From positions 1 to 64,000 of the forward strand of contig NZ_JAOWLC010000004.1 of assembly GCF_025751535.1 (NCBI RefSeq): a DNA stretch of 64,000 nucleotides. Direction: 5' to 3'. The notes beneath the pieces were generated by a model. It did not search any database and had not been told where the DNA came from. It saw only the letters and a program-made list of their open reading frames with translations. Made by a program: the position numbers and the translations under genes. This document shows positions 1-64,000 of this stretch, piece after piece. Numbering within the stretch: position 1 is the stretch's first letter; every line of letters begins with the position of its first letter. This DNA comes from Lentibacter sp. XHP0401 (GTDB lineage Bacteria; Pseudomonadota; Alphaproteobacteria; Rhodobacterales; Rhodobacteraceae).

Positions 1-49
1 TAATCAAACCAACTAGATGAGCCAAACTCTCTCTTAGTTTAGGCCGCTC

Positions 50-77
50 TTGGACCCAAAAACTCTGACGACGGACA
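50..77. repeat. dispersed intergenic repeat, copy a
   Basis: About 28 bases beginning TTGGACCCA and containing CTGACG. It matches the copy at 20632 at about 23 of 28 positions by eye and also resembles a stretch at 28797. This copy lies directly at the point where homology to the neighbouring broken glutamate-synthase-like gene stops. Its nature is unknown. Confidence 0.45.
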
Positions 78-81
78 CAAG

Positions 82-723
82 TCACCACCTTGCCGATGGT
101 GAACGGCTGATGCCGCCTTCACCCGTGTCATGTGCAAAGCCACCCTGCCGCGCACCGGCGTTCAAGGCCTGAATTGCATTGGCGGAAAGCGAGCCAAAAC
201 TCATCGCCGATATGTTGTAAATCGAAGCATCGTAGGGCTGAGTGCATTTACTTCCGCCGATCCTCACCCGGAAATCACTGTCGGTGATATGCTTCGGCAT
301 GGCAGAGTGTGTTACCCAAGCATAACCGGACTCGTATACGTGTTCGGATGTGCCAAAAGGTTTTTTGTCCTCGACGCCTTTTGCCCTCTGATAGACCAGA
401 CTGCGGGTTTCCCGGCTGAAGGGTTCTTCATCTTGATCGCTCTCAAGAAGATACTGTCGAATTTCAGGGCGGATGGCCTCCATAAGATAGCGGATATGAC
501 CGATAATAGGATAGTTCCGTAATACGGCGTGCCGAGGTTGGATAAGGTCATAAACGCCAAGAGCAAGCAAAGCCGAGAAGACCGTAAATAGTATTGCCGC
601 CCAGCCGGAATGGGTCATTACAGCGACATATCCGAAGGTCAGAGCTGCTAGAAAAGCCGTGGCGAGCAGAGTGTAGCGTACGCGGAAATAGGTCATATCA
701 TGATAAGCCTTTGCTAATGTCAT
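82..723 (-). pseudogene. FMN-binding glutamate synthase-like protein, frameshifted N-terminal fragment
   Basis: Remnant of the GltB-like FMN-binding glutamate synthase family, whose members are usually about 500 residues; about 205 survive. Two membrane segments (about residues 18-35 and 40-58) are followed by the start of the TIM barrel, recognisable from ISAMSFGSLS and DTGEGGIS. Right after GEGGIS the reading frame breaks. A one-base shift recovers HHRQGGDL (about positions 85-106), after which homology ends, so the gene has both a frameshift and a truncation. Complete members pair glutamate-synthase-type FMN chemistry with a membrane anchor; the substrate is unclear. The start could be 723 or an in-frame ATG at 696. 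The protein should be non-functional. Confidence 0.75.
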
Positions 724-890
724 TCAGCAGATCGAATGGTCAAACCACCTTGTAGCCCAGATACTCACTCTTTCAAACTGTTGCACGCTCCACCGTTCAA
801 CAAACGGCAATGCTTTTGCGCGAAAGCATAGTTAACGTCAGTTCATGTGAAGGGAAGCTGGCGCTGCGAAACGCTGAGAGTTTTGATAAC

Positions 891-916
891 GGGCTGGACG
901 CACGAGCGCCCAGCCC
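891..916 (-). terminator. hairpin after the cupin-like gene
   Basis: A seven-base-pair perfect stem (GGGCTGG/CCAGCCC) with an extra GCGC/GCGT pairing in the loop lies just past the stop codon of the minus-strand gene ending at 924. There is no clear U-run, so it may be a weak or Rho-assisted terminator or a 3' stabiliser. Confidence 0.5.
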
Positions 917-923
917 CTCAATC

Positions 924-1742
924 TCAGGTAGCAAATTTAATTGAAGTCAGTTCGTTTTCCGCATCCCGCAGAATAACGGTAGAGAACTCCGGAGTTGCAG
1001 AATAAATTACCAGATGGCGTCCGATGATATAGGCGTCGCTGTGGATCACCCATGGCCCCATATGAATTCCATAGCCATAAGGAATGTGGAATGCTGAAAC
1101 CCGTTTAATGCCGTCATCGCCCATTTTCCCTATGATCAAATATCCGCCATTGTTGTGCTCAAGTGGCATATGAAAATGGGGGCGATCGTGAACTTCAAGA
1201 TAAGCCCCGCCGCCCAGTTCTTCGCGCAGCAGGTAATTTTGGGGGTAATCATGACCAACCGATGTGACGGTTACAGGCAGGTTCCCTGTCGATTCAAATC
1301 TCACAGGGTTGCCAGATTTGACGAGCCAACTTCCGTAATAGGCCAGATGCTCAGCGGTTGTTTCTGCGACCGGAATTACGATTTCGGTTTTACCGCTTGA
1401 ATGAACGTAGCGTCCGTTCCCGCCCAGAATGTTGGAGCTATCATTGGTGTAGTTGATAGCTTCATCCCACTGGCCGTCCAGAACTAGATGGGGCGGTTGA
1501 ACCGGTTTCGGCCTTGGGGCCGGCCCCTCATCTGAGGGTACGAAGCCTTCGTCTATCGAAACGCGGTAATTTTTCCCAGGTTCGCAATGGCTGAGGAAGT
1601 TCTCGGTTTTCATATAGGCCGTGGGCGTCGTGCCCAGTCGGTTGACCATCAAGACTGGGATTGCCGCAATCAGGTCATCGGGCATGGCACGAGTGCTGGC
1701 CAACGCATCAATCTTCAAGGGTGAGTAGTCTTGCAGTGTCAT
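924..1742 (-). CDS. uncharacterised protein with cupin-like C-terminal half
   Basis: A 272-residue cytoplasmic protein with no signal peptide. I do not recognise a named family with certainty. The second half looks like a cupin or ureidoglycolate-lyase-like beta barrel: a histidine-containing strand (RPHFHMPLEH, about residue 190), a glycine turn, then HIPYGYGIHMGPWVIH, which places several His residues as possible metal ligands. ATG 1742 is chosen over 1760 because AAAGGAC lies about eight bases upstream. It follows the NhaC antiporter gene on the same strand after about 70 bases, so the two are probably cotranscribed. A role in metabolising what the antiporter-linked operon handles is only inferred. 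Confidence 0.6.
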   Translation of the reverse strand: MTLQDYSPLKIDALASTRAMPDDLIAAIPVLMVNRLGTTPTAYMKTENFLSHCEPGKNYRVSIDEGFVPSDEGPAPRPKPVQPPHLVLDGQWDEAINYTNDSSNILGGNGRYVHSSGKTEIVIPVAETTAEHLAYYGSWLVKSGNPVRFESTGNLPVTVTSVGHDYPQNYLLREELGGGAYLEVHDRPHFHMPLEHNNGGYLIIGKMGDDGIKRVSAFHIPYGYGIHMGPWVIHSDAYIIGRHLVIYSATPEFSTVILRDAENELTSIKFAT

Positions 1743-1812
1743 TATGAATAGTCCTTTCATGCTACGTCGGTCCCGCAGCTTTGGCGCTGCAAGGGCCGGT
1801 TAAAAGTGAACT

Positions 1813-3225
1813 TCAGTCCGATTGCGTTTTGGCTTGTAGCATGGGCTTGCGGAAAAGGCCGATACCGAGCATTGCGAAGAGCATTGCGACAAGCGGATTC
1901 ATCCAGTTTAACAGCGCCCAAGGGGCATATTCGATAACGTCGACCCCTAATGTCGTGGCGAAGAACGCACCACCCGTTGTCCACGGGATCAGCGTCGTCG
2001 TCAGTGTTGCTCCTTCTTCAAGCGAACGCGATAGAACGCGCCGGTCAACTTCGGCCTTGTCATATGCTGGGCCGAACAACTGGCCACCGAGGACGATCGA
2101 CATATAGGCTTCGCCCATCGTCATGTTTCCGGCGAGGCAGGCAACAATCGTCGAGGTAACCAGGCCAAACGCTGATTTCACCCGCGAAACGATCGTCTCG
2201 ATCAAGACACGTAGGAAACCGAATGTATTCAGTATACCACCCAAGGCCAAGGCCATCAGGGCCAGAGCCAGTGTCCACATCATCGATGTGATACCTCCGC
2301 GGGCAAGCAGATTGTCTAGAGTTTCAACGCCCGTGTTGCCGGTGCCGCCGCCGCCATAAAGCGCATTGAGTACGCTCACCGGATCAGCGCCTTGCATGAC
2401 GATCGCAATCAAAACTGCAGATGCAGCCGCAGCGATCATTGCCGGTTCCGCGGCGACGCTCATGAGAATCAGGGCGATCATGACCACAAAAGGTAGTAGA
2501 CAGAGAAGATTGACAGCATATGTCGATTCGAGTGCGCCCATCAGGTTTTCGAGGCGCTCTATAGGCAATGCGTGATCCGCGTATTGCATACTGATCACCG
2601 AGAATACGACGAGCACGATTAGCAGCGTCGGTATGGTCGTGTAGGTCATCGATTTGATGTGCGCGTAAAGACTCGTCTCGGCCGACATTGCTGCAAGGTT
2701 GGTCGTATCCGAGACAGGTGACATTTTGTCCCCGAAGCTGGCCCCCGACACAACGGCGCCAGCCACAATTGGTAGCGGGATACCCATAGCCTCGCCAATT
2801 CCGATGAGTACGATACCGGCCGTGCCGACGGTGCCCCAACTTGTACCTGTCGCGATCGACATAAAGATACAGAGAATAACACCGGCTGGCAGAAAGACCG
2901 CAGGAGATATGAACTGCAGCCCGTAGTAAATGAGCGCTCCGACCGTGCCGGACTGGATAAACGAAGCAATCAGCACGCCGATCAATATGAATATATAGAT
3001 TGCACCGAAGGCTCCAGAAATGCCGCCGTTCATTGCCGCGCGGATTTCATCAAACCCGCTTCTTTTGAGAAACCACGCGCTGCTGGCAGCAATGATCAGA
3101 CAGATAAGCATCAAGCTGTGCAGGCTAACGCCGAAGCCAAACAAACCAGTGCCGATTACAAGCACGATGGCGCTAAAAGTTAGAGCCGCCTGCGCGAAAG
3201 TCGGGTCTTTTTCAGTATATTCCAT
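1813..3225 (-). CDS. NhaC-family Na+/H+ antiporter
   Basis: A 470-residue inner-membrane protein with about 11-12 hydrophobic segments. It carries hallmarks of the NhaC family: GTSWGTVGTAG (about residues 128-138) followed by GASFGDKMSPVSDTTNLAA (about 160-180), where the polar residues form the ion pathway. NhaC proteins exchange Na+ for protons; some members act as amino-acid or organic-anion antiporters, so the substrate is open. A strong ribosome site (GGGGAG) precedes the ATG. It is divergent from the LysR-type gene at 3385 and probably cotranscribed with the cupin-like gene downstream. The LysR protein is the obvious candidate regulator. Confidence 0.85.
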   Translation of the reverse strand: MEYTEKDPTFAQAALTFSAIVLVIGTGLFGFGVSLHSLMLICLIIAASSAWFLKRSGFDEIRAAMNGGISGAFGAIYIFILIGVLIASFIQSGTVGALIYYGLQFISPAVFLPAGVILCIFMSIATGTSWGTVGTAGIVLIGIGEAMGIPLPIVAGAVVSGASFGDKMSPVSDTTNLAAMSAETSLYAHIKSMTYTTIPTLLIVLVVFSVISMQYADHALPIERLENLMGALESTYAVNLLCLLPFVVMIALILMSVAAEPAMIAAAASAVLIAIVMQGADPVSVLNALYGGGGTGNTGVETLDNLLARGGITSMMWTLALALMALALGGILNTFGFLRVLIETIVSRVKSAFGLVTSTIVACLAGNMTMGEAYMSIVLGGQLFGPAYDKAEVDRRVLSRSLEEGATLTTTLIPWTTGGAFFATTLGVDVIEYAPWALLNWMNPLVAMLFAMLGIGLFRKPMLQAKTQSD

Positions 3226-3299
3226 TGGTCTCCCCTTTTAGTTTGGGAGTTACCTAAAGGTTAGGTTGAGAAAAAACATACATATATTTTTCCGATATG

Positions 3300-3315
3300 A
3301 TTAGATTTTGCTAAT
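3300..3315. promoter_or_regulatory. candidate LysR-type operator (ATTAG-N6-CTAAT)
   Basis: A perfect inverted repeat, ATTAG and CTAAT separated by six bases, sits in the AT-rich 159-base gap between the divergent nhaC-like and LysR genes. From memory, GcvA of E. coli recognises sites containing CTAAT, and the neighbouring regulator is GcvA-like. The site is 70 bases upstream of the regulator start, a usual position for an autoregulated LysR box. Confidence 0.45.
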
Positions 3316-3384
3316 ATGTTTGCGTACCGCAGGTGGATATGCTTGAAATAATAACACGTTAACTAACCGCAGTCTTGGAGCATT

Positions 3385-4305
3385 ATGCAGAGATTTTTGT
3401 TGCCATCAGAGAAGGCATTTCGCGTATTCGAGGCGTGCGCGTCGAAAAACAGCTTCACAGCTGCGGCAGAGGCACTGGGTATCACGCAAAGCGCAGCCAG
3501 CCAGCAGATCAAACAGCTCGAGCAACGACTGGGCGTCAGATTATTTCGAAAGGAAGGGCGCGGTGTTGTCCTCACTCCGGCCGGGCATAGCATTCTCAAG
3601 GCGCAAAGAAACGCCTTCGAGAGTCTATGGCAAGCCATAGAAAACACACGTGAGCAGGAAGAAAGCCTGGAAGTTACGCTCCAAGTGCTTCCGGGTTTTT
3701 GCGTTCGCTGGCTCCTCCCCCGCCTGTCCAACTTCTCCCGGAAACATCCGGAGGTAGATGTTACGATAGTGACTGATGCCGGTAGTTCCAGCTTCGAGAA
3801 TTCCTTTGCTGATTTGACAATTTCGTATGACATGAGCAGAGCGTCTGGCTGGCTTGCACAGGAAGCCCTGTTCCCGGTAGCTTCTCCGGCTTTTGCGGCG
3901 CGGCACGGGCTTGCTGGGATTTCGTCCGATGCGCTCCTTGCCAAGCTTCCCGAGCTGCCGCTACTAGGAGACACTTCGACATTAATCAGTGACACTTGGA
4001 GGCAGTGGGCGGGACAATATGATACCTCGATTTCGGTTGGGGAGCTTCGACGCTTCCCGCAGTCGAACATGAGTTTGCTGCTGGCCGAGCATGGTCAGGG
4101 CATTGCTATGGGGCGTAGTTTTCTGGTTCTGGATGCGCTGGTGTCCGGCACGCTTGTGGAGCTTGAAGGCCTTCGCGTGCAATCTGCAGCAGGATATACA
4201 CTTAGACATAATCCTGACCGGATCTATAGTAGGGGTTGCAAGTTGTTCGAGCAATGGCTCGTCAATCGGGTGACCAAAGACCTGCAGTGTTGTCAGGTTG
4301 TCTAG
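3385..4305 (+). CDS. LysR-family transcriptional regulator, GcvA-like
   Basis: A 306-residue regulator. The N-terminal winged HTH (residues 8-65) reads AFRVFEACASKNSFTAAAEAL and SAASQQIKQLE, the pattern of the GcvA/AmpR branch. The effector-binding domain spans about residues 90-295. It is transcribed away from the NhaC antiporter gene and probably controls it and itself through the inverted repeat at 3300-3315. The last few codons (QCCQVV and stop) fall where an IS3-type element end begins, so the native C-terminus may have been slightly altered; the total length is normal for the family, so function is probably intact. Confidence 0.85.
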   Translation: MQRFLLPSEKAFRVFEACASKNSFTAAAEALGITQSAASQQIKQLEQRLGVRLFRKEGRGVVLTPAGHSILKAQRNAFESLWQAIENTREQEESLEVTLQVLPGFCVRWLLPRLSNFSRKHPEVDVTIVTDAGSSSFENSFADLTISYDMSRASGWLAQEALFPVASPAFAARHGLAGISSDALLAKLPELPLLGDTSTLISDTWRQWAGQYDTSISVGELRRFPQSNMSLLLAEHGQGIAMGRSFLVLDALVSGTLVELEGLRVQSAAGYTLRHNPDRIYSRGCKLFEQWLVNRVTKDLQCCQVV

Positions 4306-4459
4306 CCCCCTTTTTCGGGACCACTAATTTTGCTGTTCTCTAATAAGGTTTCTGGCACCGGAGGGCGCATACCTAATGCATGATGGGGCCTGATCCGATT
4401 GTATTGCTTGAGCCAAACATTGATCGCGACCTGCGCCTGTCTTGTGCTGTGGAACCACT
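4302..4459 (-). pseudogene. IS3-family transposase (OrfB) C-terminal fragment
   Basis: On the minus strand the reading frame ends with EWFHSTRQAQVAINVW, QYNRIRPHHALG and PPVPETLLE, the classic end of the integrase core of IS3-family OrfB transposases, followed by an AAAAAGGGGG sequence of the kind seen at IS3-type right ends. Only about 50 C-terminal residues remain. The upstream part has been replaced by an IS6-type fragment whose homology starts near 4456. This dead fragment forms the downstream edge of the LysR gene. Confidence 0.75.
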
Positions 4460-4770
4460 CTGCATTCGGAACGTTGAGGATCTGCTGCATGAGCGGGGCA
4501 TCGACGTCAGCCACGAAACTATCCGTTTCTGGCAGAACAGATTTGGTCCAATTTTTTCTGGAGAAATACGTAAAAGGCGTGCCCAGCAGTTGCGGGCGCA
4601 TTCAAACTGGCAGTGGCACTTGGACGAAATTTTCGTGAAGATAAACGGCGAGACGCATTATCTTTGGCGGGCAGTAGATCAGGAAGGGGAAATCTTGGAA
4701 AGATTCGTCACAAAACGCCGTGATCGTAAAGCGGCGTTGAAACTCCTAAGAAAATCAATGAAGCGTTACG
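4456..4770 (+). pseudogene. IS6-family transposase internal fragment
   Basis: Reads RNVEDLLHERGIDVSHETIR, then HSNWQWHLDEIFVKING and RRDRKAALKLLRKSMKRY, closely matching residues about 33-135 of the intact transposase at 39317. Both ends are missing: the left end is replaced by the IS3-type fragment and the right end by another IS6-type element starting near 4771. The first catalytic Asp region is present but the rest of the DDE core is lost, so it is inactive. Confidence 0.8.
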
Positions 4771-5580
4771 AGATCATCAAGTTGCGGGATACTTCCCTTC
4801 GGGGTATGCATTCGTATGACCAAGCCCAAGCAATCTGGCGCCTTCTCGGGCCATCGGTTTCCTCCTGAGATTATTGCATACGCCGTCTGGGCCTATCATC
4901 GATTTCCCATGAGTTTGCGCGATGTCGAGGACTTGCTGGCCGCACGCGGAATTACGGTCAACTACGAGTCCATCCGCGCTTGGGTAGCGAAATTCGGATC
5001 TCAGTATGCCACGGTGATCCGCCGAGATCGACCCAAAGTGGCGGATAAATGGCACCTGGACGAAGTCGGTCTTCCGATAAACGGCAAGAAGTATTGGCTA
5101 TGGCGGGCTGTCGACAGCAAAGGCGACGTGCTAGATATTCTCGTCCAAGCTCGGCGCAACAAACGGGCCGCAGACCGGTTTTTCCGCAAGCTATTCAAGG
5201 CGTTTGGCGAACCACGAGTCGTTACAGATAAACTCCGAAGCTACGGAGCAGCTCTGAAGAAGCTTGCTCCGGGAAACGAGCATCGCAGCCATAAGGGTCT
5301 CAACAATCGATCCGAAGGGTCACATAGGCCGACCCGACGGCGAGAAAAGATCATGGGTCGGTTCAAATCCCCCCGGCAGGCTCAGCAGTTCATATCCGTC
5401 CACGACCAAGTCCAAACCGTCTTCCGCCCGCGCCGCCACACCCTTTCAGCCACTTGCTACCGTCAGTCCAGAGCCGACGCCCATTGGATCTGGGACGACA
5501 TCACGCGAGAGCTGAAAGCTGCTTGATATCCGGCACCCAGGCTATCGTTGCGATAGATCGCCGACAACTTGACAATGCCC
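4771..5580 (+). mobile_element. IS6-family insertion sequence (third type in this stack)
   Basis: An element of about 0.8 kb carrying one transposase gene. Its ends form imperfect inverted repeats: the left end contains ATCAAGTTGCGGGAT and the reverse complement of the right end contains GTCAAGTTGTCGGCGAT. No clear direct repeat flanks it, which fits insertion into older IS debris followed by rearrangement. Exact ends are uncertain by a few bases. Its transposase differs clearly in sequence from those at 10799 and 39317. Confidence 0.65.
4816..5526 (+). CDS. IS6-family DDE transposase
   Basis: A 236-residue transposase of normal family length (IS26 TnpA is about 234). An N-terminal HTH (about residues 35-65, AARGITVNYESIRAWV) precedes the DDE catalytic core: WHLDEV gives the first Asp (about residue 78), VVTDKLRSYGAA the second (about residue 138), and the Glu lies in NNRSEGSHRPTRRREK (about residue 173). 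It appears intact. Elements of this family move by copy-in and can join replicons, which fits the tangled DNA around it. Confidence 0.88.
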   Translation: MTKPKQSGAFSGHRFPPEIIAYAVWAYHRFPMSLRDVEDLLAARGITVNYESIRAWVAKFGSQYATVIRRDRPKVADKWHLDEVGLPINGKKYWLWRAVDSKGDVLDILVQARRNKRAADRFFRKLFKAFGEPRVVTDKLRSYGAALKKLAPGNEHRSHKGLNNRSEGSHRPTRRREKIMGRFKSPRQAQQFISVHDQVQTVFRPRRHTLSATCYRQSRADAHWIWDDITRELKAA

Positions 5581-5696
5581 GGAGCCGTCCACACATGACA
5601 GCGCCCCTGTATACAGCTTCAATTTTCGTTTCATCCCAGTTTGATTTGCCTTCTGGTTATTAAGACTTGACTATTTCAAGCTTAAAAGACTTATTG

Positions 5697-5708
5697 ATGC
5701 AAATGCAT
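5697..5708. promoter_or_regulatory. small inverted repeat upstream of the TRAP operon
   Basis: ATGCA-AA-TGCAT, a perfect 12-base inverted repeat, lies 25 bases upstream of the dctQ start in an AT-rich leader. It could be an operator or part of a promoter. No regulator gene is adjacent, so assignment is weak. Confidence 0.25.
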
Positions 5709-5732
5709 GTAATTTAAGGGTGGGCGATAGAT

Positions 5733-6203
5733 TTGCACGCAAGATTAAGCACACTATTTGCGATTTCCGGAGCCATTGCGGCGGCGGGTTTTGGACTGCT
5801 TGCTGTAATGGTCGTAATGGATATTTTCATCCGCAACCTAGGTTTAGCCAAATGGCCTTGGCTCAATGAACTGACAGAATATCTGTTGACCATTTCTACT
5901 TTTGGTGGAGCACCATGGGTGCTGCGTCAGACGGGGCATGTCAATGTTGATATCCTGCTGCGCGTCGTGTCATCGTCCGCCGCCATTGTCCTCGTGCGCG
6001 CTTCTTATGCGCTGGGTCTGGTTATTTCTGTGATCGTTACTTGGCTGGCCGTCTCTGCCGCAATCGAGAGTTCCAAGTCAGGCTCAATTGTATTCAAGAA
6101 CCTCGTTTTTCCCGAATGGTGGATGATGGTCCCAGTCATTTGGTGTTTCGCGCTGTGCAGTTTTGAGTTTCTGGTGCGCTTTATATCAGGAGATAACCAA
6201 TGA
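5733..6203 (+). CDS. dctQ: TRAP transporter small membrane subunit (DctQ)
   Basis: A 156-residue inner-membrane protein with four hydrophobic segments, the usual architecture of DctQ. WPWLNELTEYLL (about residues 43-54) and the TGHVNVDIL stretch (about 70-78) are typical. The start is a TTG at 5733: an in-frame stop lies just upstream, there is no ATG before the first membrane segment, and AAGGG and GGGCGA lie before it. The stop overlaps the dctM start (ATGA), so translation is coupled. Together with dctM and dctP it forms a sodium-driven high-affinity importer for an organic acid. The order Q-M-P, with the binding protein last, is common in this group. Confidence 0.85.
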   Translation: MHARLSTLFAISGAIAAAGFGLLAVMVVMDIFIRNLGLAKWPWLNELTEYLLTISTFGGAPWVLRQTGHVNVDILLRVVSSSAAIVLVRASYALGLVISVIVTWLAVSAAIESSKSGSIVFKNLVFPEWWMMVPVIWCFALCSFEFLVRFISGDNQ

Positions 6204-7513
6204 TCTGGTCGCATATCCTTCTGATGATGGTTGGCTTGCTGGCGATTCAATTCGCAATCGGTTTGCCCGTCGCATTTGCCTTCCTTGGCGCCAACCTTAT
6301 TGGCGCCTGGATTTTCCTAGGAGGTGAAGCAGGGCTGGTGCAGTTGGTGCGCAATGCATCCGGCTCTGTCAATTCCTTCGCATTGGCGCCAATCCCGCTA
6401 TTTGTCTTGATGGGTGAACTATTGTTTCACACTGGTTTGGCTTACAGGGCAATTGACGCCGTAGAAAAACTGCTGGTGCGTTTGCCCGCTCGGCTAGCCT
6501 GTGTAACTGTCGTTGGAGGCACGACTTTTGCTGCGCTTTCAGGGTCTTCGATCGCCAATACAGCAATGCTGGGCGGAACGCTTTCACAGGACATGTTGCG
6601 CCGTGGTTACTCTCCCACGCTGACTTTCGGGCCTGCTATGGCCGTTGGTGGAATTGCAGTGTTGATTCCGCCTTCAGCTCTGGCGGTGATGCTCGGATCA
6701 TTATCGGGGATATCCATATCACAACTCCTGATTGGAGGACTCCTCCCAGGCTTGCTGATGGCCCTGCTCTTTCTGGTGTTTGTAATCATGACCGCAATCC
6801 TGTCACCGGGTAGCGCTCCCCGCGAAGATAAAGCAGTGGTTCTAAGCAAACGGGAGCGCTATGTTCCTTTTTTACGGGATGTTGTGCCACTGTCCGGGAT
6901 ATTTATTGCTGTAATCGGGAGCATGCTTTCGGGCATTGCTACCCCGACAGAAGCGGCGGCACTCGGCTCGGTTGCCGCGCTGATTGCAACAATCGCCTAT
7001 CGCAAACTCACCTTAACTAATTTGGTCAAATCATTGACGGAAACAGCGAAGGTTTCGATTTCAATCCTCTTTATCATTGTCGCATCGATGACATTCTCAC
7101 AGATTTTGTCCTTTTCGGGTGCCACGTCGGGCTTCATGCAAGTCATCCGCGAAGTTGACCCAACGCCAATCGTCCTGATTGTCACAATGTTGGCCATCAT
7201 CTTAATTATGGGATGTCTGATCGACCAGATTTCTATCATGATGATAACCTTGCCTTTCTTTATGCCCATTGCTCATTCTGTCGGAATTGATCCTGTCTGG
7301 TTGGGCCTGATGATGCTGGTTGCTATTGAGCTGGGCCTGCTGACGCCGCCCTTTGGCCTATTGTTAATGGTGATGCAGGGGGCCAGCCGCCAAACCCCGC
7401 TTCTACAGATATACAAGGCAGCTGTTCCCTTTATTTTGATCGAACTAGCAGTGCTGGCATTGATGTTAATTGTGCCCGAAATAACGATGTTCTTGCCATC
7501 TCTGCTTCAATGA
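6200..7513 (+). CDS. dctM: TRAP transporter large membrane subunit (DctM)
   Basis: A 437-residue protein with about 12 membrane segments and the DctM hallmarks FAALSGSSIANTAMLG (about residues 110-125) and GGIAVLIPPS near 150, plus the second-half repeat GCLIDQISIMMITLPFF. It is the ion-coupled transport subunit that works with the DctQ helix bundle and the periplasmic DctP protein. The start codon overlaps the stop of dctQ by four bases. The following metabolic genes, not a dicarboxylate cluster, suggest that the cargo is a 2-hydroxy or 2-oxo acid. Confidence 0.9.
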   Translation: MIWSHILLMMVGLLAIQFAIGLPVAFAFLGANLIGAWIFLGGEAGLVQLVRNASGSVNSFALAPIPLFVLMGELLFHTGLAYRAIDAVEKLLVRLPARLACVTVVGGTTFAALSGSSIANTAMLGGTLSQDMLRRGYSPTLTFGPAMAVGGIAVLIPPSALAVMLGSLSGISISQLLIGGLLPGLLMALLFLVFVIMTAILSPGSAPREDKAVVLSKRERYVPFLRDVVPLSGIFIAVIGSMLSGIATPTEAAALGSVAALIATIAYRKLTLTNLVKSLTETAKVSISILFIIVASMTFSQILSFSGATSGFMQVIREVDPTPIVLIVTMLAIILIMGCLIDQISIMMITLPFFMPIAHSVGIDPVWLGLMMLVAIELGLLTPPFGLLLMVMQGASRQTPLLQIYKAAVPFILIELAVLALMLIVPEITMFLPSLLQ

Positions 7514-7543
7514 TAACCACAACAAACCAACAGGAGAATAATA

Positions 7544-8515
7544 ATGACTTTCAATGCGATGAAATATGCACTGGCCACAGCTGTGGCAGTGTCTGGCCTC
7601 AGCAGTGCTGCCCAAGCAGACGAAGTAGCGCTTCGTTCCGTGTCGGCATTTCAGCTTGGTACAGTTTTCTATGAGCCATTCGAGCGCTTCGTGGAGCGTG
7701 TGAATGAAAATGGCAAGGGTATCGTGCAGATCGAGGTGATTGGCGGACCCGAGGCCATGCCGCCCTTCGAAGTAGGTAACGCCCTTCGCGGCGGGATCAT
7801 TGACCTTGCAAACACAACTGCCGTCTTTCATGCGAACCTCGTACCGGAGGGGCTCGCCATGACATTGACCAACCTATCAATGGAAGAGTTGCGGGAAAAC
7901 GGTGGTTATGATCTGCTTGACCAGCTGCACCGAGATAAAGCCAAAATTCACTGGTTGGGGCGTTTAACGCAAAACATCCAATATTACATCTATTTGTCAG
8001 AACTGCCCGATGATGTCGATTTTGATGCGCTGAAGATCCGCTCCGCGCCCACCTATCAAGCGTTTTTTACCGGACTCGGAATAACACCGGTACAGACTGC
8101 TCCTGGCGAAGTGTTCACTGCACTGGAGCGCGGCACAATCGACGGCTATGCTTGGCCATCTCTGGGGGTTTTTGACCTTGGTTGGCAAGAAAAGACTGCA
8201 GCGCGGATCGAACCTGGCTTTAACCAGGTTGAAACGGGCGTTTATTTCAGCGAAGCCAGCTGGGAAAAACTTACTCAAGAGCAGCAGGATTTCCTCACCG
8301 AACAGATGGTTGCATTTGAGAGCGAGGCGAACCGCTACAATGAGTTTGCGAATGCAGAATTCGCCCGTCAGGCAGAGTATGGCATTGCGACCGTCGAGCT
8401 TGAAGGCGAGCAGTTGGACAACTTTGTAAAAATGTCAAACGAAGAAGGTTGGAAGCCAGTGATGGCAGCAAGCCCGGAAGCTGGGCAGAAACTACGCGAC
8501 CTTTTGGTAAAATAA
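7544..8515 (+). CDS. dctP: TRAP transporter solute-binding protein (DctP)
   Basis: A 323-residue periplasmic protein with a clear signal peptide ending near AAQA (residue 25) and a GGAG ribosome site. The central stretch LKIRSAPTYQAFFTGLG with a following ERGTIDGYAWP is the DctP ligand site; the Arg (about residue 165) normally pairs with the substrate carboxylate, so a carboxylic acid ligand is likely. It is the last transporter gene and is followed by a strong hairpin, a common arrangement that can stabilise or set off the binding-protein message from downstream genes. Confidence 0.9.
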   Translation: MTFNAMKYALATAVAVSGLSSAAQADEVALRSVSAFQLGTVFYEPFERFVERVNENGKGIVQIEVIGGPEAMPPFEVGNALRGGIIDLANTTAVFHANLVPEGLAMTLTNLSMEELRENGGYDLLDQLHRDKAKIHWLGRLTQNIQYYIYLSELPDDVDFDALKIRSAPTYQAFFTGLGITPVQTAPGEVFTALERGTIDGYAWPSLGVFDLGWQEKTAARIEPGFNQVETGVYFSEASWEKLTQEQQDFLTEQMVAFESEANRYNEFANAEFARQAEYGIATVELEGEQLDNFVKMSNEEGWKPVMAASPEAGQKLRDLLVK

Positions 8516-8520
8516 AATTG

Positions 8521-8552
8521 TGGCGGCGCAAACCTCTTTGCGCCGCCATTTT
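8521..8552 (+). terminator. strong intrinsic terminator or attenuator after dctP
   Basis: A perfect 12-base-pair stem (TGGCGGCGCAAA paired with TTTGCGCCGCCA) with a four-base CCTC loop is followed by TTTTCC. It stands between dctP and the ketopantoate-reductase-like gene 30 bases later, so it probably lowers readthrough into the enzyme genes or protects the dctP message. Confidence 0.85.
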
Positions 8553-8582
8553 CCATGTCACCGAATTTTGCAGGAGAACATC

Positions 8583-9527
8583 ATGAAAATAGCAATCGTC
8601 GGCGCTGGTGCGATGGGGTGCCTATTTGCTTGGCAGCTAGTAAAAGCCGGCGCTGATGTGGTGGCGATCGACCCATGGAAAGAACATATCGACGCGATCA
8701 GAAGCAACGGACTCGTGGTTGAAAAGGACGGCGGAACACTGAATGTGCCGCTCACTGCTGTGACTTCGCCTGCAGATGTGGGCCCTTGCGATGTTGTCAT
8801 GTTTTTTGTGAAATACGGCCATACGGCAAAAGCAGCACAAATGGCACTGCCCTTGGTTGGAGACAATACATTGCTTGTGACATTGCAAAATGGCATCGGC
8901 AACCCTGAGCTAATTGCTGAAGCTATTCCGGATAATCCTGTCGCCTATGGGCTGACGACCTTAACCAGCGAAATGCTCGGCGCAGGCCGGATTGAGGCTA
9001 GCTTCTCTGGTCGTGGCGAAACCTATTTCTGGCGCCAAAATGGACAGCCGGATGCGCGCGACACCGCTCTGCATGATCTGTTGAATAAGGGCGATTATGC
9101 TGCAGCATTAGACCCTGAAATCGATCTCCGAATATGGAAAAAGCTGATTATTAATTGCTGTTTTAACCCTATCTGTGGATTGCTCGACTGCAATGTTGGT
9201 GAAACGATGGTTGATGAAGAAGCGGCCCTAATTTTTGACGGTTTAATTTCCGAACTTGCCACCATCGCGCATAAAAAAGATATCGATATAACCACGCAAT
9301 CTGCGCGGGACTATCTGAACGATGTTGGTCGCGATGCTGCGTCACATATCCCGTCGATGACTATCGATCTTCGTGCTGGCAGGATAACTGAAATCGACTG
9401 CTTAAACGGTGCGATTGTGCGCGAGGGCGTGCGGCAGGGTATCTCGACACCGACCCACACCCTTGTTTGCAATCTAATCCGCATGCGCGAAAATATCGCT
9501 CAGCGGCGAAGCACCAAGGCAGCTTGA
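8583..9527 (+). CDS. ketopantoate reductase-family (ApbA/PanE-like) oxidoreductase
   Basis: A 314-residue NAD(P)-dependent enzyme. The N-terminal Rossmann motif GAGAMG (residues 7-12) and the C-terminal helical domain with WKKLIINCCFNP (about 182-193) and EIDCLNGAIV (about 275-284) match the ApbA/PanE family, including the Lys, Asn and Glu that hold the 2-hydroxy/2-oxo acid. GGAGAA precedes ATG 8583. A biosynthetic panE is usually with panB/panC; here it sits between a TRAP importer and a 2-hydroxy-acid oxidase, so a catabolic or salvage role on a pantoate-like acid is inferred. The exact substrate is not readable. Confidence 0.8.
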   Translation: MKIAIVGAGAMGCLFAWQLVKAGADVVAIDPWKEHIDAIRSNGLVVEKDGGTLNVPLTAVTSPADVGPCDVVMFFVKYGHTAKAAQMALPLVGDNTLLVTLQNGIGNPELIAEAIPDNPVAYGLTTLTSEMLGAGRIEASFSGRGETYFWRQNGQPDARDTALHDLLNKGDYAAALDPEIDLRIWKKLIINCCFNPICGLLDCNVGETMVDEEAALIFDGLISELATIAHKKDIDITTQSARDYLNDVGRDAASHIPSMTIDLRAGRITEIDCLNGAIVREGVRQGISTPTHTLVCNLIRMRENIAQRRSTKAA

Positions 9528-9536
9528 GAAAAAATC

Positions 9537-10676
9537 ATGCGACATCCAATCAGCACCCATGACTACCGGTATCTGGCCCGGCGACGTCTGCCCCGTATGG
9601 TTTTTGACTTTCTCGAAGGCGGTGCTGAAGATGAAAATGGGCTGATCCACAATCAGACAGCTTTTGATCGCTGGCAGTTCCTACCGCGGCGCCTGATAAA
9701 TGTCAGTCAACGCAGCCTCCAGACAGAATTGTTTGGAAAACACCACGCTCTGCCGCTTTACCTTTCACCCACCGGACTGAACGGTGTTCTGCGGCCCGGT
9801 GCCGATGCGATGCTCGCGCGGGCTGCGGCGGCCAAAGGCATTCCCTTTGCACTTTCGACAGCTTCAAACATGTCAATTGAAGAAATTGCGCGAGCAGGCG
9901 ATGGTGAAAAGTGGTTCCAATTATATGTTATGAGCCGCGAGGTTGCCGAGGTTATGTGCCGTCGTGCGCTGGATGCTGATTATGACGCCCTGATCCTGAC
10001 TGTAGATGTGCCGGTAAACGGTTACCGCGAGCGGGACATGCGGTCACGCTTTGGTGTGCCCCCGTCTTATGGTCCTCGCATGTTGATCGACGGTGCATTG
10101 CATCCACGATGGTCTATTGATCTTTTGCGCAATGGCATCCCCAAGCTTGCAAATTTTGAAACTTTGGACGCGCCATCACCAGAGTTACAAGCAGCCTTGT
10201 TGCAGCGACAGATGGATTCCAGCTTCGATTGGGATGCTTTGGTTGCCCTACGCGACATCTGGCCGAAGCGTTTGATCGTGAAAGGTATAATGCGTAAAGA
10301 AGATGCACAGCGGTGCGCTACGCTGGGGGTTGATGCGGTAATCCTGTCAAATCATGGTGGGCGGCAGATAGATGGTTGCGCCGTGCCAGTTGATGTATTG
10401 GGTGAAGTTTCAGAGGCGGTCGATATACCGGTTCTGGTTGACAGTGGAGTCCGGCGAGGTTCTGATGCGATCAAATGTCTGTGCCGGGGTGCGGCCATGA
10501 TTGGAATCGGACGAGCGGCGCTATACGCGGTAGCTGCGCGTGGACAGTTGGGTGTTGAACATCTTCTCGAAATCTTGATAGATGAAATGGACAGGACGCT
10601 TGCTTTAGTCGGTTCACGTTCCCCATCGGAGCTAACACCTGACTTGCTTCTCGATGCAGAAAATCGCGACTTCTAA
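9537..10676 (+). CDS. FMN-dependent alpha-hydroxy-acid dehydrogenase/oxidase
   Basis: A 379-residue member of the FMN family that includes L-lactate dehydrogenase LldD, mandelate dehydrogenase and glycolate oxidase. Visible landmarks are FDFLEGGAEDE near residue 15-25, LSPTGLNGVLRPGAD (about 75-90), WFQLYV (about 123), TVDVPVNGYRERDMR (about 155-170), the catalytic VILSNHGGRQIDG (about 265-277, His and Arg acting on the substrate) and VDSGVRRGSDAIKC. It starts nine bases after the reductase stop, so they are one operon. It would oxidise a 2-hydroxy acid to the 2-oxo acid, the opposite chemistry to the upstream reductase, which suggests interconversion of imported hydroxy/oxo acids. An IS begins 18 bases after its stop. 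Confidence 0.88.
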   Translation: MRHPISTHDYRYLARRRLPRMVFDFLEGGAEDENGLIHNQTAFDRWQFLPRRLINVSQRSLQTELFGKHHALPLYLSPTGLNGVLRPGADAMLARAAAAKGIPFALSTASNMSIEEIARAGDGEKWFQLYVMSREVAEVMCRRALDADYDALILTVDVPVNGYRERDMRSRFGVPPSYGPRMLIDGALHPRWSIDLLRNGIPKLANFETLDAPSPELQAALLQRQMDSSFDWDALVALRDIWPKRLIVKGIMRKEDAQRCATLGVDAVILSNHGGRQIDGCAVPVDVLGEVSEAVDIPVLVDSGVRRGSDAIKCLCRGAAMIGIGRAALYAVAARGQLGVEHLLEILIDEMDRTLALVGSRSPSELTPDLLLDAENRDF

Positions 10677-10694
10677 GAAAAACGCTCTTCAAGT

Positions 10695-11558
10695 GGCCCT
10701 GTAAGAGCAAACTGGCTTGAGCCGGGCAGAGCGCTCCCCTTGGCACTGTCAGAAGAAAACTTGTTGAGGCAGGCAGGGTGAGAAATTAGCGTTGCGGTAT
10801 GACCAAACACAGCCCTTTCCGCTACTTCAAGACGAGCCCAGAGATCATCCGTTTAGCAGTGATGATGTACGTTCGTTTCCCGCTTTCGCTTCGTAATGTG
10901 GAGGGTCTTTTGCATGAACTTGGTATCGACATCAGCCACGAAACGGTTCGGTATTGGTGGAGCAGATTTGGCCCGTTGTTTGCCGCAGAGATCGGAAGAA
11001 AAGGGTCAGTCAGATGCGCGCCTATTCGAATTGGCAATGGCACTTGGACGAGGTGTTCGTGAAGATCAACGGCGTGACGCACTATCTTTGGCGGGCGATT
11101 GATCACGAAGGTGAGGTGCTGGAAAGCTACGTCACGAAACGTCGTGATCGTAAAGCGGCGTTGAAATTCCTCAGAAAGTCAATGAAGCGCTACGGCCAGC
11201 CAGAGATCATCGTAACAGACAAACTGAAGTCTTACGGCGCCGCAATGAAAGTCATTGGCAACGTGTCAAAGCAGGAAACGGGGCACCGGCAAAACAACCG
11301 GGCCGAAAACTCCCATCTGCCATTTCGACGACGAGAACGCGCCATGCTGCGCTTCAGGCAGATGCGGTCTCTACAGAAATTCGTTGCCGTGCAGTCCTCA
11401 ATTAACAACCACTTCAACAAGGAACGACACCTTTACTCTCGAGATAACTTCAAACTCAATCGAGATGCCGCTCTTAACGAGTGGCGTTGTCTTTGTGCCT
11501 CATAATGGGCAGTGCTATTGCCGTAGCTGAGGCTGGTTCGTATTTGTCTGACAACGCC
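10695..11558 (+). mobile_element. IS6-family insertion sequence, inactive copy
   Basis: About 0.86 kb. The left end GGCCCTGTAAGAGCAAAC and the reverse-complemented right end GGCGTTGTCAGACAAATAC form imperfect inverted repeats, shared with the copy at 39260-40077 (left end GGTCCTGTCAGAGCAAAC). Flanking octamers differ (CTTCAAGT versus CATCAGGG), so there is no target duplication, as in an old or recombined copy. Its transposase gene has a frameshift. Confidence 0.8.
10799..11505 (+). pseudogene. IS6-family transposase with a one-base deletion
   Basis: The first 66 or so codons (MTKHSPFRYFKTSPEIIRLA onward) and the remainder (MRAYSNWQWHLDEVFVKING through DAALNEWR) lie in different frames. Comparison with the intact 235-residue copy at 39317 shows a one-base loss near 10995-11010, between the HTH and the first catalytic Asp. 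The DDE residues are otherwise present. The N-terminal product alone would be an 87-residue DNA-binding fragment. Confidence 0.85.
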
Positions 11559-11795
11559 CATCAGGGCCAGTGGAGGCAATGCCAAAACATGAACAGGCCG
11601 GACAGACGACGGTACTGACGAAAATGACCGCAAACATCGCCAGAAAACGCTTGCAATGCAGGAGCCACCCACAGATGCCGTTCACCGACTGGTCAAGATG
11701 CTGCGGGCGCAGCCCGCATTGCGGACATTGGTTCTGATTGCATCAATGTAGGGCCAACTTTTTGACAAGTTCGAAGTCTACAAGATGTTGATATC

Positions 11796-12500
11796 GTGAA
11801 TATTGGACTGGAACAAAGCATGGGATCTTCAATTGCTCTTTTTGTTGATGGAGACAACATCAGCCCTTGTTTCAGCGAAGAGATAATGGCCTTCGCACGG
11901 CAACTGGGGCGTTTAGATGTTGTCCGCGTGTACGGTGGCGCGCATCCGGCCTCGGGATGGATGGAAGCTGCAGGTTTTCGCTTTATCCATGCAGGGCCAG
12001 GAAAGAACGGTGCAGATATTCTACTTTCCATCGACGCCATCGAGGCCTGCCAAGCCAATGAGATAAAAGCATTCGTCATAGCAACGTCAGACGGGGATTT
12101 TTCCCATCTTGCTTACCGACTTCGTGAACGAGGGTGTGAGGTGTATGGTCTTGGCGAAGACAAGGCACCAGTCTTGTTCCGTGCGGCCTGTACCGAATTC
12201 TCGACCGTGGCCTCAAAGGGTAGTGCCATGCCAGCAAATTCAACAATCCAGCAACGCTTTAGCCCAACTAAGCTAGACGAAAAAATCCGCGCAATGATCG
12301 CCATTCACAGCAAAAAAGGATCTGGAATGCGGATTTCGGAATTGGCACCTAAAATGCATTCTTCGCATGGCGTGAAGATCAGCTCACATGTCGAGCGGAC
12401 CTGGCGCGCCTATCTCTCGAAGCGCCCAGAACTCTATCAGCTTGACCCACGGGGGCCGGAGGCCAAGGTTAGATTTGTGCCTCAAGGTTTTGATAACTGA
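11796..12500 (+). CDS. NYN-domain (LabA/DUF88-like) protein with OST-HTH/LOTUS domain
   Basis: A 234-residue cytoplasmic protein. Residues about 10-150 form a PIN-like NYN nuclease fold: ALFVDGDNIS supplies the first acidic residues, KNGADILLSIDAIE the central pair and VIATSDGDFSHLAYRLRERG the third set, so all acidic positions expected for metal-dependent RNase activity are present. Residues about 165-232 (MRISELAPKMHSSHGVKISS) fit an OST-HTH/LOTUS RNA-binding domain. Start 11796 or ATG 11820 (MGSSIALF). It stands alone between an IS6 copy and an autotransporter gene. RNA processing or decay is the likely role; the target is unknown. Confidence 0.8.
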   Translation: MNIGLEQSMGSSIALFVDGDNISPCFSEEIMAFARQLGRLDVVRVYGGAHPASGWMEAAGFRFIHAGPGKNGADILLSIDAIEACQANEIKAFVIATSDGDFSHLAYRLRERGCEVYGLGEDKAPVLFRAACTEFSTVASKGSAMPANSTIQQRFSPTKLDEKIRAMIAIHSKKGSGMRISELAPKMHSSHGVKISSHVERTWRAYLSKRPELYQLDPRGPEAKVRFVPQGFDN

Positions 12501-12893
12501 GAGAACGGCCCAGAGCAGACAGTCATGAAATATGCAGCGGATGACAGCTTTGGCCCATAAGTCGGATATGGTTTACGTGACGCAAAATTTGTTGAATTCT
12601 GCAGACGAGCGGCAGCAACAGGGTTCACAGGTTTCGATAGGTGTGACCAAAATACCGCACAGACCATTGTTTTCCAAAGACGAGCTATTAGACGCTTTCA
12701 CGACTGCTTTCAAAGACAGAATGTGCCGGAGCTTGAGAATCTCCGGTGCCACAGGCCTCACCGGTAAGATGTCGGCTTTTGGGAAGATCCGAAGGCGCGC
12801 TTTTGCGCCTTACCGTCGCAAGCAACTGGCTCAATGAACGCGGCACGGTCGAATGACTGCGCCACCATTGGGGTATGTTGTTTGTTCTTCATG
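12501..12893 (+). other. non-coding stretch before the autotransporter gene
   Basis: No convincing gene. A 101-codon open frame (12532-12837) has no ribosome site or recognisable motif. A small hairpin (AAGGCGC/GCGCCTT) lies near 12795. The leader of the autotransporter presumably starts in the second half. Confidence 0.4.
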
Positions 12894-12909
12894 CCCCAGT
12901 TTTATGGGG
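12894..12909 (+). promoter_or_regulatory. hairpin covering the autotransporter ribosome site
   Basis: CCCCA-GTTTTA-TGGGG can fold so that the GGGGA ahead of ATG 12915 is base-paired. This could reduce initiation at 12915; a second ATG at 12927 with GGGGAAG lies just downstream. Only five base pairs, so weak. Confidence 0.3.
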
Positions 12910-12914
12910 AATAC

Positions 12915-15725
12915 ATGGGGAAGAAAATGACCGCACAAAATTTTCTGAAACACATCGCACTGGCTTTTGCCACACTGTGGTGCATCACAGCAGCCACTGA
13001 GAAAGCCAGCGCGCAGGCGACAGACACAACGCCGCCACGCATCCAGTCGATCACACGTTATGATCCTGTGGACCAATTTACCAGTGAGACGGAAGTGGTA
13101 TGGGAAGTGACCTTCACCGAAGATGTCACCGATGTCGATATTGTTGGGGATTTTGTCGTTAGCACATCTATTGGCTCTGTCTCTCCTGGGGCATTCCCTG
13201 GGGTTCAAGTCACGCCGAGCGTCTATCGCTTCACGCTGCGGTTCTCTTATCCCGTGACCAATGGAACCGGAAGTGTGCAGCTCGTTCCAAGAGGCACTGC
13301 CACCATCTATGACACGGCGGGTAACGCCATGACGGATTTCAGTATCATCGGTGTGAATGAGGCCTACAGTCCCGACAATGTGAACCCGACGCTGTCGATC
13401 ACCTCTTCGTCCAGCCTCCCAACCAACAACGCGGTTACTCCGCTTACGTTCACCTTTTCCGAAACCGTCACCGGTTTTGATGTGAGCGATCTGACGCTCA
13501 GCACCGGCGCCGGCTCTTTCTCGAATTTCAGCGGTAGCGGGACCACATATACTGCGGATCTCACGCTTAGCTCCACCGGGGCGTTTCAGGTCTCCGTTGC
13601 GGCCGCGACGGCCATTGACCGGGCCGGAAATTCGAACACCGGCGCGACACTCAATGGCACGCGGGATGTGACGGCGCCGAGCGCTGTGCTCTCCGCAATC
13701 CCCACCGAGGTGAACGGCCCCTTCGATGTGACCGTGACCTTCAATGAGGACATGACCGGATTTGCGCTTGGCGATTTCACCGTGGTGAATGGCACGGCGT
13801 CGAACCTTCAGGCTGTCTCTGCACAGGTCTACTCTGCCACGATCACGCCTGATGCTGACGGCTCGGTCACCGTGTCGGTCCCCGTGAGTGCTGCAACGGA
13901 TGCAGCGGGCAATGGCAACACCGCCTCAAACACGGTGAGCACCACAGCGGATGTGACTCGTCCGTCGGTGACGCTCGATGTGCCGACGGGGCTGGTGAAC
14001 GCGCCCTTCACGCTGACGATGACCTTCTCCGAAGAGGTGACGGGCGTGGCTCTGGGCCACATTGTGGTCAGCAATGGCGCGGCCTCGAATTTGCAGCGAA
14101 CCAGTGCGACCGTTTACACGGCCACCATCACCCCTGACACGGACGGGGTCGTGACGGTCAATTTTCCCGAGAACGCCGTGACGGATGATGCAGGGCTCGG
14201 CAACGAGGCGGCGACGGCTGCGACCAACACCGCCGACCTGACCGATCCGACGCCGACCCTTGCGGCAACGCCGGCCTTCCCGGGCACGCCCTACGCGGTG
14301 ACGATCAGCTTCGGCGAGGATGTGACCGGTCTGGAATTGAGCGATTTCTCTACCACAAATGTCGATCTCTCCACCTTGTCGGGCAGCGGTGACACCTACA
14401 CGCTTCAGGCCACAGGGACAGACTTCGCGCAATCGATCCAGCTTGGTGCAAACACGGTTCTCGACGCGGCAGGCAATAACAACGTAGCCTCGAACATCAT
14501 CTCCGTCGTGCCCGACGGCGTTGCGCCGGGCCTGACGATTTCGGGCGTTCCGGTGTCGATCACGCGTGGCACGAGCTTCGTCGCGACATTTACCTTCACC
14601 GAGAATGTCACCGGATTTGAGGCGTCGGATATTTCTATCACGAACGCGGCGATGGGCACGCTCACGGGGAGCGGGTCGGTCTATTCGGCCACCATCACGC
14701 CAGACGATCGCGGCGATGTCACTGTCTCCGTTGCAGACGGTGCAGCGCAGGACATGACGGGCGAGCCGTCTGTGGCGGCCTCCGCCGTGGCACAGCTCGA
14801 CACATCGGCGGAGCAAAGCGAAGCGATTGCGCATTTCTTGCAAGCCCGCTCCCGCAGTCTGATCCAGAACCAGCCGGACGTGTCCCGTTTCGTCACCGGA
14901 CAGCGCACGGGCAATGCGACCGTTAGTTTCTCTCGCGGAGGCGGCGAGTTCGCTTTGAGTTCCCGCGGGAACGGCCCTTTGTGGATAGCGGTCTCTGGGT
15001 CATGGTCGGATAGTGACACCGAAGACATGAGCTATGGCCTCGCGTCTCTCGGCTACCACACCGAGCTTTCTTCGGGCACGATCTTCGGCGCGATGGTGCA
15101 ATATGACATCGCGGAACAAGAGGACGCGCAGGGAACCACGGTTGAGGGCACAGGTTGGCTCGTCGGGCCGTATTTTGCCTCCCAGATCGGCGATCATCCG
15201 TTCTTTGTCGATGGTCGGCTGTTGTTCGGCGAGACCGACAACGACATCACCCTGTCCTCCGGTCAAACGGGGAGCTTCACGGGTGACCGGATGCTGGCCT
15301 CCTTGGGGGCGCAGGGGCGCGTCCAGATGGACAAGGGCTGGACCCTCATTCCCAACCTGACGTTGAGCCATGTCAGTGATTCCCAGAACACCTACGTCAG
15401 TGGCGGCACAGTTGTTCCGGAGCAAAAGGTGACCCTCACTGAACTTGCCGCCGGTTTGGATTTTGAGGTGCCGATCCTTGTGCCCGAAGGCGATCTGATG
15501 CTCGATTTCGGGATTTCCGGAATCTACAGCTACACCAAAGGCAGCGGCGCCGCCAGTGCCTACATCACGGAAGAAGAAGGCTACCGAGGCCGCGTGGATG
15601 TCGGTCTGAGCTACGACAACGGAAACGGCTTGAGAACGTCCGGTGCGGCTTTCGTTGACGGTCTGGGCGGCGACACGGATGTATCCAGCTACGGCTTGTC
15701 TTTTAAGGTTGCCTTTACGTTCTGA
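12915..15725 (+). CDS. autotransporter with six Ig-like repeats and C-terminal beta-barrel
   Basis: About 936 residues, exported and then inserted into the outer membrane. A signal peptide (LKHIALAFATLWCITAATEKASA) is followed by six Ig-like domains of about 95 residues, each with a TFTE(N/D)VTGF-type strand and a DAAGN-type turn before the next repeat. From about residue 640 to the end is an autotransporter beta-domain (LWIAVSGSWSD start, SLGYHTEL, strands ending in the terminal aromatic F). This is a type V secreted surface protein, plausibly an adhesin. Start 12915 or 12927; both have GGGGA-like ribosome sites. The gene looks richer in G+C than its neighbours by eye, hinting at transfer. 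No processing protease is adjacent. Confidence 0.82.
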   Translation: MGKKMTAQNFLKHIALAFATLWCITAATEKASAQATDTTPPRIQSITRYDPVDQFTSETEVVWEVTFTEDVTDVDIVGDFVVSTSIGSVSPGAFPGVQVTPSVYRFTLRFSYPVTNGTGSVQLVPRGTATIYDTAGNAMTDFSIIGVNEAYSPDNVNPTLSITSSSSLPTNNAVTPLTFTFSETVTGFDVSDLTLSTGAGSFSNFSGSGTTYTADLTLSSTGAFQVSVAAATAIDRAGNSNTGATLNGTRDVTAPSAVLSAIPTEVNGPFDVTVTFNEDMTGFALGDFTVVNGTASNLQAVSAQVYSATITPDADGSVTVSVPVSAATDAAGNGNTASNTVSTTADVTRPSVTLDVPTGLVNAPFTLTMTFSEEVTGVALGHIVVSNGAASNLQRTSATVYTATITPDTDGVVTVNFPENAVTDDAGLGNEAATAATNTADLTDPTPTLAATPAFPGTPYAVTISFGEDVTGLELSDFSTTNVDLSTLSGSGDTYTLQATGTDFAQSIQLGANTVLDAAGNNNVASNIISVVPDGVAPGLTISGVPVSITRGTSFVATFTFTENVTGFEASDISITNAAMGTLTGSGSVYSATITPDDRGDVTVSVADGAAQDMTGEPSVAASAVAQLDTSAEQSEAIAHFLQARSRSLIQNQPDVSRFVTGQRTGNATVSFSRGGGEFALSSRGNGPLWIAVSGSWSDSDTEDMSYGLASLGYHTELSSGTIFGAMVQYDIAEQEDAQGTTVEGTGWLVGPYFASQIGDHPFFVDGRLLFGETDNDITLSSGQTGSFTGDRMLASLGAQGRVQMDKGWTLIPNLTLSHVSDSQNTYVSGGTVVPEQKVTLTELAAGLDFEVPILVPEGDLMLDFGISGIYSYTKGSGAASAYITEEEGYRGRVDVGLSYDNGNGLRTSGAAFVDGLGGDTDVSSYGLSFKVAFTF

Positions 15726-15868
15726 TCGGGAGCGCTCCAAAAGGCGAAAAATCCTACGCCCGCTGACCATTGGTTGGCGAGCGTTCTGTTTCGCATATTG
15801 CTTAACGTCCGCAGAGCCGACATCTGAAACCTCTGCAGCGAAGGTCGGCAATCCGCCGCCTATCCCTC

Positions 15869-16129
15869 CTATCCATATGGGACTGATGCGCTAACCGCCA
15901 CCCCGACGGCATCTTTGCTACGCGGCGAAGGACGCCGATTGCGACAGGTAGCACAGATCAAGGCTGCGGCACCCTGAAGCGGTATTGGTGCATCACAACG
16001 ACGACATTTGATGGTCCTTTGCAGAAACGCTTGAGCAAATTGGTATCGACAACTCGGGCAGCGTCCGGCTGCGGCACGTGGGATTGCAGATGTGCAAGAG
16101 GGGCAATTAAAAGGTAGGTGTAGGGTCAT
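15869..16129 (-). CDS. small double zinc-ribbon protein
   Basis: An 86-residue protein with two zinc-ribbon knuckle pairs: CPSC (residues 9-12) with CPSC (24-27), and CRRC (42-45) with CATC (59-62). The C-terminal 25 residues are basic and polar without structure. GGAGAG lies seven bases before the ATG, supporting expression. Function is unknown; such ribbons bind nucleic acid or proteins. It is followed upstream on the same strand by the Rnk-type gene at 16272-16706 after a 142-base gap containing a CCTCCCGGG-type hairpin (around 16181-16225). Confidence 0.6.
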   Translation of the reverse strand: MTLHLPFNCPSCTSAIPRAAAGRCPSCRYQFAQAFLQRTIKCRRCDAPIPLQGAAALICATCRNRRPSPRSKDAVGVAVSASVPYG

Positions 16130-16271
16130 GGCGTCTCTCCGGCCTTGATAAGTTTTGCCGTTATATCGGCGGCGGTTATCCCGGGAGGTGCGCCGTGCTG
16201 TTCACAGCATGTAACCACACCTCCCGGGCCGCACATGGATATTGCGCGCTCCTATTCTTGCGTTGGTCATG

Positions 16272-16706
16272 TTAGGCATCCTGTAGCGCTTCGCGTTCAA
16301 AGGTGGCCACCTTAAGAACCTTCAACTCGCGTCGATGCCCGTCCCGCGTCTCCCAATGGAACACGGCATCCTCGGCCAGCCCGATTAGCGCGATCCCGAT
16401 GGGAGTGATAACTGAAATCCAGCCTTTGGATATATCTGCATCCTGAGGGATGACCAAAGTGATTGTGTGATCCTGTCCGGTCAGTTCATCGCGGTAGGTG
16501 ACCTCACGGCCGATATCGACGACGTCCGGGCGCAGTCGGGACTGGGACACAATACGCGCGCGACCAAGCTCTTCAACCAGCAGTTCGGCCAGGTCAGTGT
16601 TGCGGCGCATCAAGCCTTCGGCCAGCGCCTCCAACTCGGCTAAACGGTTGCTGCTCAACACGATCTTAGGGCGACGTGTTCTACGGGGTTTAGAGGGAGC
16701 TGACAT
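16272..16706 (-). CDS. rnk: Rnk/GreA-GreB-domain protein (nucleoside diphosphate kinase regulator family)
   Basis: A 144-residue protein with an Rnk-type N-terminal helical segment (LAELEALAEGLMRR to LLVEELGRARIV, residues 22-55) and a GreA/GreB-like C-terminal domain (VTYRDELTGQDHTITLVIP, ISVITPIGIALIGL, residues 73-118). Rnk binds RNA polymerase near the secondary channel but lacks the long coiled coil of GreA. ATG 16706 is chosen because AAAAGGAAA precedes it; the longer frame to 16820 overlaps the upstream gene. It lies 61 bases after another GreA-domain gene, with which it is probably cotranscribed from the promoter near 17363-17390. The leader of that unit is shared in form with the one ahead of the paralogue at 22590. 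Confidence 0.85.
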   Translation of the reverse strand: MSAPSKPRRTRRPKIVLSSNRLAELEALAEGLMRRNTDLAELLVEELGRARIVSQSRLRPDVVDIGREVTYRDELTGQDHTITLVIPQDADISKGWISVITPIGIALIGLAEDAVFHWETRDGHRRELKVLKVATFEREALQDA

Positions 16707-16767
16707 AGGGTTTCCTTTTAAATAGATAAAGTCTGTTGCAATGACGAGGGGGGGTGCTGCTAAGGCG

Positions 16768-17217
16768 TTAAGTGCCGCTGACGTCCAGCACGACGAGGGT
16801 TTCGATCCACCCGTCGTCACGCAGCAGAGGCGCTCTTTGCATCTTGCGCATACCCAACATTGTCGCTCCCAGAAATGAGGTAACTGGAATGCAGCCGGCT
16901 TTATTACCGGGCACCAAGGTTAGTATACCGCTGCGAGCATTGCCGCCGCTGATCATGTATTTAATACGGCGCCCAGCCATCACGAGGCTTGCGGGTGTAG
17001 GTTCGGGAGAGTTTCGGGCCAAACGCAGTTTGTGGCGTAGAAAGCCTTCGATCAACGTCGGGTTTGGGCATTCCGCTGTTAGGTCGAGGCTAAGAAGCCG
17101 TTCAATACCGATCCGATCGGCTTGGGTGAGTTGAAAACGGCCCTTTAGCGGCGAGCATTTATGAGATGGCTGATATGGGCTGTCAGTTAGCAGATGCGCA
17201 GGATTGATGATGTGCAT
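16768..17217 (-). CDS. divergent Rnk-like protein with GreA/GreB-like C-terminal domain
   Basis: A 149-residue protein. The N-terminal helical part (LTQADRIGIERLLSL) is only loosely like Rnk, but the C-terminal half keeps the GreA-type strand pattern (VMAGRRIKYMISGG, LTLVPGN, IPVTSFLGATMLGMRK). GGGGGA precedes the ATG. It is the first gene after the structured leader at 17256-17360 and probably forms a two-gene operon with the Rnk at 16272. It is more diverged than the other two paralogues in the window and may bind polymerase differently or another partner. Confidence 0.65.
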   Translation of the reverse strand: MHIINPAHLLTDSPYQPSHKCSPLKGRFQLTQADRIGIERLLSLDLTAECPNPTLIEGFLRHKLRLARNSPEPTPASLVMAGRRIKYMISGGNARSGILTLVPGNKAGCIPVTSFLGATMLGMRKMQRAPLLRDDGWIETLVVLDVSGT

Positions 17218-17255
17218 GGTGATCCCCCAGAAAGGAAAGAAGTCTCAATGAACGA

Positions 17256-17360
17256 TTTGAGAGGCCCCGGGGAAAAAGAAACGCCTAAGCGTTCGCCACC
17301 CGGGGAAGGGGGCGGTTTAGAAGCAGAAACCGAAAATGATTCTCATGCATAACCATGAGG
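17256..17360 (-). ncRNA. structured 5' leader RNA, copy A (ahead of Rnk-like operon)
   Basis: On the minus strand the transcript would read CTAAACCGCCC (17320-17310) then TTCCCCGGGTGGC, an outer stem CCCCGG/CCGGGG (17265-17270 with 17300-17305) enclosing an inner stem AACGC/GCGTT with loop TTAG and a following TCTTTTT. A 26-base block (17295-17320) matches 24 of 26 positions of a block ahead of the second Rnk gene (23237-23262), and an AATGAT motif follows at the same distance. The inner stems differ in sequence yet both pair. It may be an attenuator, riboswitch-like leader or a released small RNA. Confidence 0.6.
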
Positions 17361-17362
17361 CA

Positions 17363-17390
17363 AGCCTAGCCTTTAGTGGGGAGCTGTCAA
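17363..17390 (-). promoter_or_regulatory. sigma70-type promoter of the Rnk-like operon
   Basis: Minus strand: TTGACA (17390-17385), 16 bases, TAGGCT (17368-17363). It is placed directly ahead of leader copy A, matching the promoter ahead of copy B. A CTCATG/CATGAG inverted repeat overlapping the start of the transcript (about 17341-17358), next to AATGATTCTCATG, could be an operator. Confidence 0.55.
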
Positions 17391-17590
17391 TACAACTTGA
17401 AGTATGCGGTGGCTGTGTGGTGATTGTAGTATGAAGCCATGAAGTCACGCGCGTCTTTTCGACCACATGCGGAGGCATCCAATTGCCGCAAAGTCCGCAT
17501 GGCGACTAACGGGACTGAAGTCATCTGCCAAACAAACTAGTGTCATGCGATAGAGGATTTTCTGAAGGTAAATGGTGAGTGACGCTACTA

Positions 17591-17668
17591 TTAGCGAGCA
17601 TTGCCGATCTTCTTGGCGTGTTGGAGCACTCTAAGTTTGAGTTGAATGTCGCGTTCTTGGTTTGTCAT
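17591..17668 (-). pseudogene. integrase/transposase N-terminal stub
   Basis: A 25-codon frame, MTNQERDIQLKLRVLQHAKK then IGNAR, behind a strong GGAGGAGG site. It matches the start of IS481/IS3-like integrases that begin MTNxERDIQxKLRVLxxA before a HTH. A stop follows at once and the rest is missing, so this is a truncated relic. The remaining 17400-17886 region holds nothing else I can identify. Confidence 0.5.
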
Positions 17669-17886
17669 GAATACCTCCTCCATCCCAAATCAGGGAAATT
17701 ACAGGAAGTGTCCGAGAGTCCGTACATATCTACAGGCAGGAGTAAGTGTGGCTAGCGATGGTTTGCCGCCGTGGTTTGTTTAAACGAGGCATAAGAGATT
17801 AGGTTGACAGCTCATTTATCGAATGTCACCGGAGGAGGATGCATGACCATGGAGCCAACCTGTCAAATTCATCAACCAGTACCAGA

Positions 17887-18291
17887 TTAGTTTTTATCCA
17901 AATCAATTTCGCCTTTATAAAGGCTGCGTAATGTTGCGACCATAGTTTCGAACGATTGATCCAATGCTATATTTGTGTTGTCGGTCGAGGAAATATAAAT
18001 GGATTTCCCCCTCGGTTCGCGCCTCAGAAAGCCGCTTTCCACCAAGGTGCCGATTTTCCTATGAAGGGTGCTTATGGGAAGACCGAGAACTTCAGACAGA
18101 GCGGAAAGGTCATACAGTTTCCCCTGTAGCTTGCCCTGCACCACTGTTCGAATAATCAGGCAATCAACGGGCTTGCCCCACATTCCGGTTTCCATTGCAT
18201 AAAAACGGTTGAGGCATTCTATGATTTGCGCTTGCACAACAGTCCGTATGGCCGCGGATTGTTGATTACTCTCTTCCTCATCATTCACCAT
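17887..18291 (-). CDS. MarR-like winged-helix transcriptional regulator
   Basis: A 134-residue regulator. A helical N-terminus (CLNRFYAMETGMWGK) precedes a winged helix-turn-helix at about residues 58-98 (YDLSALSEVLGLPISTLHRKIGTLVESGFLRREPRG), then a C-terminal helix that probably dimerises. The wing is rich in basic residues. It is divergent from the SQR-like operon beginning at 18463 and is its likely regulator, probably through TTTCCA-GTT-TGGAAA at 18330. No cysteine pair typical of persulfide sensors is obvious: a single Cys lies in the dimerisation region (about residue 27) and another near 44. Confidence 0.75.
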   Translation of the reverse strand: MVNDEEESNQQSAAIRTVVQAQIIECLNRFYAMETGMWGKPVDCLIIRTVVQGKLQGKLYDLSALSEVLGLPISTLHRKIGTLVESGFLRREPRGKSIYISSTDNTNIALDQSFETMVATLRSLYKGEIDLDKN

Positions 18292-18329
18292 TTCTTTGCG
18301 CTCCCTTTAAATGCCTGCACGACGCTGAG

Positions 18330-18344
18330 TTTCCAGTTTGGAAA
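18330..18344. promoter_or_regulatory. palindromic operator between regulator and SQR-like operon
   Basis: TTTCCA-GTT-TGGAAA, a perfect 15-base inverted repeat, lies 39 bases from the MarR-like start and 119 bases from the SQR-like start. Its size and place suit a winged-helix dimer. Confidence 0.45.
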
Positions 18345-18462
18345 GGTCCGTGCTTGGCAGTTGGAACCATTTGCTCACAACCTCTCACTGAATTCAAACT
18401 ACACCGATAGGAAGCGCTTCGTGCCTTCTCGTTGGGGTCTCGGAAAAGGAGGAGGGGTAATA

Positions 18463-19653
18463 ATGCAAAAACACATACTCGTCGTGGGCGGTGGTATTGG
18501 CGGAACAATGACGGCGAACGGCATTGTCAGCAAGATGTATCCGGAGGTTTCGTCCAGAAAGGTCAAGGTAACTCTATTGTCGGACAGCCCGTGGCACTAC
18601 TACAAACCCGCGTTTATGTATGTCGCTTTCGATATGTTCTTTGAGGGCGAACTGCGCCGCAAACAACATTCTCTTTTGCGACCTGAGATCGACTTCCAGG
18701 TCGACAAGGTGACGTCCTTCGACTTTGCTGGTTCAAGTGTGAAGACCGCCAGCGGCAAGACGATCGGATACGACTATATTGTGGTTTCGACCGGTTGTCT
18801 GCCTGCTCCTGAGCGGATCGAGGGCTTGAAAGAAGCGGGGGACTATTTCTACCAATACGATCCTGCGCGCCAGTTGTCGGAGAAGTTGCGCAAGCTGGAG
18901 AAGGGGCGCGTTTTCATCACGGTTAACTTTCCGGAAACACCAAACGTTCCACATCAATGTGGTATCGCACCAATGGAAACCACGCTGATGCTGGACGAGT
19001 ATTTGCGCCGTAAGGGCGTTCGCGATCAAGTCGAAATTGTATATACATACCCGACTGTCTCTCAGCTTTTGCGCAATTGCTTGTTCCTGCAGGAAGAGGT
19101 CTGTTCGGTCCTGCCTCCCATATTCGAAGAACGTGGTATCAAGTATCAGAACGGTTTCACTTTGGCTAAAGTCGATGCCGAGAAAAAGATCGCAATTTCG
19201 GCTGAAGGCGAAGAGCAGGACTTTGACATTCTCATGTCCACTCCACCTATTCGCGCAGTCGATGCGGTCCTACAAAGCGGGGTTTCGCAAGCGCCCAACA
19301 ACGAGGGTTGGTTGCCTACTGATCGGGAAACCCTGCAACTTGACGGGTATCCTAACGCCTACATAATGGGCGATACAGTTGATCTTCCGATCTCGAAGGC
19401 GGGCGGATCGTGCCACAATCAATCTCCGGTCATTGCCAATAACATTGCGGGGGACATCCGTTTGGGCCGAACCGTCGATGCCTATGACGGTAAGGTTCAA
19501 GCTATTGCCCAGATGGGCCTCGAAGCGGGGATGCCACTTTGGTATGACTATGATGAAGACGTACACCCGACCCCTCCTACAAAGGTCGGCGGCCTTATGC
19601 GCAAGGCTTTTAACCGCGGGATATATTGGTCTGTAGCGCGCGGTATCGTCTAA
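18463..19653 (+). CDS. sulfide:quinone oxidoreductase-like flavoprotein
   Basis: A 396-residue FAD protein. The dinucleotide motif GGGIGG (residues 9-14) and the second FAD signature YIMGDTVDLP (300-309) frame the fold. Three Cys sit where sulfide:quinone oxidoreductases have their redox triad: C112 (STGCLPAP), C166 (PHQCGIAPME) and C317 (GGSCHNQSP). The C-terminal amphipathic end (RKAFNRGIYW) could dock to the membrane. It would oxidise sulfide or another reduced sulfur compound and pass electrons to quinone. ATG 18463 is preferred over upstream codons because AGGAGGAGG precedes it. It heads an operon with a DUF1641 protein and a SufU-like protein. The substrate could also be a thiol or persulfide. 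Confidence 0.82.
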   Translation: MQKHILVVGGGIGGTMTANGIVSKMYPEVSSRKVKVTLLSDSPWHYYKPAFMYVAFDMFFEGELRRKQHSLLRPEIDFQVDKVTSFDFAGSSVKTASGKTIGYDYIVVSTGCLPAPERIEGLKEAGDYFYQYDPARQLSEKLRKLEKGRVFITVNFPETPNVPHQCGIAPMETTLMLDEYLRRKGVRDQVEIVYTYPTVSQLLRNCLFLQEEVCSVLPPIFEERGIKYQNGFTLAKVDAEKKIAISAEGEEQDFDILMSTPPIRAVDAVLQSGVSQAPNNEGWLPTDRETLQLDGYPNAYIMGDTVDLPISKAGGSCHNQSPVIANNIAGDIRLGRTVDAYDGKVQAIAQMGLEAGMPLWYDYDEDVHPTPPTKVGGLMRKAFNRGIYWSVARGIV

Positions 19654-19682
19654 AATCTCACATTTCCAGCAAGGAGGCCGAA

Positions 19683-20114
19683 ATGGCAAACCCTACCAAA
19701 ACCGGAGCGGACGCGCCGCTTCTCGAACGGCTCAACCAAGAGAGTGCATTCGCCGATGAAGCAACGGAAGCCGGATTAATTGATCTTGCAAACAAAGTTG
19801 CGCCATTAATTCAGGGCCGTCGTTTCCATAATGTCGTAGATTTACTCTCACTCGCAGCCGACGGTGTCGACATGGCTGACGATGCCATGATCCAAAAAAT
19901 GATGTCTGGGTATGAGGATTTGGTTAGCAACGCTTGGATGCTTTCTAATGCCGCCCGCTATGCGACAAACGAGGCAACCCGGAAGCCAGTGCCTTCCCGC
20001 CTTGGGCTGTTACGTGCTACCGGAGACGAAGATGTGCGCCGCGGGCTGCATTTTGCGATTCAATTCCTCGCTGTGCTAGGGCGTCAGGCTGCACGCGGTG
20101 CGGAAGAAGGCTGA
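19683..20114 (+). CDS. DUF1641 protein, partner of the SQR-like flavoprotein
   Basis: A 143-residue soluble, mostly helical protein with the DUF1641 pattern (LLERLNQESAFADEATEAGL, then LLSLAADGVDMADDAMIQKM). Proteins of this family are repeatedly found beside SQR-like or formate-dehydrogenase-type redox proteins, but their biochemical role is not established. GGAGG precedes the start. It stands 29 bases after the flavoprotein and two bases before the SufU-like gene, so all three are cotranscribed. Confidence 0.75.
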   Translation: MANPTKTGADAPLLERLNQESAFADEATEAGLIDLANKVAPLIQGRRFHNVVDLLSLAADGVDMADDAMIQKMMSGYEDLVSNAWMLSNAARYATNEATRKPVPSRLGLLRATGDEDVRRGLHFAIQFLAVLGRQAARGAEEG

Positions 20115-20116
20115 GT

Positions 20117-20557
20117 ATGCCTCATGCCGACGTGGCACTGGCCAAACTTTATCAACCACGCATCCGGGAACATGCGGCCCGGGTGCGTAGGGACAAGAGG
20201 CTGGATAAACCTGATGTGACGGTAACCTGCCGTAGCCCGGTTTGCGGTAGTGTGATGACACTGGATCTGATTATACATGACGGGATCCTAGCGAAAATAG
20301 GTTGGAAGGGACGTGCATGCACCCTTGGAATGGCCTCATTGAGTATAGTCACATGCGCTGGCATCGGACAAACAGAGAAAGAGATTTTTGAGGTAGGTCG
20401 TAGGCTTTCGGATTTATTGAACGGAAAGAAAAATGACTTCCCTCAGGCTTGGGCTGATCTCTCTATATTTTGTGCTGCGCAAGAATTCCCAATGCGATTT
20501 GGATCTATCGAGCTTCCCTTTGACGCTATCGCACAAGCATATGAAAAGGTTAGGTAG
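20117..20557 (+). CDS. SufU/IscU-like protein with an incomplete cluster site
   Basis: A 146-residue protein with the IscU/SufU/NifU-N fold. It keeps C43 (SPVCGSV) and C68 (KGRACTLGMASLS), but the Asp usually two residues after the first Cys is Ser, and the third ligand Cys, normally in the R-x-C-A-x-L-x-W region, is replaced (MRFGSIELPF, Phe at residue 128). C38, C80 and C119 are extra. A normal [2Fe-2S] scaffold or zinc site is therefore unlikely; it might instead carry persulfide sulfur for the SQR-like enzyme. That is inference from operon context only. Confidence 0.7.
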   Translation: MPHADVALAKLYQPRIREHAARVRRDKRLDKPDVTVTCRSPVCGSVMTLDLIIHDGILAKIGWKGRACTLGMASLSIVTCAGIGQTEKEIFEVGRRLSDLLNGKKNDFPQAWADLSIFCAAQEFPMRFGSIELPFDAIAQAYEKVR

Positions 20558-20631
20558 TTCGTCCCTAAAGGATCGTCCACTCCTCAGTGGTTACGATGAG
20601 CCAAGAACACTATCCTAGCAAATACCGCTAT

Positions 20632-20662
20632 TTGGACCCATAAGCGCTGACGTCAGACATGC
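20632..20662. repeat. dispersed intergenic repeat, copy b
   Basis: TTGGACCCATAAGCGCTGAC followed by GTCAGACATGCTGC. It resembles copy a at 50-77 and copy c at 28797. It lies between the SufU-like gene and the rsuA-type gene. Unknown nature. Confidence 0.45.
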
Positions 20663-20713
20663 TGCTCGAACTCACAGGTTGTGCTGGTGTACATCCCTTT
20701 TTACTTTGGTCTG

Positions 20714-21448
20714 CTACTGAAAGATCGAGGCAATTTCTTCTTTGCTCAGCAGCCGCCACTCGCCAGGAACCATGCTGTCAGGTAGTGATAGGCCACCTAG
20801 ACGTTCTCGGTGCAGTCCCTCAACGTGGTTTCCGGTGGCCGCAAACATACGACGCACTTGATGATATCTTCCCTCGGTAACATTGAGCAGAACCTCGGTC
20901 TCCGAAACTATTTCCATTTCGGCCGGTGCTAGCGGCTTATTTTCGTTTTCCAACAGCAGGTGACCTGAATTAAACAGCTCGTCTTCGGTGCCATTTAGCG
21001 GGCGGGCCAGTTTGACCCGATAGGTTTTTTTTACGTAGCGCTTAGGGCTGATGACGTGGTGCAACAAATCACCATCATCTGTCAGCAACAGTAGACCCGT
21101 GGTCTGCTTGTCCAAACGGCCGATAGTGGAGATCGAAGGGTTTCGCGATCTCCAGCGCTTGGGAAGCATGCTATAAACTAGAGCACCTTCATCGTTGTGA
21201 GAGCAGGTCATGCCTAAAGGTTTATTCAAAAGTATAACTATACCCGCGACGGGATCGAGAGCCTCGCCGTCGATCTTCATGCGGTGCGCTAAATCTGGGG
21301 TGATAGGGATACGTTTGGCGACATCGCGAAGCACAGCAAAGTCTAGAGTGATACGACCGGCTCTTACCATTTTTTCAATTTCTTTGCGCGAGCCATAGCC
21401 CATAGAAGAGAGGAGCTTGTCGACGCGGGAAGTGTGTGTCCTAGCCAT
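20714..21448 (-). CDS. rsuA: RsuA/RluB-family 16S rRNA pseudouridine synthase
   Basis: A 244-residue enzyme. An S4 RNA-binding domain (residues 8-55, VDKLLSSMGYGSRKEIEKMV) is followed by the catalytic domain with the invariant GRLDKQTTGLLLLT (residues 109-122; Asp112 is the catalytic residue) and a C-terminal GRYHQVRRMFAATGNHV. The length and the single S4 domain fit RsuA, which modifies U516 of 16S rRNA, although RluE-like specificity cannot be excluded. It is a single gene. Confidence 0.85.
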   Translation of the reverse strand: MARTHTSRVDKLLSSMGYGSRKEIEKMVRAGRITLDFAVLRDVAKRIPITPDLAHRMKIDGEALDPVAGIVILLNKPLGMTCSHNDEGALVYSMLPKRWRSRNPSISTIGRLDKQTTGLLLLTDDGDLLHHVISPKRYVKKTYRVKLARPLNGTEDELFNSGHLLLENENKPLAPAEMEIVSETEVLLNVTEGRYHQVRRMFAATGNHVEGLHRERLGGLSLPDSMVPGEWRLLSKEEIASIFQ

Positions 21449-21588
21449 TTTTCGGTTCCCAAATTGGAGGTCTGATACCTTAAAGTGCCGAATGCCCGTC
21501 TAAGGTTTTTTGGTAATTTATTTAGCCATCTATGGTCACCTGCGAGACGGGTATGCGGTCATACGAAGGGTCGTATATAGACGGCTTC

Positions 21589-22500
21589 CTATTGAGTGGG
21601 CCGCGCACCCTCCAAGGCTAAAGGTTTGGTTCGGACGAGTTCGAGACGTCGATGCGGCACGTAGTAATCTGCCTCCCGCAAAGCTTCATCGACAAGGCTG
21701 TAGACCTCGTCGCGACAGTCAATGTCACGATCAAAACGCGACAGCCAGAAACGAAGTGCATAGGTAATGCCGCCTTCCTCATAGGCAAGAACACGCACGT
21801 CAGGAGCCGGATCCTGTTGGATCAGCTTGGCGTTCATAGCTGCCTTCAACATCACGTCTCGTGCGCGTCCGACCGGCATTGTGTGATCGAGCATGATAGC
21901 GACTTGCGCGCGGTATTGTGGTCTGGGCGCTGAGTAGTTGGTAATCCTCTGACGCGCGATTTGGCTGTTTGGCAGGATCATGTAGGTTGAATCCCGCGTC
22001 AAAATGCGCGTGGTGCGCCAGCCGATTTCGATAACCTTACCCCGTGCCAGGCCGTCAATGTCAATCCAGTCACCAATCCGAAATGGGCCTTCAACTCCAA
22101 GCGCGATACCTGACAGTGTGTCGGCGACCACATTTCGGATTGCAAAGCCAAGCATCGCAAGGATCAGGCCGGATCCAGCCAACGCCCCTATAGCGCCCTG
22201 CCCAAGAAACAGTGAGGCCGTCGCTGCAAAAGCGATGAAGAACAACAACGCAGCTATCAAGTCACGTAACAATCGCGGATAGGGACGGCTTCGGGTCGTG
22301 GCCCTGTCCAAGGCCATCGACGCCAAACGACTGACAAGCCATGCGACGGCAAAATAGGCCAGAGCAGTGATGCCGAGAGTAAACGTTTTATACTCGCCGA
22401 ACAGCGCGGTGATGTGTGACGAAAACAGGATCAGTCCCACGCTTAAGATTGCGAAAACCGACGGCCAAACGAGGCGTCGGGCATGTTGTTTGCTAGTCAT
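21589..22500 (-). CDS. MscS-family mechanosensitive ion channel
   Basis: A 303-residue inner-membrane protein. Hydrophobic segments at about residues 12-32, 38-58, 82-102 and 106-128; the last contains the pore helix pattern GAIGALAGSGLILAMLGFAI. The beta domain follows with PFRIGDWIDIDGLARGKVIE and the PNSQIARQRITNYS loop, both hallmarks of MscS. It opens on membrane tension to release solutes during osmotic downshock. The Rnk-type gene at 22590-23021 lies 89 bases upstream on the same strand, so the two could share a transcript. Confidence 0.88.
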   Translation of the reverse strand: MTSKQHARRLVWPSVFAILSVGLILFSSHITALFGEYKTFTLGITALAYFAVAWLVSRLASMALDRATTRSRPYPRLLRDLIAALLFFIAFAATASLFLGQGAIGALAGSGLILAMLGFAIRNVVADTLSGIALGVEGPFRIGDWIDIDGLARGKVIEIGWRTTRILTRDSTYMILPNSQIARQRITNYSAPRPQYRAQVAIMLDHTMPVGRARDVMLKAAMNAKLIQQDPAPDVRVLAYEEGGITYALRFWLSRFDRDIDCRDEVYSLVDEALREADYYVPHRRLELVRTKPLALEGARPTQ

Positions 22501-22589
22501 TTCAGGCGTCTCCTATGTGACTTTGGATTGTTCATGTCTTCAGGTGAGGCTGCACGTCCTGTCTCATTGTTTTCCTGATTTTCTGTGTG

Positions 22590-23021
22590 TTACGAGTTTG
22601 CCGAGGGCTGTATCACCTCAAGGACCGTCAACATGCGACGCTGGTCGTCTCGTGTGTCCCAGTAAAAACTGGCCCCTTCCGATAACCCCAGTAGTGCGAC
22701 ACCGATGGGTGTCATGACCGAAACACGAAGTTGCGTAATATCGGCCTCTTCGGGATAGACTAGAGATACAGTTTTTTCCTGCCCGGTTGCTTCGTCGCGA
22801 TAGGTCACGGTGCTGCCCATCGTTACCACATTGTCGCGAACCTTGGTCGAAGCCACGATACGGGCACGGCCGATCTCTTCGAGCAGGCGATCTGCCAGTA
22901 CTGGCTGGCGTCGCATCATGCTGTCGGCCAGTCCCTCAAGGTGGGTGAGGTCATCGGCATTGATGACAACTTTTGGGTTGCGCTTGGTTCGTTTTTTGGC
23001 GGCTGTGGGTAAAGTCGACAT
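22590..23021 (-). CDS. rnk: Rnk-family RNA polymerase-binding protein
   Basis: A 143-residue protein colinear with E. coli Rnk. N-terminal helices (DLTHLEGLADSMMRRQPVLA to LLEEIGRARIV) precede the GreA/GreB-like domain (VTYRDEATGQEKTVSLVYP, VSVMTPIGVALLGLSEG, FYWDTRDDQRRMLTVLEV). It is clearly paralogous to the gene at 16272 (both keep RARIV, TPIG-ALxGL and WxTRD). The transcript probably starts near 23300, about 280 bases upstream, so a long structured leader precedes the start codon. AAGGAGCC lies before the ATG. Confidence 0.87.
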   Translation of the reverse strand: MSTLPTAAKKRTKRNPKVVINADDLTHLEGLADSMMRRQPVLADRLLEEIGRARIVASTKVRDNVVTMGSTVTYRDEATGQEKTVSLVYPEEADITQLRVSVMTPIGVALLGLSEGASFYWDTRDDQRRMLTVLEVIQPSANS

Positions 23022-23189
23022 GGATAGGCTCCTTATGATGCAAGTCTAGTTCAGGAATGGTCGAAAGGGTTTGCAAGAACGAGGCGCGCTAGCGGGCGAC
23101 AATAGCCTGCCGCTAGTGGCTGCCTCAGGGATAGATGGCGTCAAACGTGATTTAACACTGGCGGATTAATCGCCAGAACCACGCTTCAA

Positions 23190-23300
23190 GACTGTGAGGA
23201 GACCCCGGAAGGCATGCCAGACGCGGACGCGTCTAGGCCACCCGGGGAAACGGGCGGTTTAGCAGTCGGAATAGGAAATGATCTACATGAACCTTCATGA
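23190..23300 (-). ncRNA. structured 5' leader RNA, copy B (ahead of rnk)
   Basis: Minus-strand transcript with the same order as copy A: a CATGAA/TTCATG hairpin, AATGAT (opposite strand) at equal spacing, CTAAACCGCCCG, then TTTCCCCGGGTGGC. The outer stem CCCCGG/CCGGGG (23203-23208 with 23242-23247) encloses an inner perfect stem AGACGCG/CGCGTCT (23219-23234), different in sequence from copy A's inner stem but also paired. No U-run follows here, so this copy looks less like a terminator. Confidence 0.6.
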
Positions 23301-23305
23301 CAATA

Positions 23306-23334
23306 GAGCTAGGTATCCACTGCTCAATAGTCAA
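23306..23334 (-). promoter_or_regulatory. sigma70-type promoter of rnk leader B
   Basis: Minus strand: TTGACT (23334-23329), 17 bases, TAGCTC (23311-23306). Position relative to the leader matches that of copy A. Confidence 0.5.
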
Positions 23335-23717
23335 TCTCGCCAACGATAAGCAAATTTTACGCTGGTTTTTGTGACCTTTATGGCCCATTGACTGGCGCGT
23401 TTGTGCCGAAGGGTCACAGCCTGACGAAGCACGATTGAAAGCCCCGGTGCGGTGACCCATATGAGGAGTATGATGATGTTCAGCTTCCATATGAGGTTCC
23501 TGCTTTTCGCAGGAAATCGACTGAACCGCCGGTAGCCCCGGGCGGGGTAGCCACTTGTGCTGCTTCTCGCCTCGGGGTTTTCAAGATCGCTTTGATCTGT
23601 TCGAGACGACGGAGGTTTTTGCTCCGCCGGTTTCAAATTGCGGCCGACAGCATTTCGAAATCTGGCACAGCAGAGACCGACGTTACGGCTTCAGTAACCT
23701 TATATCTGGAGGATGGC
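23335..23717. other. non-coding stretch before the DUF1127 gene
   Basis: No gene that I can support. A hydrophobic minus-strand frame near 23340-23500 has no ribosome site or family motif. The promoter and leader of the DUF1127 gene should lie in the second half. Confidence 0.4.
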
Positions 23718-24035
23718 ATGCATCCCTTTTTGACACATCGAAACAATATGGCTCAGTTTCGCAACCAGGACGCTGCGAACAATAATAAAGATCCGTCGCG
23801 GCCTAGCATGTGGCGGCGCTGGCTGCGAGCAACGGTCAACAACTGGAAACGGCGCAAGATGGTTGCGGCGTTGCGGTCTATGGAAGACCACTTGCTTAAA
23901 GATATCGGCGTAGAGCGCGGTGACATCCAGCGGATTGTTGACGGGTTTGATGAGCGTGAGCTTGGCATGGTTCCGTTGGCAAGGTCGCCACGTGTTGTCA
24001 GTGTGAGACCACAGGTTCTTAAGTTGACGGCATGA
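23718..24035 (+). CDS. DUF1127 small basic protein
   Basis: A 105-residue protein. The central stretch WRRWLRATVNNWKRRKMVAA followed by LRSMEDHLLKDIGVERGDIQ is the DUF1127 domain (about residues 32-72), an arginine-rich helix pair typical of alphaproteobacteria. In other species DUF1127 proteins affect RNA turnover and phosphate or stress responses; the role here is not known. ATG 23718 has CTGGAGGA upstream; ATG 23748 (MAQF) is an alternative. A perfect hairpin follows the gene at 24056. Confidence 0.75.
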   Translation: MHPFLTHRNNMAQFRNQDAANNNKDPSRPSMWRRWLRATVNNWKRRKMVAALRSMEDHLLKDIGVERGDIQRIVDGFDERELGMVPLARSPRVVSVRPQVLKLTA

Positions 24036-24055
24036 CGGCAGTGTAAACTCAATAG

Positions 24056-24082
24056 CCGCGTCATCGCGTTCCGATGACGCGG
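24056..24082 (+). terminator. hairpin after the DUF1127 gene
   Basis: Perfect 11-base-pair stem CCGCGTCATCG/CGATGACGCGG with a five-base loop, 20 bases past the stop codon. There is no U-run, so either a Rho-dependent end or an mRNA 3' stabiliser. Confidence 0.6.
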
Positions 24083-24129
24083 CGCATACGAAAATGAAAA
24101 GCTCAACGCGTTCATAAGGAACCAAGCCA

Positions 24130-24333
24130 ATGATGTTATGTAAAGCTGACTTTAAAGAATTGTTTCCACACCTGTTCAATGCCGCAGACCGCGCCCTGAG
24201 CGAAGAAAGAGTATCTCCTAATCATGAGTGTATTTCGTGTTGGAAAGACGATGGTGGGAGCATTTTGGCGGCGGATTACGGGGAGCATGCTCCTGTAATC
24301 GGCTCTGAGCATGGCATTGTCACGTTAACTTAG
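24130..24333 (+). CDS. short hypothetical protein cut by an IS relic
   Basis: A 67-codon frame, preceded by AAGGAA, with a helical acidic start (FKELFPHLFNAADRALSEER) and two Cys (ECISCWKDD). The last six codons are encoded by the inverted repeat of the IS6-type relic that starts at 24313, so the original C-terminus is lost. I do not recognise the family. It could equally be chance. Confidence 0.3.
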   Translation: MMLCKADFKELFPHLFNAADRALSEERVSPNHECISCWKDDGGSILAADYGEHAPVIGSEHGIVTLT

Positions 24334-24817
24334 ATGAGGGAAATCTGTAGGCTGCGCCCTACATCAAGCGGCCACGATTTCGAACCATTCGGCGAATGCC
24401 TTGGCGCGCGTTTGGTAGAGAGTTTGGCGTGAGATCAGGTGGCGTTGCAAATTGAAATGGTTGCAAATGGTGTCATGGGCGGAAAGAAAAAGTTGCATTG
24501 AGCCTGGCGATTTGAACCTGCCCATTCGACGTTCCCGTCGGCGTGTGGGTTTCCTCTCATGGTTAGCACGCAAAATACTGACGGCCTTTGGAGGTAAAGC
24601 CTCTGCGCGATTGTTTAGCCGCCCACCTGTGGAATGAAGGTGGGTTAACCCAAGTTCCCGAAGTGCAGCCGCATAGGAGGCCAGTTTGTCGGTGACAATA
24701 GCATCCGGAATGTAGCCCCGCCTTTTTAAGAGTTTAAGGGCCGCACGTTTGTTTCGACGCGATTGGGCCAGAACTTCAAGAACTTCGTCTTCATCATCGA
24801 CTTAACGTGACAAAGCC
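24313..24817 (-). mobile_element. internally deleted IS6-type relic (left flank of the VWA/zincin block)
   Basis: About 505 bases bounded by inverted repeats GGCATTGTCACGTTAACT (24313-24330) and, on the other strand, GGCTTTGTCACGTTAAG. Inside, on the minus strand, only the C-terminal half of a transposase remains: LEVLAQSRRNKRAALKLL, IVTDKLASYAAALRELG, NRAE, HERKPTRRRERRMGRFKSPG, ending WFEIVAA. The N-terminal part is removed by a deletion that joins at a GATGATG-type microhomology. The same element type, in the opposite orientation, lies at 38814. No target duplication is visible. Confidence 0.75.
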
Positions 24818-24923
24818 TCCTGCAGGTACAGCTACGCGTGATGTCACCGTCCGCCCTAAATACGCCTGCTGCACCTGCTCCGATGGTTCGCCACAGGCTC
24901 CCACATCCGCCGCCTACAATTGA

Positions 24924-26954
24924 CTACCAGCCGGGTGGGCGCTTGATATCAAAGCCACCGTAATGAAAGCCCATGATTTGACCTGCAAAATTCACGGTGA
25001 CTGGCCTGCCGCTGGCATCAAAGACAACCGGGACTGCATGGCCGTCCATGGAGAAGGTTGTCGTAGTGCAATCCTTACTCGTATCAGGGCAGGGTGCAGG
25101 CTCAAGCTTTGCATTGCCACCGTCCATGGCGAGCGTGTTGCGCAGATTGAACCATGAAAACCGCTCGGAGAAAATCTTTGGCATGTTGTGAATCCCGAAC
25201 TCGTCATCTCCATTGAGAATACCTGACGGGCCAGAGCCGATGCTTTGGGTGACATTGCCGGTCATTTTGCCTAGCATCATGGTTTTCATCTGCGCCGGTA
25301 TAGGCGCCCAATTACCATTATACATTGCGATGTCGTTGGCCTTGAAGTAGATGCGCTCACTTCGGCCTGGTGAGGAAAACTCCGTATATTCAGGGGCTGC
25401 GTTATATGTCAGCACTGCTTCGCCAGCCCGTAGCTGGACCATGCACCCCTTGGCACTCACGTTAACGGGTGGCAGGACTACCATTTTGCTAGAGCCTTTA
25501 ACAGTTGGCACATTAAGAGAGAATGTTACGGTCTGGGCTTTGGCTGGGGCCGTGTAGTTTGTAACGTTGTCATCTATTTTACCGGCGCTGGCATGTAATC
25601 TGGCAGGGCCCGATCCGAACACGCGTGCCACTTCCTCGGCCGTGAGCGGGCTGTTGATCGTTAAGGGCACGGTTTGACCCACTGCCATGCAAGCAGGTAA
25701 CGAAATTTCAACACGGGCTGTTTCCATTGCAAGGCTGACTTTCTGTGGTGCGCTCTCTTGTGGAACATCTGCCAGATTTGTGACGCGGGTGTGTAGTGGC
25801 TTAGCGGCATCGCTGTTTGCTGCAAAAACAGGCTGAATATAGCGGCCGTTCTTCGGCACAACGTCAGAGTTGACGATCAGACGGGTCTCATGCATCCGTT
25901 CAGCTTTGTTGATCTCAAGGATATTCACATAGATGCGATCCGGATCGGCCAGATTGGACCAGTTGCCGGTGAAACGGGCTCCCGCCTTGGTGTGGATCGC
26001 GGCAACCTCTCTGATTTGGCGGGGTTCCATGTCAACCTTTGTGACAACAGGAACGCCGGGCGCAACCTCGGTCTGAAGTGACCGGCCTGTGCTGGTTGTG
26101 CCGAAGTACTGCTGATCGGGTGCATGGCGTGCGATGAAGCGTGGAAAGAAACTGGCGAGCCCGATATCCTCGCCTTTTGATTTCAGAAAAGTATCGAGCC
26201 ATACCAACCCGTTGTGGTTGTCAAAACCGGATTCTTTATCAAGCTCTGTGAGGTAAGCCATCGTGGGCTTAGATTCGAGCATCTCACCGAGATAGTAGAA
26301 AAAATGATCACGACGGTAATGGTTCTGCGGTGCGTGCAAGGGCAAAGCGTAGTCTGTCGGGTTGAATTGGACAACACCGTATTTTTCGAAGGCCCATGCT
26401 TTTCCCACCGCCTCGGGAACGCTTTCGGAAAACCACGTTGCGTCTTTTTTCTCATCCGCAGGATGTAGAGCCATATGAACGCCATGATAAACCTCATGCG
26501 CGAGGGTGATACTGTTTTCGATCACCGCAGCATCCGAGTAGGTTCCATCCTCCTTTAGATCGTCAATGAATTCTTCGTAACTTAGCTCGATCCCGTCATA
26601 GGTGCCGAAAGAGGCTGCGCGCTCACCCAGAACAGTCAACGCTGCTTTGGAGCGATCCATAAGAGGAAGGGTGTAGTAGGGGAAAGGGGTTTCATCTACT
26701 TTGGCTTCTTCGAACGACATTGATGACATCCACCGGCTGATCCTTTCCAACTCGGGGGTCACCCATTTTTCCATATGCTCCAAACCCCATTTGTTTTTGT
26801 CCCGATACGCTTTTTGCGTCCCGGTGCAATAATAACAAGCGTAGGCTGATTTTTCCTCGTTGAGCTTCCATTCGGTATTGCGCCATTCTGCATGTAGCGA
26901 TGTCGCACCGAGGCAGGATAGCCCAAGGGTAATTAAAATGGTTTTCACAATCAC
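24924..26954 (-). CDS. secreted putative zinc metallopeptidase (HExxH) with long C-terminal region
   Basis: A 676-residue exported protein. A signal peptide (residues 1-22, ending LHA) is followed by a CxxC (YACYYC, 40-43) and a zincin helix AHEVYHGVH (H153, E154, H157), with Glu residues in WFSESVPEAV (177, 181) placed to act as the third zinc ligand of a gluzincin. The C-terminal 400 residues form probable beta-rich modules without a motif I know. Translation begins at GTG 26954 overlapping the preceding stop by four bases, or at GTG 26948 (MKTILITLG) with GAGG ahead. It ends a minus-strand group with an SH3b-like ORF and a membrane protein. Peptidase activity is inferred from the motif alone. 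Confidence 0.65.
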   Translation of the reverse strand: MIVKTILITLGLSCLGATSLHAEWRNTEWKLNEEKSAYACYYCTGTQKAYRDKNKWGLEHMEKWVTPELERISRWMSSMSFEEAKVDETPFPYYTLPLMDRSKAALTVLGERAASFGTYDGIELSYEEFIDDLKEDGTYSDAAVIENSITLAHEVYHGVHMALHPADEKKDATWFSESVPEAVGKAWAFEKYGVVQFNPTDYALPLHAPQNHYRRDHFFYYLGEMLESKPTMAYLTELDKESGFDNHNGLVWLDTFLKSKGEDIGLASFFPRFIARHAPDQQYFGTTSTGRSLQTEVAPGVPVVTKVDMEPRQIREVAAIHTKAGARFTGNWSNLADPDRIYVNILEINKAERMHETRLIVNSDVVPKNGRYIQPVFAANSDAAKPLHTRVTNLADVPQESAPQKVSLAMETARVEISLPACMAVGQTVPLTINSPLTAEEVARVFGSGPARLHASAGKIDDNVTNYTAPAKAQTVTFSLNVPTVKGSSKMVVLPPVNVSAKGCMVQLRAGEAVLTYNAAPEYTEFSSPGRSERIYFKANDIAMYNGNWAPIPAQMKTMMLGKMTGNVTQSIGSGPSGILNGDDEFGIHNMPKIFSERFSWFNLRNTLAMDGGNAKLEPAPCPDTSKDCTTTTFSMDGHAVPVVFDASGRPVTVNFAGQIMGFHYGGFDIKRPPGW

Positions 26955-27166
26955 ACCTCGTTTTTACTTTTTGATATGCCATAAGGTAGGGCGCGGAGGA
27001 CGGAAGCCCCCGTATTCGGTGCCGTACGCAGATTCAGGGCGCCGGTCTGAACTTGGGCGTAGCTGCCGATCTCTTGTGCAGAGGCCGGACCACCGCCAAC
27101 GGTCAGATACGTATGTATCGCGAGAAATGCGACGAGGGCTCTTACCGCGGTGAATTTTCCAGTCAT
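26951..27166 (-). CDS. short secreted protein with a partial SH3b domain
   Basis: A 71-residue product starting at ATG 27166 behind AAAGGGG. A signal peptide (VRALVAFLAIHTYLTVGG to PASA) leads to GALNLRTAPNTGASVLRALP, the first two strands of a bacterial SH3 (SH3_3) domain, then the frame stops. A full domain needs about 60 residues, so this one is truncated. The stop overlaps the GTG start of the zincin gene (GTGA), so it may now act as a leader peptide coupling translation, or be a remnant of a deleted SH3b gene. Compare the complete SH3b protein at 37166. Confidence 0.5.
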   Translation of the reverse strand: MTGKFTAVRALVAFLAIHTYLTVGGGPASAQEIGSYAQVQTGALNLRTAPNTGASVLRALPYGISKSKNEV

Positions 27167-27258
27167 TTTTACCCCTTTGATATCTGGTCTGAACAGTCGG
27201 CCCTTGGCGAAAACTAGTGGCCATTCTGGCAAGGTTGCACGTGATCTGACACAAATTC

Positions 27259-28239
27259 TCATGCCGACACCGAGGCCGTTGGCATTTCGTTGGCGTCCAG
27301 ATCAAGATAACCTTCAAGGTCTGCGCGCATCTCGGGCGCCAGATGCTCTGGATGCATTACGCGGGTATAGAACAGTGTGAAATAGACGACCTTGATTACG
27401 GTAACGACACGCGCGAACAATGAGTGAAGCAGGACACTGACAAAAACAATGATAAAGATCGGCAGCCAGTTAAAGATGGTGTTCGGACCGATCGGTCCCA
27501 GTTGCGGAATGTCACGCGAAATCTCTGAAAGCGCCCCAGCTGAAAAGGCATCGGGCATACCGCTACCAAAAAGAAGGCCAAGAGCAACTCCAGCAAGGCC
27601 GCCGAAGAGATAAAGCGGCTTCATTAGCGAGCCGATCACGCCGCCCATAATGTCTATCCCGAACACGCCGGCCAGAGTTTCGGGCACATGATTTTTCAGC
27701 CGTTTTATTTTGGCGACCCCATCGCGTAGGCTAAGCTGGTCAATAGCAAAAGCAGGCAGCAGGAAATGGTTTACCAAATCCCAAACCTCGACGATGCTTC
27801 CCAATAGCATCGCCATTAGGCCGCCTTTCTTGTTTTTGCGGCTGGTCACCCAGACAGCGACAATGTCCAGCAGGCCGAGGGTACGGACTTGGGAACTGAG
27901 GCCGGAAATCTCGCGTCGTGCCTCACGCTGGGTCGGCATCCCGCCCGTGGTGGTACCATATGTCAGACGGCTGAGCGTCAGTTCGGCACGCTTGTAAAAG
28001 AAGAACTTGTAAATGAACATCACAGTCCCACCAAGCAGGAACCATGCGCTATGGCCGTTCTCGTATGCGGCGAGGACAAGCCCGGTGAAGAATAGGCCGA
28101 TCATCAGCGCCGCATAAATCCACATCATGAACAGCGGCTCCAATAACGCGCGATTTCGCCCGACAATTGTGAACGTATGCCGGACGAGAAAACCCAGTTG
28201 CGTAAAGCGCGCTTTGAGGTCGGGTTTCGTGAAATCCAT
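27259..28239 (-). CDS. multi-pass membrane protein of unknown function
   Basis: A 326-residue inner-membrane protein with hydrophobic segments at about residues 36-58, 65-83, 155-175, 205-232 and 262-290, and a cytoplasmic, charged loop (about 95-150). I do not recognise the family. It lies 92 bases upstream of the SH3b/zincin pair on the same strand. It is similar in size and general architecture to the membrane protein at 32760 (also 326 residues) that heads the plus-strand half of the block, though I see no clear sequence identity. A membrane platform for secreted partner proteins is a guess. Confidence 0.6.
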   Translation of the reverse strand: MDFTKPDLKARFTQLGFLVRHTFTIVGRNRALLEPLFMMWIYAALMIGLFFTGLVLAAYENGHSAWFLLGGTVMFIYKFFFYKRAELTLSRLTYGTTTGGMPTQREARREISGLSSQVRTLGLLDIVAVWVTSRKNKKGGLMAMLLGSIVEVWDLVNHFLLPAFAIDQLSLRDGVAKIKRLKNHVPETLAGVFGIDIMGGVIGSLMKPLYLFGGLAGVALGLLFGSGMPDAFSAGALSEISRDIPQLGPIGPNTIFNWLPIFIIVFVSVLLHSLFARVVTVIKVVYFTLFYTRVMHPEHLAPEMRADLEGYLDLDANEMPTASVSA

Positions 28240-28855
28240 CGTCTGCTCTCCTATTTACGACATTCTTTGACGATCCCGATGTGGGACGGGGTTCAGGGTG
28301 CTTTTCGTTGTTCAGCGGTCCGAACCCGATACTAGCTTCCGCCATTTGAGTTGCACCGTCTTTCATTGCCGCGGCAAGCGTGGCTTTGTCGCCCTCTCAC
28401 CGATGCTTCGGCTAGAAGTTGTCAAAGTCGGGCTGGATACGCCCCGTTTGTTTGCAGGGGAAAAGGCAAATATCTTAACCTTATAAGGCCTACCGCTCAG
28501 TTGCGGACACGGTTGCCTGTCCGACGTCATCACAGGCATCGTCAATTGCCATAAACAGAAAGACAATGATCAGTTGCTACAGTGGAATTTCAGAGCCTGA
28601 AGCAACGATTACCTTTAAAGTAGGACAAACGATCATTGTTCTCGATATTCATTTTTCAATAACTCTTAAGTCAGTGAGCTTCAGTCCGGTATATTTTAAA
28701 TACTTGAAGCAATGTTTCTGTTTGCTTGTGCGGCCTAGAAAATCCTATCTGGGGGCATGAGAATAGGCTATATCTGTCTGCTTATCGCGGGATATCTGTT
28801 CCCGTAGGCACTGACGCCCGACATACCTGCGCTGCTATTGAGAGAGCTTTGTGCG
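28240..28855. other. 616-base non-coding gap
   Basis: Lies between the membrane-protein gene start and the response-regulator stop. It contains AT-rich DNA around 28566-28740 and copy c of the dispersed repeat near its right end. Small open frames here have no motif or ribosome site. The promoter of the 27259 gene must be in its left part. Confidence 0.4.
28797..28826. repeat. dispersed intergenic repeat, copy c
   Basis: Contains CCCGTAGGCACTGACG and GACAT, aligning with copy b at about 20 of 24 positions, 30 bases from the response-regulator stop codon. Confidence 0.35.
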
Positions 28856-29908
28856 TTATCCTGTTTGGATCATCATTGGTCCGGCGTGGATCAACGCGAT
28901 CAGGTCGGCTTGCCTGTTGGTGCCGGTTTTTTGGAACAGATTGCGGATGTGAAACGAGATGGTTGTTTGCGAAACACCGAGTTCGAGCGCCACATCTGCT
29001 GGGCGGGTGTTGCGGGATAAGGCCGCTGCGACCCGTGCTTCCGTTTGTGTAAGGCCAAACAAATCCATCAAAAGCGGTTCGTTGACGGGTTTGCGATGAT
29101 CTTGAGCTGTGAGAAATAGCGCCACATGAGGTGTATCGGCGGACGCACTAATGCTTTGTATCAGCGAACAAATCATGACGGGGGCTGTGTTTAGACTTTG
29201 CGGCACGTGCAGCATTACCCCAGCAACCTTTTCGCGGCCTTGTCGCGCCATCGCCAGAGTGTCGGACAGGGCACGTTGTAGATCGCGGTCGGACAACGGG
29301 TCGGGGGAGCGGATGGTATCATTCGGGCCAATGATGATATCGGCTACTGAAATCATCTCTTGAGCGCCTCGATTGAGGTGAACCGGCTTGCCGTGCCCAT
29401 CCAGCAGAATAACTCCCACCGCGATTAGATCGAGCGCCGCTTTGGCTCCGCTGCCTGACAGCCCGGATAAGGTGCGACGTAAAGCTGAAATCTCGTCTTT
29501 GTGGCGGGTACGGATACGGCTGACCTGCCTCAGGCGGGCTGCAACGGTAGCTAGCATCAAGTCATAATCGACGGGTTTGACAAGATAATCGTCGGCCCCC
29601 AACAGCTTGCCTTCGATCACCTCGCGAGGATCCGAAAGGGCGGTCAAAAAGACAAACGGTGTGGTGCTGAGGTCAGGATACTGCAGGCGCAGTTTCTTTA
29701 GCACCTCATAGCCGTCCAAACCGGGCATGGTGATGTCACACAGCAGTAGATCGGGCTTCGCGGTGTTCAGAATTTCAAGCGCTGCGTGTCCGTCTTTGGC
29801 TGCCAGCGTATGATAACCTGCTTCCTGTAACTCTTCTACGATGTCCTGGCGCAGCGTATTTTCATCTTCAATAACGAGAATAAGTGCGGGGGCGGTTTCG
29901 GGCGTCAT
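28856..29908 (-). CDS. LuxR-type response regulator with receiver domain
   Basis: A 350-residue regulator. The receiver domain (about residues 8-125) has the acidic pair E14/D15, the phospho-acceptor D58 (LLLCDITMPG), FVFLTALSD and the Lys of DDYLVKPVDY. A central PAS-like region (about 160-270) and a C-terminal LuxR-type HTH (about 285-345, LTQTEARVAAALSRN to ISFHIRNLFQKTGTNRQADL) follow. Its ATG overlaps the stop of the sensor kinase by four bases, so it is the kinase's partner. Candidate targets are the secreted and membrane genes on both sides. Confidence 0.88.
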   Translation of the reverse strand: MTPETAPALILVIEDENTLRQDIVEELQEAGYHTLAAKDGHAALEILNTAKPDLLLCDITMPGLDGYEVLKKLRLQYPDLSTTPFVFLTALSDPREVIEGKLLGADDYLVKPVDYDLMLATVAARLRQVSRIRTRHKDEISALRRTLSGLSGSGAKAALDLIAVGVILLDGHGKPVHLNRGAQEMISVADIIIGPNDTIRSPDPLSDRDLQRALSDTLAMARQGREKVAGVMLHVPQSLNTAPVMICSLIQSISASADTPHVALFLTAQDHRKPVNEPLLMDLFGLTQTEARVAAALSRNTRPADVALELGVSQTTISFHIRNLFQKTGTNRQADLIALIHAGPMMIQTG

Positions 29909-31677
29909 GAGGCACCTGCGGTGTATCTTGGTAATGTCATGCGAAAGGTTACGCCATCGGTGTAGGGCAGCAAAGAGACCTCTCCGTCTTGCATTCGTGC
30001 CAAGGTGCGCGCCATGAACAGCCCGATGCCTGTGCCCTCGACACCTATGCTGTTTGCGCCCCTATGGTTGCGTTCGAAAATCTGGTCTTGCTCATGCCGA
30101 GGGATCGGTGCGGCGATGTTATGCACATCGCAAAACAGGCTTTCGGTGTCGCTGTGCAGTCTAACAGAGACAGGCGTTCCAGGGTCTGCGTATTTTACAG
30201 CGTTGGACAGCAGATTTGCTAGCACCTGTTCCACATGGGTTGGATCACAGAATGCGATATGCCGACCGGATGTTTCCTGAGTGATCTCGATAGGACGTTG
30301 TTGTGTGCCCTCGCACTGGCTGGTGCAGACAGTTTGGATGGTGTCGGCTAAATCACATTGCACACGACGTGCCCCGATCTGACCTGCATCCAGACGTGCC
30401 GCATCCAACGTGCTATCGACGAGACGCGTCAGGCCGGATATGGCGTTGCGGGCGCGACCTGCACGTTCTGCAACTTCGTCAATATCAGCGTGGGGACCGC
30501 GACGGATCAGGCGCTGCAGGGCCGAATCTGCGACCGCCAGCGGCGTCCGGAATTGGTGCGATACCATAGCGGCAAAGTTGCGATAGAGATCGGCAGCCGA
30601 CCTTTCCCGCTTGAGGGCATTGTTTAATTCCTGTGTGCGCTCGGCTACCAGTTCTTCCAACCGATCGCGATCCTGCGCGTCTTTTTGTTGGGCTGCATAC
30701 TTGTCTGACGCGTCATGCATGAACACGATTGCACCAATAATTTCTGCCTCGTTACGCATCGGAAAGAAACTTACATCAAGATATAACGGTCGCTCACTAT
30801 CGGGCGAAAAAAAAGGCTGAAATGACAGAATCGAGGTTTGTCCTTCAAGCGCCTCGGATAGGGCTTGGCGTATCGTAGACATATCAAAGAACCCTGCTAC
30901 GCTAGCAGGTGCCCGCCCTAGCGCCTGTTCTGCAGGGACGCCCAATATTGCGGATACTGCACCGTTCCATAGTGTGCATTTTCCGGCACTATCGATCGCT
31001 ATGATGCCTTCACCACTTGATGAGATCAATAAACCGGAAAAGTCACGTTCACGTCTTAGCATGCGGTTCTTTTGACGGGATTGATGACGTGAGACGAATA
31101 GAGTGATTGTAAGGACGCCCCCCGCGATCATGATACCGATCAGGGACAGGATGATCTGCCCCAACTGGTCACGATAGGTTTCCAAACGCCCGCCCAACTC
31201 GTCCCATTCAGCAATCATGGCTGTGTTGGCAGCCCGCCCGAAAAAGCGCGCCAATGGTGTCAGTTCTTGGCGCAACCGGGCGCCTTGAGCCGGGGTGAAG
31301 GTTTCGATGCTTGGTGCCAACCGAACAAGTGAAGCAACAAGAGCATCGAGATCGCCATCAAGCCCCACATGTTCTAAGAAGCGGCGCTGCGGGCCATCGT
31401 TCAGCAGCGCGACACGGCTGGCAAGAAGATCAAAACGTAATGCAAGTTCATCCGGATCGGTTTGACCCAATTCTGCCAGCGCAACGGTTTCAATCAAACG
31501 TAGGACTGTGACCTCGCTCTGGTGAAATACCCAAAGCATATTCTGCTCGGCTTCGACGCGCATACCTCGCTCGACTTCGAACATGCGCTGCAGCGAAAAG
31601 GCAAGCAACACCGCAAAGACCAGAACCGCAGCAAGCGGTAGGGCGAGCCTGAGGGAAGAGCCGGCGAAACGGCTCAT
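29905..31677 (-). CDS. membrane sensor histidine kinase
   Basis: A 590-residue kinase from ATG 31677, which overlaps the stop of the periplasmic-protein gene (ATGA). Two membrane segments (about residues 8-30 and 172-195) enclose a 140-residue periplasmic domain rich in helices. Then a PAS domain (about 215-320, SSGEGIIAIDSAGKCTLWN), a coiled region, HisKA with MVSHQFRTPLAVAD (phospho-acceptor His near residue 373) and HATPase with NLLSNAVKYA and GTGIGLFMARTLA. It should phosphorylate the response regulator at 28856. The periplasmic domain may listen to the product of the coupled gene 31674. Confidence 0.9.
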   Translation of the reverse strand: MSRFAGSSLRLALPLAAVLVFAVLLAFSLQRMFEVERGMRVEAEQNMLWVFHQSEVTVLRLIETVALAELGQTDPDELALRFDLLASRVALLNDGPQRRFLEHVGLDGDLDALVASLVRLAPSIETFTPAQGARLRQELTPLARFFGRAANTAMIAEWDELGGRLETYRDQLGQIILSLIGIMIAGGVLTITLFVSRHQSRQKNRMLRRERDFSGLLISSSGEGIIAIDSAGKCTLWNGAVSAILGVPAEQALGRAPASVAGFFDMSTIRQALSEALEGQTSILSFQPFFSPDSERPLYLDVSFFPMRNEAEIIGAIVFMHDASDKYAAQQKDAQDRDRLEELVAERTQELNNALKRERSAADLYRNFAAMVSHQFRTPLAVADSALQRLIRRGPHADIDEVAERAGRARNAISGLTRLVDSTLDAARLDAGQIGARRVQCDLADTIQTVCTSQCEGTQQRPIEITQETSGRHIAFCDPTHVEQVLANLLSNAVKYADPGTPVSVRLHSDTESLFCDVHNIAAPIPRHEQDQIFERNHRGANSIGVEGTGIGLFMARTLARMQDGEVSLLPYTDGVTFRMTLPRYTAGAS

Positions 31678-32150
31678 TTTATGTCGATCTGGTAAAGTTG
31701 CCAGACCCAACGATAATCAAAGCGGATGTCTTGAAGCGCCTGATAATCATCGCGCGGATAGACAATCCAGAGCGGCCCTTTGCCATCGCGCGTCAGCGTT
31801 TCGCCATCCATTTCATAGGCCACAACCACATCGTAATCGTAGAAATCCGTTATCGGGATATCTACTGCGTAATAGTTTAGCGCTATCGCAGTGACAGTTT
31901 CACCAGTCGATTGCACCTCTTCCAACAAGTCACGCATCAGGAAGCCGGTAAAAGAATGGATGCCGTCGGTGACGACTGTAGACGTTTCTATGGTGGTGAT
32001 GGGCAAATCATGCACTGCGCGGAGATCCAGTGTGACAGAACCGTCAGTGATAAGGCCTGTGATCTCAAGTATCCGATCGCTTTCGTCAGCCATAGCGTTG
32101 CCAGTGAAAAACAGCCAGCAGGTTATCGCAGCAATCGCTCGTTTTAACAT
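31674..32150 (-). CDS. periplasmic molybdopterin-oxidoreductase-like domain protein
   Basis: A 158-residue exported protein: signal peptide to NAMA (residue 21), then a fold resembling the oxidoreductase molybdopterin-binding domain (ITGLITDGSVTLDLRAVHDL, STVVTDGIHSFTGFLMRDLL, KGPLWIVYPRDD). The Cys that ligates molybdenum in active enzymes is absent (no Cys after the signal peptide), so it is more likely a binding or sensing protein than an enzyme. AGAGGTG precedes the start. It is translationally coupled to the histidine kinase, suggesting that it is an accessory sensor. Confidence 0.65.
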   Translation of the reverse strand: MLKRAIAAITCWLFFTGNAMADESDRILEITGLITDGSVTLDLRAVHDLPITTIETSTVVTDGIHSFTGFLMRDLLEEVQSTGETVTAIALNYYAVDIPITDFYDYDVVVAYEMDGETLTRDGKGPLWIVYPRDDYQALQDIRFDYRWVWQLYQIDIK

Positions 32151-32333
32151 CGTTCACCTCTTGCATTTGCCCGATGTCAGTTCACCAGCACCAGCGACTT
32201 TGTGCAATGTTCTACGGCATAATTTATTTCGCTGCCCCGTCCAAACGAAGGGGGCGGGCGATGAGGCTTTGTGCGAAGGTTCTGACAAGGCCGCATATTT
32301 CGTGCAGCATAGCCAGAAAGTCCGAAGCCCCCT

Positions 32334-32702
32334 ATGTCCATCTTTCCTAACGTTATTCGGTTTTTCAGTGCTGCTTGTATGCTGATTTTATCCAGTTGCG
32401 ATACTCCCGAGTATCGTGACGAGCACACCCATTGCGAGGCCGAATGGCTGCTAAAGATTCCCCCAGTTTACCAGCAAGAACTGGTCACTAAGTATCGGAC
32501 TAAAGAACGTTTGACGGGCGAAACGATCTGTACGACAGAAGGGTCGACTACGACGTGCGAAAGGGTCAAGGAGCGTATTTCGGTTCCTTACCAAACGGTG
32601 GAAAAGGTCGATATCAGAATACCACAGCGCACTCCGCAAATCCAATCCTGCACAAAGCGGGCTTGTTCGGCCAAATACGGTAACAGCAAATGCGAGGCTT
32701 GA
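32334..32702 (+). CDS. small lipoprotein
   Basis: A 122-residue protein with a lipobox LILSSC (Cys at residue 22), so it should be lipid-anchored in the periplasm. The mature part is charged, with paired Cys (CTTEGSTTTC, SCTKRAC) and no recognised domain. The ribosome site is weak; ATG 32379 is an alternative but would leave a very short signal. It begins the plus-strand half of the block, 57 bases before the membrane-protein gene, and could be cotranscribed with it. Confidence 0.55.
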   Translation: MSIFPNVIRFFSAACMLILSSCDTPEYRDEHTHCEAEWLLKIPPVYQQELVTKYRTKERLTGETICTTEGSTTTCERVKERISVPYQTVEKVDIRIPQRTPQIQSCTKRACSAKYGNSKCEA

Positions 32703-32759
32703 TGCGCGCACTGAATATGCCGGCAGGTCCGGTAACGAAATTAAAAAAAGGAATTTTTC

Positions 32760-33740
32760 ATGTGGGATTTTAGCATAGGCGGTGCGCTGGGGATGATGGT
32801 GCGAACTATGCCCTTCATTCTATTGCGCATCGCCGTTTATTTCGGAATTACGCTGGGATACATTTTGGTCGCGGGCGTTGGTGCCGGCGTTGGCTGGGGC
32901 ATTGGCGGCTTTAGTGATGAGGCCTTTCGCGCAAGCACAACAATGTGGGGCGGCTTTGCCGGTTTCGGCATTTTCGGCGCGATCATGTATTGGGCTCGTG
33001 AATATATTCTCTACATCGTTAAGGCTGGGCACATCGCTGTGTTGGTTGAATTGATCGACGGCAAGCCGATGCCGCACGGCCGCAGCCAGATCAAGCATGC
33101 CAACGCCGTGGTCAAGGAACGGTTTCCGCAGGCCAGTATGCTTTTCCTTTTGGATCGTTTGATTATCGGGGTGGTCCGCGCGATCACCGGCCTTGTGCGC
33201 GGCATTCTGACTATCCTGCCTGTTCCGGGGGTGCAGCAATTGTCCAGCATCCTGTCGGCCTTTCTGCGTGTGGCCGTGGGCTTCATAGACGAGGTGATCC
33301 TTGCCCATGCCATTCGCACGCAGTCGGACAATTCCTGGATGTCTGCGAAAGAGGCGTTGGTGCTTTATGGGCAGAACTACAAACCGATGCTGAAAAACGC
33401 CGCATGGCTGGCGCTCATCGTCTACGGGCTGAGCTTTATTGTGTTTTTGGTTATGCTCGCCCCCGCGGCTCTGATCGTCTACCTGATGCCTGGGGCTTGG
33501 GCCGCAGGTGGCGTGGTTTTTGCCCTGCTGTTTGCATGGAGTGTGAAGGCCGCGCTGTTGGAGCCTTTCGCCATCGCCTGCATGATGCAGGTATTTTTCA
33601 AGGCAATCGAAGGCCAGCAGCCGAACTCCGAATGGGAAGCTAAGCTGGAGCAAATGTCGGGCAAATTCCGCAAGTTGAAAGAGAAAGCATTCGGAGCAGC
33701 GGGCGAAACCGCTGACACACCCGAACCGGTGAAGCAGTGA
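32760..33740 (+). CDS. multi-pass membrane protein of unknown function
   Basis: A 326-residue protein with hydrophobic segments at about residues 20-50 (two, glycine-rich), 62-88, 130-160, 215-245 and 248-275. The cytoplasmic C-terminus is charged (EAKLEQMSGKFRKLKEKAFG). I cannot name the family. AAAAAGGAA precedes the ATG. It is followed after 62 bases by a secreted protein, then the VWA and SH3b proteins, all plus strand, which suggests a membrane component of one system. Confidence 0.6.
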   Translation: MWDFSIGGALGMMVRTMPFILLRIAVYFGITLGYILVAGVGAGVGWGIGGFSDEAFRASTTMWGGFAGFGIFGAIMYWAREYILYIVKAGHIAVLVELIDGKPMPHGRSQIKHANAVVKERFPQASMLFLLDRLIIGVVRAITGLVRGILTILPVPGVQQLSSILSAFLRVAVGFIDEVILAHAIRTQSDNSWMSAKEALVLYGQNYKPMLKNAAWLALIVYGLSFIVFLVMLAPAALIVYLMPGAWAAGGVVFALLFAWSVKAALLEPFAIACMMQVFFKAIEGQQPNSEWEAKLEQMSGKFRKLKEKAFGAAGETADTPEPVKQ

Positions 33741-33802
33741 TCGGGCAGAGAGAACAGTCAGAAGAGGGAGACGCCAGGCGTGCGAAAACAGGAGGGATAC
33801 AC

Positions 33803-34834
33803 GTGAAATATAGAAGACTTCGGCAATCGGTTCTGGCGCTGGTTGTTGCAGCGGTGACGCCTCATGGGGCCTTCGCAAATGGTCTTTGTGCCGGCGATTA
33901 CATGGCCTCTATCAACGGCGTGTCTCCACCAATTCAGGGCAAGGTCACAGAAGTGCCCAATCCTCAACAGCAACAGCTGGTCCGCGTCGAAGTGCAGGAT
34001 TGCGCGCGCATGCTGGTCATTCATGGTGACAGTCCATTAGCGCTCAGGCAAGTGGCCAATGACCCAACGCAATACATCGGAACACAGCCGGGTATGACGG
34101 TTGTGTTTGATATCTGGTCGCAAGATCGCCTGACCGGACAGGTTTTGATGCCGGGTGTCGATGGCAGTGTGATCTACGAGCTGAACCTTGTTGAGGGGTA
34201 TTCGCCTGACTTTGAAGGTTGTGATATTTCTAGGCCAGACGATGAGATGGACGAGGAGAACTGGTTGATCGCCGATCCCGCGTTGCGCAGCGAGGCTATT
34301 GATATCATCGCAACACGGCTGGGCATTCCGGCTGAGGCCGCGGAGCGCTACGTCTCGGCGTTGCGCACGGTGGCCAAAACCGACCAGTCCGATGACGGCG
34401 TGAGCGAAATACTACCCGGTGAAACGGGCTGCCCTGTCGAACTGACAGGCGTTAAAACCTGTCGTATTCACCCGTCAGATACCACGACGATTGTCGAAGC
34501 CAACTTGTTGCTCGATAAGGACGGGCTGCTGCTGCCGGCGACGACTGACGGCTCAGTATCAAACCGAGTGCGCGTGGATGATCCCGGCCTTGGCGATATC
34601 TGCGCGCCAGAGGCAACCCTGCCTCCTGCCGATCGCCGCCTGCGTTTCAAATTCATCACAGCCGAGGAAGAGAACATCAATGATGTGCAGGCCGTTCTCG
34701 TGGATGCCGAGAATGATCGCGTGAAAAAGGCGCATTACGCCGAAGGACACGCCGCAGGGCTCAAAGGCCGGACACAGGCCGCTATCGAGAGCTACGAGGC
34801 GATTGGCTCACCCGTAAAAGGCATACATAAATAG
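33803..34834 (+). CDS. secreted protein of unknown function
   Basis: A 343-residue exported protein starting at GTG 33803 behind GGAGGG (longer in-frame starts lack a ribosome site). The signal peptide ends near GAFA. The body has four or more Cys in the first 250 residues (LCAGDY, VQDCARM, EGCDIS, GCPVEL, KTCRIH), suggesting disulfides, and a C-terminal helical end. No known domain. It sits between the membrane protein and the VWA protein, and is probably part of the same unit. Confidence 0.55.
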   Translation: MKYRRLRQSVLALVVAAVTPHGAFANGLCAGDYMASINGVSPPIQGKVTEVPNPQQQQLVRVEVQDCARMLVIHGDSPLALRQVANDPTQYIGTQPGMTVVFDIWSQDRLTGQVLMPGVDGSVIYELNLVEGYSPDFEGCDISRPDDEMDEENWLIADPALRSEAIDIIATRLGIPAEAAERYVSALRTVAKTDQSDDGVSEILPGETGCPVELTGVKTCRIHPSDTTTIVEANLLLDKDGLLLPATTDGSVSNRVRVDDPGLGDICAPEATLPPADRRLRFKFITAEEENINDVQAVLVDAENDRVKKAHYAEGHAAGLKGRTQAAIESYEAIGSPVKGIHK

Positions 34835-34886
34835 ATCAAATGTCGGGGAGGATGCCCCTGAATGAACAGCGAATGAGGAACGAGAT

Positions 34887-37169
34887 ATGAAACGGATCAC
34901 TCCCAACTTGGTATCACTTGCCCTGACCGGTAGCATTGCTTTGGCAACAGCTGCGAGCGCCGCGGATGATGTCGTTATCGTTTATGACGGATCAGGGTCC
35001 ATGTGGGGCCAGATCGACGGCTCTAGCAAGGTTGAGATCGCGCGGGAGGTGCTGGCGGATCTGGTGCAGGACTGGGACGAGGAAACCAATCTAGGTCTCG
35101 TCGCCTATGGCCACCGCAGTCAGGGCGACTGCACCGATATCGAAACGATACTTTTGCCCGCCCCACTGAACCGATCCAGCTTTATCGAAGCGGTTAACGC
35201 GATCATGCCGGTCGGTAAAACGCCGATCACGGCCTCGGTGCAACATGCAGCGGATCTGCTGTCTTACCGCGACAACCCTGCGACTGTTATTCTCATTTCC
35301 GATGGCGTCGAAACCTGCAATGCAGACCCCTGCGCGCTGTCTGCACAGCTTGCCCAGCAAGGGGTGAAGTTCACTGCGCATGTCGTGGGCTTTGATCTGG
35401 ACGACGCAGCGCAGGCTAGCCTGTCTTGCATCGCCGAAAACACGGGCGGGATGTTTGTACCCGCCGGCAATGCGGATGAGCTTCACTATGCCTTGGATCA
35501 GGTCCAAAGCGCGATGGATCTGCAACCCGCCATGCCTGACCCGGCACCTGAAGAGCCAATCGCACCAGTTGTCACCGTGACCGCCCCGGCGCAGGCCACT
35601 ATCGGCGCGGTGTTCGATGTGTCTTGGGACAAGACCGTCAACGCGAAGGATTATATCACCATTGTTCCAGCGGGCGCAGATGAAGGGGCTCGGCAAAACC
35701 ATATTCGTGCGCGAGACGATCTTTCGGGGAACCTTACGGCTCCGGCCACCCCAGGTCTGTATGAGGTGCGCTATGTTCTGGAGCAGGGCGACAAGACGAT
35801 TGGTATGGCTTCGGTTGAGGTGGTTGAAGCCGGTGTCACCATCACCGCCCCTGCGCAGATGACAACGGGCGCTGTATTTGACGTATCGTGGGACAAGACG
35901 GTGAATGCGACGGATTATATCACCATCGTTCCGGCTGGTTCCGATGAAGGCACGCGGCAGAATCATATCCGCGCGCGTGACAACCTTTCGGGCATGCTGA
36001 CCGCCCCCGCGACACCGGGCCTCTACGAGGTGCGTTACGTGCTGGCAGAGGGCAACAAGACCCTTGGCACGGCGACGGTTGAACTGGTCGAGACGGGTGT
36101 TACCGTTACCGCCCCTGCGCAGATGACAACGGGCGCTGTATTTGACGTATCGTGGGACAAGACGGTGAATGCGACGGATTACATCACCATCGTTCCGGCT
36201 GGTTCCGATGAAGGCACGCGGCAGAACCATATCCGCGCGCGTGACAACCTTTCGGGTATGCTGACCGCCCCCGCGACACCGGGCCTCTACGAGGTGCGTT
36301 ACGTGCTGGCAGAGGGCAACAAGACCCTTGGCACGGCGACGGTTGAACTGGTCGAGACGGGTGTTACCGTCACCGCCCCTGCGCAGATGACAACGGGCTC
36401 TGTATTTGACGTATCGTGGGACAAGACGGTGAATGCGACGGATTACATCACCATCGTTCCGGCTGGTTCCGATGAAGGCACGCGGCAGAATCATATCCGC
36501 GCGCGTGACAACCTTTCGGGCAAGCTGACCGCCCCCGCGACACCGGGTCTCTACGAGGTGCGTTACGTGCTGGCGGAGGGCAATAAGACCCTCGGCATGG
36601 CAACTATCGAGCTGGTCGAGCCGGAAATGGGCATCTCTGGTCCCGGCGTCGTGCGGGCCGGAACGCAGGTTGATATTGTTTGGTCCTCTGTCATCAACGC
36701 CGTTGATTATGTGACCATCGTGCCTGCAGGCGCGGAAGAAGGCGCACGACAGACGCATCTGCGGGTGCGTGACAAGACCGAAGGCCGCCTGAAGGCCCCC
36801 GAAGAGATAGGTCTTTACGAGATCCGCTATGTTTTGGAAGAGGGCAAGCGCATGCTGGCCAGTGCGTCATTGGAAGTAGTTGCTGCAGATGCGCCGCTTG
36901 ATGACGGGGCAGGGCTGTCGGCTCCCGAAACAGCCGCAGCTGGCGAGACGATTACTGTGACATGGACAGGCGGCGGCGATGGTGCCGATCAGCGGATCGC
37001 AGTTGCGCGCAAGGATCAGCCGGATTTCAGCTGGATCAGTACGCAGAAGATCACAGAGGCCCAGAACGTGGCGGTGAAAATGCCTGATGAGTCTGGGCTC
37101 TATGAGGTCCGCTATCTGGATGTCTCGAACCGCAAACTTTTGGGTCGTTCTGTTGTGGAGGTGAAATGA
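34887..37169 (+). CDS. secreted VWA-domain protein with six tandem repeats
   Basis: A 760-residue exported protein: signal peptide (1-25), VWA domain (about 28-215) with an intact MIDAS DxSxS (D34, S36, S38 in VYDGSGSMWG), GKTPIT and ISDGVETC, then a Pro-rich linker and six repeats. Repeats 1-4 have a strict 264-base (88-residue) period and near-identical DNA (VFDVSWDKTVNATDYITIVP is shared); repeats 5 and 6 are diverged. The repeats look like beta-sandwich modules. VWA domains bind protein ligands through a divalent metal. It overlaps the SH3b gene by four bases (ATGA), so the two are coupled and their products likely act together in the periplasm or at the surface. Confidence 0.85.
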   Translation: MKRITPNLVSLALTGSIALATAASAADDVVIVYDGSGSMWGQIDGSSKVEIAREVLADLVQDWDEETNLGLVAYGHRSQGDCTDIETILLPAPLNRSSFIEAVNAIMPVGKTPITASVQHAADLLSYRDNPATVILISDGVETCNADPCALSAQLAQQGVKFTAHVVGFDLDDAAQASLSCIAENTGGMFVPAGNADELHYALDQVQSAMDLQPAMPDPAPEEPIAPVVTVTAPAQATIGAVFDVSWDKTVNAKDYITIVPAGADEGARQNHIRARDDLSGNLTAPATPGLYEVRYVLEQGDKTIGMASVEVVEAGVTITAPAQMTTGAVFDVSWDKTVNATDYITIVPAGSDEGTRQNHIRARDNLSGMLTAPATPGLYEVRYVLAEGNKTLGTATVELVETGVTVTAPAQMTTGAVFDVSWDKTVNATDYITIVPAGSDEGTRQNHIRARDNLSGMLTAPATPGLYEVRYVLAEGNKTLGTATVELVETGVTVTAPAQMTTGSVFDVSWDKTVNATDYITIVPAGSDEGTRQNHIRARDNLSGKLTAPATPGLYEVRYVLAEGNKTLGMATIELVEPEMGISGPGVVRAGTQVDIVWSSVINAVDYVTIVPAGAEEGARQTHLRVRDKTEGRLKAPEEIGLYEIRYVLEEGKRMLASASLEVVAADAPLDDGAGLSAPETAAAGETITVTWTGGGDGADQRIAVARKDQPDFSWISTQKITEAQNVAVKMPDESGLYEVRYLDVSNRKLLGRSVVEVK
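35571..36629 (+). repeat. four near-identical 264-base coding repeats
   Basis: Reference points CCx-GCG-CAG fall at 35586, 35850, 36114 and 36378, exactly 264 bases apart. Copies 2, 3 and 4 are nearly identical over long stretches, including silent positions, so they are recent duplications or kept alike by recombination; copy 1 differs more. Confidence 0.9.
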
Positions 37170-37951
37170 TGAAAAGGTTTTTTCTGGCGGGCGCGCTTTC
37201 CTGCGCCATGGCTCTTGCGGCATCGTCTGTTCAGGCGGAAATCGACGGTCACGGGCCGGACGCCTGGCGTGTGACCGGCGTTGCCGCCGATGATGTGCTA
37301 AACATGCGGATGGGGCCGGGAACAAACTATCTGGTGATCGACAGCCTTCCGCCGGATGCGCGAGGGCTGCAACAGGTCACCTGTGTGCCTCTGTTGCTTC
37401 CTTCTATCCACCAACGCCTTTCAGAGGAACAACGCAACAGTTTGCCGCAGCGTTGGTGCCTCATGCGGACGGATGACTTCATCAAGGCCGGCTGGGTCGC
37501 GCAACGGTTTCTGGAGCCGGACTGGGGGCAAGCCGAGACCGATCATGCCGGTTCTGCCGGGGCCCATAATACTGGCGACGCAATGATCGACGATGCGGCC
37601 CGGCTGGTGGGGGATCTTTACACCGCTTTCGAGGCCCAGAGCAGCTCGGCGGAAAACCCCTTTGGACCAACGTTGGCTCCGCAATACTTCTTTGCCAGCA
37701 TGGTGCCGGATCTGGCGGAGCATGGGGCAGATGTGCTTTACGACGCACAGAATTTTCAGGGTGAGATCACCCGTATCGCGCCTGATCCCGACCAGCCGAT
37801 GTTACGGGGTATGATCACGATCAACGTGGACTTCACCAATTTCGGCCAGCCCAAACGTGCCGTCTTCAGCCTGCGGGCCGACCCCGGCCAACCCGGCGCA
37901 CCGATCCGGGTTTTGCGCGTCGAGCATGATAGCTGGAGCTTTCCGCATTAA
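37166..37951 (+). CDS. secreted SH3b-domain protein
   Basis: A 261-residue exported protein: signal peptide to VQA (residue 24), then an SH3b domain (about 35-115; VLNMRMGPGTNYLVIDSLPP, then WCLMRTDDFIKAGWVAQRFL) split by a 30-residue insert, and a C-terminal 130-residue region containing DDAARLVGDLYTAF and a beta-rich end. SH3b domains bind cell wall or protein partners outside the cytoplasm. Its ATG overlaps the VWA gene stop. Its N-terminal module is like the truncated one at 26951. Confidence 0.78.
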   Translation: MMKRFFLAGALSCAMALAASSVQAEIDGHGPDAWRVTGVAADDVLNMRMGPGTNYLVIDSLPPDARGLQQVTCVPLLLPSIHQRLSEEQRNSLPQRWCLMRTDDFIKAGWVAQRFLEPDWGQAETDHAGSAGAHNTGDAMIDDAARLVGDLYTAFEAQSSSAENPFGPTLAPQYFFASMVPDLAEHGADVLYDAQNFQGEITRIAPDPDQPMLRGMITINVDFTNFGQPKRAVFSLRADPGQPGAPIRVLRVEHDSWSFPH

Positions 37952-38361
37952 GGCTTTTGCGGGTTCGGCGATACCGGAGGGGCGGCGGCTGAACCGCTTC
38001 GAAACCGGGGTCCTGTTTTGCAGGCCATTGCTGTGAAGGAAAGTCTAGGCCCAGAAATCGGTGAAATCGAATTGCGGTCATAGTTCCGTTTGAGTGTCCG
38101 AATTTCAGGAGATGTGCTGAATATTTGGTGTTGTGGATGCGGGATAAACGTCTCTAAGCATTTCTCCGTCGGAATTGAGTGCAAGATGATGCCACACTCA
38201 GGGAGATTGATGCCTTTTAAATCCGGCTGGTAATCCTCCGATCCCCTCTAAACAGAGGGGGCGGCAACGGGAATGCACAGCTATAAACATGTTATTGGCA
38301 TCTAGATAGAACTGCACTCCAGATAGAGCGTCTGGGCTTACCCGAACGAAAGGAGATATTC
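37952..38361. other. 410-base non-coding gap
   Basis: Between the SH3b gene and the DUF805 gene. A small hairpin CCCCTCT/AGAGGGG with loop AAAC lies at about 38243-38262, without a U-run. Nothing else supportable. Confidence 0.4.
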
Positions 38362-38790
38362 GTGAACTTTCAAACGGCGGTAAAAACTTGTCTGACCGAG
38401 AAATACGCAACCTTTTCAGGACGAGCTAGCCGGTCTGAATATTGGTGGTTTGTTCTGGCTTACGTAATTGGTGCGATAATAGTGTCGCTTCTGGGCATTC
38501 AGTTGCTATACATTATCTACACGCTTGCATTGATCGTTCCAGCCTCTGCAGCCGGGTATCGACGTCTGCAAGACACGGGGCGGAAAGGCTGGCTTATTTT
38601 TATTCCCATGGGGTTGGGTCTGATCAGTATGTTTCTAATGCCTGCGGCTCCGGTAATGGAAAATGGTCAAGTAACGCATATGCCCGAAATGGGCAGCATG
38701 GGCCTGATGGCTGTACTCTCGTTCGTCCAGCTGATTGTGATGCTCGTGTTTCTATGGTGGTTGACTCGCCCCTCACAGCCCGAGACATAA
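38362..38790 (+). CDS. DUF805 family inner-membrane protein
   Basis: A 142-residue protein with the DUF805 pattern: FSGRASRSEYWWFVL near residue 18-32, AGYRRLQDTGRKGWLIF (about 64-80) and four hydrophobic segments. DUF805 proteins are common in bacteria, with unknown function. GTG 38362 has AGGAGA eight bases upstream. It closes the block; an IS6-type relic starts 24 bases after its stop. Confidence 0.82.
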   Translation: MNFQTAVKTCLTEKYATFSGRASRSEYWWFVLAYVIGAIIVSLLGIQLLYIIYTLALIVPASAAGYRRLQDTGRKGWLIFIPMGLGLISMFLMPAAPVMENGQVTHMPEMGSMGLMAVLSFVQLIVMLVFLWWLTRPSQPET

Positions 38791-38813
38791 CTAATATGGC
38801 CCATCGTCCACCA

Positions 38814-39259
38814 GGCAATGTCACGTTAACTCGACGATGGAGCAACAACGGATTATTGTTGTTAAATGAGCAAAATATCCTACGCGCCCCATCGATATCC
38901 ACCTGCACTAATTCAAAGGGCCGTCTGGCTCTACTTTCGTTTCCCGTTGAGTTTTCGGGACGTTGAGGAAATGCTTGCAGAGCGCGGTGTTGATGTCAGC
39001 TATGAATCGATCCGTAGATGGGTTTTGAAATTTGGCCCAGTGATTGCTGCCAAGATCCGTCCCGCAGAGTTCAACCTTCAGGAACTTGACACCTTGATGA
39101 AGTATTTATCGGTATCCGTGGCAAGCGGACTTATCTGTGGCGTGCTGTGGATGGTGAAGGAGAGGTCCTTGAAATCTTGGCCCAACCTCGTCGAAACAAA
39201 CAAGTAGCCCTTAAACTTATGTGGAAACTCTTGAAAAAGCAGGGATACATTCAGGATCA
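38814..39259 (+). mobile_element. IS6-type relic (right flank of the VWA/zincin block), interrupted by another IS
   Basis: Starts with inverted repeat GGCAATGTCACGTTAAC, the same as the relic at 24313-24817 but in the opposite orientation. It contains the N-terminal half of a transposase and is then cut at 39259 by an intact IS6-family element. No right-hand remainder is found beyond 40077. Confidence 0.75.
38866..39259 (+). pseudogene. IS6-type transposase, frameshifted and truncated
   Basis: The first part reads RYPPALIQRAVWLYFRFPLS and LAERGVDVSYESIRRWV, the HTH half of an IS6-family transposase. Near 39061-39090 the frame changes; in the other frame the sequence continues LDEVFIGIRGKRTYLWRAVD, then EVLEILAQPRRNKQVALKLM, ending at the IS insertion. 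The frameshift and truncation make it inactive. Its second half corresponds to the region kept in the relic at 24313. Confidence 0.82.
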
Positions 39260-40077
39260 GGTCCTGTCAGAGCAAACTGGCTTGAGCCGGGCAGGGCGCT
39301 CACCTAGGCTTTCGAAATGACAAAGCGCTCCCCTTTTCGGTATTTCAAAACTAGCCCTGAGATCATCCGCCTCGCGGTCATGCTCTACGTTAGGTTTCCG
39401 TTATCGCTTCGGAACGTCGAGGATCTGCTGCATGAACGGGGCGTCGATGTCAGCCATGAAACTATCCGTTTCTGGTGGAACCGGTTTGGCCCAATTTTTG
39501 CTGCAGAAATACGTAAAAGGCGTGTCGAGAAGATGCGGGCACATTCAAACTGGCAGTGGCACTTGGACGAAATTTTTGTAAAGATCAACGGCGTGACGCA
39601 CTATCTTTGGCGGGCGGTTGATCACGAAGGTGAGGTGCTGGAAAGCTACGTCACGAAACGCCGTGATCGCAAAGCGGCGTTGAAATTCCTCAGAAAATCA
39701 ATGAAGCGCTACGGCCAGCCAGAGATCATCGTAACGGACAAATTGCCGTCTTACGGCGCCGCAATGAAAGTCATTGGCAACGTATCAAAGCAGGAAACGG
39801 GGCACCGGAAAAACAACCGGGCCGAGAATTCCCATCTGCCATTTCGACGACGGGAACGCGCCATGCTGCGTTTCAGGAAAATGCGTTCTCTACAGAAATT
39901 CGTTGCCGTGCATTCCTCAATTAGCAACCACTTCAACAAGGAACGACACCTTTACTCTCGAGACAATTTCAAACTCAATCGAGATGCCGCTCTTAACGAG
40001 TGGCGCGGTCTTTGTGCCTCATAATGGGCAGTGCTATTGCCGTAGCTGAGGCTGGTTCGTATTTGTCTGACAACGCC
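39260..40077 (+). mobile_element. intact IS6-family insertion sequence
   Basis: About 818 bases with inverted repeats GGTCCTGTCAGAGCAAAC and, on the other strand, GGCGTTGTCAGACAAATAC. It lands inside an older IS relic on the left and truncates a DUF934 gene on the right. The flanking octamers (CAGGATCA; CCATTGCG) do not match, so the present flanks were probably joined by recombination or adjacent deletion. It is the same family as 10695-11558. Confidence 0.85.
39317..40024 (+). CDS. IS6-family DDE transposase, intact
   Basis: A 235-residue transposase. HTH region about residues 36-60 (HERGVDVSHETIRFWWNRFG), first Asp in WHLDEIFVKING (about residue 80), second in IVTDKLPSYGAAM (about 140), Glu in NNRAENSHLPFRRRERAM (about 175). 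The full frame shows what is missing in the copies at 4456 and 10799. It may still be mobile. Confidence 0.9.
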   Translation: MTKRSPFRYFKTSPEIIRLAVMLYVRFPLSLRNVEDLLHERGVDVSHETIRFWWNRFGPIFAAEIRKRRVEKMRAHSNWQWHLDEIFVKINGVTHYLWRAVDHEGEVLESYVTKRRDRKAALKFLRKSMKRYGQPEIIVTDKLPSYGAAMKVIGNVSKQETGHRKNNRAENSHLPFRRRERAMLRFRKMRSLQKFVAVHSSISNHFNKERHLYSRDNFKLNRDAALNEWRGLCAS

Positions 40078-40366
40078 CCATTGCGTATTGGTCTGCCAGC
40101 AGTGGTCCACGAGCGCGCAAACGCCGCGTGAACCCCATGAGTCGCAAACGCCGCGCAAGGGTAAAGCCGCGACCATCCGAAAAGCTTTTGAACTCTATTC
40201 GAATTAGGCCGATATTATTCAAGTGCCGTTGCAATTCCGATAAATCGGCATCACCTGCAAGGTCAAGAGCGGCACCGTTATCACCGTTGATCTCGCAGCG
40301 GTTTTGCGTAAAGCCATGCGGCCAATCTTCGGGTTTGAACCCGTCATCTCTGATAAGAATGCTCAT
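40078..40366 (-). pseudogene. DUF934 protein truncated by the IS
   Basis: On the minus strand, MSILIRDDGFKPEDWP through LIRIEFKSFSDGRGFTLARR, LMGFTRRLRARGPLLADQ, a DUF934 protein. The IS6 end lies where the family normally continues with about 25 more residues (a conserved DQ-x2-x2-R-CGFD end). The hybrid frame adds IS-encoded residues to a stop at 40034. DUF934 proteins are always near cysI/cysH and are thought to support sulfite reduction; whether the shortened form works is unknown. The start overlaps the cysH stop (ATGA). Confidence 0.75.
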
Positions 40367-41085
40367 GCACTTGCTCCTGGCTTTGTAACTTGTCCGTTAT
40401 CAAAATGGATGCCGCACTCGGTTTTGCTTTGACCCGGCCAACGGCCTTCACGGCCCTTTGCAGGCACGGTGCAAGGCGCACAGCCGAGCGATGCGTAGCC
40501 ACGGGCAACGAGCGGATGTGGCGGTAGTTCATTTGACGCGATGTAGGCGGTCGTGTCTGCGCCTGTCCAGTTTGCGAGCGGATTGAGCTTGATGCGACCT
40601 GTTCCGCCCTCAGCCTCGAAAAGAGGAAGTTGCTCGCGCTTGCCGCCTTGATAGCGTTTTCGTCCGCTGATCCATGCGTTTAAGCCAGTTAGCCCTTTCA
40701 ACAAAGGAGCGGTCTTGCGCAGAGCACAGCAGGCGTCAGGTTTGGTTTGGTGCAGCGTTCCGTTCGGATCGGCTGCGCTCACCTCTGCTTCGCTTGCTCG
40801 CAATACATGTACGTTGCTCAAACCCAAGGCTTCACTCAACTCGCGTTGATATTGAAGCGTTTCTTCAAACAGCAATTCGGTGTCGATAAAGAGCACTGGC
40901 GTTTCGCGGTTGATTTCCGAGACCATATGCAAAAGCACTGCAGCTTCGGCTCCAAAGCTTGAAACCAAAGCGATTTTGCCAAACTGGCTGTCCACCAATG
41001 CGGATTGCAAAAGCTCAAAGGCCTGCGTTTCGGCAAAGCGCGTGTTCAAAAGTGAGACGCGATCGGAAATGTTACTCTGCAGCAT
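40363..41085 (-). CDS. cysH: adenylyl-sulfate (APS) reductase
   Basis: A 240-residue enzyme of the PAPS/APS reductase family. The phosphate-binding strand IALVSSFGAEAAVLLHM (about residues 37-53) and ISGRKRYQGGKREQLPLFE (about 138-156) are visible. It has the CC pair in DACCALRK (about 118-119) and the CxxC in GCAPC (about 205-209), the [4Fe-4S] ligand pattern of APS-type reductases, rather than the single-Cys PAPS type. It makes sulfite from APS with thioredoxin. ATG 41085 overlaps the cysI end; the longer frame to 41175 reads through cysI. Part of the cysG-DUF2849-cysI-cysH-DUF934 operon. Confidence 0.9.
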   Translation of the reverse strand: MLQSNISDRVSLLNTRFAETQAFELLQSALVDSQFGKIALVSSFGAEAAVLLHMVSEINRETPVLFIDTELLFEETLQYQRELSEALGLSNVHVLRASEAEVSAADPNGTLHQTKPDACCALRKTAPLLKGLTGLNAWISGRKRYQGGKREQLPLFEAEGGTGRIKLNPLANWTGADTTAYIASNELPPHPLVARGYASLGCAPCTVPAKGREGRWPGQSKTECGIHFDNGQVTKPGASA

Positions 41086-42739
41086 GGGCTTGGGTCTCTT
41101 GGTAAAGTGCTGCCTTGAACGGCGCGAGGCCGAGGCGGCGGTAGGCTTCAAGGAATGTCTCTTCGCGGCTCTCACGCATGTCGAGATAGGCCATCAGCAG
41201 GCGCTCGATTGCGGGAACGATCTCGTCATAGGCAAAGCCCGGCCCTGTGCGTGTGCCCAAGGATGCTTCTTGCGTATGATCGCCGCCCAGCGTGATCTGA
41301 TAGTTCTCAACGCCAGCACGATCGAGCCCGAGGATACCGATATGGCCAACATGGTGATGTCCGCAGGCGTTGATGCAACCCGAGATCTTGAGCTTGAGCG
41401 GCCCAATGTCGTGTTCGAGTTTGAGGGCGTCAAATCGCTTCGCGATTTGTTGAGCCACAGGGATAGAGCGGGCCGTTGCCAGAGCACAATAGTCCATTCC
41501 GGGGCAAGCTATGATGTCCGAGATCAGGCCAATGTTTGCCGTGGCCAAACCATGCTGTTTAAGCAGTTGGTGCAGTGCGGGCAAATCGGCCTTATGCACG
41601 TGTGGCAGGATCACGTTTTGCTCGTGGCTGATGCGGAGCTCGTTGTATCCGTAACGCTCGGCTAAGTCGGCCAAGAGGCGCATCTGCGTGGCGCTCGCAT
41701 CCCCCGGTGTTCCACCATGCGCCTTGAGAGAGACTGTTACGATAGCGTGGTCAGGCTGTGCATGCGCCGACAAGTTGGTATCGGACCATGCGCGAAACAA
41801 GGGGTCAGATGCGCGGGCAGCGTCGTAGGCTTCTGTGCTTCCCTTACGAAGCTCGGGCCGTGCAAACTGCGCCGCAATGTCTGCAAGCAAGGCTTGATCA
41901 ACGCCCGAGAAGGTGGGGCGGACTTCAGCAAACCGCGCGTCAACGAGGCGGCGAATTTCGTCGATACCATGTTCGTGAACCGTAATCTTGATACGCGCTT
42001 TATATTTGTTGTCGCGTCGCCCGATCTGGTTCCAGACCGAGACAATGGCCTCCAGATAAGGCAGTAAGTCAGCCTGCGGCAGGAACGGTGTGATGACTTT
42101 ACCGATCATCGGTGTGCGGCCAAGGCCGCCTCCGACGAGGACTTCAAAGCCAATCTCGCCGTTTTGCGAAACCATACGCAGCCCGATGTCATGCGCACGT
42201 GTCACGGCGCGGTCATTCGGGGAGCCGGTGATCGCGATTTTGAATTTACGCGGCATAAACTGAAACTCGGGGTGGTCTGTGCTCCATTGGCGGATCAGTT
42301 CCGCAACGGGGCGGGGGTCGGCCAGCTCGTCTGCGGCGGCACCTGCGAAGTGGTCAGCTGTGACGTTGCGGATGGTGTTCCCTGACGTCTGGATTGCGTG
42401 CAGCCCAACCTCGCCCAAAGCGTCAAGCATATCAGGAATTTCGTTCAACTTGGGCCAGTTGTACTGGATGTTCTGGCGCGTGGTGAAGTGGCCATAGCCC
42501 TTGTCCCACCGCTCGGAAAGATAGGCAAGTTGGCGCATTTGTGCGCTGTTGAGTGTGCCGTAGGGGATGGCGACGCGCAGCATATAAGCGTGCAGCTGCA
42601 GATAGACGCCGTTCATCAGGCGGAGGGGTTTGAACTCGTCTTCAGTGAGTTCACCAGACACTCGCCGCGCAACCTGTGCGCGAAACTGAGCGTTGCGGTG
42701 AACGAGGAAGGTTTTGTCAAATTCGTTATAGTGATACAT
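41072..42739 (-). CDS. cysI: nitrite/sulfite reductase hemoprotein (siroheme, [4Fe-4S])
   Basis: A 555-residue enzyme. Two half-repeats each contain a ferredoxin-like nitrite/sulfite reductase domain; the cofactor ligands are in ACPGMDYCALA (C-x5-C) and SGCINACGHHH (C-x3-C), as required for a coupled siroheme-[4Fe-4S]. It reduces sulfite to sulfide with six electrons. ATG 42739 is preferred over the longer frame (42880) because GGAGCAGA precedes it and the N-terminus MYHYNEFDKTF is typical. It overlaps DUF2849 by 14 bases. Siroheme would come from CysG, encoded first in the operon. Confidence 0.92.
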   Translation of the reverse strand: MYHYNEFDKTFLVHRNAQFRAQVARRVSGELTEDEFKPLRLMNGVYLQLHAYMLRVAIPYGTLNSAQMRQLAYLSERWDKGYGHFTTRQNIQYNWPKLNEIPDMLDALGEVGLHAIQTSGNTIRNVTADHFAGAAADELADPRPVAELIRQWSTDHPEFQFMPRKFKIAITGSPNDRAVTRAHDIGLRMVSQNGEIGFEVLVGGGLGRTPMIGKVITPFLPQADLLPYLEAIVSVWNQIGRRDNKYKARIKITVHEHGIDEIRRLVDARFAEVRPTFSGVDQALLADIAAQFARPELRKGSTEAYDAARASDPLFRAWSDTNLSAHAQPDHAIVTVSLKAHGGTPGDASATQMRLLADLAERYGYNELRISHEQNVILPHVHKADLPALHQLLKQHGLATANIGLISDIIACPGMDYCALATARSIPVAQQIAKRFDALKLEHDIGPLKLKISGCINACGHHHVGHIGILGLDRAGVENYQITLGGDHTQEASLGTRTGPGFAYDEIVPAIERLLMAYLDMRESREETFLEAYRRLGLAPFKAALYQETQAHAAE

Positions 42740-43037
42740 CGCTCTGCTCCGATAAATCGGCCTGCTTGCCGTGAAACTTGTTGGATGGGCCACTTTGGCG
42801 GAAGGCCTCGCGGAAGTGTTTGGGACGTGGAACTCCATCTTTGAGTGTGACGCCCGCCAAATAGACGCTGACAACCTCATCGCTACGTGCTTCGGCAGTG
42901 GCCAGGGCTGCTTGAGCCGCTTTGGGCTCGGAAAATACCATTGCTTCGCGAAGGTTCAGTGACCAGTTTCCCTCAGCGGAGAGATAAACAACGTCGCCCT
43001 CAAGAAGCGCATTGGCGGTGATAACTTGCAAGCTCAT
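42726..43037 (-). CDS. DUF2849 protein of the sulfite reductase operon
   Basis: A 103-residue protein with the DUF2849 pattern (VITANALLEGDVVYLSAEG, then WSLNLREAMVF). The family is nearly always encoded directly before sulfite reductase in alphaproteobacteria, with no proven function; an electron-transfer or assembly role is only inferred. It overlaps cysG by four bases at its start and cysI at its end, so translation is coupled throughout. Confidence 0.85.
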   Translation of the reverse strand: MSLQVITANALLEGDVVYLSAEGNWSLNLREAMVFSEPKAAQAALATAEARSDEVVSVYLAGVTLKDGVPRPKHFREAFRQSGPSNKFHGKQADLSEQSDVSL

Positions 43038-44419
43038 AGGGCTATTTCCTGTTGTAGTTGTTCTTGGGCCATTCGAGGCGCCAGCCCGAGAAAGACGAGG
43101 GCTGGGCCAGACAGCTGCGCTTTAGTTAGATCAGCCTCCAACTGTCCGAGTTTGGTGGAAAGGATACGTTGATCAGGGCGCGAGGTGTTCTCAACGATGC
43201 TGATAGACGTGGCAGGGTGCGCACCGTGCATCAGCATGCGCCCCTGTATAAACCGCGCTGCGCGCTTGCCCATGTAGACGGCTGTGACTTCCCCTTCACG
43301 CGCCAAGCTACGCCAGTCATGCTCGGCAAACCCTTGCATGTCATGTGCTGTCAGGTAGCGAACAGTTTGGTTGCGGCCGCGTTTTGTTAGGCTTTGCCCG
43401 ATTGCAGCAACACTGGCTGAGGCAGCGGTTATTCCAGGCACGATGTGCCACGAGATGCCGACCGGCTCCAGAGCGTCAATTTCCTCATCAAGCCGTCCGA
43501 AAACCGTAGGATCCCCCCCTTTTAAGCGCACTACCTGCGCGCCACGCCGTGCGTGCTCAACTAGCAAGGCATTGATGTCTTCTTGCGAGGTTGATCGGCC
43601 AAAGCCTTCTTTGCCCACAGCGATCATCAAGGCTTCGCGACGGCATAGCTCAAGGATCGGCGCTGATACGAGACGATCATAAATGACAACATCCGCTTCG
43701 TGAAGCTCGTTGCGCGCCTTGAGAGTGAGCAACTCAGGATCACCGGGCCCAGCACCTACGAATGAAACATGGCCCGCAGCAGGGGCGTTATTCAGGTGTT
43801 GCTTAAGCAAGCCATCCAGTGCCGCTTCTGCGGCTTCCGGCTGCGCGTTTAACAGCTTTGGGCCATGTTTGAAGTAGTAGTCAGCCCAGAATTTCCGTTG
43901 CGCTAAGCCTTGAGGTAGCTTCGCAGCTTGTGTTCTGAAGTGCTTTCCTATCCTTGCCAGCATGCCGAGCGATGGTGGCAACTGTTCCTCAATTTTGGCT
44001 TTGATTGCGCGAGCCAAAACGGGGGCTGCACCTTCGGTTCCGATTGCAATGGTGACGGGGTCACGGTCGACAATTGCGGGTGTGATGAAATCACTGGCCT
44101 CGAGATTGTCTACAACATTTACGATAACGCCTTCCGAGCGTGCGATGGCGGCTGTGCGCGCGGCTTCTTTGGGGTCTTCGTCGGCGGCATAAAAAAGCGT
44201 AGCGCCCGCAACATCGCTGCTCGTCAGTGCGCGCCGATTTAGAGTCAGCAGCCCTTTTGTAGCCCAGTCCTCAACAACTTGGCTTGGGGTGTCGCTATAT
44301 ACCTCGATCTGAGTTGATGATTTCAACAGTAGCCGTAGCTTGGCAACCGCCGTTTCACCGCCACCAGAGACGACGACTCGATTTTGATCTAATTTAATGA
44401 AGATCGGAAAGTATTTCAT
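43034..44419 (-). CDS. cysG: siroheme synthase CysG (dehydrogenase/ferrochelatase plus SUMT)
   Basis: A 461-residue bifunctional enzyme. The N-terminal NAD-binding domain (residues 1-145, VVSGGGETAVAKLRLLL) oxidises precorrin-2 and inserts iron. The C-terminal methyltransferase (about 215-455) has VGAGPGDPELLTLKA, VIYDRLVS and RLKGGDPTVFGR. It makes siroheme for the sulfite reductase encoded downstream, and heads the operon; the promoter should lie just beyond 44419. The length equals that of enterobacterial CysG (457). Confidence 0.92.
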   Translation of the reverse strand: MKYFPIFIKLDQNRVVVSGGGETAVAKLRLLLKSSTQIEVYSDTPSQVVEDWATKGLLTLNRRALTSSDVAGATLFYAADEDPKEAARTAAIARSEGVIVNVVDNLEASDFITPAIVDRDPVTIAIGTEGAAPVLARAIKAKIEEQLPPSLGMLARIGKHFRTQAAKLPQGLAQRKFWADYYFKHGPKLLNAQPEAAEAALDGLLKQHLNNAPAAGHVSFVGAGPGDPELLTLKARNELHEADVVIYDRLVSAPILELCRREALMIAVGKEGFGRSTSQEDINALLVEHARRGAQVVRLKGGDPTVFGRLDEEIDALEPVGISWHIVPGITAASASVAAIGQSLTKRGRNQTVRYLTAHDMQGFAEHDWRSLAREGEVTAVYMGKRAARFIQGRMLMHGAHPATSISIVENTSRPDQRILSTKLGQLEADLTKAQLSGPALVFLGLAPRMAQEQLQQEIAL

Positions 44420-44832
44420 TGCCTGCGCCCGCCATCTTGAACAGGTCTCATTGTGGACGATTTTCCCGACAATTGGCTAGAGCCTCGCTTCAATAAGGAA
44501 ATTTATCCTCTAAATGCGCCCGTACTAAAAGGTTGTCCCAAATTGGTTGCTTTTTGGCTGCGCACCTTCTCGATCTCATAGGGTATGAAGAACGCCGACT
44601 GTAGCCTGTCGCGTTGCTGGAAGTTAAAGGGCTCTCGATCTGTCAGGAATCATCAAAGAAAGTTAAGGTTTGACATTTTTATAGGTGTATAATTTTGGAG
44701 AATCTGAACACACATTCGGTGTGAACCAGCTGCCTTCCAGCATAATATCGGCGAAACCGATTTCAGATATCAAAGCGGGCGTTTCCCTATGGCGCGGTAA
44801 AAACCGGCCATCTAAAAACAGTTGTGCGTTCA
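44420..44832. other. non-coding gap between divergent cysG and DUF2946-like genes
   Basis: About 410 bases that must hold both promoters. A TTGACA (44670) and a TATAAT (44688) on the plus strand are only 12 bases apart, too close for a normal promoter. No clear operator found. Confidence 0.4.
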
Positions 44833-45207
44833 ATGCAAAACCGATTTATGAAAAGGCTTATGAACGGCTTGATATGTCGCCATTTGAGAGTCTATTTCGT
44901 GGTGCTGCTGCTCGCGGTTGCCAGCGTCACGTCTGCAGTTATGATGGCGCCGGATCGAAACGATGTGGCTTTTGCACAGCTTACCCAACTGGGCTTGAGC
45001 CTTGACGATATCTGTGGAGATTTCCCCGCTCGCGACCATCGCTGTCCATATTGTCACCTGCTGACTGAAGCGCAGATCCCTTCTCCGGCCGGGCTTGAAG
45101 CGCGACTGCTATTCACAATGGCGTGGAAGCTTGCCACTGACATTTACCGCGCGGCACAGGCGCGGGATCATGCCCGATCTCCAAGAGCACCCCCCGACCT
45201 CGTCTGA
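44833..45207 (+). CDS. DUF2946-like small membrane-anchored protein
   Basis: A 124-residue protein (GTG 44824 is an alternative start). An N-terminal hydrophobic segment (VYFVVLLLAVASVTSAVM) anchors or exports it; the mature part holds a HRCPYCHLL motif (about residues 70-78), the HCxxC signature seen in DUF2946 proteins, which are often next to copper or TonB genes. The second DUF2946-like protein in this window (58361) sits beside the copper-type TonB receptor. It is followed by a small ORF and a PepSY membrane protein, suggesting a metal-related function. The biochemical role is unknown. Confidence 0.6.
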   Translation: MQNRFMKRLMNGLICRHLRVYFVVLLLAVASVTSAVMMAPDRNDVAFAQLTQLGLSLDDICGDFPARDHRCPYCHLLTEAQIPSPAGLEARLLFTMAWKLATDIYRAAQARDHARSPRAPPDLV

Positions 45208-45309
45208 TCATGGCTCGAGACGGAGCTATCTGAACAGATTTGCGGCTTATCGGCCGCCTGAAAGCGCAGACAGCGGTGCGTTCGCGTGCGCATTCCTATG
45301 GAGAAACCA

Positions 45310-45465
45310 ATGAACCTATTTCATCTCGCCGATGCCGTTTCCGAGCATACGGCTTTCAAGCAGAAGGCGCGGCGCGCCGAAGCCACCACGAGGGTCAGTC
45401 CATGGGCGCCGCATGGCTCAGCACTGACCGTCAAAACAACCACCATATTGGGGGGCTCACTATGA
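45310..45465 (+). CDS. 51-residue small protein upstream of the PepSY gene
   Basis: ATG 45310 follows TATGGAGAAACC, a good ribosome site. The product begins MNLFHLADAVSEHTAFKQKA, is basic in the middle (RRAEATTR) and ends in LGGSL. The TGA overlaps the ATG of the PepSY gene (ATGA), typical of real coupled genes. It is predicted to be soluble, with no motif I recognise. It could be a leader peptide that couples translation. Confidence 0.5.
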   Translation: MNLFHLADAVSEHTAFKQKARRAEATTRVSPWAPHGSALTVKTTTILGGSL

Positions 45466-46841
45466 CTGGCGCAACCAATCTTTCAGGTAATCCGTCGGGT
45501 AGACAAGCGGGTTCCTCAGCACTTTACCGCGCAGTCTGGCGCTGGCATTTCATCGCTGGACTTTTGATTTTGCCCTTCATCTTCACCATCGCCATCACAG
45601 GAGGCATTTATCTGTTCAAAGATGAAATCAACAACACAGTTTATCGCGATCTGCGTATTGTCGCGCAAACCGACACCGCGCCGCTCGCGGCCTCGCAAAT
45701 CATCGCAAATGCTCTGACTGCCTATCCTGGTGAGTTGAAAGCATATCAGCCAGCCCCGATGCCTAATCGCACGGCGGAAGTTAAAATACTTGGTGAGGAT
45801 GGGCTGAAGAATTCTATCTTCGTCAACCCCTACACCGGCGATGTGTTGGGCAGCCTCTGGGATGCGGGAGCATCAGGCACGCCCGCGATGTATGTTGTGC
45901 GCAAGTTGCACTCGCTCGAATATGTCGGCTGGGTCGGTAACCGGATCATCGAAGCTGTTGCAGGCTGGATGGTGTTGCTGACCGTGACCGGCATTTACCT
46001 GTGGTGGCCGCGGGGCAAGAAAGTCGGCACAGCCACGATCAAAGCCACCAAGGGTCGCCCTTGGTGGCGTGATATGCACGCGGTGACAGGTATCTACTCC
46101 GCCGCGTTCATCGTGTTCCTTGCGATGACCGGTTTGCCGTGGTCGTCGGTCTGGGGAGGGTATTTCTACGATAGTGCATATGCCCTTGGTCTCGGGATGC
46201 CCGATGGTTACTGGACGAATAAGCCACAGTCCACCGTGATGACTGGAGAGGCATTGGACCGCACACCTTGGATTATGGAACAGCAACCTATGCCGGTTTC
46301 GGGGGCAGCTTCGGGCGTTCCTGCTGGGCTAGATCAAGTCGTCGCCACGGTCGAAGGTCTGGGCATCGCGCCGGGCTATGCCTTGAACATGCCATCGGGA
46401 GAGACAGGCGTCTTCTCCGCTTCGGTGTATCCCGATGATATCACCCAAGAGCGGGTGATCCATCTCGATCAATATACCATAGAAGTTCTCTATGATGCTG
46501 GCCTGAATGATCTCGGCGCACTCGGTTGGGCTGCGGAATGGGGTATTTCGATCCATATGGGACAGGCATGGGGGCTGGTGAACCAGATCGTGTTGCTTCT
46601 AGTCTGCGTAGCCATGATGGTCATGTCCGTCGCCGCTGGAGCAATGTGGTGGAAACGCCGTCCTGCTGGCGCCATAGGCACACCGCAATTTCCGACAGAC
46701 TGGCGTATCCCACGCACAGTGCTGTTTCTTGCCATCGTCGCGGGGGTTTTCTTTCCGTTGGTTGGCCTGACTTTGATCGTCTTGGCGGTCATTGAAGGCC
46801 TGATCTACCTGATAGGAGCGCGCAAATTGCAGGCTTCCTGA
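45462..46841 (+). CDS. PepSY-associated transmembrane protein (PiuB-like)
   Basis: A 459-residue inner-membrane protein with four main membrane segments (about residues 33-55, 155-177, 202-222, 362-385) plus two at the end (about 410-450). It has the PepSY_TM hallmarks WRWHFIAGLLILPF, KLHSLEYVGWVGNRI, RDMHAVTGIYSAAF and IHMGQAWG. The His residues resemble those of membrane ferric or cupric reductases. Related proteins go with TonB-dependent siderophore or copper uptake. ATG 45462 is chosen because it overlaps the small ORF stop and follows GGGGGG; the long upstream frame overlaps that ORF. Confidence 0.85.
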   Translation: MTGATNLSGNPSGRQAGSSALYRAVWRWHFIAGLLILPFIFTIAITGGIYLFKDEINNTVYRDLRIVAQTDTAPLAASQIIANALTAYPGELKAYQPAPMPNRTAEVKILGEDGLKNSIFVNPYTGDVLGSLWDAGASGTPAMYVVRKLHSLEYVGWVGNRIIEAVAGWMVLLTVTGIYLWWPRGKKVGTATIKATKGRPWWRDMHAVTGIYSAAFIVFLAMTGLPWSSVWGGYFYDSAYALGLGMPDGYWTNKPQSTVMTGEALDRTPWIMEQQPMPVSGAASGVPAGLDQVVATVEGLGIAPGYALNMPSGETGVFSASVYPDDITQERVIHLDQYTIEVLYDAGLNDLGALGWAAEWGISIHMGQAWGLVNQIVLLLVCVAMMVMSVAAGAMWWKRRPAGAIGTPQFPTDWRIPRTVLFLAIVAGVFFPLVGLTLIVLAVIEGLIYLIGARKLQAS

Positions 46842-46848
46842 TACTAAG

Positions 46849-46874
46849 GGCTACCCGGTACTGCACTGGGTGGC
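46849..46874 (+). terminator. weak hairpin after the PepSY gene
   Basis: GGCTACCC and GGGTGGCC pair with one or two bulges around GGTACTGCACT. No U-run. Low confidence. Confidence 0.3.
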
Positions 46875-47121
46875 CTATGCGAAATTTGCTCTACAAATGA
46901 TGGTTTCACCGTGTTGACACATCAGCCGAGTAAGAGTCGTGAACATCCGGTTTCCGCCTTTGATGACCTGAGCGAAGCAAAAGACTTTACCGTACGTCAA
47001 AAATGGAAGTCTCGTTGTTCCCGAGTCAACAGAGGCTATGTCGATAGCAGAGGTCTGTTTTCGATACTTCGTTTCTACTTAATTTTGGTGATTGAACTCC
47101 CTTCAGGTGAACTGTAGCGTC

Positions 47122-47205
47122 GTCTTCGTCAGGGGCGCCGCAAGGCTGAGATGTACCCTTTGAACCTGAACCAGATAATGCTGGCGGAGGGAGGCAGGAT
47201 CACAG
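47122..47205 (+). promoter_or_regulatory. TPP riboswitch (THI element)
   Basis: Contains the conserved thi-box parts in order: GGGGCGCC, CTGAGATGTACCCTTTGAAC, CCTGAACCAGATAATG and CTGGCGGAGGGAG. It lies 52 bases upstream of thiM. In such riboswitches bound thiamin pyrophosphate blocks ribosome access or causes termination. The thiM ribosome site (AAGGAAAGG) lies just downstream, so control at translation is likely. Confidence 0.95.
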
Positions 47206-47256
47206 CTTGTGGGTATGTGTGGCTTCTTTCTGTCTATTTTCAGAAGGAAAGGCCCG

Positions 47257-48033
47257 ATGGATCCAAATGTTTCCCTGCAAGCTCTGCGCGAGCACACCCC
47301 GCTTGTTCACTGCATCACCAATTATGTTGCTATGAACATTGCGGCAAATGTCACACTCGCCGCGGGCGCATCACCTGCGATGCTTCATGCTGCAGAAGAG
47401 GTGGCGGATTTTGTGCCCATCTCGGGGGCGCTGACAATCAACATCGGGACCTTGTCTGCGCCCTGGGCGGACAGCATGAAGGTTGCTGCGAGAACGGCAC
47501 AACGCGCAAACATTCCGTGGGTTCTTGATCCGGTAGCCCATTTTGCAACGCCTTATCGTGCTTGCGTCGCACAAAAATTGTTGGCCTTAAGTCCCGATAT
47601 TGTCCGAGGCAATGCGTCGGAAATAATAGCGCTTTCAGGTGGTAAAGGGGGAGGCAAAGGTGCGGACAGTGGGGACAGCGTTACAGATGCGCAAGCCGCC
47701 GCTCACGCACTGGCAGTCAGCCAAGGGTGTGTCGTCGCGGTGTCGGGCGTAGAAGACTTTATCACGGATGGGACCCGCAGCACACACATTCGTGGGGGCT
47801 CGGAATTTATGCCCCTGGTGACGGCTCTTGGATGCTCGTTAACGGCTCTCGTAGGGGCCTATGCTGCAATCGCTCCACGCTTTGATGCTGCTGTGGCGGC
47901 CTTCACCCACTTTGCAGAGGCCGGCGAACGTGCCGGCAAAAACGCGCTAGGGCCCGGCAGCTTCAGCGTGGCGTTTCTTGACCAGTTGCGCAGCCTGCAG
48001 GCTGGGGATTTGGATGAAGGACGCCTGTCATGA
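47257..48033 (+). CDS. thiM: hydroxyethylthiazole kinase
   Basis: A 258-residue kinase of the ribokinase-like fold. HCITNYVAMNIAAN (residues 16-29), the Cys-containing strand and the anion hole TALGCSLTALVGA (about 189-201; the catalytic Cys is in this motif) are conserved. It salvages 4-methyl-5-(2-hydroxyethyl)thiazole by phosphorylation. ATG 47257 follows AAGGAAAGG; the earlier start 47209 lies within the riboswitch region. It overlaps thiE by four bases. The operon is controlled by the TPP riboswitch. Confidence 0.93.
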   Translation: MDPNVSLQALREHTPLVHCITNYVAMNIAANVTLAAGASPAMLHAAEEVADFVPISGALTINIGTLSAPWADSMKVAARTAQRANIPWVLDPVAHFATPYRACVAQKLLALSPDIVRGNASEIIALSGGKGGGKGADSGDSVTDAQAAAHALAVSQGCVVAVSGVEDFITDGTRSTHIRGGSEFMPLVTALGCSLTALVGAYAAIAPRFDAAVAAFTHFAEAGERAGKNALGPGSFSVAFLDQLRSLQAGDLDEGRLS

Positions 48034-48680
48034 AACCAGATCCAGCAAAACTGCGGCTGTATTTGGTCACCGACCCTATACTGTGCTCGCCGACAACCTT
48101 GCTTGACACTGTCGTCGCTGCCGTTCGTGGCGGTGTCACGTTTGTTCAGCTGCGCGACAAAGACGCGTCTACGCAAACGCGGATCGAAACAGCCCGCGCA
48201 GTGCATTCTGCACTTGAGGGCAGCAACGTGCCCTTGGTGATTAATGATGATCTGGACGCAGCCATTGCCGCTGGAGCTGACGGCGTCCATATCGGACAGA
48301 GCGACATTAACGCCACCAAAGCGCGCGCTCTACTGGGGCCCGATAAAATCATCGGATTGTCATGTGAAACACCCGACCAGGTGTGCGCGGCAGACCCGAA
48401 TGTCGTTACCTATATCGGGCTTGGCACGGTCTTCCCCACCGCGACAAAGGCGGATCACAAGCCAACCATTGGCCTGGCTGGTCTGGCCAACATGGTTCGG
48501 CTCACCACGTTACCTACCGTGGCGATCGGGGGGCTGAAGGCAGAGCACGCGGCAGCTGTGATCGCGTCGGGATGCGATGGCATGGCCGTCGTTTCCGCCA
48601 TCTGTGGCCAGCCCGACCCTGAGGCGGCGGCGCGGTTGTTGTGTTGCGCCTTCCCTCAAAAAACGGGAGCACAGTCATGA
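48030..48680 (+). CDS. thiE: thiamin-phosphate synthase
   Basis: A 216-residue TIM-barrel enzyme: LYLVTDPILC (10-19), VTFVQLRDKD (about 38-47), PLVINDDLDAAIAAGADGVH (about 70-89), IGQSD and FPTATKAD (about 137-144), then AIGGL. It joins thiazole and pyrimidine phosphates to thiamin monophosphate. Start overlaps thiM; stop overlaps thiD (ATGA). Confidence 0.93.
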   Translation: MKPDPAKLRLYLVTDPILCSPTTLLDTVVAAVRGGVTFVQLRDKDASTQTRIETARAVHSALEGSNVPLVINDDLDAAIAAGADGVHIGQSDINATKARALLGPDKIIGLSCETPDQVCAADPNVVTYIGLGTVFPTATKADHKPTIGLAGLANMVRLTTLPTVAIGGLKAEHAAAVIASGCDGMAVVSAICGQPDPEAAARLLCCAFPQKTGAQS

Positions 48681-49486
48681 TCCGAAATGTTCTGACGATA
48701 GCGGGGTCCGACCCTTCTGGCGGGGCAGGGATTCAGGCCGACCTCAAAACATTTGCGGCCAATGGCGTATACGGCATGGCTGCTTTGACTGCACTTACTG
48801 CTCAAAACACCCAAGGGGTTACAGGGGTAGAACTGGTGCCGCATGATTTTGTCAAAGCGCAAATTGCAGCTGTCTTTGCTGATGTGCGTGTAGACGCAGT
48901 CAAGGTTGGCATGATCGCAACGGCCGATATCGCGACGGCTGTTGCGCAGACGCTTGAGGTTTACCGCGGCATTCCTGTTGTGCTTGACCCTGTAATGGTA
49001 GCCAAAGGCGGGGCTGCATTGTTGCAAGACGAGGCGATTACCGCATTGCGGAGCGCCCTGTTGCCACAAGCGACATTTCTGACCCCCAATCTTCCCGAGG
49101 CCGCGCGGCTTTTGCATGAACCGGAAGCCCGGTGTCGCGATGACATGGCTAGGCAGGCACACGCGCTAACGCAGCTTGGTCCACATGCCGTACTTGTCAA
49201 AGGCGGGCATCTGAGCGGTGAGGAAAGCCCCGATGTGCTGTGCGATGGCGAGACGCTGCATTGGCTTGAAGGCCGCCGCACAGAAACCCGAAACACCCAT
49301 GGCACCGGCTGCACCCTGTCTGCCGCCCTTACCGCACAACTTGCCAAGGGCAAATCTCCTAAGGACGCCGTCCACGCGGCCAAAGCCTATGTCACTAGGG
49401 CAATTTCAACCTCAGGCCAATTGACCGTCGGAAGCGGTCATGGGCCAGTAAATCACTTTTATGAGCTATGGAAGGATCACTTATGA
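48677..49486 (+). CDS. thiD: hydroxymethylpyrimidine / HMP-phosphate kinase
   Basis: A 269-residue ribokinase-family enzyme. NVLTIAGSDPSGGAGIQADL (4-23) binds pyrimidine; DPVMVAKGGAALL, LTPNLPEAARL and the anion hole NTHGTGCTLSAAL (about 208-220) complete the site. It phosphorylates HMP twice for ThiE. ATG 48677 overlaps the thiE stop. Only salvage genes (thiM, E, D) are present; de novo thiC/thiG are not in this window. Confidence 0.93.
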   Translation: MIRNVLTIAGSDPSGGAGIQADLKTFAANGVYGMAALTALTAQNTQGVTGVELVPHDFVKAQIAAVFADVRVDAVKVGMIATADIATAVAQTLEVYRGIPVVLDPVMVAKGGAALLQDEAITALRSALLPQATFLTPNLPEAARLLHEPEARCRDDMARQAHALTQLGPHAVLVKGGHLSGEESPDVLCDGETLHWLEGRRTETRNTHGTGCTLSAALTAQLAKGKSPKDAVHAAKAYVTRAISTSGQLTVGSGHGPVNHFYELWKDHL

Positions 49487-50247
49487 GCAAACCATTAAAA
49501 GACCAAACCGTTCTTGTCACTGGCGCTGGCCGCGGGCTTGGGGCGGCCATTGCATCCGCCTTTGCACGCGAAGGGGCGCGGGTCGTCATCAATTACCGCA
49601 ACAGCAAGGACGCCGCCAAAAATCTGGCCGCAGCGCTGGGAGAGCGTACCATCGCGCTACAAGCGGATGTTCGGGATGTCGACGCAATGGCGCAACTGGT
49701 CGCGCAAACGGTAGAGTGGGCAGGACCTATTACGACAGTCGTTCACAACGCCTTAGCCGATTTTAGCTTCAATGGCGATGCGCGAGCGAGTATCGACAGT
49801 CTGTCAGCTGCAGATATGTTGGATCAACACAACACGGCGGTGCTTGGCGCTCTTAATGCCATTCAGGCAACAGCACCCGCGATGGCTGAAGCGCAATTTG
49901 GGCGGGTTGTCACGATAGGGACGAACCTGTTCCAGAACCCTGTGGTCCCGTATCACGATTACACCTCCGCAAAAGCCGCATTGCTTTCCCTCACCAGAAC
50001 AGCAGCCGCAGAGCTTGGACCAAAGGGCATTACTGTTAACATGGTTTCTGGCGGCCTGTTGCGCACAACAGACGCAAGCGCAGCAACTCCGGCAGATGTC
50101 TTTGACTATATCGCAGGGGTCACACCGTTGCGCGCGGTGGCAACTCCTGAGGAGGTGGCTGATGCCGTCGTGTTTTTTGCGAGCCCATGGGCGCGCGCTG
50201 TCACTGGCCAGAACCTGATTGTCGACGGTGGATTGGTGTTCGGGTAA
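49483..50247 (+). CDS. short-chain dehydrogenase/reductase coupled to the thiamin operon
   Basis: A 254-residue classical SDR. The nucleotide motif TGAGRGLG (12-19), the NxA strand (VVHNALAD), and YTSAKAALLSLTR with the catalytic Tyr and Lys (about 154-158), and a C-terminal GQNLIVDGG are as in 3-oxoacyl-ACP reductases. The Ser normally in the second catalytic position is TN-type (VVTIGTNLF). Start ATG 49483 overlaps the thiD stop by four bases, so it is under the TPP riboswitch. A thiamin-related substrate is suggested only by context; it may reduce or oxidise a thiamin precursor or a breakdown product. Confidence 0.8.
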   Translation: MSKPLKDQTVLVTGAGRGLGAAIASAFAREGARVVINYRNSKDAAKNLAAALGERTIALQADVRDVDAMAQLVAQTVEWAGPITTVVHNALADFSFNGDARASIDSLSAADMLDQHNTAVLGALNAIQATAPAMAEAQFGRVVTIGTNLFQNPVVPYHDYTSAKAALLSLTRTAAAELGPKGITVNMVSGGLLRTTDASAATPADVFDYIAGVTPLRAVATPEEVADAVVFFASPWARAVTGQNLIVDGGLVFG

Positions 50248-50255
50248 GGAGCGAA

Positions 50256-50288
50256 ATCGGTCATTCCAATTGTTTTCGAATGACCGAT
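50256..50288 (+). terminator. perfect inverted repeat after the thi operon
   Basis: ATCGGTCATTC and GAATGACCGAT, 11-base perfect arms around an 11-base spacer, eight bases past the SDR stop. No U-run follows. It may end the operon or bind a protein. Its arms are rather AT-rich for a terminator. Confidence 0.5.
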
Positions 50289-50628
50289 GCATCCGCAAAG
50301 CGGAAGTTCACGCCCACCATAGCGAAGGTTCGCAACCTGCCCCTGAGGAGGGGGCTGCTCACGGCCCTAAGCAGCCGTTGGTGGCGCTGGCAGTGAATGG
50401 CGGTGTGAGCTCAATGTAACGGATGCTGCGCACCCCACCAACCGCGGCAAGTTGCTGAAAGTTGGCATTCACCACGGCGAGAACGGCCCAAACTAGTCAC
50501 CAAACTTGCACTAGGTGCAGCAATGCAGATTGCTCGGCAGAGAACCTTGTTTTTTGTGCAGTAACCAAGAACCTCTGATGACCATAATTGTAGGCAAAGT
50601 TGCAGTTAGTCAGAGCGCGAAGTGCCAA
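50289..50628. other. non-coding gap
   Basis: Contains a short hairpin CCGC-AAA-GCGG (50285-50296 region) and a CCCCTGAGGAGGGGG stretch near 50341. No gene or known RNA recognised. Confidence 0.4.
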
Positions 50629-53148
50629 TTATGGTATCCGTTTCAACGCATCGCACGACCTAGTTTCGCCTAGATGGCATCCGATCTGATGCAGGTCGTG
50701 CCGCATCTCCGGAGAATTTTTAAAACGGTTCTCAGCGATTAAAAAACAGGTTGTGGCCTCCCCATGGACGCAACCAAGAACTCTTCTTTCCATCTTGGCT
50801 GCGCGTGCATCGTCACCCGGTTTATGCATGATTTGACACTGCAGACTGCGATCGCCCAAGCAGGCTTTTTGAGTATAGAAATACGCCAACGCGCGGTCTG
50901 GATACTCGGAATAGACCTCATAAAAACTTGCCGCCAGAAAACACGCTTTGGATGATCCCAAATCACATCCGCGTTTGGCGTAAGTCAATGCGCGCTCGGG
51001 ATTTCGGATCAAACCATCTTTCAGCCTCTCCCCCAACACAGCGCAGCCATCTCCATCTTTCAGGTCGCAGGCGTGCAAGTAAAGCGCCTGACTGATCTCT
51101 GGATACGGGGTCTGATACCGCATTTTGCTGTTGTCGCCCTGACCCGCTGCGTCGAACAGCGCGCCCAGTGCAATACAGTCGGCGGTGACATCGCGCGCAC
51201 AGCTGCGGCGCAAACGACGGACGGGGCCATGCCAAGAGGGGGTCACCATATCATAGCGCTCCATCAGCGCAGCGGGCACAGTGCCGTGGTCTGCAACAAG
51301 CTGCGCATGATCGCGTTTGAGCCGTGCCTGGAAAAACTCAACGCAATTTTGACCATCCCGGCACCCGATCAATGCGAGTTCAAGAGTTCGATCAAAATTA
51401 GTCTCTGTCGCAGATTTCATGTACATTTCATCATATGCAAGCTTGGTGCAACCCCAACCGTAGCCGAATTCACAAGCTTTTAGATAAAGGGATTGCGCTT
51501 CTTGCGCCGTTGTCTTGAGATGTGCGGTATCCCTGTCGCTTACAGCCGGATCCCGCAAAAGAGCGAGCCATGCACAACTGGGCCCGTCCATGAGGTTGCA
51601 ACCCGCTTGATAAGAGGCCAACGCAGCGTCGTGGTCCCGCACCGGCCCCCATGTCCCCCGAGGGGCGAGCAAAAGATCATCTATGCGTTGCAAAGCCAAC
51701 CCCCGCCTACTGCAGGCAGGGCCATTTCCACGGGCACACAAGTCTTGCAGACCGTTCATGCGCATTTCCGGTGCCAATGTAAGGTCCTGCGCAAGGGCTC
51801 TGGTACAGGCTTCCGGAAAACCTGCAGCACAGCCTCTATCATGGGGATGATTGCTGTTCGGCTCATAAATCGCATGCGTGATTTCGCTACAAGAACCAAG
51901 GTGGCCAAGATCGCAGGCGCGCTGCATCAGAGCTTTGTAAGAGTGCATGAAAAGCGGCGCATCGCGGTAACCCTGAGCCGTGATTGCGAGAGCCCGACAG
52001 GCACTTGCATCACCGTTCTGACACCCGACACGCGTTTGGTGAACATGTTCTCGCAATTCAAGCGCGACCTTGGTTTCGATCTCGGGCGACAAGATGTCTG
52101 CGCCCATTTCAATGATTTGCGTGCAGGCCCAAGCAATCTCATCTGGCCTGCCGCCCTGGTCCTGGCATATGGCATGGAAAAGTGGCCGCGCCATGTCGAC
52201 CGCGCCGCGTGCCAAATAAACCTGAGCCAGCCGGCCGCAGCCGTAAGCGTGATCATCACAGCTTTGCGCCATTAACCCGAGGGCACTCTCTGCATCGGGT
52301 GCTACCGTCGTACCATGCAAAAGATTATCAGCCGCAATGTGACACGACCATAGATCACCCAGATCACAGGCTTTTGTCCGAACTTCAAAGGCTTGATCGG
52401 GCTTGCGTTCCGCGCTTAGCGCATCGGCGAGTTTGCTGCACTGCGTAGAGTTGGCTGCGGCGCACCCCGCTACAAGCTGCCTGTGGCGAACATCTTCATC
52501 TGATGGCTCCGGTTGAGCGGGACAGGACGCGTGGTCCGGATCGAACTGGCAGGCGAGGTCGGCCATGGCCTCTGCCAAATCAGGATCGCGTGGATAAAGC
52601 CCAGGGTAGTCCGTCGTGAATGCGTGTCGGTAATTAGCAGCCAAAGCGCGGCACGCCTTCGCGTCCCCGGACATGCAAGCCTCCGTATAAAAGGACTTTG
52701 CCGGCGAAATTCCGGTAAATGGTTGATCTGTTTCGCGCGCAGGCGTTTCAAAGAGCCTGACACAAGACGGCCCGTGTTTGGCATGGCACCCAAGCCAATA
52801 TATCCCCTGCGCAAGTGGTCGGTCGCGAAACGTGGCACGTCCTGCATCGAGCATACCCGCTAGGGTATGGCAGGCGTCCCAGTCTTGCTGCTTGCAATCC
52901 GAGGCTAATGCGGCAACCTCCGGAGTATGTTCTGGGTGAAAATCATCTGCCCGCTGCGGTGAGAGGAGATCGTCGAGCATCGAACGGTATTTTGAAAACG
53001 TGATTTGCAGCGCATCTTTTGCTGCGGCTTCCTGACTCTCCAGCGCTTCGATCCGTGCATCTCGAAGCTTTTCAACGGTCCATTCAGCTGCCGCTGGGCG
53101 CGCAGCGGTGATCAGGCAAAATAGCATTGAGAAGGCGATATGCCACAT
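50629..53148 (-). CDS. large secreted Sel1-repeat, cysteine-rich protein
   Basis: An 839-residue exported protein: signal peptide ending AAA (residue 21), a coiled segment (LRDARIEALESQEAAAKDAL), then about 15-18 Sel1-like repeats with paired Cys seven to nine apart, such as ACDLGDLWSCHIAADNLL, ACEFGYGWGCTKLAYDEM and GCDLGSSKACFLAASFYE. Such Cys pairs stabilise each helix hairpin in periplasmic Hcp-type (Helicobacter cysteine-rich) proteins. Repeat proteins of this kind bind other proteins and can interact with host factors; nothing here defines the ligand. A single gene; upstream 443 bases are empty. Confidence 0.8.
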   Translation of the reverse strand: MWHIAFSMLFCLITAARPAAAEWTVEKLRDARIEALESQEAAAKDALQITFSKYRSMLDDLLSPQRADDFHPEHTPEVAALASDCKQQDWDACHTLAGMLDAGRATFRDRPLAQGIYWLGCHAKHGPSCVRLFETPARETDQPFTGISPAKSFYTEACMSGDAKACRALAANYRHAFTTDYPGLYPRDPDLAEAMADLACQFDPDHASCPAQPEPSDEDVRHRQLVAGCAAANSTQCSKLADALSAERKPDQAFEVRTKACDLGDLWSCHIAADNLLHGTTVAPDAESALGLMAQSCDDHAYGCGRLAQVYLARGAVDMARPLFHAICQDQGGRPDEIAWACTQIIEMGADILSPEIETKVALELREHVHQTRVGCQNGDASACRALAITAQGYRDAPLFMHSYKALMQRACDLGHLGSCSEITHAIYEPNSNHPHDRGCAAGFPEACTRALAQDLTLAPEMRMNGLQDLCARGNGPACSRRGLALQRIDDLLLAPRGTWGPVRDHDAALASYQAGCNLMDGPSCAWLALLRDPAVSDRDTAHLKTTAQEAQSLYLKACEFGYGWGCTKLAYDEMYMKSATETNFDRTLELALIGCRDGQNCVEFFQARLKRDHAQLVADHGTVPAALMERYDMVTPSWHGPVRRLRRSCARDVTADCIALGALFDAAGQGDNSKMRYQTPYPEISQALYLHACDLKDGDGCAVLGERLKDGLIRNPERALTYAKRGCDLGSSKACFLAASFYEVYSEYPDRALAYFYTQKACLGDRSLQCQIMHKPGDDARAAKMERRVLGCVHGEATTCFLIAENRFKNSPEMRHDLHQIGCHLGETRSCDALKRIP

Positions 53149-53591
53149 AATGATCTCCAGAAACCAACTTAAATGTGAAATGCAAATCGGCCTGAAGTAC
53201 GTCCGAAACCGGAAAACAATGTGGTGTGTGACAACTTGTGACGAGAATGCGGGTAATGGGCACTCGACGCATTACAACACTGGGCTGAGGGAGGCTTTTG
53301 CATCAAAGCACTTACTTTTAGCCCAAGTCTTTCTCTTGCTGACCTTTGAGCCAAGCGCATCATGCTTCCGTAGCCGTTTGGAGGCTGAATGAAGAATCTA
53401 CTTTTACCGGCATGACGTTTGCACATATCCAGTGAATGTCTGGACACCGACCTTGTTGTCATCGGAAACGTGATTGGTGACTACGGCTCAGCTAGAAAGA
53501 CATCGTGACCGGATGCCAAGTGAGTTGGCCAATCAAGCCGGGGATACTGTGGTTCGTGCAACACCTCTGCCTAAGTGAGCTTTCACAGCGT
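53149..53591. other. 443-base non-coding gap
   Basis: Between the start of the Sel1-repeat gene and the end of tonB. Only short random frames; no hairpin or promoter that I can support. Confidence 0.4.
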
Positions 53592-54419
53592 TCAACCGAA
53601 GCGGATGTTGAGCGTAAATGTGTACTGTGGTTGCGTCAAGCCTTTGGGAGCACGGGGAAACGAGCGTGCTGACCGGACGGCGCGCAGGGCAGCGCTATCG
53701 AACGCCGCCGAGCCCGACGATCTTGTGACTGTTACAGACACAAGCTTCCCAGATTGCGCAACAATGATACGCAGGCGCACAGTGCCTGTCCCGCTGGCTC
53801 CCGAGGGAAAGCGTTTATGCCGCAGAATGCGATTTCGGACCTGACCTCCCCATTTTGCAATGAGTTTACTTTGCTTGCCTTGGCTCAACCCTGCTGATTG
53901 GGTTTTACCGTTAGCGCCAGCCTGTGATCCGCCTCCTGTCCCTGAAGCGCGTTGAGCTTGGCGTGCGGGCGGTTGCGCCGCTTTCTTGTTTTGGGTCTGC
54001 GAAGGTTTCGCTTTGGCTTTTGGCTGCGGCTTACGCTTTGCAGCCACAGGTCGTTTGGGAGGCGTATAACTCTCGGTTTGGATAATTGGTGCTCTGGCCT
54101 CCGATGTTGGAGCCAGGATTGGCACGGGCGCTGGCATTCGCCGAGACACTTGCGGGCTTACAGGGCGCAGAATGTCGCGCAAGGCCGCTGTTTCGGGTGG
54201 TGTCATGTCGGCGACCATAGCTGTGATCTCTGGTGGAGCCATCCATTGGTTGATGATTTCGTTCACGTTGCCGGTGACTGCGTGGAGCGTAATTTCGGCC
54301 TGCCCGTCTGATCCACTGGACATCATATCAATGTTGGAGCTGCGATGCATTGCCAGAACTGCAAGATGGACCGCTATGGCTAGAACCGCAAAACCGGCAA
54401 ACTCAAGGGCGCGCTTCAT
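53592..54419 (-). CDS. tonB: TonB energy-transducing protein
   Basis: A 275-residue protein: N-terminal anchor (about residues 8-26), a Pro/Lys/Ala-rich periplasmic stretch (about 95-175), and a TonB C-terminal domain (about 195-275) with WGGQVRNRILRHKRFP, GTGTVRLRIIVAQSGKLVSV and RSARSFPRAPKGL. It carries the proton motive force to the receptor encoded upstream. Its start overlaps the exbD stop (ATGA). Last gene of the exbB-exbD-exbD-tonB operon. Confidence 0.9.
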   Translation of the reverse strand: MKRALEFAGFAVLAIAVHLAVLAMHRSSNIDMMSSGSDGQAEITLHAVTGNVNEIINQWMAPPEITAMVADMTPPETAALRDILRPVSPQVSRRMPAPVPILAPTSEARAPIIQTESYTPPKRPVAAKRKPQPKAKAKPSQTQNKKAAQPPARQAQRASGTGGGSQAGANGKTQSAGLSQGKQSKLIAKWGGQVRNRILRHKRFPSGASGTGTVRLRIIVAQSGKLVSVTVTRSSGSAAFDSAALRAVRSARSFPRAPKGLTQPQYTFTLNIRFG

Positions 54420-54805
54420 GGTGTGTTCACCCCAACATCGACCTGAACTGCGCCCGCCGCTGCCAACTCGGTCATCACCCGCGTGAGCGCTTGTGCAGGG
54501 GCCAGAGCATCTGCGCGCAGTTCAATGCGCCGATCAGGCGCTTTCGCCAGCGCTGCGGCGAGTGCTGCAGTAGCCTTTGCGCCCTTTTCGGCTTCAAAAT
54601 AGAGTGCGCCACCCCGGTCGATGAAAGCCTTCAGGCTGGCTTCTGCCGGCTCACCCACAGCCGCTAGCGGCGGGGTGATTTCAACAGGATCAGGGCTGCT
54701 CAGTTGGGCGCTCATGAGAAAGAAGATCAGCAAGAGAAACACCACATTGATCATGGGCAATATCGCTTCGCTTCGCGGCTTTCGTTTGAGAGTTTCTATT
54801 TGCAT
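54416..54805 (-). CDS. exbD: ExbD-type biopolymer transport protein (second)
   Basis: A 129-residue protein with one membrane segment (about 18-40, AILPMINVVFLLLIFFLM). The usual Asp of the ExbD membrane helix is replaced by Asn in this copy (PMINVVF versus PMIDVVF in its partner), so it probably cannot translocate protons alone and may act as a structural or regulatory subunit of a mixed dimer. ATG 54805 is four bases past the stop of the other exbD. Its periplasmic domain is normal in size. Confidence 0.82.
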   Translation of the reverse strand: MQIETLKRKPRSEAILPMINVVFLLLIFFLMSAQLSSPDPVEITPPLAAVGEPAEASLKAFIDRGGALYFEAEKGAKATAALAAALAKAPDRRIELRADALAPAQALTRVMTELAAAGAVQVDVGVNTP

Positions 54806-54809
54806 GGCT

Positions 54810-55193
54810 CTACTCCGCCACAGCAAGCGCGGTAAATCCGGCTTGTCTCAGCAATGTGGCTGTATCGACCAGGCGCTGTACATCAGCCATTGGATCCGCG
54901 CGCAAGACCACGGTCGCCTCTGGCGCAGCGTTTTGCGCAGAGAGCCATTCGATGAGAGTGCCATCTTCGCAGGGAATGCCGTTGAAGCGATAGCCAGAGG
55001 GCAGAATGTCGACCAGTCGTGGCAAGCTTGGTGACAGGCTAACGCCACCGGTGCTCAATGGTACAGGTATCACCACACCCGCTCCAAAACGTGAGGCGAG
55101 CATGAAGAAGACCAAGAGTAAAAAAACTACGTCGATCATGGGGGTCAAGCTGGGTTGGCGCCGATTGCGCTTGGGTGTGGTGAAACAGCTCAT
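54810..55193 (-). CDS. exbD: ExbD-type biopolymer transport protein (first)
   Basis: A 127-residue protein: cytoplasmic N-terminus rich in basic residues (TTPKRNRRQPS), one membrane helix with the conserved LTPMIDVVFLLLVFFML (Asp at about residue 20 carries the proton), and a periplasmic domain (50-125) with RADPMADVQRLVDTATLLRQ. Forms the motor with ExbB. It overlaps exbB by four bases. The operon has two different exbD genes, of which only this one keeps the Asp. Confidence 0.88.
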   Translation of the reverse strand: MSCFTTPKRNRRQPSLTPMIDVVFLLLVFFMLASRFGAGVVIPVPLSTGGVSLSPSLPRLVDILPSGYRFNGIPCEDGTLIEWLSAQNAAPEATVVLRADPMADVQRLVDTATLLRQAGFTALAVAE

Positions 55194-56116
55194 AGCGCGG
55201 ATGTGTCAGGGGCTTTGGCGATGAAGATGCGTGTCGCGGCATCTTCGATATCACGGCGCATCCGCTCTATGACGGCTTCAAACCATGTCAGCGTCACTGA
55301 TGCCGGAATGGCGACAGCCATACCAGCCGCGGTTGTCAGAAGCGCTTCCCAGATGCCACCAGCCAGCATCGACGGATCTGCGCGATTGCCGCTCTGTTGC
55401 AGGGTCTGAAAAGCAGCGATCATGCCGAGCACAGTGCCAAGCAAGCCCAAGAGCGGCGCAATTGTAGAAATGAGCTCAAGCACGCGCAAGCCGCTTGAGG
55501 CATCGGCAAGTGCGTTGCGTGCCACGCGGGACGTTTCCTCACGGGCGCTTTCCTCAGGCAAGTCGGTGCGTGCAATAAAAGTTGAGCGTAACACTTTAGC
55601 ACGCAGATTCTGGGCGCGTGAAACCATGGTTCGGGCGGCATCAAACTCGCCACTTTCCCACATTTCGACAGCCCTGCGCATACGCCCGCGCGACCACGCT
55701 CCAATGAGAATGAACCGCCAAAGTATCCACAAGATGACGGTGAGGGCAAGAACCGAGAGCGCCGCAATGGCCCAAATTGCCGGGCCGCCTTGCTCCAGAC
55801 GATGGAACATTCCGGCGGCTGGCTGGGTGGGGGCTGACGGTGACGTCTCAATGTTTTCGTCGCCGACAGCCGCGGGAGGCGCAACGGGTGACCCTATCGG
55901 GGTAGACGATTGCGGGAGTGGCGCTTGCAAGGGCGCTACGCTTGTGTCGGACATCTGCACAGGAGACGACATCAGAGGTTGTGCCGGTGCGGCTTCAACA
56001 TCGGAGTGCATATGATGATCATGAGCCTCCTGAGCTGCCAGAAAGCCCGCTGATGTCACCGTGAGCATGATAGAAAAAACAGTCAAATATAGGCAGCGGT
56101 TTGATAAGGTTTTCAT
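55190..56116 (-). CDS. exbB: ExbB proton channel protein with an exported, His-rich N-terminal extension
   Basis: A 308-residue MotA/TolQ/ExbB protein. Unusually, a signal peptide (1-28) is followed by HDHHMHSD (32-39) and a Pro-rich linker (to about 105) before the first core helix (about 112-137). The core follows with VARNALADASSGLRVLELIS, TIAPLLGLLGTVLGMIAAF (about 230-250) and GIWEALLTTAAGMAVAIPAS, typical of ExbB. The His cluster could bind copper or zinc outside the membrane. ATG 56116 is chosen because AAGAGC and the signal peptide follow; the earlier frame start adds 22 residues. Overlaps exbD. Confidence 0.88.
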   Translation of the reverse strand: MKTLSNRCLYLTVFSIMLTVTSAGFLAAQEAHDHHMHSDVEAAPAQPLMSSPVQMSDTSVAPLQAPLPQSSTPIGSPVAPPAAVGDENIETSPSAPTQPAAGMFHRLEQGGPAIWAIAALSVLALTVILWILWRFILIGAWSRGRMRRAVEMWESGEFDAARTMVSRAQNLRAKVLRSTFIARTDLPEESAREETSRVARNALADASSGLRVLELISTIAPLLGLLGTVLGMIAAFQTLQQSGNRADPSMLAGGIWEALLTTAAGMAVAIPASVTLTWFEAVIERMRRDIEDAATRIFIAKAPDTSAL

Positions 56117-56140
56117 GTGTAGCTCTTTTTGGTCAAACAG

Positions 56141-56175
56141 AAAATCGGTGCGCAGCCAGAGACGGCTGCGCACCG
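56141..56175 (-). terminator. terminator between the TonB receptor and exbB
   Basis: On the minus strand GGTGCGCAGCC pairs perfectly with GGCTGCGCACC (56148-56158 with 56165-56175) around a six-base loop and is followed by GATTTTCTG. It is directly after the receptor stop codon and before the exbB start, so it would separate strong receptor expression from that of the motor genes. Confidence 0.75.
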
Positions 56176-56192
56176 GGGCCATAGTGTGAAGA

Positions 56193-58259
56193 TCAGAATG
56201 TCATCTCGTATTTCACATAAAATGTCCTGCCGGGCTCATCGACTTGAAACAGAGCGGGATCAAAGACATCCGAGCGGCTTAGATGGTTGGCATAGGTCTT
56301 GTTGGTGACATTATCGACGCCAAACCGGAGCATGGAGTTGTCATTCGGGGCGTAGCTTCCAAACAAGTCGAGCGTTGCCCAACCGCTTGTTTTGCCCGGA
56401 TCACGGGCCGGGTCGATCAGGTTCTGGATTGCGGCCCAGTTTACCCGCGCGCCCCCGCGCCATGCATCGCGGCCATAGCTGACTGTGAATTTTCCATTGA
56501 ACGGTGCGATCTGTGCAAGGTTTCTGTCATCGGATAAATTGCGCCCGCGTGTGTAGGCCGCATCTCCAGAGATGAGCCAACCATCGCGTTCCCATGCTCC
56601 TGATAGCTCCAAGCCTGCGAGTTGGGCATCGACGTTGCGGTAAGTTGTAACTCCTGACACACTGAAGGCATCGCGCAGAATGTAGTCATTCACCCGGTCA
56701 ACATATGCTGAGGCTGCGAGGTTCCAGTTGCTGCGTTCTACAATGAGGCCCATGTCGAACTGGTTGTGCTTTTCCGGTGCAATGTCGGGATTTCCGACCC
56801 AGTTCATCCGCGCCATGGCTCGCTCGTTGGCATCAGCAGTGCGCACAGAGCGCGATAACCCGAAATAAAATGTATTGCCCGGTGTGAACTCATGCTCCAG
56901 CCGGACCAGGGCGCTAACATTGTTCTCGGTGCGGGGGCTGTCAAAAGTGGTGCCATATTGTGTTGTGTAGTAACTGTTGGCTGGCATCCCGCCACCGGTA
57001 GGAGCGACTGCGGCCAACCCGGAACTGGCGCGCACGCGATCATAGCGCAAGCCAAATTTGACCATGGTCTTATCGCTGATGTCCGTTTCGGTTTCGGCGT
57101 ACAAGCCTGTTTGAGCAATTGTGACATCGGGCCAGCTGAGGGCTATTTGGCGAGACGGATCGCGCGCTTCAATTGCCGCGATAGGGCCCATATAACCTTC
57201 GGCCATTCTATTGTTTGACTGGTGATCAATACCCACTTTTGCCCGCGTCTGACCAAATTCGAATTGGGCCTCAACCTTGCCTCCAAACGTGTCTGACGTG
57301 GTCGGTGCAACCATTCCCATCATACTACTGCCGCGTAGAGAGTAGTTGTCCATGATGTGATCAACCTCACTCAAGAAGAGGTTGCTCTCGATCCGGCGCA
57401 AGGCACCAGCGTCCAGATCAAATCCACCGCGCAAGCGATAGATGGTGTTTGCATCATAGATACCATCCATTCCTGCGCCGGCAAAAAGCGCGTCGTCGAC
57501 GCGGTTCTTTTCGTAGTCAAAGGCAAGGTCTACACCGTTGCGGGCATAGCCAAAGGTCAGGCCTGCATTCTTTTGCTGGTAGCCGCTGCGCACCGCAACA
57601 CCGTCACCATTTTCATAGTTCCCCGCTTTGCCTGCCATCGCACCACCTTGCAGGTAAAATCCGTTACCCATGTTGAAAGTGACGCGGCCGCTAGCGTCTA
57701 GAGTTTCAGAATTGCTCGTGCCGCCAAACGATACGGTTCCGCTCCAGCGTGGCGTTTCTTCCAGGTCAGGCGCGTCGCGCTCAAGGATCACGGCGCCGCC
57801 CGTAGCACCTGGCCCATTCGCAACCGAGGCATAGCCGCGTTGCACCACAATCCGGTCTGCGCGATATCCGGCAGCTACACTGCTTGGGGGGTCCATTCGG
57901 TTGGGACAGCCGCCATAGGTTACAGACCCTGAGTCGATGACCGAAATTTGGTTCTGTGATTGGCCACGGATTGAGATTTCAAGCGCGTGACCGCCCATCC
58001 GGCCTCCGGTGATACCGGGCGTGCGGCGCAATAGGTCACCCACGTCTGCAGCGGGCGGAACATCGGCTCCCATAGGGTCGATTACTGTCTGAGCAGTGCC
58101 CTCAGCAGGAGGCCGCAAAGACTGGTTTTTGACGTCGATCGGCGTGAGTTCGACTGGCCCGATATCGGTCTCGATGGTTGATTGAGCGCTGGCCATGTTC
58201 GAGGCTGCAGCAAGGACAAGAAGGCTTACGCCAAGGCGCAGTGAGTTTTTGAAGGTCAT
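56193..58259 (-). CDS. TonB-dependent receptor of the OprC/NosA copper type
   Basis: A 688-residue outer-membrane receptor: signal peptide to SAQ (residue 26), plug domain (about 55-165), and a 22-strand barrel ending in aromatic F. It has the OprC/NosA hallmark YGGCPNRMDPPSS (115-127): C118-x3-M122, and H301-x-M303 in DHIMDNYSLRG. In the OprC structure these CxxxM and HxM groups together bind copper; both are kept here. It should import copper across the outer membrane, powered by the tonB-exbB-exbD operon just downstream. The TonB box lies near IDVKN. Regulation is not visible. Confidence 0.85.
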   Translation of the reverse strand: MTFKNSLRLGVSLLVLAAASNMASAQSTIETDIGPVELTPIDVKNQSLRPPAEGTAQTVIDPMGADVPPAADVGDLLRRTPGITGGRMGGHALEISIRGQSQNQISVIDSGSVTYGGCPNRMDPPSSVAAGYRADRIVVQRGYASVANGPGATGGAVILERDAPDLEETPRWSGTVSFGGTSNSETLDASGRVTFNMGNGFYLQGGAMAGKAGNYENGDGVAVRSGYQQKNAGLTFGYARNGVDLAFDYEKNRVDDALFAGAGMDGIYDANTIYRLRGGFDLDAGALRRIESNLFLSEVDHIMDNYSLRGSSMMGMVAPTTSDTFGGKVEAQFEFGQTRAKVGIDHQSNNRMAEGYMGPIAAIEARDPSRQIALSWPDVTIAQTGLYAETETDISDKTMVKFGLRYDRVRASSGLAAVAPTGGGMPANSYYTTQYGTTFDSPRTENNVSALVRLEHEFTPGNTFYFGLSRSVRTADANERAMARMNWVGNPDIAPEKHNQFDMGLIVERSNWNLAASAYVDRVNDYILRDAFSVSGVTTYRNVDAQLAGLELSGAWERDGWLISGDAAYTRGRNLSDDRNLAQIAPFNGKFTVSYGRDAWRGGARVNWAAIQNLIDPARDPGKTSGWATLDLFGSYAPNDNSMLRFGVDNVTNKTYANHLSRSDVFDPALFQVDEPGRTFYVKYEMTF

Positions 58260-58360
58260 TTAGACACCCCTGAAAAAGTAAAATAACTGTAAAGCGTGCC
58301 GTGTCTCACCCGAGATCACAGCCGCCAGCACGCCGTTCGGGCGTGCATTTCGTCGTTCAG

Positions 58361-58723
58361 TTAAGTTTTTTCTGGCGGTGCCCTGATACTGTCCGAGAGC
58401 AGTATAATTCGGGCTTGAACCACTTGGTGCTGTAAAAATGCCGGCTGCGGCAAGAGGCGAAGAGCAACAGGCACAACGGTTGGCGACGGACAGAGTGTCG
58501 CCATACCGATCACGCAGAGGGGGCAATGCCCTTCTACGGTTTGGTCTTCCATCGGATTGCCGGTTTCGGGGTCGATAATGACAGTCTGGACGCCACCATC
58601 GGCGCAGAGTTGAATAGCCAAGCCGTCTATGCTGGACAGAGTGCGCGGCACAAAGGCCGAAGCAATTTCGATGGCAAGGACAAGCGACAACAGCAACGGC
58701 AAAACCTTGCCGAGCAAACGCAT
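58361..58723 (-). CDS. DUF2946-like small membrane protein next to the copper-type receptor
   Basis: About 120 residues (ATG 58723; 58744 is possible). One N-terminal hydrophobic helix (VLPLLLSLVLAIEIASAF) then an exported part with the HCPLCVI motif (about residues 62-68), the HCxxC signature of DUF2946. It lies 101 bases upstream of the receptor gene on the same strand, so both may share a promoter. A companion protein for copper handling (delivery or reduction) is inferred. A longer overlapping frame on the same strand is not preferred because it lacks any family motif. Confidence 0.65.
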   Translation of the reverse strand: MRLLGKVLPLLLSLVLAIEIASAFVPRTLSSIDGLAIQLCADGGVQTVIIDPETGNPMEDQTVEGHCPLCVIGMATLCPSPTVVPVALRLLPQPAFLQHQVVQARIILLSDSIRAPPEKT

Positions 58724-59278
58724 TATATGTGTCCAAACGATCATCTGAAAACTTTTGGTCGTGTTCCGAATTTATGGCAAGCAGCAAGTTGCCGCAGCAC
58801 GGCAATTTAATTGACTGTGGGTTCAACTTGCCAGCGCAACAACTGATGTGGCTGTTTCTGACAAGTTCAAGCCAGCCTCAGCACTGGCAGAACCCCACCA
58901 CAAAATTGATCGAAGCCAGCCCAATTAACGCAGCCTAAAACATCCCAAAGTATCAAAGTTTCCGGTCAATCAACACACGCAGCGTCTTGCGTTGGGTTGT
59001 TTTGAGATGCCCTGTCGCCTGTTGCGCTGTGCATCGCAGGACCAGCTTGAATTTGGGGTTCGGATTGAGACATGATGTGCTTCGGAAACACTGCGCGACT
59101 TTGGATGAGGTCTGTATGGCAACGATGAATGCAGGACCGGGCGGTCCCGCGGTGGATGTTTTTGAACCTTTGTCAGTGGCGGTTCTTTCCGAATGGCGTC
59201 GGCTTTGTTCGGCCTAAGTTTCGGCATTTGGCGACAAAAGAGGCCGGTGCAAATCTCTCTGAGAACACCCTTTCGAGG
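58724..59278. other. 555-base non-coding gap
   Basis: Between the DUF2946-like gene and the FAD-dehydrogenase stop codon. It should contain the promoter of the receptor unit. Short frames have no motifs. Confidence 0.4.
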
Positions 59279-60934
59279 CTATCCCACCGCATCACTTTGG
59301 CCTGCGGCCCTGCCTGAAAAGATGCAGCCGCCAAGGAACGTTCCTTCAAGGGCATTGTAGCCGTGGTATCCACCGCCGCCAAAGCCAGCAGCCTCACCAA
59401 CCGCGAACAAGCCGGGGATGGTTTTTCCGGTGGCGTCTACCAGTTGACTGTTAAGGTCTGTCTGCAGCCCTCCCAAGGTTTTCCGTGTGATCAAGCTGAG
59501 GCGCACAGCGATCAACGGGCCGTTTTCTGGATCAAGAAATTTGTGAGGTTTAGCTGTTCGTATCAGTTTGTCGCCGCGATATTGCCGCGCGCCGTGGATG
59601 GCCGTCATTTGCGCATCTTTGCTAAATTGATTGTCGACCTGAGAATCGCGCGCTTCAATTTGAGCGCGAATATGTGCTTCATTTATCAGCGCATCACCCG
59701 TAACTTTGTTCATCCCCGACACAAGTTCTGAAAGGGTGTTGGCGACCACGAAGTCCTCGCCATGTTCTTTGAAGGCTTCAACCGGATCGGTTGCGCGTTT
59801 GCCGGACAAGATGCGCTGTCTAATAACCTCTTTCCACTTTGCAGAGGTGAAGTCAGGATTCTGTTCAGAACCAGAGAGTGCAAATTCTTTCTTGATGACT
59901 TTCTGGGTGAGGATAAACCAACTGTAGTCAAAGCCGGTATCCAGAATTGCCTTGAATGTTCCATTGGTGTCAAAACCCGGGAGGGCAGGCGGTGCAAAAC
60001 GGTTGCCATTGGCGTCAAACCACATCGAAGAAGGGCCGGGCAAAATACGGATACCATGATTTGGCCAGATAGGATCCCAGTTTTTCACGCCTTCCGTGTA
60101 GAACCAAAGTCTGTCTTTGTTGATGACATGGCCGCCGACCTGTTCGGATATGCCGATCATTCGACCGTCGACATGTGCTGGCACGCCCGAGAGCATTTTC
60201 TTTGGCGCCGGTCCGAGGCGTTTTGTAGGCCAGACCTGTCTTATCAAGCCGAAATTTCCGCCGATACCACCCGAAGCCACTATGACAGAAGGTGCGCTGA
60301 AGCGAAAATCGCTAACGACCTCGCGTGATGTTTGTGCCCCTTGCACGGCTTCATCCGGTTTGAGGACTGATCCGCTTACGCCGGTAGCGGAACCGTTCTG
60401 CATTTCTATACGGTCTACTTGGTGGCGGAATTTGAAGGTGATCAACCCTGCTTCTTCGTGGGCTTTACAGCGTCGGACGAAATGCTCCAATACGCCAGGT
60501 CCGGTGCCCCATGTAATATGAAAGCGTGGAACCGAATTGCCATGACCGTCTGCAAAACCTCCGCCGCGTTCGGCCCAACCAACGACAGGGAACCAGCGAA
60601 GCCCCATTTTGTACAACCATGGGCGCATTTCACCGGCTGCGAAGTCGAGATAGGCCTCGGCCCATTGGCGTGGATATGCATCGTCTGCTCGGTCAAACTG
60701 TGCCGACCCCATCCAGTCATTCAGCGCAAGCGCGTGACTGTCCTTGATCCCCATCCGTCGCTGTTCTGGCGTGTCGATCATGAACAATCCGCCCAAAGAC
60801 CAATGTGCCTGACCACCCAAGTTCTGCGGCCCTTCCTGATCTACGATCAGAACGGATTTACCGCGGTCGCCTAGCTCTGCCGCAGCTGCGAGCCCCGCGA
60901 GGCCCGCGCCGACGACGATGACGTCAGCTTTCAT
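59279..60934 (-). CDS. FAD-binding dehydrogenase (COG3573/KstD-like)
   Basis: A 551-residue flavoprotein of the fumarate-reductase/ketosteroid-dehydrogenase superfamily. The N-terminal GAGLAGLAAAAEL (9-21) binds FAD; LGGQAHWSLGGLFMID (about 48-63) and a C-terminal FAVGEAAGFGGGGYHGYNA with GCIFSGRAAG complete the FAD domain. The central domain would bind the substrate. Related enzymes desaturate steroid-like ketones, but this subgroup has no assigned substrate. ATG 60934 follows GGAGCC and overlaps the carrier gene by 11 bases, so both are coupled. The neighbouring bile-acid-type carrier suggests a sterol or terpenoid acid as substrate; this is inference. Confidence 0.82.
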   Translation of the reverse strand: MKADVIVVGAGLAGLAAAAELGDRGKSVLIVDQEGPQNLGGQAHWSLGGLFMIDTPEQRRMGIKDSHALALNDWMGSAQFDRADDAYPRQWAEAYLDFAAGEMRPWLYKMGLRWFPVVGWAERGGGFADGHGNSVPRFHITWGTGPGVLEHFVRRCKAHEEAGLITFKFRHQVDRIEMQNGSATGVSGSVLKPDEAVQGAQTSREVVSDFRFSAPSVIVASGGIGGNFGLIRQVWPTKRLGPAPKKMLSGVPAHVDGRMIGISEQVGGHVINKDRLWFYTEGVKNWDPIWPNHGIRILPGPSSMWFDANGNRFAPPALPGFDTNGTFKAILDTGFDYSWFILTQKVIKKEFALSGSEQNPDFTSAKWKEVIRQRILSGKRATDPVEAFKEHGEDFVVANTLSELVSGMNKVTGDALINEAHIRAQIEARDSQVDNQFSKDAQMTAIHGARQYRGDKLIRTAKPHKFLDPENGPLIAVRLSLITRKTLGGLQTDLNSQLVDATGKTIPGLFAVGEAAGFGGGGYHGYNALEGTFLGGCIFSGRAAGQSDAVG

Positions 60935-61793
60935 GGTTGCGGCTCCTAAGCCAGAAGACAAAGGGGATGGCTGTCATATACATGATCGCGGCATACACTG
61001 CTGACGGCAGGCCAATCGTTGGGATGCCACTCGCGACACCTGCGATGATTGGGGCCAGTGTGATGCCCAAGGTGCCGTTTTGCAGGCCCACTTCGATCGA
61101 TATCGTTTTCTGCTCGGCCCAGTTCAGCCCCAACACGCCGGCTATAACCAGTCCTCCGACCATCGTGACTATGTTTAGCACTGCCAATGCAGGCCCCAGA
61201 GTTGCGAAGTTTTCAACGAAAAGTGCCCAGTTCGATGCAATGGCTGCAAGGATGATGATTACGAAGAGGATGCTCGACAATACCAGCAGCTTCGGCTCGG
61301 CTCGGGATGCGAAATTCGGAGCAACATAGCGAATTCCCATGCCGATACTTACCGGCAAGGTTGTGATCAGGAACATTGCTAGTGCGAGAGAGGTGACCGT
61401 GATTTCAGGTGCGTCTTCACCCATGAAATGCACAACAGCCCAGCCGATGAACAGCGGCACTGTCAGCATGGACATCAAGGACACCAGCGCGGTCAGGGAT
61501 ACTGACAAAGCGACATCTCCGTTTGCAAGGCGCGAGACGACGTTTGACGTTACACCGCCTGGGCAGAACGCAAGCAACATGACCCCCGCGGCAATGGCAC
61601 CGCTTAAACCGAACGCCACAACCACAGCATAGGCCACAATCGGGATGAAAACGATTTGACAGATGGCGCCAACCGCAAATGCCCAGCCGCGTTCTGCAAC
61701 GCGTCTGAAATCGGCCGGGGTGAGCCCTACGCCGAGGCTAAACATAATAACCGCGAGGGATAGAGGCAGTATTACGCTGACCAAGATTTCCAT
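60924..61793 (-). CDS. bile acid:sodium symporter (BASS) family carrier
   Basis: A 289-residue membrane protein with about nine to ten segments. It has the BASS motifs MFSLGVGLTPADFRRV (19-34) and FCPGGVTSNVVSRLANGDVALSVSLT (about 78-103; this Gly-Gly-x2-Ser-Asn crossover binds sodium), and VGLQNGTLGITLA near 235. It imports an organic anion with sodium. ATG 61793 follows GGGAGGAG by six bases. First of a two-gene operon with the FAD dehydrogenase; the AraC-type gene upstream is the likely regulator. Confidence 0.85.
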   Translation of the reverse strand: MEILVSVILPLSLAVIMFSLGVGLTPADFRRVAERGWAFAVGAICQIVFIPIVAYAVVVAFGLSGAIAAGVMLLAFCPGGVTSNVVSRLANGDVALSVSLTALVSLMSMLTVPLFIGWAVVHFMGEDAPEITVTSLALAMFLITTLPVSIGMGIRYVAPNFASRAEPKLLVLSSILFVIIILAAIASNWALFVENFATLGPALAVLNIVTMVGGLVIAGVLGLNWAEQKTISIEVGLQNGTLGITLAPIIAGVASGIPTIGLPSAVYAAIMYMTAIPFVFWLRSRNHES

Positions 61794-62203
61794 AAGCAAC
61801 TCCTCCCAAAGTGTTCTGGATTGGAGCAGGGCAACACATCACGCAAAGTAAATCAACGAAACTCCTTGGTAACCATACGTCAGTGGATTGAACCGGCGAG
61901 ACTGCCAAAAGAAACTAACGCGAGACGGGTAGCGAGAAAACTGCATCGAGCGCTCCACCTACCAAATACTTGTGAGGTCAGTGTGGTCCGTGAAGGGTAT
62001 TCAGGGCTGATTGAGGAAGTTTGCTGCATCTGGAGCTTTCACTTTTCAATTGCGTCTGTCAGGGCCTGGCCCCCGATTAGATAGCAGCAAAACCAGTGGT
62101 GCTGAAAAGGGGGGTAGGTAGTTTGTCACGATCATACATGTTGGCTGACATCTCCAAGTTTTGTGATCGAACTTACAAAATTCCATTCAAGTTACGTTGC
62201 ACT
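61794..62203. other. 410-base non-coding gap
   Basis: Contains the ribosome site and presumably the promoter of the BASS operon. One TTCTGGATTGG at 61814 matches the repeats in the AraC/SDR gap but alone could be chance. Nothing else supportable. Confidence 0.4.
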
Positions 62204-63175
62204 TTAGTGCCATCTCTGACGTGTTTCTAATGGTGTTTCACCAAACTGATTGCGATACACACTTGAGAAACGCCCCAAATGAGAGAAGCCCCATCGCATG
62301 GCGACTTCAGTAACGTTCCCGTTTCGCAGCTTTAGATCGTTGTATGCGCCTTCCAATCGCCGACAACGCCAGAATTGCATCGGGGATATACCTCTGAATT
62401 TCTTGAAAACCAGTTGAAGGTTACGAGGTGTTGTGCCCGCAGCCGCAGATATTTGATCAAGACATAAGTCAGATTTCAAATTGGCATCAATAAATTCTTC
62501 GGCGCGGCGCAGAATACTTGGACTGGCCGATCCTCTTTGGGAGCCTAAAGCTGCCGAAAAATTATTCGGAGCGGCTTCAATCAGACCTACCATCAGGGTT
62601 TGTTCAATATGGCGGGACATTAAACCATGCCCAAGTTCCATGCGGCCTATATCAATTTCGCGTACCAGAAAATTCAACAGGCTTTTGAGTGCAAAACCTG
62701 AGCTGGTGGTCAAGTCGAGATGCCCTTCAAACGATAAAACTTGGCCGGCGGGTTCGCCCAAAAGCGTTGAAAGTTGGCGGTTCAGCGCGCCACGATCTAT
62801 TTGCAAAAGAAGTTGTTTGGTATTCTTGCTCCAGCACATATCTGTCGGGCGGTGCGGATTTAGGATGCTTGCCCTTCGTATATCGCTGTCGTGGCAGCTG
62901 TTGCCGTTGCGTATCTGAGCTGTGCCCAATAGGGGAATTTGGAGCAGGAAAAAACGTTCGAGTTCTCCAGGGACAATTCGGGTGCGTGCGCCATATTCCA
63001 TATAATTGATCGATATTTTATGGCCTCGAACATGATTGTGGCGAGCAAGAAACGTTTCATCGCCCATGGTTTCCAAGCGGTGCGGACAATAAATTTGAGC
63101 GACCCGCTCGCGCGCTTCATCTAAGTCGCAGCTGGAAAAAAGTTCGTGATCTGACAATGGTATTGCCGCGTCCAT
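62204..63175 (-). CDS. AraC-family transcriptional regulator
   Basis: A 323-residue regulator. An N-terminal cupin-like ligand domain (about 40-190; HNHVRGHKISINYMEYGART, LNPHRPTDMCW) is followed by two HTH motifs in the C-terminal AraC domain (about 220-320): CLDQISAAAGTTPRNLQLVFKK contains the first and VTEVAMRWGFSHLGRFSSVYRNQFGETP the second. It is divergent from an SDR gene at 63314 and sits upstream of the BASS/dehydrogenase operon, so it probably controls both in response to the compound they handle. Confidence 0.88.
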   Translation of the reverse strand: MDAAIPLSDHELFSSCDLDEARERVAQIYCPHRLETMGDETFLARHNHVRGHKISINYMEYGARTRIVPGELERFFLLQIPLLGTAQIRNGNSCHDSDIRRASILNPHRPTDMCWSKNTKQLLLQIDRGALNRQLSTLLGEPAGQVLSFEGHLDLTTSSGFALKSLLNFLVREIDIGRMELGHGLMSRHIEQTLMVGLIEAAPNNFSAALGSQRGSASPSILRRAEEFIDANLKSDLCLDQISAAAGTTPRNLQLVFKKFRGISPMQFWRCRRLEGAYNDLKLRNGNVTEVAMRWGFSHLGRFSSVYRNQFGETPLETRQRWH

Positions 63176-63225
63176 CTCGCCCCCTTCATTCCAGCCTAGA
63201 GGAGAACACTGCAGAATCCAGCGTT

Positions 63226-63256
63226 TTCTGGATGGTCGCTTCGTATTCTGGATAGT
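63226..63256. promoter_or_regulatory. direct-repeat operator, candidate AraC-type sites
   Basis: TTCTGGATGGT (63226-63236) and TTCTGGATAGT (63246-63256), ten of 11 bases identical and exactly 20 bases apart, two helical turns. They lie 51-81 bases upstream of the AraC gene and 58-88 bases upstream of the SDR gene, as AraC-family half-sites usually do. Confidence 0.55.
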
Positions 63257-63313
63257 GCCAACTTAACGGGAACCGCAGATTTTACTCAGAACAAGAAGCA
63301 GGGGAGATAAATT

Positions 63314-64000
63314 ATGCGCGGATTAAAAGGAAAAGTTGCCATCGTTCCAGGTGGGGCAACCAAGATTGGTGTAGCCGTCGTTGAAGCATTTCGAGCTCAT
63401 GGTGTCAAAGTAATGGTTGCGGACGTAAATGTAGAAGGCGGGCAGGCCTTGGTGAACGAAGATGTTTCATTTAAACAAACGGATTTGCGCGATGATGCGC
63501 AGATCGCAGATCTGGTTGCAGCAACGAAGAAAGAATTCGGGCGGATCGACTTTCTAGTCAATGTTGCGTGCTCCTATCTGGATAACGGGATGACCTCTAC
63601 CCGCGCTGAGTGGCTCGAAAGTCTGGACGTTAATGTCATTGGATCGGTCATGTTGATGCAAGCTGCACATAAAGAGCTGGCGAAGAACAAGGGCGCGATT
63701 GTCAATTTCGGCTCTATTTCTGCGCGCGTAGCACAGACGGGGCGTTGGCTTTATCCCGTTAGCAAAGCCGCAATTTTGCAACTGACACGTAATCAGGCCA
63801 TGGATTTGGCTCCCGACGGCATTCGGGTCAACGCTGTTTCACCCGGCTGGACCTGGTCAAATATCATGGATGAATTAACGGGAGGAGATCGCGAGAAGAC
63901 CAACAAAGTGGCTTCCGACTTTCACCTTCTTGGCCGCGTGGCAGATGCGGAAGAAGTCGCCAATTCTGTAATGTTCCTCTGCTCTGATGAAGCAACCTTT
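63314..64000 (+). CDS. short-chain dehydrogenase/reductase, partial (runs off the window)
   Basis: At least 229 residues; the stop codon is beyond the window. GGGGAGATAA precedes the ATG. The nucleotide-binding region is GGATKIGVAV (13-22), where the usual TGxxxGIG is altered to PGGATKIG; then DLRDDAQIADL, FLVNVACSY, the catalytic Ser in NFGSISARV, and Tyr/Lys in YPVSKAAILQL (about 153-157). RVNAVSPGWTWSN and LLGRVADAEEVANSVMFLCS follow. It is divergent from the AraC gene and probably acts on the same compound as the BASS/FAD-dehydrogenase operon, as an alcohol dehydrogenase. Confidence 0.85.
   Translation, partial: MRGLKGKVAIVPGGATKIGVAVVEAFRAHGVKVMVADVNVEGGQALVNEDVSFKQTDLRDDAQIADLVAATKKEFGRIDFLVNVACSYLDNGMTSTRAEWLESLDVNVIGSVMLMQAAHKELAKNKGAIVNFGSISARVAQTGRWLYPVSKAAILQLTRNQAMDLAPDGIRVNAVSPGWTWSNIMDELTGGDREKTNKVASDFHLLGRVADAEEVANSVMFLCSDEATF

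Follow-up and report, generated by a model that had tools for sequence, protein, structure and literature searches.

A candidate family of leader-peptide attenuators before Gre/Rnk and DUF1127 genes of Rhodobacteraceae

A repeated leader block and a third element

Why do two minus-strand rnk transcription units of Lentibacter sp. XHP0401 begin with almost the same leader, and is that leader a structured RNA, a coding sequence or both? The window analysed here is a 64,000-nucleotide stretch (positions 1 to 64,000 of contig NZ_JAOWLC010000004.1). Within it, the minus-strand blocks 17320-17295 (CTAAACCGCCCCCTTCCCCGGGTGGC, copy A) and 23262-23237 (CTAAACCGCCCGTTTCCCCGGGTGGC, copy B) are identical at 24 of 26 bases with 2 mismatches, and re-reading them on the minus strand returned the agreement given in a preliminary description. 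AATGAT (minus-strand ATCATT) lies at the equal distance described, 14 bases before both blocks. An exact search with a 22-base core gives two occurrences in the window; the whole 3.7 Mb genome likewise contains two, even with 3 mismatches tolerated, against a mean of 0.01 occurrences in shuffled windows. The repeat is genuine and a chance match is negligible. Recent duplication, already judged less likely in the preliminary description, is rejected in favour of an old origin: each copy belongs to its own subtype, and both subtypes are spread over many genera.

The promoters described as TTGAC(A/T) with a TAG-type -10 can be read at both copies. That of copy A (17363-17390, minus strand), also visible in the aligned logo of 94 type I copies, consists of TTGACA (17390-17385), a 16 nt spacer and TAGGCT (17368-17363), and the ATG of a short upstream ORF (uORF) follows 6 nt further. 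This uORF (17285-17356), assigned by the family codon test and predicted to be leaderless, encodes the leader peptide MVMHENHFRFLLLNRPLPRVANA. It runs into a hairpin (17265-17305) in which CCCCGGG (17305-17299) pairs with CCCGGGG (17271-17265) around the inner stem AACGC/GCGTT, as seen from folding and pair conservation. Behind it lie gene 1 (16768-17217), a 149-aa Gre/Rnk-fold protein unrecognised by Pfam, and rnk (16272-16706), with Rnk_N and a GreA_GreB C-terminal domain. The description of two Rnk/GreA units stands as far as rnk is present in both, but in unit A rnk comes second, after a gene for a distinct protein of Gre/Rnk fold.

Copy B has the same build on the same strand. Its promoter (23306-23334; sequence and type I logo) is TTGACT (23334-23329), 17 nt and TAGCTC (23311-23306), with the uORF ATG 7 nt further; the uORF (23233-23298; family codon test), likewise predicted to be leaderless, encodes MKVHVDHFLFRLLNRPFPRVA. 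In its hairpin (23203-23247; sequence, folding and pair conservation) CCCCGGG (23247-23241) pairs with TCCGGGG (23209-23203) around AGACGCG/CGCGTCT, and TCTCCTC (23202-23196) follows directly. The common outer stem with dissimilar inner stems was thus correctly described, and both inner stems fold. From domains and gene linkage, the unit continues with rnk (22590-23021) and an MscS-type mechanosensitive channel gene (21589-22500); it lacks gene 1, which most other units have at that place.

A third, related element, of type II, lies at about 23435-23577 on the plus strand, before a DUF1127 gene (23718-24035; 105 aa, PF06568 E 8.9e-9). Its RpoH-like promoter (23435-23462), supported by the sequence, the type II logo and a published consensus (PMC4843759), comprises TTGAAA (23435-23440), a 16 nt spacer and CCATAT (23457-23462), with the uORF ATG 7 nt further. 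The uORF (23470-23535), encoding MMMFSFHMRFLLFAGNRLNRR, predicted to be leaderless and assigned by the family codon test, contains a hairpin of its own, TTCCTGC/GCAGGAA. The main hairpin (23536-23577; folding and pair conservation), in which CCCCGGGCGGG pairs with GCCTCGGGG, begins on the base directly after the uORF stop codon. The preliminary description had missed this element, together with the separate gene 1 behind copy A and the coding nature of the block.

Recurrence, coding constraint and conserved stems

Is the leader confined to this genome? The covariance search that had been suggested as a check found copies in 33 of 395 sampled Rhodobacteraceae genomes, almost all before Gre/Rnk-superfamily genes and some with compensatory changes, which bears out the earlier view of a selected, attenuation-like leader of common build. 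Family copies come from many named genera and their linked genes are nearly always Gre/Rnk-superfamily or DUF1127, the type II form (peptide ending LLNRR at the stop) sitting before DUF1127 genes. Class-wide searches (R1, R2) gave one convincing example outside Rhodobacteraceae (L232), and the few others look like chance. Six genomes had weaker gene-1 matches and no covariance-model hit; a diverged version (VRFRIFSGSLLTRTLPRAEAVAC, then stop) is present in two, whereas in the remaining four the search pattern picked up nothing. We found no published description of the leader in the searchable literature, chiefly the main texts of openly accessible papers.

What every copy has in common is the C-terminal portion of the short upstream ORF (FRFLLLNRP), running into the GC-rich hairpin. 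The uORFs are 16-24 codons long, their start, stop and position are conserved across the family, and the peptides, which otherwise differ, share an FR-F-L-L..LNR(P/R) ending whose spacing to the hairpin is constant; L-N-R-P or L-N-R-R either closes the peptide or is followed by further residues. For type I, pN/pS is 0.47 (0.41-0.54) in frame versus 0.99 and 1.12 in the shifted frames; for type II it is 0.57 versus 1.03 and 1.07. Immediately before the uORF ATG, pN/pS is 1.05. Judged by these codon-level ratios, the uORFs are under protein-level selection. The proposal of a selected RNA fold is partly right: the stems are conserved, but what the block chiefly represents is the close of a leader-peptide frame.

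The same letters can also form RNA stems. The Arg-Phe codons CGGUUU (region 0) are able to pair with GAACCG in region 1, the Asn-Arg-Pro codons ACCGCCCG (region 1) with CGGGCGGU (region 2), and CCCCGGGyGGU (region 2) with ACCnCCCGGGG (region 3). Stems 1:2 and 2:3 both need region 2 and are mutually exclusive, and both are conserved. Most pairs of stem 2:3 are kept at 96-100%, and 9 sequences carry a C-G/G-C swap; pairing is kept at 93% in stem 1:2 and 91% in stem 0:1, compared with 13-60% in slid controls, and the type II uORF hairpin is 96% paired with both-side changes at three pairs. Stems 0:1 and 1:2 hardly vary, and their letters also code; what speaks for them is conservation rather than covariation. 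In 50 of 50 covariance-model hits the Asn and Arg codons, which form one stem arm, show no third-base variation, and the Phe codon facing GAA/AAA is biased to TTT (p 2e-13). These constraints indicate that the RNA stems are kept as well as the peptide.

A proposed ribosome-dependent attenuator and its rivals

Across 94 type I and 55 type II copies the promoter logos hold a fixed position relative to the uORF ATG, and position -1 is C. Tetramers resembling a Shine-Dalgarno (SD) site precede the uORF in only 3/94 and 5/55 copies, respectively. Since the promoter spacing would put the start at the AUG and an SD site is generally lacking, the uORFs are probably leaderless. A generic sigma70 scan at its cut-offs returned no promoter; the signal is visible only in the aligned logo. 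By its logo, the promoter of the Gre/Rnk form is sigma70-like and that of the DUF1127 form RpoH-like, the latter, (C/A)TTGAAA-N16-CCATAT, resembling the RpoH consensus CTTGAA-N15-16-CCTATAT (PMC4843759) in sequence.

We read the family as undescribed ribosome-dependent attenuators sensing translation status, and on balance we favour a model in which each element combines a leaderless leader peptide with overlapping stems. The family itself, its coding constraint, the conserved and exclusive stems, the promoter spacing and the gene linkage are computational results, whereas we infer where transcription begins, which signal is read, which way the genes respond and at what level the output is set. 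The promoter would set the mRNA 5' end at the uORF AUG or one to two nt off. A ribosome on the LNR codons would hide region 1 and leave most of region 2 free for region 3; one reaching the uORF stop would hide region 2; one held slightly further upstream would let stem 1:2 form, such that ribosome progress would determine the downstream fold and, through it, gene expression. The output would most likely be Rho-type premature termination, with an anti-SD layer added in most type I copies. The operons would be expected to switch on when translation is disturbed by antibiotic, stress, or scarcity of ribosomes or charged tRNA, and would then supply the RNA-polymerase secondary-channel factors (Gre/Rnk) and the DUF1127 protein.

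An intrinsic-terminator attenuator, hinted at earlier from TCTTTTT in copy A, is rejected: that run is not a conserved feature, and among the copies compared only 1/90 of type I and 11/59 of type II have TTTT within 8 nt behind region 3. Codon and residue comparison gave no clear stand-out for the sensed amino acid, a point against the model, and leucine starvation read through rare codons is a weak candidate, CTT being enriched (0.39 vs 0.17) and CTA only slightly so, in type I.

The peptide itself might be the sensor, FRFLLLNR(P/R) stalling the ribosome on a small molecule or drug (TnaC-/Erm-type) with the hairpins as mere relays. We consider this somewhat unlikely: protein-level selection covers all of the uORF ahead of the core, and the ending and its distance to the hairpin are shared by differing peptides, yet the core codons are fixed at the RNA level too, type I and type II peptides differ considerably, and no arrest motif was recognised. 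Still less probable is a purely translational switch, in which the segment behind region 3 would mask the SD of gene 1 under ribosome control and without premature termination. This segment (UCUCCUC or CUUUCUC), present in most type I copies, complements GAGGAG or GGGAGA in its own operon and matches its own SD more closely than it matches swapped SDs (p 0.0008, a statistic that ignores kinship), and type I genes mostly start 112-114 nt past the core. Masking is not general, however, because in about ten type I copies, including copy B, well over 150 nt separate the element from its gene; type II genes begin about 190 nt downstream, where masked folding links no SD to region 3. In type I, masked folding gave an SD exposure of 0.21 free, 0.32 with the ribosome at LNR and 0.22 at the stop, a small effect that speaks against a simple SD-masking switch and also weighs on the favoured model.

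Another rival takes the short ORF for a small protein or a peptide acting in trans (or takes the leader for an sRNA) that merely shares the operon promoter; this appears improbable. The peptide is conserved and S. meliloti peTrpL does work in trans (PMC7298713), but the fixed uORF-hairpin-gene start spacing, the RNA-level constraint within codons and the mutually exclusive stems indicate a role in cis, beside which a trans role is possible. Conserved stems before rnk genes could also suggest a non-coding structured leader, a metabolite riboswitch, or a relation to the rnk_leader family of gammaproteobacteria by membership. We give this hardly any credence in view of the in-frame selection; moreover, no Rfam family matches the window at gathering scores (only weak, unrelated matches appear at E up to 10), and the rnk_leader model RF01771, whose E. 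coli control was positive, has no match in this genome, which answers the earlier question of a relation to rnk-linked Rfam families in the negative.

Returning to the attenuator model, a tentative extension, possible though not one we would favour, is that a single module senses leaderless-mRNA translation across a regulon and in this way ties the state of the ribosome to rescue factors of RNA polymerase. Sigma70-like promoters stand before the Gre/Rnk factors and RpoH-like ones before DUF1127. If the attenuator reading is right, translation status would be linked to RNA-polymerase secondary-channel factors, and the elements would offer a natural test system for leaderless initiation itself as a sensor. 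The Rhodobacteraceae, a large family of predominantly marine bacteria, would also gain an unannotated family of regulatory peptides, and DUF1127 genes a second, apparently independent uORF-control design.

Comparison with known systems

The Rfam rnk_leader likewise precedes rnk and differs in that its covariance model is absent from this genome. Another candidate ribosome-mediated attenuator of the same bacterial order, the uORFC-8-2 motif before cysS in Rhodobacterales, combines Cys codons in tandem with an intrinsic terminator (PMC8632094), whereas the present family has neither. In the Sinorhizobium meliloti duf1127_1 system a uORF attenuates a DUF1127 gene that is induced by tetracycline and chloramphenicol, Rho being proposed in place of an intrinsic terminator (PMC12218461). 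A uORF before a DUF1127 gene and the lack of an intrinsic terminator are shared with our family. That uORF, however, has a Shine-Dalgarno site and starts at about nt 31 of the transcript, C, A and T are named as its residues 11, 15 and 17, and tests with synonymous changes showed that the RNA, not the peptide, matters (PMC12218461). Here, SD-like tetramers are as rare as given above for type II, the residues differ from those named, the transcript start is predicted at the AUG, the peptides end in LNRR/LNRP under protein-level selection, and the module is common to Gre/Rnk operons. Also in S. meliloti, the trpL ORF (rnTrpL/peTrpL) has its AUG at the mRNA 5' end and forms mutually exclusive stems (PMC7298713); the likeness lies in the leader-peptide ORF and such stems, leaderlessness being a prediction in our case. 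Unlike trpL, with its Trp codons and trpE(G) target, the present family has no run of a single biosynthetic amino acid and no U-run terminator, and its targets are stress or RNA-polymerase-factor genes. The family resembles, but differs from, both the duf1127_1 uORF and leaderless trpL.

The repeated leader and its short reading frame

The two similar minus-strand blocks that a preliminary description had placed ahead of Rnk-family genes were confirmed as described. Their core, CTAAACCGCCCNNTTCCCCGGG, is present at two sites in the window (0.01 expected from window shuffles), and a search of the entire 3.7 Mb genome that tolerated up to 3 mismatches gave no more than these two. When translated in frame, the block forms the C-terminal end of a short ORF (uORF) with the core LNR(P/R): copy A, the leader of rnk unit A, encodes MVMHENHFRFLLLNRPLPRVANA (17356-17285, minus strand), copy B, the leader of unit B, encodes MKVHVDHFLFRLLNRPFPRVA (23298-23233, minus strand), and an example from a relative (L008) encodes MVMHENLFRFLLLNRPGPRAVCA*. 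A core-pattern search of 147 relatives revealed more copies in further genera of the family (Rhodobacteraceae), every one with a TTGAC box at fixed spacing except one chance match and one degenerate copy. The covariance search proposed in the preliminary description was run with a model (CM) built from ten copies, and the element recurred in 33 of 395 family genomes, with at most 5 matches per genome, frequently clustered. Weak opposite-strand CM hits close to strong ones led to a second type (II), whose uORF ends in LNRR rather than the LNRP of type I; an example is MTMFSLHTRFLLNAGNTLNRR*, whose stop codon adjoins CCCCGGGCGG, and the window contains one such uORF, copy C (23470-23535, plus strand). 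In two less common types the uORF ends in QNRPLPGAV* and LLNRSLPRAGGRMR*.

Copies A, B and C were part of the seed set of the models that score them, and many copies were picked via the core pattern; this selection makes the core appear more invariant than in an unbiased set. For this reason, the codon test excluded the core, which was examined separately on CM hits. Across type I codons 2-11, pN/pS was 0.47 in frame (bootstrap 0.41-0.54) versus 0.99 and 1.12 in shifted frames, and 0.42 versus 1.00 and 1.23 for the 36 sequences coming only from CM and core-pattern searches of family genomes. Type II gave 0.57 versus 1.03 and 1.07. The ratio was 1.05 in the 33 nt 5' of the uORF ATG and 1.2 in the stretch past LNR, where constraint acts on the RNA. 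Judged from these substitution patterns, the uORF is a peptide gene.

Promoters, downstream genes and distribution

With the uORF ATG as anchor of the alignment, type I promoters read TTGACA, 16-17 nt, TAnnnT, 6-7 nt, ATG, and type II promoters (C/A)TTGAAA, 16 nt, CCATAT, 7 nt, ATG, with C at -1 in 77% and 90%, respectively. Given usual promoter spacing, both geometries place the predicted transcription start on the first base of the AUG or right beside it, which makes the uORFs probably leaderless. SD-like tetramers precede only 3 of 94 type I and 5 of 55 type II uORFs. Type II promoters are similar to CTTGAA-N15-16-CCTATAT, the RpoH1 consensus given in PMC4843759, and rsp_0557, a DUF1127 gene of Rhodobacter sphaeroides, is RpoHI/RpoHII-dependent (PMC10673084).

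Type II elements lie upstream of DUF1127 genes; types I, III and IV lie upstream of Gre/Rnk-superfamily genes, mostly starting 112-114 nt past the Leu codon of LNR. The typical type I operon runs from gene 1, the 149-aa protein gene directly behind copy A (16768-17217, minus strand), to rnk; unit B has no gene 1, and its leader directly precedes rnk and an MscS-type channel gene. Pfam did not recognise the window's gene 1, and GreA_GreB matched 9 of 50 homologues, the rest being missed. The predicted structure (pLDDT 84) resembles 2pn0, of the GreA/GreB family (E 2.1e-8), as well as E. coli Rnk, 3bmb (E 1.2e-6), whose entry names it an RNA polymerase interacting protein. By its modelled structure, gene 1 belongs to a Gre/Rnk-fold family. 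A small zinc-ribbon-like protein is encoded behind rnk A (15869-16129, minus strand), with similar small ORFs behind rnk in other units.

Distribution in Rhodobacteraceae is patchy, and six congeneric genomes lack the core pattern. Plasmids of Loktanella, Defluviimonas, Sulfitobacter and Leisingera carry related DNA or homologues of gene 1; among the plasmid genes listed, gene 1 is mostly a 'hypothetical protein' and the leader is unannotated. Outside the family there was one convincing relative (L232, MMIKAQHWLIASAGRLLNRSPPRGR*). Within the gene-1 search sample, all strong matches (E < 1e-40) were in genomes with a CM-found element, and two weaker homologues have a diverged element upstream. 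Several genomes carry two to seven clustered gene-1 copies with divergent elements (L254/L042 in G184, L267, others), which suggests that the element-plus-gene unit was locally duplicated, repeatedly. In genome G019, two near-identical type I elements (L005/L074 and L009/L075) lie about 70 kb apart, with a gene 1 reading frame behind L009 and none found behind L005, apparently a decayed copy.

Alternative stems

Stems are named by the leader segments (regions 0-3) they pair. Constraint is visible on the RNA as well: the third base of the AAC (or ACC) and CGC codons was invariant in 50 of 50 CM hits. The Phe codon opposite GAA/AAA in stem 0:1 favours TTT (67:8), whereas the Phe two codons 5' favours TTC (45:19; p 2e-13, indicative only, like every p value we obtained by swapping or by Fisher's test, as the sequences are related by descent). 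In type I stem 2:3, the seven outer positions are paired in 97-100% of copies; compensatory change, which the preliminary description had named as support, appears there as a C-G/G-C swap at one pair in 9 sequences. Counted by cell, type I pairing was 93% for 1:2 and 91% for 0:1; the type II uORF hairpin was 96% paired, with both sides changed at three pairs, and slid-partner controls for these three stems gave 13-60%. Pairs in 0:1 and 1:2 are nearly invariant and therefore show conservation, not covariation. Stems 1:2 and 2:3 are mutually exclusive. At codon 9 of the type II uORF, 50 of 54 sequences use AGG for Arg, versus about 5% of background Arg codons, giving a GAGG/AAGG-like stretch within the uORF.

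Candidate readouts and known systems

Ribosome progress along the uORF would select between 1:2 and 2:3, and the signal may be impaired translation, by analogy with S. meliloti duf1127_1. Readout by an intrinsic terminator is unlikely, since a U-run behind region 3 is not the general rule. For control of ribosome access, the type I segment 3' of region 3 is complementary to the SD of the gene it precedes and matches that SD better than those of other copies (p 0.0008, ignoring ancestry); in masked folding, SD exposure changed only slightly, and in type II the SD showed no link to region 3. Premature termination by Rho, suggested for the duf1127_1 leader of S. meliloti (PMC12218461), is the candidate readout that would suit every copy.

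The element is not rnk_leader, a relation the preliminary description had raised; across the window, Rfam gave a single match at gathering score, a TPP riboswitch (47121-47209, plus strand, 64 bits). The leader was undescribed in the literature searched, largely the main texts of open-access papers. It is different from the Rhodobacterales cysS uORF motif. With S. meliloti duf1127_1 it has in common the target gene and the absence of a terminator, but the start region and peptide differ; S. meliloti trpL has a leaderless start of the kind predicted for our element. The element likely functions like leader-peptide attenuators.
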